Source: Gemmatimonadota bacterium (GTDB lineage: Bacteria > 4572-55 > J002). From it: a stretch of DNA of 23,134 bases. A model generated the notes under the pieces. That model was given only the letters and a program-made list of their open reading frames with translations, was not told where the DNA came from and did not search any database. Shown here piece after piece: positions 1 to 23,134 of this stretch. A program made the position numbers and the translations under genes. Within the stretch, counting starts at the first letter, position 1, and every line of letters begins with the position of its first letter. The DNA is taken from the NCBI GenBank assembly GCA_003697105.1, contig RFFQ01000022.1, positions 1 to 23,134 of the forward strand, written 5' to 3'.

Positions 1-222
1 TATGAATTACCAAACCCTTCTCATCTGTCTATTCGCATTTATGATGTCATGGGACGATTGATAACCACCTTAGTCAATGAAGATAAAGAAGCCGGGCGTC
101 ATACCGTGATATGGAATGGTCGAAATGATAAGCAGCAACCTGTTCCTTCTGGTATTTATGTATATCGTATGACAAATGAATTCGGTCTAAGTCTTAATAA
201 TCGAATGATTTTACTGAGATAA
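1..222 (+). CDS. C-terminal end of a type IX secreted protein (5' partial)
   Basis: The reading frame is open from the first base and stops at 220-222, leaving 73 residues. They form a FlgD-Ig-like / type A sorting domain: a YDVMGRL strand, an AGRHTVIWNG segment, then PSGIYVYR and a C-terminal NRMILLR. The same pattern ends the protease at 787-3543 (YDVAGRL, NSGVYVYR, SMVLLR). In the FCB group this domain is recognised by the type IX secretion system, so the full protein is probably exported to the surface or medium. The upstream catalytic or binding part lies outside the window, so no activity can be named. The assignment of the tail is secure; the identity of the protein is unknown. Confidence 0.85.
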   Translation, partial: YELPNPSHLSIRIYDVMGRLITTLVNEDKEAGRHTVIWNGRNDKQQPVPSGIYVYRMTNEFGLSLNNRMILLR

Positions 223-247
223 CACAAGAAAAAATATAACTTCGTTT

Positions 248-378
248 GCAGTGGAATTGTGCTACGCCAGTTTCCCTAAACGGCTGGGTTGCGTTTTTGA
301 AATTTGTCCTTTCAAGTAAAATCCGCGCAAGTTATCCGCACAATCCACTGAAACTAAGCGTTGATTTGGTTTCTTTTT
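248..378 (+). ncRNA. candidate structured small RNA with its own terminator
   Basis: A long-range helix pairs 249-262 with 338-350: 13 Watson-Crick pairs with one bulged A at 255. It encloses two arms: CCAG 267-270 with CTGG 284-287, and TTGCG 289-293 with CGCAA 326-330, the latter capped by a 6-bp hairpin at 297-302/310-315. Directly after it, 350-357 pairs with 366-373 and is followed by TTTTT (374-378), an intrinsic terminator. A TATAAC -10-like box at 235-240 would start transcription near 247, exactly at the base of the helix, but the -35 is poor. It could instead be the 3' UTR of the preceding gene. It does not match 6S, SRP, RNase P or tmRNA signatures that I know. Confidence 0.4.
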
Positions 379-432
379 CGATGTCTGACTTGCTTTTTTG
401 ATGCGCGTGCCGGTTCCGGATCGGGTTTTGGT

Positions 433-467
433 GAGCCATTGGGAATGCCCCCAATGGCTCTTTTTTT
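433..467 (+). terminator. strong rho-independent terminator
   Basis: An 11-bp perfect stem (433-443 with 450-460, GAGCCATTGGG and its complement) has a 6-nt loop and is followed by seven T (461-467). It ends plus-strand transcription from the gene at 1-222 and/or the RNA candidate upstream. Confidence 0.9.
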
Positions 468-708
468 ATGCCTTCTGGAAGGTCCTTCTCCGGCAGGCGT
501 AAATTTGGGTTGAAACACCATCCGTCGGTAGCCTCCCAATCCGCATTATGGCAGGGGTTTTCGCATTCACGAATGGCTCGGCTGCTGATATTCTGCTTGC
601 ATCTCTCAGGGCTAGAAAGGAAAAAGCAAAGAACCTCTATTGTCGATCAAGACTTTAGAAAAAGGCATCTGGCACTTGTGACGGTCTAAAATTCTCACAG
701 GTCAGACG
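468..708. other. gene-free stretch, no convincing feature
   Basis: Between the plus-strand terminator and the minus-strand terminator of the protease I find nothing convincing. A 73-codon plus-strand frame (468-689) starts inside the terminator's T-run, has no ribosome binding site and gives a protein of random-looking composition. Confidence 0.5.
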
Positions 709-745
709 ATAAAAAAGCCCTTAGGGTATTAACACCCTAAGGGCT
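709..745 (-). terminator. terminator of the S8 protease gene
   Basis: A perfect 12-bp stem pairs 716-727 with 734-745, loop ATTAAC. Read on the minus strand it is followed by a T6 run (complement of 711-716). It lies about 40 nt past the stop of the protease gene. Its CCCTTAGGG core is shared with the hairpin at 16554-16586. Confidence 0.9.
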
Positions 746-786
746 GTTTGTTGCAACCAACGGTGCGCGGTTATGAAGCGCCAGTT

Positions 787-3543
787 TTAGCGCAACAGCA
801 CCATTGAGCGCGTCTCTTGCCACTCGCCCGCTTGCACCCGGTACACATAAACGCCAGAATTTACGGCTTGACCGTGCGTATTCGTGCCGTCCCACTGAAG
901 TTGGTGGTAACCCGCATCAAACTCACCTTCGTCTAACACCTTTACCAAACGACCGGCGACATCGTAAATCGTCACGCGCAAATCCGAAGTTCGCGGCAAA
1001 CCGAAGCGGATCGTTGTTTTGGGATTGAAGGGGTTGGGATAATTTGGATACAGCTCATATTGTAAGGGCACCCGGGTGCCCGCCAGATGCGGGTCATCAA
1101 CGGAGACATAAAAATCAGTTGCCCCATAGATGGTAAAATTGTCCAAAAACCAGCCCCAGCCGGTTCGATTGGTCGATGAGAAGCGGAATCGGAAGCGCAC
1201 TTGCTGATTTATATAATTGGTAAGAGGGAATTCTACCCGTTGCCAGCCCTCACTGCTACCGGTGAACCCCGGTTGCCCCCCTAACGCCACAACGGAATTA
1301 TCAGGATACCCTCCTAGAGGTTCGATGATCTCCCACGTTTCGCCGTTATCCACCGTAATGGCAACATTGCCGCCATCCCACCCCTCGTCAATTTCGTACC
1401 ACATGTGCATGACCATCATGGGATTTTCATGGATGCCAATAGAGAACGCCGGGGTGTACAATGTAGAACGGGTTTGGGCATCATATTCGCCATCCAAATC
1501 CGTGCCCCACACCTTGTCGCCGTAGTAGGCAAATTCGGGTCCCCCGCCGTTGGGGGTGCCCCATTCCCACTCATTAAATCCGCTACCCCGCGAGAACTGC
1601 CCATCCGAGTCTTCAAAACTCTGAACATAGACCATTTCAATGTTGTACTCTGTTGTCTCTCCTGCCGGAACAGAGATTGTAAATGTAAAGGGATCGTGAT
1701 CCTGCGCAATAACCTGCAAGGTGTACTCAACATCTCCCGGTAAATCAATACTATAGTTGCCTTCACTATCCACATAAAAGGGATCGACCGGTACATCTTG
1801 CGGTAGAAAAATCGCATCGGTCAGCGGCATCCCTTGGGTGTTGGTTACGTGACCCATCAATGTACCCAGCGGGCGGGCATCCAATTGGATGTCAACAGAG
1901 AGAGTCTCCAACGCGCTAATGGTGTACGCCTGTTCAGAGATAAAATCGTAATAGCCAAAGCGTTCGGCACTGATGAAGTAAGTGCCCGGAGCCACAGAGA
2001 GCCGGTAATTGCCGTCGATATCAGAGAAGGTCTCAAAATCGCTATCTTCAATATAGACCCGCGTCTCCCGCAAGGCTGAGCCATCTGCCGCATCGGTGAC
2101 GGTACCCTCAAAAAAGGAGAGCATCTGGATCAATCCATCAATAGCCCGTTCTAAATCCGGGCGAGTGCCGATATATTGGCTTGGGTTGGCTTGCGGTGTA
2201 CCGGTCTCGGTCAGGATTTGGCGCATCTCCAGCGGCAGCAGCACCTCACCGCCGCTCATGGCTTTCATCACTCCTTGCAGGCTGATCACCGCGCCGGTCA
2301 CAATGGGGGAAGCACTGGACGTCCCGGAAAATTGAGCCGTGTACCATTCGTCTTCACTGCCACTTTGCAGATCACCGTAACCGCTGGTTACCACATTGAT
2401 CCCCCATCCGAAAGAATCCAACCGCGAACCGTAATTTGAAAAATTGAGCCGTTGTAAAGTGTAGGGAGTGCCGGCACCACACATGATAGCCCCAGAGTCG
2501 CGCACTTCCCGGTCAAATAGCCCTTCATACACCGGGTCATCCAAGTTCTCATAGCCATTACCGGCGGCTTCTGTGCAGATCACACCGTTGGATGTTGCGG
2601 TTTGAATCGCATCGAAATTCGACTGCCAGTATTCCATCGGTAGATAGGTGTCGTTGGGTCCTCCCACCTGATGAAGTTCGATCAGAAAGACATCCCCCTC
2701 GTCCAGATTGGCATACGCCATATAAATTGCTTGGGCAGTGGACATGCTACCGATGGAGACACAACCGACCTCCGCTTGGGGTGCAATCCCATTGATTCCG
2801 TAATCATTGTGAATCCCAGACACCTCACCCACGACGGCAGTACCGTGATTTCGCCAATCGAGATCATCTATCTGGGTGCCACCTTCAAAAAAGGGATCGG
2901 GCAAATCTTCATGAGTCCATTGCCAACCGCCTTCAATATCGATCCAATTGACATTTTCACCTTGTCCACCCTCAAAATCCCACGCATACTCTGCGTTGAC
3001 CCCGCCAGGAGGTTCGTACAAATAACCTTGTTGGCCGGTGTAATCTGGGGTGCGCAAATTTCCATGCCCTTTTTTCCCGGAAGGAATATCTGGAATGGGC
3101 GAAGGATAGGCAATTTCCACCAAAGAGAGCGCATTCAAACCATCCACAAAAGCCTGTGCACGGGTGGTTTCGGAAAGGTGACACAGATACCACAAATTAA
3201 GGTCTGCCAGTTCCTGACCGGTACGCGCCTCCCCGTTACGCTTATCTTGTGTGAGTTGCGCCTCTGTTGCCATGTAGAACATCCGTTCTAGCGTCACGTC
3301 CGGGTATCCGGCAAGAAATTGTCTTACTTCGGTTAAATCCGTGTGGTTTAGGCTGATTAACTCTCCATCACGCAACCGTACCCCGCTACCTTCGATAAAT
3401 TTAAGTTCGATCAGGTCTGCTTTGACCGCTTCTGTAAAGCGGGTTGTTTCCGGTTTGGAAGGCACATAACGGGCATGAAGCGCCAGTGCCGCATCCGCTG
3501 CAAAGCATAACACAACCATCAAAATGAACAGACGAAATTTCAT
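787..3543 (-). CDS. secreted subtilisin-like (S8) serine protease with type IX sorting domain
   Basis: The protein has 918 residues. The start is ATG at 3541-3543, preceded by GGAGG with 4 nt spacing; it begins with a signal peptide (MKFRLFILMVVLCF...). The longer frame to 3705 runs back through the promoter and is not used. Peptidase S8 domain: Asp202 in WIDIEGG, His233 in NHGTAV, the oxyanion Asn329 in AAGNG and Ser409 in SGTSSASP, so the catalytic set looks complete, although DIEGG replaces the common D-T/S-G form. Then follow two carboxypeptidase-regulatory-like beta domains (about 477-555 and 560-637), a jelly-roll domain resembling those of immune inhibitor A proteins (about 640-815), and the NYPNPFNP sorting tail (about 833-918). 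It is probably an exported protease matured by removal of propeptide and tail; substrate unknown. Confidence 0.92.
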   Translation of the reverse strand: MKFRLFILMVVLCFAADAALALHARYVPSKPETTRFTEAVKADLIELKFIEGSGVRLRDGELISLNHTDLTEVRQFLAGYPDVTLERMFYMATEAQLTQDKRNGEARTGQELADLNLWYLCHLSETTRAQAFVDGLNALSLVEIAYPSPIPDIPSGKKGHGNLRTPDYTGQQGYLYEPPGGVNAEYAWDFEGGQGENVNWIDIEGGWQWTHEDLPDPFFEGGTQIDDLDWRNHGTAVVGEVSGIHNDYGINGIAPQAEVGCVSIGSMSTAQAIYMAYANLDEGDVFLIELHQVGGPNDTYLPMEYWQSNFDAIQTATSNGVICTEAAGNGYENLDDPVYEGLFDREVRDSGAIMCGAGTPYTLQRLNFSNYGSRLDSFGWGINVVTSGYGDLQSGSEDEWYTAQFSGTSSASPIVTGAVISLQGVMKAMSGGEVLLPLEMRQILTETGTPQANPSQYIGTRPDLERAIDGLIQMLSFFEGTVTDAADGSALRETRVYIEDSDFETFSDIDGNYRLSVAPGTYFISAERFGYYDFISEQAYTISALETLSVDIQLDARPLGTLMGHVTNTQGMPLTDAIFLPQDVPVDPFYVDSEGNYSIDLPGDVEYTLQVIAQDHDPFTFTISVPAGETTEYNIEMVYVQSFEDSDGQFSRGSGFNEWEWGTPNGGGPEFAYYGDKVWGTDLDGEYDAQTRSTLYTPAFSIGIHENPMMVMHMWYEIDEGWDGGNVAITVDNGETWEIIEPLGGYPDNSVVALGGQPGFTGSSEGWQRVEFPLTNYINQQVRFRFRFSSTNRTGWGWFLDNFTIYGATDFYVSVDDPHLAGTRVPLQYELYPNYPNPFNPKTTIRFGLPRTSDLRVTIYDVAGRLVKVLDEGEFDAGYHQLQWDGTNTHGQAVNSGVYVYRVQAGEWQETRSMVLLR

Positions 3544-3622
3544 AGAACCTCCATAGTAGGTTGAAAAGGAAAGAAGCGTATCGGTGGGGAATCTCGTGGG
3601 ATTTTCAAGAGAGATGGAAGGT

Positions 3623-3650
3623 ATAATAGCCAATTTTGAAGTAACGTCAA
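3623..3650 (-). promoter_or_regulatory. sigma-70-type promoter of the S8 protease gene
   Basis: On the minus strand, TTGACG (3650-3645), a 16-nt spacer and TATTAT (3628-3623) give 10 of 12 consensus matches. The predicted start near 3616 leaves a 5' UTR of about 70 nt before the ATG at 3543. Confidence 0.75.
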
Positions 3651-3653
3651 GGT

Positions 3654-3694
3654 AAAAATGACCGGTGCAACGTATTTTGAAAATGCGTTGTACC
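3654..3694 (-). terminator. probable terminator of the clc-tonB-exbB-exbD unit
   Basis: An imperfect stem of about 14 positions pairs 3664-3677 with 3681-3694; two of the pairs are A-C mismatches on the minus strand. A T5 run follows after a short gap (complement of 3654-3658). It sits 11 nt past the exbD stop and directly before the protease promoter. Confidence 0.5.
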
Positions 3695-3705
3695 GCGCTT
3701 CTCAT

Positions 3706-4104
3706 TTATTCCAACGTTGTGGCAACAATAAGTTTTTCAATACCCACCGTTTTGGCGATGTCCATCACCTTGACCACCGTTCCGTGTGGAACTGCTTGAT
3801 CTGCTCGCAAAATTAAGCTCTTACCGGCTTGATGCTTAAATTCCGCTGCCAACCGGGTCGTTAACTGGTCGATTTCCACAGGGTCCTGGTCTAAAAATAT
3901 TTCTCCTTCAGCCGAAATAACGAGCACAACTTCTTCCGGTTCGGTTTCTGCCGTTGCCTGCGCTTCGGGTAAATCCAGCGTAATACCCGGTTGTTCGACA
4001 AAGGTCGTTGTAATCATGAAGAAAATCAGGAGTAAAAAGACAACATCAATCAGCGAGGTGATATTAATAATCACTTTACGGCGTTCACGATGTTGAAATT
4101 GCAT
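3706..4104 (-). CDS. exbD: ExbD/TolR-family biopolymer transport protein
   Basis: The protein has 132 residues, normal for the family. It has a short cytoplasmic N-terminus, one transmembrane helix at about 12-34 (ITSLIDVVFLLLIFFMITTT) carrying the conserved membrane aspartate (Asp20) that takes part in proton use, and a periplasmic domain. ExbD works with ExbB as a proton-driven stator that energises TonB (or TolA). The ATG at 4102-4104 follows the exbB stop by 2 nt, and a GAGGAG site lies inside the end of exbB, pointing to coupled translation. The gene order TonB-like, ExbB, ExbD supports the assignment. TolR is the alternative name; no tolB or pal gene is nearby, so ExbD is preferred. Confidence 0.88.
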   Translation of the reverse strand: MQFQHRERRKVIINITSLIDVVFLLLIFFMITTTFVEQPGITLDLPEAQATAETEPEEVVLVISAEGEIFLDQDPVEIDQLTTRLAAEFKHQAGKSLILRADQAVPHGTVVKVMDIAKTVGIEKLIVATTLE

Positions 4105-4106
4105 GG

Positions 4107-4745
4107 TTAGCTCTCCTCGTTTTCGCCCATGGGAGGTGCATCCACCGGACGTTTGAGTTTGTACATGAGGAGTGCCGATAGCTCTTCGATGTCCAGAATC
4201 ATATTTTCTGCCCGGTGAATAAAATAATTATATGCAATCAATGCCGGAATACCGATTGCCAGCCCGACAGCAGTGGTAATCAGTGCTTCTGAGATACCCT
4301 CGGAAAGGTAGTTTGCTTGTCCCACGCCATATTCCGCGATAGCAGTGAACGTCCGGATCATGCCGGTAACCGTCCCCAACAGCCCCAACAGCGGCGCCAC
4401 TGCCGCGACGGTCTCCAACACCACCAGATGTTTTTCCAGCGTTCGGGTTTCTCGCCGTCCGGTATCCAAAATAATCTCTTTCAGTTCCTCCCGGCTAAGA
4501 TAGCGATTATCCACCGCCGCCCGGACAACTCGCGCCAGTACACCATCATTCTGTTTGCAAACGCGGACAATCAACTGGGCATCCTGATCATCACTGTAAT
4601 TTTGAATCAGTTGGACAATTTCCCGGGGTAAGATGTGGGGTTTGCGTAAGGCAATCATGCGCTCGATAATCACCGCCAGCGCCAGGATTGAGCATAACAT
4701 TAACGGATAAATGAGCAAACCGCCACTTTCAATTAGCTCTAACAT
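4107..4745 (-). CDS. exbB: ExbB/TolQ/MotA-family proton channel protein
   Basis: The protein has 212 residues from the ATG at 4743-4745. A TTG at 4770-4772 would add nine residues and overlap the tonB-like gene, but MLELIESGGLLIYPLMLCS is the usual family N-terminus. Three membrane segments are visible: about 6-25, a second around 110-135 (LETVAAVAPLLGLLGTVTGM) and a third around 155-180 (ISEALITTAVGLAIGIPALI). The GLLGTVTGM and AL.TTA.GL.. motifs are those of the ExbB/TolQ pore helices. It forms the pentameric ring of the proton-driven stator in the inner membrane. It lies between the TonB-like gene and exbD with almost no gaps. Confidence 0.9.
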   Translation of the reverse strand: MLELIESGGLLIYPLMLCSILALAVIIERMIALRKPHILPREIVQLIQNYSDDQDAQLIVRVCKQNDGVLARVVRAAVDNRYLSREELKEIILDTGRRETRTLEKHLVVLETVAAVAPLLGLLGTVTGMIRTFTAIAEYGVGQANYLSEGISEALITTAVGLAIGIPALIAYNYFIHRAENMILDIEELSALLMYKLKRPVDAPPMGENEES

Positions 4746-4761
4746 AATCAGTCTCAGTAGG

Positions 4762-5634
4762 TTAAGGTTCAAGGGTTTCTGGTTGTTGCTGGCGTTGTCG
4801 TTCTTGTGCCGGTTCGGATAAAATGTAACGGAAGGTAAACGTCACCGTAAGTTCCTTTTCTGGGAAGTCATCCGGTAGCGGCAAAAACGGTGCACCATAT
4901 TCCACCGCTCGCATCGCCGGGTCATCCAGTGCTTTGTAGCCGGTGGAATCTAACAATTGGAGTCCACTAATAGTTCCATCTTTTTGAATGCGAAATGTGA
5001 CCTGACAATCCCCGCCCATTGCCCCTAAATGGGTGAACGCATAAGGGGGATACCACTTCTGCCGTACGTTTTCGATCACATGCTTGGCATATTGCTCAAA
5101 GCCGGTAAAGTCGGTCACGTCAAACGCCGCCCCGCCGATAGTTTGGTGATTTGTACCCTGCCCGTCCGTTGGGGCATCTTGGTCTGCTGGGGGGAGCGGT
5201 TGCCGTTCCACCGGGTTGTCGGGAGACTCCCGGCCGGGACGTTGGCGGTGCTTTTTCAGGAAATCCTGTGGGAGGGCGACTGGCGGGGGTTCAAACGCCG
5301 GGGGCGCCGGGGAGATTTCCGCTTCCTCCCGTTGTTCTGGCGGGAGCGCCTCCGTGGGGGTCAGTGCCGGATCGGGGTTTGGAATGACGGTTTCCGCTGG
5401 GGGTAGCTCCGAAATTTCCTCAACGGGTGGCGTCGTAATTGGGTAAATGGGTTTGCTCTCCGGCGGGGTCAATTCAAAGACAATTTGCGTTTCTTCGGGC
5501 TTAGTAGAAGGCAATTCAATCGCGAATGGATTCTCCCGCCAGAGCCACAGCAGCAAAAGGTGTATCAAAATTGCCACGAGTACCCAAAATCGCAAGGATG
5601 CTAACGTTTTTCGGAGTTCCATAAGCCGTATCAT
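4762..5634 (-). CDS. TonB-family energy transducer
   Basis: The protein has 290 residues. It has a short cytoplasmic N-terminus, a single transmembrane anchor at about 15-33, a long Pro/Glu-rich periplasmic spacer (about 35-175), and a TonB C-terminal domain (about 190-280; VRQKWYPP, VTFRIQKDGTISG, STGYKALDDPAMRAV). Its start overlaps the stop of the CLC gene in an ATGA (5631-5634), and the stator gene follows, so it is translated as part of one unit. The product should transmit inner-membrane proton energy to outer-membrane receptors. A TolA-like role is the alternative; the domain itself does not separate the two. An ATG four codons in (5622) is a possible second start. Confidence 0.85.
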   Translation of the reverse strand: MIRLMELRKTLASLRFWVLVAILIHLLLLWLWRENPFAIELPSTKPEETQIVFELTPPESKPIYPITTPPVEEISELPPAETVIPNPDPALTPTEALPPEQREEAEISPAPPAFEPPPVALPQDFLKKHRQRPGRESPDNPVERQPLPPADQDAPTDGQGTNHQTIGGAAFDVTDFTGFEQYAKHVIENVRQKWYPPYAFTHLGAMGGDCQVTFRIQKDGTISGLQLLDSTGYKALDDPAMRAVEYGAPFLPLPDDFPEKELTVTFTFRYILSEPAQERQRQQQPETLEP

Positions 5635-7457
5635 GCCAACGGTTCAATCTGTTTCGCTTCCAGTAACAATTCTTGACGATAGCGAGACATAATATCCGAC
5701 CGCGAGACGAGTCCCACTACCTGGGAGGCGTCTTGTTCCCCCACAACCGGTAAGACCTCCTGATTGCGGATTTCAAAGGCATAAAGAGCTTCCAGCAGGG
5801 ATAATTGCGGTGAGAGGGTGATTGTGTCTCGCACCGCAATATCACTGGCAATCAAGAACTGGTGCAGTTCTTTCCGCAGGAAGACATCCCGTAGTTCCTG
5901 AAAGCTGATCATTCCGGCAAATTTGCCCGCGGCATCCACCACCGGGAAGTTATCGCTACGATGTTCTTCCACATAATGCAGGATGTTTGCCACCGGTTCA
6001 TCATCCTGAAAGACCTTAAATTCAGTTTGCATAATATCGCGGAGTTGGATACGTTCTAAAATGGAAATATCTGATCCCTGTTGGATGCGCACTCCACGCC
6101 GGAGCAATTTTTCCGTATAAATGGATTCCGAATGAAGTTGCCGGCTGACAATAGTGCTTAAAATTCCGGCGATCATCAGGGGTAAAATAATTTGATAACT
6201 ATTGGTCATTTCAAATAGAGTAATGATGGCAGTCATCGGTCCGTGGGTTGTTCCGGCAACCACGGCGGTCATCCCAACAAGGGCATAGGCGCCGGGGTTC
6301 GCTGTCACCGCCGGAAATAGAACATTGAGGATCATGCCAAACGCGCCGCCTAACATCGCCCCGATAAACAAAGAGGGTGCAAAAATCCCCCCCGTGCTCC
6401 CCGATCCTAAGGACACACTCGTCATCACGGGCTTGAGGAGCAGTAAGATGAGCATTAACTTGAGTTCCATCCGGTTAAACAGAACGTCATTTGTTGTATC
6501 GTAGCCGACTCCGAAAATCTGCGGGAAAAAAATCCCCACCACCCCAAGAATCAACCCTCCCAGAATGGCTTTTGCTTCGCGCGTGGCAATCATCCGTTGG
6601 AACTGGTCATCCACCCAGTAGAGCGTGCGGATAAAAAAGACCGAAACCCCGCCAGCGATAATCCCCAAGATACTGTAAAAAATGAGTTCCCAATGGGAGA
6701 CAAGCTCATACATCGGGATGTTAAACGCTGGGAAATTTCCTAAGTAGGCTCGTGATATTGCCGCCGCCAACACGCTGGAAACAATCACCGGACTAAATGA
6801 GTTGATGGTAAATCGCCCGAGCACAATTTCAATCGCGTAAACCACCCCGGCAAGGGGCGCATTGAACATAGCGGAAATCCCTGCCGCCGCGCCACACCCG
6901 ACCATGACTTTCAACCCATTGGAAGACATCTTGAGCATCTGCCCAACATTGGAACCGATCGTCGCGCCAATACTGACAATGGGACCTTCTCGACCGACAG
7001 ATACCCCAGAACCAATAGCAATGGCAGTGGATAACCCTTTTAAAAGCCCCACGCGAGCCGATAAAATTCCCCCTTTTTTAGCTACCGCCAGCATGATTTC
7101 CGGCACGCTGTGCCCGTGGTTCTCTGGAGCAAACCGCCCAATAATCCAACTGACAATCAAATTCCCGAAAATGGGGATCAGGGGTAGCAGAAAAATGTAA
7201 CCTTGATAAATTTGTAGCCCACCTGCCAGCAGATCAAAGAATAAAAACTCAAAAAAGTCAATTAGTTTTTCGTAAAAGATAGCGGTATAGCCCACAGATA
7301 CCCCGACCGCGACCCCCAGGAGGATCATAAATGAAACGCTTTGGGTCTCTAGCTTTCGTCCCCACCGAATGATCCGGTCTCGCAGCGCATTCACGATGGG
7401 GTCAAGGTATTGACGCCGAAACGCACTAAACTGAAATGATGAAAATGGGATATTCAT
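5631..7457 (-). CDS. CLC-family chloride channel/transporter with paired CBS domains
   Basis: The protein has 608 residues from the ATG at 7455-7457, with GGTGGGA upstream; a TTG eight codons earlier is less likely. The membrane part (about 40-450) carries the CLC signatures: HGHSVPE in place of GSGIPE, GREGP with the gating glutamate (Glu157), and GSTGGIFAPSLFIGAMLG. A tyrosine in ESIYTEKL (Tyr447) is probably the inner-gate residue. After FNAPLAG the sequence reads YAIEIV where ClC-ec1 has FIIEEM, so the internal proton glutamate (Glu203 there) is isoleucine here. Two CBS domains follow (about 470-530 and 540-600) and are likely nucleotide-sensing. It should move chloride or another anion across the inner membrane. 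It is the first gene of the unit leading into tonB-exbB-exbD. Confidence 0.93.
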   Translation of the reverse strand: MNIPFSSFQFSAFRRQYLDPIVNALRDRIIRWGRKLETQSVSFMILLGVAVGVSVGYTAIFYEKLIDFFEFLFFDLLAGGLQIYQGYIFLLPLIPIFGNLIVSWIIGRFAPENHGHSVPEIMLAVAKKGGILSARVGLLKGLSTAIAIGSGVSVGREGPIVSIGATIGSNVGQMLKMSSNGLKVMVGCGAAAGISAMFNAPLAGVVYAIEIVLGRFTINSFSPVIVSSVLAAAISRAYLGNFPAFNIPMYELVSHWELIFYSILGIIAGGVSVFFIRTLYWVDDQFQRMIATREAKAILGGLILGVVGIFFPQIFGVGYDTTNDVLFNRMELKLMLILLLLKPVMTSVSLGSGSTGGIFAPSLFIGAMLGGAFGMILNVLFPAVTANPGAYALVGMTAVVAGTTHGPMTAIITLFEMTNSYQIILPLMIAGILSTIVSRQLHSESIYTEKLLRRGVRIQQGSDISILERIQLRDIMQTEFKVFQDDEPVANILHYVEEHRSDNFPVVDAAGKFAGMISFQELRDVFLRKELHQFLIASDIAVRDTITLSPQLSLLEALYAFEIRNQEVLPVVGEQDASQVVGLVSRSDIMSRYRQELLLEAKQIEPLA

Positions 7458-7508
7458 CAGAGTCCCACCGGTTAGACCCAAAAACGTGAAAATCGATTAA
7501 TGGAATTA

Positions 7509-7537
7509 ATCTTAGCCAATCCATCCCGAATTGACAA
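7509..7537 (-). promoter_or_regulatory. promoter of the clc-tonB-exbB-exbD unit
   Basis: On the minus strand, TTGTCA (7537-7532), a 17-nt spacer and TAAGAT (7514-7509) give 9 of 12 consensus matches. The predicted start near 7502 leaves about 45 nt before the clc ATG. It lies 16 nt past the tRNA terminator. Confidence 0.65.
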
Positions 7538-7553
7538 TGATAAAGTTCGGCAT

Positions 7554-7584
7554 AAAAAAAGCACCTGCTAAGATAACAGGTGCT
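7554..7584 (-). terminator. terminator of the tRNA-Pro gene
   Basis: On the minus strand, AGCACCTG (7584-7577) pairs with CAGGTGCT (7567-7560) around a 9-nt loop, and a run of seven T follows (complement of 7554-7560). Confidence 0.9.
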
Positions 7585-7593
7585 GGGGGGTAT

Positions 7594-7672
7594 TGGTCGA
7601 GGCGGCAGGATTCGAACCTGCGATCTCCTGCTCCCAAAGCAGGCGCGTTGAGCCGGGCTACGCTACGCCTCG
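7594..7672 (-). tRNA. tRNA-Pro (anticodon TGG)
   Basis: A full cloverleaf can be folded by hand. The acceptor arm is CGAGGCG/CGCCTCG and the D stem GCGT/ACGC with an 11-nt GG-containing loop. The anticodon stem CCTGC/GCAGG has the loop TTTGGGA, placing TGG at 7636-7634, and the T arm is GCAGG-TTCGAAT-CCTGC. The discriminator A and an encoded CCA (7596-7594) end the gene. UGG is the anticodon that reads CCN proline codons. It is a single-gene transcription unit with a consensus promoter upstream and an intrinsic terminator downstream. Confidence 0.97.
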
Positions 7673-7692
7673 TCATTTTTTTCAGGAGAGAA

Positions 7693-7721
7693 TAGATACA
7701 CTCAAACAGGCATCTTGTCAA
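7693..7721 (-). promoter_or_regulatory. promoter of tRNA-Pro
   Basis: On the minus strand, a perfect TTGACA (7721-7716), a 17-nt spacer and TATCTA (7698-7693). The expected start near 7686 is about 14 nt before the mature tRNA 5' end. Confidence 0.75.
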
Positions 7722-7756
7722 GGTGTTTTTAGAGGCGGAATGCGAGAAAATCAATC

Positions 7757-7785
7757 TTGACAAAACCCCTGAAATATATTAAGTG
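7757..7785 (+). promoter_or_regulatory. possible promoter of the STAS-to-ccm unit
   Basis: TTGACA at 7757-7762 is a perfect -35, followed by an AT-rich stretch (ATATATTAAGTG). No good -10 hexamer falls at 16-18 nt; the best boxes at that spacing (TTAAGT, TAAGTG) are weak. It is placed here mainly because the divergent plus-strand unit must start between 7722 and 7857. Confidence 0.3.
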
Positions 7786-7857
7786 ATGTACCTAACCCTA
7801 TGAATATACTCAATTTTTGCAGACTCGCATGAGCGTTACCGTTTGGTGGAGGGAAGA

Positions 7858-8211
7858 ATGGCTGATTTTGAGATCAAGACGCGAGAAGACGGACCGGCAA
7901 CGAGTATCATTTATGTTAAAGGATTTTTAGATGCCCATACCGCACCTCGATTTGAAGAAGCGCTCCAAAAATCCATTGATAGTCAGCGGTATCATATTCT
8001 GGTAAATTTTCAAGACTTAAATTATATCAGTAGTGCCGGTTTGGGCGTTTTGATGGGATTTATCGAAGAAGTTCGTGAAGCTGGCGGCGATATTGTTCTG
8101 GCAAACCTAACGCCACGAGTGTTTAAGGTCTTTGATTTGCTAGGGTTTACCAATTTGTATCGTATTTTTGATAACGAAACGGAAGCGCTAGAAGCTCTGA
8201 ATTCCAAATAA
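7858..8211 (+). CDS. STAS-domain anti-sigma factor antagonist (SpoIIAA/RsbV type)
   Basis: The protein has 117 residues, a single STAS domain of normal length. The ATG at 7858-7860 has GGAGGG four bases upstream; a TTG five codons earlier would lie over that site. The motif NYISSAGLGVL aligns with FMDSSGLGVI of SpoIIAA. The phosphorylatable serine is kept (Ser59 here), the preceding aspartate is serine and the next serine is alanine. Such proteins bind the RsbW/SpoIIAB kinase when unphosphorylated and release its sigma factor. The kinase-like gene follows after 6 nt, so the two form a partner-switching pair. The phosphatase and sigma factor are not in the window. Confidence 0.88.
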   Translation: MADFEIKTREDGPATSIIYVKGFLDAHTAPRFEEALQKSIDSQRYHILVNFQDLNYISSAGLGVLMGFIEEVREAGGDIVLANLTPRVFKVFDLLGFTNLYRIFDNETEALEALNSK

Positions 8212-8217
8212 GACGGT

Positions 8218-8691
8218 GTGCTCGTGGAAACAACAAACCTACCAGAAAGCGAAATCCATCTGAAAGTCCCCAGTGAGACCACTTATTTGGATTTGATCCG
8301 AATGTCGGTCACGAAAGTCGCAGAAGACGCCGGCTTTAGCCCGGAAGAAGTCAATGATATTGCGATCGCTGTGGACGAAGCCTGTACCAACGTCATCAAA
8401 CATGCTTACAACCAACAAACCAACCAGAATATTGATGTCGTATTGAAGGTCGATTACCAAAAATTGACCATCATCATTGTGGATCGGGGGCAATCCTTCG
8501 ATCCGAATGCGGTACCACTACCCAATATGGATCAATACATTGAAGAGCTTCGTGTCGGTGGGCTAGGCATTTATCTGATGAAAACATTGATGGATGAAGT
8601 GGATTATGAGATTGAACCCGGCGTGCAAAATCGGGTCAAAATGGTCAAATATTTTATGGATGATGGAAAATTAAAATCCGTAGAACATTAA
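8218..8691 (+). CDS. RsbW-like anti-sigma regulatory factor (GHKL ATPase/kinase)
   Basis: The protein has 157 residues from the GTG at 8218-8220; a second GTG at 8224 is equally possible, and neither has a clear ribosome binding site. It is a HATPase_c domain with the N-box VDEACTNVIKHAY (Glu54, Asn58), the G1 region VDRGQSFDP (Asp89) and the G2 region GGLGIYLM (114-121). There is no histidine-kinase dimerisation domain, so it is of the serine-kinase anti-sigma type, which phosphorylates its STAS partner. The 6-nt spacing after the STAS gene supports a functional pair. The output could be a sigma factor or another switch protein; the sequence does not say which. Confidence 0.85.
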   Translation: MLVETTNLPESEIHLKVPSETTYLDLIRMSVTKVAEDAGFSPEEVNDIAIAVDEACTNVIKHAYNQQTNQNIDVVLKVDYQKLTIIIVDRGQSFDPNAVPLPNMDQYIEELRVGGLGIYLMKTLMDEVDYEIEPGVQNRVKMVKYFMDDGKLKSVEH

Positions 8692-8701
8692 ATCACGTTG
8701 A

Positions 8702-10417
<1,716 letters not shown>

Positions 10418-10431
10418 GGAGGGATTGCTTT

Positions 10432-10863
10432 TTGACATTAACTGCCGACCAAATCGCTTTATATACGGCTCAGTTTGCCTTGTCTAAAAAAGCCGATCAA
10501 GTAACCATTCTTGATCTGCGGGAATTAACCTCGGTGACGGACTTTTTTGTGATTTGCACCGCGTTATCGGATACCCACATGCAATCTATCGCGGAAGGTA
10601 TCCGGCGGGGAATGCGCAAAAAATACAAAAACCATGTCTGGCACGTGGAAGGCGAAAAAAATGCCAAATGGATATTGCTGGATTATGTCGATGTGGTGGT
10701 GCACATCTTTAAAGACGAAGAACGAGAATTTTACGCCCTTGAACGGCTCTGGGGGGATGCTCCGAAGCGAGAATTAACCGCTGCAGACTTTGATGAAACC
10801 CTCGTGAGCCTCACCCCGACAGATGAAACAGAGGAACCCGACGACATGGCTGAGATGGATTAG
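10432..10863 (+). CDS. rsfS: ribosomal silencing factor RsfS (Iojap/DUF143 family)
   Basis: The protein has 143 residues. It starts with TTG (10432-10434), supported by a strong AAGGAGG at 10416-10422 with 9 nt spacing that covers the pyrG stop. Conserved family segments are visible: KKADQVTILDLRELTSVTDFF, CTALSDTHMQSIAEGI, HVEGEKNAKWILLDYVDVVVHIF and REFYALERLWGDAP. The family binds ribosomal protein uL14 and blocks subunit joining when nutrients are short. The C-terminal 30 residues are acidic and probably disordered, longer than in many homologues. ccmB starts 4 nt after its stop. Confidence 0.95.
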   Translation: MTLTADQIALYTAQFALSKKADQVTILDLRELTSVTDFFVICTALSDTHMQSIAEGIRRGMRKKYKNHVWHVEGEKNAKWILLDYVDVVVHIFKDEEREFYALERLWGDAPKRELTAADFDETLVSLTPTDETEEPDDMAEMD

Positions 10864-10867
10864 ATGA

Positions 10868-11536
10868 ATGAAAAAAATTGCCGCTATTTTTTGGAAAGAT
10901 ATTATCACGGAATTCCGCACCAAAGAATCTGTCAGTTCCATGCTGGTATTTGGTTTGTTGGTGATTGTGATCTTCAATTTCGCCTTTGAGGATAGTCGAG
11001 CACAAGCGACTAAAATCGCCCCGGGGGTGCTCTGGGTAGCCTTCACGTTTGCCGGCATTCTGGGTTTGAACCGGTCATTTGCTGTGGAAAAAGATCAAAA
11101 TTGCATTCAGGGGCTGATGCTGGCGCCGGTAGACCGGGGGGCAATCTACGCCGGTAAGATGCTGGCAAATTGTGTTTTTATGTTTTTAGTCGAGTGTATT
11201 ATCCTACCGTTTTTCATTCTCTTTTTCAACTTGAACCTGATAAATCAATTGCCTTTATTGTTTCTGGTCAATATATTGGGCACGGTCGGTTTTGTAGCGG
11301 TCGGCACGATTTTCGCCGCGGTTTCCGCCAACTCCCGGATGCAAGAAGTGATGTTGCCCATCCTGCTGTTTCCGGTCGCCGTACCTATGCTACTTGCCGC
11401 TGTGGAATCCACCATTTTGATTTTTCAAGGGGGATCATTTACCAGTATCTCCAATTGGGTCAAACTGTTAGCAGGCTTTGATATTGTGTTCACCGTCGTC
11501 TCCTTTATGATTTTTGATTTTGTCCTCGAAGAGTGA
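10868..11536 (+). CDS. ccmB: haem exporter membrane protein CcmB
   Basis: The protein has 222 residues, the usual length. About six membrane helices are visible. Conserved CcmB segments include KDIITEFRTKESVSSM near the N-terminus, the FAGILGLNRSFAVEKD region and DRGAIYAGKMLAN. CcmB is the membrane half of the CcmAB ABC complex, which drives release of holo-CcmE from CcmC during cytochrome c maturation system I. The start is the ATG at 10868; an ATG at 10864 is out of frame. The ATPase gene ccmA is not adjacent: the upstream gene is rsfS. ccmC follows after 7 nt. Confidence 0.93.
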   Translation: MKKIAAIFWKDIITEFRTKESVSSMLVFGLLVIVIFNFAFEDSRAQATKIAPGVLWVAFTFAGILGLNRSFAVEKDQNCIQGLMLAPVDRGAIYAGKMLANCVFMFLVECIILPFFILFFNLNLINQLPLLFLVNILGTVGFVAVGTIFAAVSANSRMQEVMLPILLFPVAVPMLLAAVESTILIFQGGSFTSISNWVKLLAGFDIVFTVVSFMIFDFVLEE

Positions 11537-11543
11537 GCTTATC

Positions 11544-12230
11544 ATGAAAAAAGTCAATGGATTTGATACCATCCTATCGAGTCTCGTCTTTTTGGGAATG
11601 AGTTTCGCCCTATATATGGCATTTATTTACGCCCCCACCGAACGAACCATGGGGGAGGTGCAGCGGATTTTTTATTTCCATGTCTCTTCAGCATGGCTGG
11701 CGTTTCTCGCCTTCTTTTTAGTCTTTATTTTTAGCATCCTATACCTGATCACCCACCAGCGTAAATTTGATATGCTAGCCGTTGCCAATGCGGAAGTGGG
11801 GGTCGTGTTTTGTACGATTGTATTGGTGACCGGACCCCTCTGGGCAAAACCGGTATGGGGTATCTATTGGACGTGGGACGCGCGTCTAACATCCTCCTTG
11901 ATTCTCTGGCTGATTTATATCTCCTACCTGATGATGCGCGCCTATATTGCCGATGAAAATAAACGGGGGAATCTAGCCGCGATTGTCGGTATCATCGGCT
12001 TTCTCGATGTGCCGATTGTGTATATGTCCATCCGGTGGTGGCGCACCCAACACCCCTCGCCGGTGATTATGGGGGGTGAAGATTCCGGACTGGCGCCCGA
12101 CATGCGCACCGCATTTTTCGTCTGCCTGATCGCGTTTACCTTGCTTTTCCTCTACCTGACCCGCAAGCGCTACCAACTGGAAAAACTTGAATCCGATGTG
12201 GATCAGTTATATAAACTTGCTCAACGTTAA
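11544..12230 (+). CDS. ccmC: haem-handling protein CcmC (CcsA/CcmC family)
   Basis: The protein has 228 residues from the ATG at 11544-11546; an upstream frame start at 11514 would overlap ccmB. Six membrane helices are expected. The tryptophan-rich haem-binding motif is present as WGIYWTWDARLTSS, flanked by the two expected periplasmic histidines: FYFHVSSAW before it and RWWRTQHP after it. CcmC loads haem onto the chaperone CcmE. Its position between ccmB and a ccmD-like gene fits system I cytochrome c maturation. ccmE, ccmF and thiol-redox genes are not in the window. Confidence 0.95.
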   Translation: MKKVNGFDTILSSLVFLGMSFALYMAFIYAPTERTMGEVQRIFYFHVSSAWLAFLAFFLVFIFSILYLITHQRKFDMLAVANAEVGVVFCTIVLVTGPLWAKPVWGIYWTWDARLTSSLILWLIYISYLMMRAYIADENKRGNLAAIVGIIGFLDVPIVYMSIRWWRTQHPSPVIMGGEDSGLAPDMRTAFFVCLIAFTLLFLYLTRKRYQLEKLESDVDQLYKLAQR

Positions 12231-12248
12231 ATTTTTGGAGAATTTGTA

Positions 12249-12389
12249 ATGACCTCAATGACTGCTTTATTCCTCGCGTATCTTGCTATCTGGATATTGC
12301 TGTTCATTTATATGTGGCGTGTATCGAACAAACAACATCAGTTGAAACTCGAGATTGAAGAACTGAGAGAATCCTTGGAAGAAAAATAA
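12249..12389 (+). CDS. ccmD: small CcmD-like membrane protein
   Basis: The protein has 46 residues. The ATG at 12249 has TTGGAG about 8 nt upstream, 18 nt after ccmC. One transmembrane helix (about 5-23, LFLAYLAIWILLFIYMW) is followed by a charged, probably helical tail (LKLEIEELRESLEEK). That layout and position directly after ccmC match CcmD, which stabilises the CcmABC complex and helps release holo-CcmE. CcmD proteins share little sequence, so the name rests on topology and context. Confidence 0.75.
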   Translation: MTSMTALFLAYLAIWILLFIYMWRVSNKQHQLKLEIEELRESLEEK

Positions 12390-12728
12390 CGTGTAAAACG
12401 CTTTTTTTGATAATTTGATCCGGATTTTGAAGGCATTGCCCGCAAAAAACGTCAAATATATCTTCGTTGGCGGATTTGTGGTTAGTTTGGACGGATTAGA
12501 CCGGTTGGCATCGGAGCCATACCGTAACACCAGAGACACGGCGCGGGTTAAAAAAGAGACGCTTCGAGGTAAAGATCATAGACCGCCGGTGGAGACGTCC
12601 CTGATGGCTTAATCCACACGGCTTTTCGCTAAAAAAGCCAATGCCCATCGTCATTGAAGCTTGAACATGCCCGCCAAAAACGCTTTCAAAAAGCCAATTT
12701 AGACCCTTCGTAACGTTTATCATTAGGA
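12390..12728. other. 339-nt gap before the transketolase gene, function unresolved
   Basis: I see no supported gene. A 65-codon plus frame (12415-12612) would start at TTG with no ribosome binding site. A T7 run at 12402-12408 follows ccmD, but its stem is poor. Local hairpins are present: an imperfect GGTTGGC/GCCATACC stem around 12503-12524, and GGCTTTT/AAAAGCC at 12620-12626/12633-12639 without a T-run. The region is long enough for a promoter and a structured leader, but I recognise no riboswitch class and no good -35/-10 pair. Confidence 0.4.
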
Positions 12729-15077
12729 ATGATGATGTCAAATATTTCAAAGACTTACCACCAACTATCACCCCATTTCTCCCAATGGGAAAAAATCAAA
12801 GATTTAATCGATCAAAATATCGATTTCATGCTAAATTTTGCTCAAAGCGGTCACCCCGGCGGGTCACGCTCCAAAGTTCATCTTTTTGTGGCGTTGGTCT
12901 TTAGCCAGATGATGCGTTGGGATATTCATCGCCCGGAGCTACGCTTTGCCGACCGGTTTATCCTCAGTGCCGGGCACACTTGCCCCTTGGTATATGCCTC
13001 CCTGGCGCTTTTTAACGAGGCACTACGCATTAAATATGAGCAAACCGGTGATGCCCGGTACGCGGCACCGTACCCAGACCGAACGCTCTATTGGGAAGAC
13101 CTACTCGGATTGCGCCGGCGCGGCGGATTACCCGGTCATGCGGAAATGAAAGGTAAAACCCTCTTTTTTAAGTGGAACACGGGACCCTCCGGGCACGGAA
13201 TCCCTCCTGCCACCGGTCAGGCATTTGCGCTAAAACGGGCAGGCGCCGGAAATGTCAAAGTCCTGGTGTTTGAAGGGGAAGGTGGGTTGACTCCCGGTCA
13301 CAGCCATGAATCTAAAAATTTTGCCTGGAGCTTGGGGCTGGATAACCTCTATTTCTTTGTGGACTGGAACTGTTTCGGCATTGATGATAATGACTACCGC
13401 CAGATGGTACATGGAACCCCCGCCGATTGGTTTGAACCCTACGGATTTCGGGTGTTCGGAACCATGGAAGGTGACCAGTGGGAAGCCATCACCCAAACCC
13501 TCTTAGAGATGTTTCTGAGCGACCACGAAAAAAATATCCCCAGCATGATGTGGGTCAAAACCCGTAAAGGGCGCGGCTACGAATTGTTCGATAATAAATC
13601 CCATGGCGCACCCCATAAAGCAAATAGTGACTTGTTCTGGAAAACAAAAATCGCCTTTGCCGAAAAATATAACGTGGAATTTGACGGATTTGGGGAAGCG
13701 GCACCACCCACACAGGAAGCATTTCGGGAGCAAACGGCGGTAAATCTGCAAAAAGTAGCGCAGGTCCTGCGGCAAGACTCCGCGTTGGTGGACTATATCA
13801 CCGAAACCTTGCTCGACTCTGCCAACCAAGTGCCCCAAACAATCGAATCAATTTGTATAAATCCGGCAAAATCACCCCTCCAAGACCCAGCGTTAAGCGA
13901 CTTCCAACATTATCCCGCGGATTTATTCTTGCCGCCGGGTACCAAAAAAGCTAACCGCAACGCCCTAGCCAAATTTGGGGCATGGGTCAATGCCTACTGC
14001 CACAAAAACTATGGACGACCTTTGTTTATCGCCTGCTCGGCAGACCTCGCGGGATCAACACAAGTTTCTGGATTTGCCGCGCCTTACGGCGATTTTGAAG
14101 GCTATGGTTGGTACCGTCGAGATGAAAATCCAAGCGGTGTGTTGCTCCCCCAACCGATTACGGAGTTCAGTAACGCCGGGTTAATCGCGGGCTTAGCAAC
14201 GGTCAACTTTTCCGAGACTCCGTATGACACATTCGATGGTTTTTACGGTATCTGTTCGACGTTTTCCGCATTTAGCTATCTCAAATATGGATCGATGCGT
14301 CTCTTCAGTCAGGTTACCACAGATAGCGAGATTCAAACCGGTAAAGTGATTTGGGTTGCCGGGCATTCTGGACCGGAAACCGGTGAAGATGCCCGGACAC
14401 ATTACGGTATTTTTTCGCCCGGCGTCACCCAGCTATTCCCAGCGGATCATATTCTGAATTTGCACCCGTGGGAATACAACGAAGTACCGGTCGTATTGGG
14501 AGCGGCATTGGCAAGTGATTACCATCTGATCGCGATCCACCTCAATCGACCCAATTACGCCATTCCAGATCGGGAAAAATTGGGTATGGATTCGCATTTT
14601 GATGCCGCCAAAGGGGCATATCTCATTCGGGATTTCACGCCGGACTTGCCCAAAGCCGGAACATTGATTGTACAAGGTGCCAGCGCCACCAACAGCGTGG
14701 TGCAATTACTCCCAGTATTTGATGAAATGAACTTAAATGTGAAGATCGTTGCGGCAATCAGTTGGCAATTATTTCAGCGGCAACCCCAGCAATGGCGAGA
14801 CCGTGTCTTGCCAATGACGGATTGGCTGGATTCGACCGTCATCACCAACGGCGCAAAACGATTAATGCATGATTGGATGCTGACAAAAATCGCTGAAGAA
14901 TATGCCATGTCTGCCGATTTTGATGATCAGTGGCGGACAAGCGGCAAGTCCGACGAAATGGTGGATGAGGCGCATCTCTCCCCGGAAAAACTCTTACCCG
15001 CAATCCAGAAATTCGTAACCGATCGAGACCAACGTTTATCGCGCTTACAGGCGATGCTGGAGAGTGCCTCTTATTAA
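12729..15077 (+). CDS. transketolase-family thiamine diphosphate enzyme, divergent long form
   Basis: The protein has 782 residues, about 120 longer than E. coli TktA. Transketolase landmarks occur in order: SGHPGG (His42), SAGHT (His83), LPGHAE (His137), NTGPSGHGI (150-158), the cofactor motif GEG at 183-185 with Asn214 at the usual distance, KSHGAPH (His292), the catalytic-type glutamate in PITEFSNAG (Glu479), GHSGPETGEDARTH (His546, His558) and a C-terminal transketolase domain. The metal-binding aspartate of GDG is glutamate. Two-carbon transfer between sugar phosphates is the likely reaction, but substrates of this variant are uncertain. Three ATG codons in a row (12729-12737) follow a short AGGA, so the exact start is open. 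miaB follows after 35 nt. Confidence 0.85.
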   Translation: MMMSNISKTYHQLSPHFSQWEKIKDLIDQNIDFMLNFAQSGHPGGSRSKVHLFVALVFSQMMRWDIHRPELRFADRFILSAGHTCPLVYASLALFNEALRIKYEQTGDARYAAPYPDRTLYWEDLLGLRRRGGLPGHAEMKGKTLFFKWNTGPSGHGIPPATGQAFALKRAGAGNVKVLVFEGEGGLTPGHSHESKNFAWSLGLDNLYFFVDWNCFGIDDNDYRQMVHGTPADWFEPYGFRVFGTMEGDQWEAITQTLLEMFLSDHEKNIPSMMWVKTRKGRGYELFDNKSHGAPHKANSDLFWKTKIAFAEKYNVEFDGFGEAAPPTQEAFREQTAVNLQKVAQVLRQDSALVDYITETLLDSANQVPQTIESICINPAKSPLQDPALSDFQHYPADLFLPPGTKKANRNALAKFGAWVNAYCHKNYGRPLFIACSADLAGSTQVSGFAAPYGDFEGYGWYRRDENPSGVLLPQPITEFSNAGLIAGLATVNFSETPYDTFDGFYGICSTFSAFSYLKYGSMRLFSQVTTDSEIQTGKVIWVAGHSGPETGEDARTHYGIFSPGVTQLFPADHILNLHPWEYNEVPVVLGAALASDYHLIAIHLNRPNYAIPDREKLGMDSHFDAAKGAYLIRDFTPDLPKAGTLIVQGASATNSVVQLLPVFDEMNLNVKIVAAISWQLFQRQPQQWRDRVLPMTDWLDSTVITNGAKRLMHDWMLTKIAEEYAMSADFDDQWRTSGKSDEMVDEAHLSPEKLLPAIQKFVTDRDQRLSRLQAMLESASY

Positions 15078-15112
15078 ATGTTTTTAGGAAGTATAAAGGA
15101 GATGTTTACGGC

Positions 15113-16450
15113 ATGACCAATGGAACTAACGGACAGCTGAACGTTTACATCGAAACGTACGGTTGCCAAATGAATGTTTATGATTCCGAGATGATCGGGG
15201 GTTTGCTGACAAAAACCGGCTACCAGCAAACAATGGACTTAAGCGACGCCGACGTGATTTTGGTCAATACCTGCGCGATTCGCGACCACGCCGAACAGCG
15301 GGTGATTGGGCGGTTGGGGCAACTCAATAAATATAAGCTGATGAATCCCGATGTGGTTGTCGGTGTGCTGGGGTGTATGTCCCAACGGATCGGCGATCGC
15401 CTGTTGGGGAAATCCTCCTATTTGGACTTAGCCGTCGGGACGGATCAATATGATCAGTTGCCGCAACTCATCCAGAACGTCCGGGAAACGCACGTTGCCA
15501 CGGCGGCACTGGAACAGGATCGAACCCAAAATTATGTGGGGATTCTACCCAAACGCAACATGAATTCGGTGAATGCATTTGTGACAATCATGCGCGGATG
15601 TAACAATTACTGCACCTTTTGTATCGTGCCCATGACGCGCGGACGAGAGCGAAGCCGCTCAATACCCGATATTATCCACGAAGTAGAGGTGTGTGTCGCA
15701 AATGGTTTCAAGGAGATCACCTTACTGGGTCAAAATGTTAATTCTTACCGGAGTGAGAAAAAAGAGCGTTTCCCCGAATTGCTGGAAGCCGTCGCGGCGG
15801 TCAACGGCGTAAAACGCATTCGATTTACCAGCCCGCATCCGAAAGATGCCACGGATCGGATGTTTGAAGTCATGGGAGCGGATAATGCTGTTTGTGAGAG
15901 TCTGCATTTGCCCGTCCAATCCGGCTCTACCCGCATTTTGAAGGCGATGCGACGCCGCCATACGAAAGAAGAATTTATTGAAAAAGCGATGCGAGCATAC
16001 GAGATGATTCCCGGTCTGGCGATGAGTACGGACATTATCGTAGGTTTCCCCGGCGAAACCGATGCGGATTTTGAGGACACCTTAGACGTAGTGCGGCAAG
16101 TCCGCTTTCATAGTGCTTATACTTTTAAATACAGCCCCCGTGAAAATACCCCCGCCTATGAAATGGAAGATACCGTCCCCGAAACCGTGAAACAAGAGCG
16201 GCTGGAAGCCCTGATTGACCTCCAACGGCAAATTACGCAGGAACGATTGCAAGAAATGGTGGGAAAAACGTACCGTATTCTGGTGGAAAAAACGAGCAAA
16301 AAACGAGAGTCCCAACTCTTTGGGCGAACACGAAACAATCAACCGGTGGTCTTCGATGGAGACGCATCATTGATCGGTGAGTTTGTGCCGGTGAAAGCGA
16401 CAGGTGTGCGGGGCATAACATTAGTGGGTGAACGTGTCTCGGAAACGTAA
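15113..16450 (+). CDS. miaB: tRNA-2-methylthio-N6-dimethylallyladenosine synthase (radical SAM)
   Basis: The protein has 445 residues, normal for MiaB. The N-terminal UPF0004 domain holds the three cysteines for the second iron-sulfur cluster: Cys18 (TYGCQMN), Cys54 (NTCAIRDHA) and Cys88 (GVLGCMSQ). The radical SAM domain has Cys163, Cys167 and Cys170 (RGCNNYCTFC), and later TDIIVGFPGET. A TRAM domain (about 380-445) binds tRNA. The enzyme adds the methylthio group to i6A37 of tRNAs reading UNN codons. NTCAIRDHAEQRV is typical of MiaB rather than RimO or MtaB. AAAGGAG at 15095-15101 precedes the ATG. Confidence 0.96.
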   Translation: MTNGTNGQLNVYIETYGCQMNVYDSEMIGGLLTKTGYQQTMDLSDADVILVNTCAIRDHAEQRVIGRLGQLNKYKLMNPDVVVGVLGCMSQRIGDRLLGKSSYLDLAVGTDQYDQLPQLIQNVRETHVATAALEQDRTQNYVGILPKRNMNSVNAFVTIMRGCNNYCTFCIVPMTRGRERSRSIPDIIHEVEVCVANGFKEITLLGQNVNSYRSEKKERFPELLEAVAAVNGVKRIRFTSPHPKDATDRMFEVMGADNAVCESLHLPVQSGSTRILKAMRRRHTKEEFIEKAMRAYEMIPGLAMSTDIIVGFPGETDADFEDTLDVVRQVRFHSAYTFKYSPRENTPAYEMEDTVPETVKQERLEALIDLQRQITQERLQEMVGKTYRILVEKTSKKRESQLFGRTRNNQPVVFDGDASLIGEFVPVKATGVRGITLVGERVSET

Positions 16451-16553
16451 CGGTAAGACTACAGTGAACCGTTCACGTGGGACAAAAAATGATGTCGATT
16501 CCCCACAGCTTCCTCAAATGAAACATCAATTATACGTTAAGTGATTTATAATA

Positions 16554-16586
16554 AAACCCTTAGGGCGTTTAATGCCCTAAGGGTTT
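16554..16586. terminator. shared terminator between convergent miaB and valS
   Basis: A perfect 13-bp stem (16554-16566 with 16574-16586) has a 7-nt loop. On the minus strand it runs into TTTTATTATAAA, a usable T-rich tail for valS. On the plus strand the stem itself ends in TTT but is followed by CGCTAC, so termination of miaB is less certain. It shares its core with the hairpin at 716-745. Confidence 0.85.
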
Positions 16587-16632
16587 CGCTACTTCCACTG
16601 ATAATATAAAGAACCCAATGGAGCCCTTCTGA

Positions 16633-19284
16633 TCAGCTCAAGTCGGCTAGATTTTTTTCCAGCCGAACCAATATTTCCATTGCCTCTGCTTGTTTCTTTT
16701 TCTCCGCCTCGATCACATGAACTGGAGCTTTAGCTACAAAGTTTGGGTTTGCCAGTTTTTTATCGGCACGGTCTAATAGAGTTTTTGTTTTCGCGATCTC
16801 CTTTTCCAAGCGCTCCCGTTCCTTATTCAAGTCGATCAACCCTTCTAAAGGAATGAACAGTTCAATATCACCAACGACCGCACTCGCCGCCATGTGAGGT
16901 TTCTGCGCCTTGGATGAAATCTCCGAAATGCTCACTTTAGCCAGATCACCGATGTAGCTTTGATCGCGCTCCAACAATTGCTGGATGGCTTCATTTTCTG
17001 TTTTGAGGATCACCTCCGCCTCTTTGGAAGGAGGGACGTTCATCTCACCGCGGATGTTACGAATGGCACTAATGATCGCCTGAATTCGATCCATTTCGGC
17101 TTCAATGGCGGGATCAATAAAGGTGGTGTCGGCTTTCGGATAAGGTGCGCGCATGATGGTTTCCCCTTGATGCGGCAATTTTTGCCAGATTTCTTCGGTG
17201 ATAAACGGCATTATCGGGTGCAACAACCGCAAACACCCTTCCAACACCTGCCATGCCACATATTTTGCTGTAAGCTGATCAATTTCATTTTGAGGATTGT
17301 AAAGGCGGGACTTAATCAATTCCAGATACCAATCACAGAAATTGCCCCAAATCAGGTCATACAAGGTGCGGGTTGCATCTGTGAAGGAAAAACTTTCCAG
17401 CGCACCATCCAATGCGCGTACCGCCCGATGATAGCGGCTCAACATCCATTCATCAGCCAAGGTATATGCCAACTGATCTTTATCCACTTGATAGGGGTCA
17501 AAGTCGCCCAAATTCATCAGGAGAAAGCGGCTGGCATTCCAAAGTTTATTAGCGAAATTCCGGCCGAGTTCACATTTTTCGGCGGAAAAGAGTACGTCAT
17601 TGCCAATCGGTGTCAAAAACGCCATCGTGTAGCGTAAGGCATCTGCCCCGTATTCGGCGATGATGTCCAGCGGGTCTGGCGAATTTCCCAACGACTTGGA
17701 CATTTTTCGCCCTTTGCCATCCCGCACAATCCCGTTAAAATAGACATTTTTGAAGGGAATTTCACCGCGGAATTCCAACCCAGCCATGATCATTCGAGCC
17801 ACCCAAAAAAAGATAATATCGGCGGCGGTCACCAAATCGGAAGTGGGATAAAAATAGTTTAGCTCATTCGTTTCCTGAGGCCAACCGAGCGTATTCAGGG
17901 GCCACAACCATGACGAAGCCCAAGTATCAAGCACATCCTCATCCTGTGTCAGAGGTGTGTCATCCGGAAGGTTGAGCTTTTGGCGTGCCTCTTCTTCAGA
18001 ATGCGCCGCGGTGTAAGCCCCATCTGGCGTATAATAGACCGGAATGCGGTGTCCCCACCACAACTGGCGTGAGATGCACCAATCTCGGATGTTTTCCATC
18101 CAATGTTGGTAGGTTTTGATCCAGTGTTCGGGATAAAATTTAATCTCCCCATTTAGCACGGCTTGAAGTGCTGGTTTTGCCAACGGCTCCATTTTGATGA
18201 ACCATTGGTCCGAAAGATATGGCTCTGTGATCGTATCACAGCGCTGGCAATGCCCGACGGAATGTTTGTGCGGTTCAATCTTGACCAAGTGACCGGATTC
18301 TTCCAGCAATTGAACCACTTTTTGGCGGCACTCAAACCGGTCCATGCCTTCAAACAGTGATCCCGCATTGGCATTCATTTTACCCTCTTCGGTCATCACA
18401 TTGATTTCCATCAAGTTATGGCGTTTTCCGGCAAGGAAGTCGTTTGGATCGTGGGCGGGCGTAATCTTTACGCACCCGGTACCAAATTCCCGGCTGACAA
18501 ATTCATCGGCGATCACCGGTAATTCACGGTTGAGGATGGGTAGAATCACGGTTTGACCGATCAAATGCTGGTAACGTTCATCTTCTGGGTGGACCGCTAC
18601 TGCGGTATCGCCTAGCATGGTTTCCGGGCGGGTAGTTGCAACAATGACTTCACCGGAACCCGCCGCAACGGGATAGCGGATATGCCAGAGATAGCTATCA
18701 TGGTCGTGATGGATATTTTCCTCATCGGACAGCGCCGTGCGGCAGCGTGGGCACCAGTTGACAATGTATGTACCTTTGTAAATCAATCCCTTGTCGAATA
18801 ATTTGACAAACGCATCGACCACCGCATAACTCATATCCTCATCCATCGTAAATTTTTCACGACTCCAGTCACACGAGGCACCCAATTTTCGTAATTGTTT
18901 GGTAATAATTCCGCCGTATTCTTCTTTCCATTGCCATACCTTTTTTACAAAAGCCTCACGCCCTAAATCTTCCTTGGATTGCCCTTGATCGCGCAACATG
19001 GCTTCCACTTTATTTTGGGTGGCAATGCCGGCATGGTCTGTACCCGGTAACCAGAGTGTTTCTCGTCCTTGCATGCGGCGCCAGCGAATGAGAATATCTT
19101 GCAACGTATTGTTGAGAACATGTCCCATATGGAGCATCCCCGTTACGTTTGGCGGAGGAATCATAATACAGTAGGGTTCCTGACTTGGGTTCACTTTTGC
19201 TCGAAAAAAGCCGCTTTTCTCCCAATGTTGATACCATTTTTTTTCCGCTTGAGACGGATCATAGGTTTTGGAAAGTTCGTTCAT
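16633..19284 (-). CDS. valS: valyl-tRNA synthetase
   Basis: The protein has 883 residues from the ATG at 19282-19284, with AGGAGG four bases upstream; the seven extra codons of the longer frame cover that site. The class I signature is HMGH (52-55) in PPPNVTGMLHMGH, the usual ValRS form, and KMSKS is at 527-531. The editing domain has TTRPETM (217-223) and GTGCVKITPAHDPNDF. The C-terminal coiled coil (about 808-883; GLIDLNKERERLEKEI onwards) is diagnostic of ValRS against IleRS. It charges tRNA-Val with valine and edits threonine. The gene has a long leader with an internal terminator (see 19285-19557). Confidence 0.98.
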   Translation of the reverse strand: MNELSKTYDPSQAEKKWYQHWEKSGFFRAKVNPSQEPYCIMIPPPNVTGMLHMGHVLNNTLQDILIRWRRMQGRETLWLPGTDHAGIATQNKVEAMLRDQGQSKEDLGREAFVKKVWQWKEEYGGIITKQLRKLGASCDWSREKFTMDEDMSYAVVDAFVKLFDKGLIYKGTYIVNWCPRCRTALSDEENIHHDHDSYLWHIRYPVAAGSGEVIVATTRPETMLGDTAVAVHPEDERYQHLIGQTVILPILNRELPVIADEFVSREFGTGCVKITPAHDPNDFLAGKRHNLMEINVMTEEGKMNANAGSLFEGMDRFECRQKVVQLLEESGHLVKIEPHKHSVGHCQRCDTITEPYLSDQWFIKMEPLAKPALQAVLNGEIKFYPEHWIKTYQHWMENIRDWCISRQLWWGHRIPVYYTPDGAYTAAHSEEEARQKLNLPDDTPLTQDEDVLDTWASSWLWPLNTLGWPQETNELNYFYPTSDLVTAADIIFFWVARMIMAGLEFRGEIPFKNVYFNGIVRDGKGRKMSKSLGNSPDPLDIIAEYGADALRYTMAFLTPIGNDVLFSAEKCELGRNFANKLWNASRFLLMNLGDFDPYQVDKDQLAYTLADEWMLSRYHRAVRALDGALESFSFTDATRTLYDLIWGNFCDWYLELIKSRLYNPQNEIDQLTAKYVAWQVLEGCLRLLHPIMPFITEEIWQKLPHQGETIMRAPYPKADTTFIDPAIEAEMDRIQAIISAIRNIRGEMNVPPSKEAEVILKTENEAIQQLLERDQSYIGDLAKVSISEISSKAQKPHMAASAVVGDIELFIPLEGLIDLNKERERLEKEIAKTKTLLDRADKKLANPNFVAKAPVHVIEAEKKKQAEAMEILVRLEKNLADLS

Positions 19285-19557
19285 TATGCCTCCTATAATA
19301 GCCACGATTAAGTTATATTCTCAGTTTAAAATGAAAAACGGAGACCGGTCTAAGCGTTGATCTCCGCAAAAATTTGGGAAAACGGTCATGAGTCATCTCC
19401 CCGGGGAGGGAATTGGCGAAGTCAACATTTGCCTCCGTGGATGAACCCCTGTATCTGATCTTCGAAGGTCAGGACAGATACAGGGCAACGAACAGTAACA
19501 TATCGACATAAGAAAACTCAAGAGAAGGTGACAAAAATGTGGTCAACCGTCACGATG
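19285..19557 (-). promoter_or_regulatory. long valS leader with structured RNA and attenuator
   Basis: From the predicted start near 19557 the leader runs about 270 nt to the valS ATG. It contains a small hairpin near the 5' end, then a strong 11-bp hairpin (CCCTGTATCTG 19485-19475 with its complement 19457-19447), a GGAGG/CCTCC stem region, and an intrinsic terminator at 19366-19334. The 5'-side CGGAG (in CCACGGAGG) could pair with the CTCCG 3' arm of the terminator, giving a possible antiterminator. I do not see the TGGNACC T-box element, so this is not a canonical T-box. No open frame rich in valine codons is present. Confidence 0.5.
19334..19366 (-). terminator. intrinsic terminator inside the valS leader
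   Basis: On the minus strand, CGGAGA (19366-19361) pairs with TCTCCG (19344-19339). The loop contains the palindrome ACCGGT, and TTTTT follows (complement of 19334-19338). It lies 50 nt before the valS ATG with little room for a promoter between, so it probably acts as an attenuator. Confidence 0.65.
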
Positions 19558-19563
19558 CAGGCA

Positions 19564-19592
19564 ATAATAAGTGCTTCCAACAGGACTGTCAA
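19564..19592 (-). promoter_or_regulatory. near-consensus promoter of the valS transcript
   Basis: On the minus strand, TTGACA (19592-19587), a 17-nt spacer and TATTAT (19569-19564) give 11 of 12 matches, the best promoter in the window. The predicted start is near 19557. Confidence 0.8.
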
Positions 19593-19599
19593 TACTCAA

Positions 19600-19644
19600 A
19601 TTAAACAAAACCGCACCAAACCTTAAGCGGTTGGTGCGGTTTTG
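19600..19644 (-). terminator. terminator of the small membrane protein gene
   Basis: A perfect 14-bp stem pairs 19606-19619 with 19631-19644 around an 11-nt loop. On the minus strand the tail is T-rich (GGTTTTGTTTAATTT). It ends the unit at 19671-19814, just before the valS promoter. Confidence 0.85.
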
Positions 19645-19670
19645 CATAATGATGTGTTCTTTAATGAGAT

Positions 19671-19814
19671 TTAACTTTCCGATGTGCTATGCACTAGGAA
19701 CAAGGCGAGTCCTAAGCAAGCGATGCTTATCCAAAGGTTCGCAACAACTAACCCGCAAAGAAGCAGTCCAAAACCGGCGACAATAAAACCGGCAGATTGA
19801 AGCGCACGTCGCAT
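19671..19814 (-). CDS. 47-residue small membrane protein, unknown function
   Basis: The ATG at 19812-19814 has GAGGAG seven bases upstream (19828-19823 region), and the frame stops with TAA at 19671. The protein starts MRRALQSAGF and then reads as two short hydrophobic helices (about 10-25 and 27-42) with a small charged tail ending TSES. A strong terminator follows 27 nt later and a possible promoter lies just upstream, so it is a free-standing gene. I do not recognise a family. The good ribosome binding site, basic N-terminus and membrane pattern argue for a real gene. Confidence 0.65.
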   Translation of the reverse strand: MRRALQSAGFIVAGFGLLLCGLVVANLWISIACLGLALFLVHSTSES

Positions 19815-19838
19815 TTTTCATCTCCTCAATGTTGGTAC

Positions 19839-19868
19839 GTGATAGCTTTACCATTCCACAAAAATCAA
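19839..19868 (-). promoter_or_regulatory. possible promoter of the small membrane protein gene
   Basis: On the minus strand, TTGATT (19868-19863), an 18-nt spacer and TATCAC (19844-19839). The match is only fair. Its position about 25 nt before the ATG supports it. Confidence 0.35.
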
Positions 19869-20009
19869 TGTAAGTAAGCAGTGCGAATTAGATGCCGGTT
19901 TTTAAGATAAATGCACCGATTTTAGGTAAGACCTTATCTTTTAAACCGTTACGAAACTGGCAACGTGCCCTCGCCTTATAACCATTTGTGCTATTTATTG
20001 AAAATTCGA

Positions 20010-20063
20010 CAAAAATATAGACAAAGACTCCCATTCGGGGTATCTGATCCGGAATGGGAGTCT
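20010..20063 (-). terminator. terminator of sucC
   Basis: A perfect 12-bp stem pairs 20025-20036 with 20052-20063. On the minus strand an interrupted T-rich tail follows (TTTGTCTATATTTTT). It lies 16 nt past the sucC stop. Confidence 0.8.
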
Positions 20064-20078
20064 CTTTTCTAAACCCGG

Positions 20079-21233
20079 TTAATTTGCATTGGCAAGCTCA
20101 ATAGCGTGTTGAACCACCTCATTCATCGTCGTAAACATAGGCAAATTGGCTTCTGCTAAAATCTCCTTCGCTAAATCTTCATTTGTACCCGTCAACCGGA
20201 CCACTACCGGAACATGGACGTCCATGTTTTTCAATGCGGTAACAATCCCGTTTGCCACATCATCACAGCGTGTAATTCCCCCAAAGATGTTAAATAAAAT
20301 CGCTTTTACATTGGGGTCATCTAAAATGATCTGCATGGCCGTGGTCACTTTTTCAGGATTCGAACTTCCGCCAATATCGAGGAAATTTGCCGGTTCTGCG
20401 CCAAAATGCTTAATCAAATCCATTGTCGCCATAGCTAACCCTGCTCCATTGACAATGCAACCGACATTTCCATCCAATTTGACATAACTGAGACCTTTGG
20501 AACGTGCCAAGGTTTCTGCCGGCTCTTCCAGATCGGTATCCCGCATTTCCGCAATGTCAGCATGACGGTAAAGCCCATTATCATCAATATTTACTTTGGC
20601 ATCGATAGCCCATACTTCCTTATCTGGGGTCGTAATTAAGGGATTGATTTCTGCCAAAGAGGCATCGCTACTGGTAAATGCTTGATAGAGCTTCAGCAGA
20701 ATTCCCGCCGCTTTGTTAACAATTTTGGCATCATCATACAGATTGAACATAATTTGGCGGGCTTCATATGCCTGCAAACCATATCGTGGATCCACCGTAT
20801 GCTTAAATATTTTTTCGGGATGGGTTTTGGCAACTTCTTCGATTTCAACCCCGCCTTCTGAACTTGCTAAAATCACCGGGCGTTGCGTCTTACGGTCAAT
20901 GGTAATCCCCAGATACGCTTCCGAGGCAATATCCTTAGCTTCTGTAACCAATATTTTTTGAACAATTTGTCCCTTAGGGTTTTGCTGATTGCTAATGCGC
21001 ATGCCCAAAATGTTAGCGGCATGTGTTTCCACACTTGCGATATCGGGACAAAATTTAACCCCACCGGCTTTGCCACGCCCGCCAATATGGACTTGAGCTT
21101 TAACCATTACAGGCAAACCGATCTCTTCCGCAATGGTTTTTGCCTCATCGACGGTTTCCGCAACGTTTCCGGGGGGGATTGGAATTCCAAAACGAGCAAA
21201 AATCGCTTTTGCTTGATATTCATGTACGTTCAC
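20079..21233 (-). CDS. sucC: succinyl-CoA synthetase (ADP- or GDP-forming) beta subunit
   Basis: The protein has 384 residues (E. coli SucC has 388). The start is the GTG at 21231-21233, giving (M)NVHEYQAK and preceded by AAGGAG with 8 nt spacing; the longer frame to 21284 includes that site. The N-terminal ATP-grasp domain has KAQVHIGGRGKAGG, ASSEGGVEIEE and a metal/nucleotide segment ALAEINPL-like (SLAEINPLI). The CoA-ligase part has NGAGLAMATMD, DIGGSSNPEK and FGGITRCDDVANG. It pairs with SucD to interconvert succinyl-CoA and succinate in the TCA cycle. No sucD is adjacent: the next genes are a small membrane protein and valS downstream and a DUF4412-like gene upstream. Confidence 0.96.
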   Translation of the reverse strand: MNVHEYQAKAIFARFGIPIPPGNVAETVDEAKTIAEEIGLPVMVKAQVHIGGRGKAGGVKFCPDIASVETHAANILGMRISNQQNPKGQIVQKILVTEAKDIASEAYLGITIDRKTQRPVILASSEGGVEIEEVAKTHPEKIFKHTVDPRYGLQAYEARQIMFNLYDDAKIVNKAAGILLKLYQAFTSSDASLAEINPLITTPDKEVWAIDAKVNIDDNGLYRHADIAEMRDTDLEEPAETLARSKGLSYVKLDGNVGCIVNGAGLAMATMDLIKHFGAEPANFLDIGGSSNPEKVTTAMQIILDDPNVKAILFNIFGGITRCDDVANGIVTALKNMDVHVPVVVRLTGTNEDLAKEILAEANLPMFTTMNEVVQHAIELANAN

Positions 21234-21286
21234 GACGCAATCTCCTTTAACTAATGAGGTAAAAACTGAACAAATGATACCCAATT

Positions 21287-21979
21287 TTATTGGTAAGATA
21301 ATTCGATTTTTGTGAGCCGCGGGGGCAGTTCAAACATCGCCGAACGCGGAATAATATCGGTTTCGATAGAGGTAACTTCTGTGACAGACACTACAGCATA
21401 CGTTTCAATGTCAAGCCGATTTTTTGTGCGGAGTGGAATCCCTTCCAACTGTGTAATTGCCGCAAATGCAGGCGGAGCAAACTGTTTGAGCAGGTCAAAC
21501 ATTGCTAGTGTTTCCGGTTCCAATGGTATCGCGGCGGTCATCCAAACTTCGCTTGCCGGCACATCACCTTGATAAACTTGATATTTTGTGCAAGGGTATC
21601 CCAGAATCGACTCCGTTTCATCTGTCTGCGTTACCGTAATAGGGCGATTCGTTGCCGTAGAAGAAGCCGCCGAGCGCTGTGCCATCTCTTGGACATCTTG
21701 AAAACTCATTTCGGTGTACGTTGAATCCGGGTAGATCGTCCAAATTAGCCCTAAATCCTTACGAATAATTGTAATTTCTGCGGTAGTAGCAATACGTAAT
21801 GCCTGATCACTCACCAAATAATGGGTTTGAACCGTCTCCCGCTCGATCACTTGATCACCCTGATAATAAACAGTATTCATTTCTTCCGTATAGCGTAACC
21901 CTGCCTCAAGTTTCAGAGGAAGCGTAAAAAACAGCACTAACATGAGTCGAAGTAGGGATTTCGTTACCGTTGTATCCAT
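21287..21979 (-). CDS. exported DUF4412-like protein
   Basis: The protein has 230 residues from the ATG at 21977-21979 (GGTGGG just upstream). An ATG eight codons earlier, at 22003, is possible. A signal peptide is clear (SLLRLMLVLFFTLPLKLEAG), so the mature protein is periplasmic. The body is beta-rich, with a lipid-carrier-like run of strands and the segment ILGYPCTKYQV, which I associate with DUF4412 proteins. Function is unknown. Its start overlaps the end of the upstream DUF1318-like gene by 16 nt, and sucC follows after 53 nt without an obvious promoter, so the three are probably co-transcribed. Confidence 0.65.
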   Translation of the reverse strand: MDTTVTKSLLRLMLVLFFTLPLKLEAGLRYTEEMNTVYYQGDQVIERETVQTHYLVSDQALRIATTAEITIIRKDLGLIWTIYPDSTYTEMSFQDVQEMAQRSAASSTATNRPITVTQTDETESILGYPCTKYQVYQGDVPASEVWMTAAIPLEPETLAMFDLLKQFAPPAFAAITQLEGIPLRTKNRLDIETYAVVSVTEVTSIETDIIPRSAMFELPPRLTKIELSYQ

Positions 21980-22530
21980 TGCCCACCATCCGTTTGAATC
22001 CATTCGCCGGGTTTGGCATTTTGTCGATTTCGATTGGCAAAAACCGTTTGGATTTCAGGGAAGTCGGCATCGGTCAGTTCCGGGTTGGTTTCAATCACCC
22101 GGCGCATAATGATCTCACGATCCCGATTTTCTTCCGCGACGATCTCTTCCAGACGGCGTTGGTAGAGGGTTTCTGCCCGGAGAGGGCAATCCAGAATGGT
22201 CAGGTAGCCTTGATTATTCTCCCCAACACATCCCTCTGATTTAAATTCAGCAATATCATCTTGGTTAAATGCTTGATTTTGAATCGCATCGAGAACACGA
22301 TTTTTGGTTTGAGAGATACGAGTGAACGGAAGGGGAGTCGGAGAGCGGTCTTCACGATAGTAAAATGAGGCATTCAGCCACATCCCATCACGTACTGGGT
22401 CATACGTACCCTGAATCTGGCGCTCAAGAGCTGTTTTTCTGCCGGTTAGTTGTAATTCTGGGGTCTTAACCGTTATTGAACAACTGGAAGTAAAAAATAA
22501 AAGGAATATTCCACACAAAATCGACCACAT
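21964..22530 (-). CDS. lipoprotein with DUF1318 (YdbL-like) domain
   Basis: The protein has 188 residues from the ATG at 22528-22530; a TTG three codons earlier (22539) is the alternative, and no clear ribosome binding site decides. The N-terminus is hydrophobic with a lipobox FFTSSC, so the cysteine is probably lipidated. The C-terminal half resembles E. coli YdbL: a helix with ENRDREIIMRRVIE, then AKPGEWIQTDGGQWIQR, against the YdbL ending AKPGEYVQGINGKWVRK. YdbL acts with YnbE and YdbH in envelope lipid transport. No ydbH-like gene is in view, and the N-terminal half (PELQLTGRKTALERQI) is extra. Confidence 0.7.
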   Translation of the reverse strand: MWSILCGIFLLFFTSSCSITVKTPELQLTGRKTALERQIQGTYDPVRDGMWLNASFYYREDRSPTPLPFTRISQTKNRVLDAIQNQAFNQDDIAEFKSEGCVGENNQGYLTILDCPLRAETLYQRRLEEIVAEENRDREIIMRRVIETNPELTDADFPEIQTVFANRNRQNAKPGEWIQTDGGQWIQR

Positions 22531-22579
22531 CAGAGCCAAAACCGCACGGGTTAAGCATCAACAAATCCGTTTTGCCCGC

Positions 22580-22608
22580 AAAGTAACTAATTTGAGAGGT
22601 TCTGTCAA
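22580..22608 (-). promoter_or_regulatory. promoter of the DUF1318-DUF4412-sucC unit
   Basis: On the minus strand, TTGACA (22608-22603), a 17-nt spacer and TACTTT (22585-22580), which keeps the three most conserved -10 bases. It lies about 50 nt before the start codon and 8 nt past the preceding terminator. Confidence 0.6.
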
Positions 22609-22616
22609 TGTGGTTT

Positions 22617-22656
22617 TAAAATAGAAAAGAGGCAGCTTCCCCATTCACTGCCTCTT
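22617..22656 (-). terminator. terminator of the small exported protein gene
   Basis: A perfect 9-bp stem pairs 22627-22635 with 22648-22656 around a 12-nt loop. On the minus strand the T-rich tail TTTTCTATTTT follows. Confidence 0.8.
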
Positions 22657-22764
22657 AGCTTTCTTGAACTTCCCAAAAAGCTGCGAGATGAAACCCCACG
22701 TCTATTTAATTCTCGCATAATATTAGGTTAGTTGGTTCTTTATATCATCTCCTTTCCATATTGA

Positions 22765-23040
22765 TTAAAATTTAAAGATATACAATTTTTTGGATACTTT
22801 TGAACGCCCGGCTTTCGTTACTGCCGCCGGTTGAACGTTCACTTTACGAATTCGTTCTCCGGGTTTAATTACCGGAATCTTTTCTAAAGCGTTTTTGATA
22901 ATCCGACTATCTTCCACCTTCCCTTGATTGTAGCCCGAAGGAAGTGCCTTAATCTTATTTTTCGGCACTTCCTCGGGCTGTCCCATTAAAAGGGGAGGGA
23001 GGAGAAAAAGGATAATCAGTGTTAACGGAATCGTTTTCAT
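22765..23040 (-). CDS. small exported protein of unknown function
   Basis: The protein has 91 residues from the ATG at 23038-23040, chosen because it begins an evident signal peptide (MKTIPLTLIILFLLPPLLMG). The frame stays open upstream to 23124 but that part does not look like protein. There is no clear ribosome binding site. The mature part is basic and lacks recognisable domains; it contains ALPSGYNQGKVEDSR and IPVIKPGERIRKVNV and ends KLYIFKF. A terminator lies about 110 nt downstream. I do not recognise a family; a periplasmic or surface location is inferred from the signal peptide only. Confidence 0.6.
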   Translation of the reverse strand: MKTIPLTLIILFLLPPLLMGQPEEVPKNKIKALPSGYNQGKVEDSRIIKNALEKIPVIKPGERIRKVNVQPAAVTKAGRSKVSKKLYIFKF

Positions 23041-23134
23041 TGTCAAGATGCACAAGATGTTGAAGTGTTTAATGCTTGATGTTTGTAGCCTCTTTGAGCA
23101 CGTGTTGTGCCAATAATAAAACAAAATAAAAAAA

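Follow-up and report, generated by a model that had tools for sequence, protein, structure and literature searches.

The stretch of DNA analyzed here (the window, 23,134 nt) corresponds to the complete contig C83; the draft genome to which it belongs (G000) has a size of 4.18 Mb. It carries valS, which encodes a valyl-tRNA synthetase whose closest relatives are found in KSB1, Neomarinimicrobiota and similar MAGs, with 50-56% identity. Together with a T9SS-type sorting domain, these relatives point to a lineage from the FCB part of the bacterial tree. Strong intrinsic terminators are located before and after valS (Table 1), and the gene therefore forms its own, monocistronic transcription unit. 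The terminator in front of it, which ends the upstream transcript, is bidirectional and has a counterpart on the plus strand at 19611-19639. In addition, an unlisted ORF of 47 aa (MRRALQSAGFIVAGFGLLLCGLLVANLWISIACLGLALFLVHSTSES) was observed between sucC and valS (window 19671-19814, minus strand), which is preceded by a good Shine-Dalgarno sequence and is membrane-like.

Table 1. Features of the valS locus; positions are those of the window.
Feature	Position	Strand	Evidence
Strong intrinsic terminator ending the upstream transcript	19606..19644	-	14-bp stem, score 36.7
Sigma-70-type promoter (TTGACA 19592-19587, 17 nt, TATTAT 19569-19564)	19564..19592	-	11/12 matches
Candidate region 1, anti-antiterminator strand, pairs with 19421-19438	19492..19507	-	Minimum free energy of the full leader -64.4 kcal/mol, prediction
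Strong hairpin (CCCTGTATCTG..CAGATACAGGG)	19447..19485	-	-20.4 kcal/mol, z -3.8
Candidate region 2, antiterminator strand	19416..19438	-	Alternative fold -63.5 vs -64.4 kcal/mol
Hairpin enclosed by the antiterminator (GGGGAGATG..CGTTTTCCC)	19376..19402	-	Fold of the region itself z -0.9, not significant
Intrinsic-terminator-like hairpin (regions 3 and 4)	19338..19367	-	9 bp, 12-nt loop, -12.3 kcal/mol
Shine-Dalgarno sequence of valS (AGGAGG)	19289..19294	-	Sequence
valS, valyl-tRNA synthetase, 883 aa	16633..19284	-	NF004349 and TIGR00422, both well over cut-off
Strong intrinsic terminator 3' of valS	16555..16585	-	Score 33.5

Promoter and leader of valS

To score promoters, a matrix was trained on upstream regions of this genome, whose consensus remained TTGACA/TATAAT-like. 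With this matrix the valS promoter obtained a score of 17.5, while the 90th percentile of the best gene-upstream sites is 16.2. The initial annotation had described this promoter as firing into a leader of about 270 nt, which was borne out: with a putative transcription start at ~19557 and the ATG at 19284, the 5' UTR comprises ~273 nt. Among 250 genes with strong promoters, sampled from 2.02 Mb or roughly half of the genome, the median UTR length is 56 nt and the 95th percentile 237 nt; 12 of these UTRs are longer than 250 nt. It had also been argued that the space behind the terminator is too small for a second promoter. The 50 nt could fit one, but no promoter was found between the terminator-like hairpin and valS, where the best site scored only 1.9 (p 0.37 compared with shuffled sequences). 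The terminator itself is overlapped by a weak promoter-like site (19352, TAGACC-18-TAAACT, score 5.8).

Hairpins in the leader

Both hairpins that had been proposed for the leader were recovered. The strong hairpin was confirmed, and none of 200 shuffles was equally stable. The intrinsic terminator said to lie ~50 nt before valS was recovered as a terminator-like hairpin, with the ATG 53 nt beyond its end, and is real but modest. Two of its nine base pairs are G-U; UUUUUCAUUUU follows directly after the hairpin, and TTTTTCATTTT extends from it to ~19328. Its score of 23.1 falls below the 10th percentile of gene-end terminators in this genome (24.3), so that it is weaker than ~90% of them. When the valS leader was dinucleotide-shuffled 2000 times, a hairpin as good appeared in 24 cases (1.2%), and a simple scan with loops of up to 8 nt misses it, given its 12-nt loop. 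The folding of the leader as a whole is only mildly unusual (z -1.9).

To place this hairpin in context, 96 promoter-proximal leaders with lengths of 70 nt or more, taken from roughly half of the genome, were examined. Terminator-like hairpins were detected in three, namely those of valS, rimP and a gene for a secreted protease-like protein (a weak one), compared to 0.7 expected from shuffles of the 96 leaders. At the valS score or better, 0.13 were expected and two were seen (valS and rimP). A strong promoter, a long leader, a hairpin followed by a U-tract and the lack of a later promoter were all observed directly, and the architecture of the leader is real and somewhat unusual.

Two further RNA elements were noted in the genome. 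The rimP leader (L185:8466-8540, contig C67, plus strand) comprises 74 nt, most of which are taken up by an intrinsic terminator (AAGTGGGTTTCTTCGCACGGACGAACCCACTT TTTATTTT) after a promoter; it has no Rfam match and is likely an attenuator. A GC-rich segment located between two co-directional genes (L121:14927-15100, contig C105, minus strand) contains inverted repeats as well as a strong terminator (35.3). It resembles a small structured RNA missing from the annotation, with no Rfam match at the gathering score.

Predicted alternative folds

In the predicted minimum-energy state of the full leader, 19507-19492 is paired with 19438-19421 and the terminator is formed. When the terminator was forbidden, the best full-leader state was the antiterminator, and the gap between both states amounts to 0.9 kcal/mol. 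Within region 2, ACGGAGGC (19438-19431) is predicted to pair with the 3' arm of the terminator; for the 5' arm the predicted partner is GUUGACUUCGC (19426-19416), and GTTGACTTCGC is also given as pairing with this arm. The segment 19440-19334 has a predicted fold of -32.0 kcal/mol, in which region 2 binds both terminator arms. The pairing of CGGAG with the 3' arm of the terminator, suggested initially, is thus found within a larger fold that ties up both arms. However, when the upstream leader was shuffled 500 times, an equally cheap antiterminator arose in 148 cases, and 7 of 56 weak control terminators from this genome gave one too, so the nested antiterminator cannot be called too good for chance. 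The modeling permits, rather than demonstrates, a 1:2/2:3/3:4 attenuator fold of the leader.

Comparison with other synthetase genes

Homologues of the leader were searched for with single-sequence covariance models. In its own genome the models matched only the leader itself. None was found in G001, the single class-mate genome of the comparison set, or in the four genomes whose valS is most closely related, and nothing credible was obtained from 38 other loci. The only match outside the window (L015, E 0.0009) was rejected as an unrelated long perfect hairpin. An origin as repeat or mobile element was discarded as well, since the leader has no second copy in the genome.

In G001, valS is preceded by a strong promoter, and its leader contains a hairpin; no terminator was found before the gene, and no terminator-like leader was found before valS of the nearest relatives (L011-L014). 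Homologous leaders lacking the terminator had been named in the initial annotation as an observation that would refute its proposal. The class-mate and the nearest relatives indeed lack one, but their leaders are not recognisably homologous to the one studied here, which makes this a weak test. A motif CGGA..AATGT, seemingly common to the leaders of valS in both genomes and of leuS in G001, was rejected as a by-eye impression: local alignment of these leaders was no better than with shuffles (p 0.26-0.61), and the pattern also occurs at other intergenic and coding places.

A promoter-leader-terminator arrangement was absent before the other synthetase genes examined in this genome, its own leuS included, and before those examined in G001 apart from leuS, the set being incomplete in both genomes. 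The leuS gene of G001 (L096:766-1013, contig C106) is preceded by a strong promoter (17.5), a leader of ~75 nt and a strong terminator (28.8; GCATAAGCC..GGCTTATGC followed by T9), from where ~108 nt without a later promoter lead to the gene. For the interpretation of the valS leader, this arrangement is suggestive but no more.

Interpretation of the leader and alternatives

Taken together, premature termination in the valS leader is still the leading interpretation, as proposed in the initial annotation. The alternative raised there of a very divergent tRNA-sensing leader, taken as a T-box, received no support. The best single reading, held tentatively and at somewhat less than even probability, is that of an orphan attenuator leader of a non-T-box kind regulating valS. 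The single strong promoter at 19592 would drive valS into the ~273-nt leader, and the modest terminator at 19367-19338 would halt part of transcription 53 nt before the ATG. The strand 19438-19416 could capture both terminator arms and thereby allow read-through, and could itself be captured by 19507-19492. This would correspond to the logic of a classical attenuator, with 1:2 and 3:4 as the off state and 2:3 as the on state. This reading is favored by the high score of the promoter and the lack of a second one, by the rarity of such a hairpin in shuffles and among the leaders examined, by a terminator-to-ATG distance similar to that of T-box-controlled valS leaders, by the closeness in energy of both predicted states and by the leuS arrangement of G001. 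Against it count the shuffles with an equally cheap antiterminator, the weakness of the terminator, the missing homologues of the leader, the missing terminators before valS of G001 and of L011-L014, the other synthetase genes examined in this genome and the lack of a credible leader peptide with valine codons. A natural guess at the signal is a shortage of charged tRNA-Val, which may be sensed via the ribosome, a protein or another route not involving a T-box.

The strongest competitor is an ordinary long 5' UTR, in which the hairpin and the following Us would be incidental or would act as a weak constitutive terminator without a regulatory role. Although chance would place such a hairpin in the leader in only ~1% of cases and a promoter-leader-terminator-gene arrangement is rare in this genome, this explanation agrees with the low score of the hairpin, with an alternative fold that does not surpass shuffles, with the mild z-score of the whole leader, with the lack of conservation of the leader and with the existence of other UTRs beyond 250 nt. 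It is considered possible, if rather unlikely.

Less probable still is a separate small-RNA gene of ~220 nt, extending from the promoter at 19592 to the terminator at 19338, with valS being transcribed by read-through or from the weak promoter that overlaps the terminator. Promoter and terminator would form a self-contained unit with a very stable hairpin inside, and the 6S RNA before the RNase Y gene rny of the same genome demonstrates that such a unit can mimic a leader, with a strong promoter and a "leader" of 270 nt. Yet behind the terminator there is no promoter, not even a poor one, and only the weak site overlaps it; the putative RNA has neither an Rfam family match nor a homologue elsewhere. 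With Rfam 15 at the gathering score, only a tRNA was matched in the window and nothing in the valS leader. A 6S identity of the leader itself, which was suggested by the rod-like fold of 19520-19380, was rejected, as the only 6S RNA of the genome is located on another contig (C165).

This 6S RNA (RF00013, 61.5 bits in Rfam) was found at L237:15085-15279, corresponding to C165:35085-35279 of the same genome (minus strand), directly upstream of rny and ~70 nt before its start codon. No 6S RNA match was obtained in G001.

With little probability, the leader might represent a new class of valS leaders in a poorly sampled FCB-like lineage, sensing charged tRNA-Val or ValRS by bistable toggling of the terminator with neither a T-box nor a leader peptide. 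Attenuation before synthetase genes is already known, and a different sensor would be needed for novelty here.

Ribosome-mediated attenuation, with a leader peptide over region 1 stalling on uncharged branched-chain tRNAs and so freeing the antiterminator, appears quite improbable. Candidate leader ORFs include one from a TTG at 19546 to a stop at 19469, ending in ..SYVDMLLFVALYLS, and one from an ATG at 19501 (MLLFVALYLS). As in known attenuators, the frame crosses region 1 and terminates within the strong hairpin, and six of its final 13 codons are for Val or Leu. Nevertheless, none of the candidate starts has a Shine-Dalgarno sequence, whereas valS itself carries AGGAGG; a run of valine codons is missing and Leu is more frequent than Val. 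No ORF that combines a Shine-Dalgarno sequence with an enrichment of valine codons was found in the valS leader.

A T-box was looked for in several ways. The covariance search that the initial annotation had proposed for the leader (RF00230) was run on 19200-19700 and returned nothing even at E<=10, nor any match to the model resembling Stem I in the leader. At the gathering score no T-box was found in the window. The search of the whole genome gave none either, while Bacillus and other controls were detected. As noted initially, TGGNACC is missing: the text search did not find it in 19592-19284, and the same search recovered it in L020, L025, L037, L046, L048 and L076. In the upstream scan, TGGNACC together with a terminator was seen before valS in Atribacteria, Chloroflexota and other groups. 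A survey from 2008 (PMC2494555) detected no T-boxes in Bacteroidetes/Chlorobi. The gene identity, the position of the terminator and the spacing of 53 nt to the ATG (48-55 nt in four of the five T-box-controlled valS leaders among the compared loci) do resemble T-box valS leaders, but against these negative searches a highly divergent T-box with direct recognition of tRNA-Val is barely conceivable, and this identity was rejected.

Comparison with known systems

Except in Firmicutes and a handful of further groups, little is known about how synthetase genes are adjusted to the charging of tRNA. If the attenuator reading is true, a non-T-box attenuator before valS would be an independent solution to this adjustment; at present the value of this orphan leader is that of a candidate for checking.

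With the 6S RNA upstream of rny, the valS leader has in common that a structured RNA of ~200 nt with a strong promoter lies directly upstream of a gene; unlike it, the leader carries a terminator-like hairpin and gives no 6S match. Ribosome-mediated attenuation has been described before leuS and trpS in some Streptomyces (PMC1262725), and pheST of gamma-proteobacteria is cited as a classical attenuator in the same article. These classical attenuators share with valS a synthetase gene with its own promoter, a leader, a terminator and, at the level of a permitted fold, a predicted, mutually exclusive antiterminator. They carry a leader peptide with cognate codons, in contrast to the valS leader, for which neither a credible Val-rich peptide nor comparative support was obtained. 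Compared to the T-box valS leaders (RF00230; L020, L025, L037 and L076), the leader studied here gave no Stem I-like match and no covariance match and lacks TGGNACC, while it resembles them in the gene it precedes, in its length and in a terminator placed ~50 nt before the ATG.
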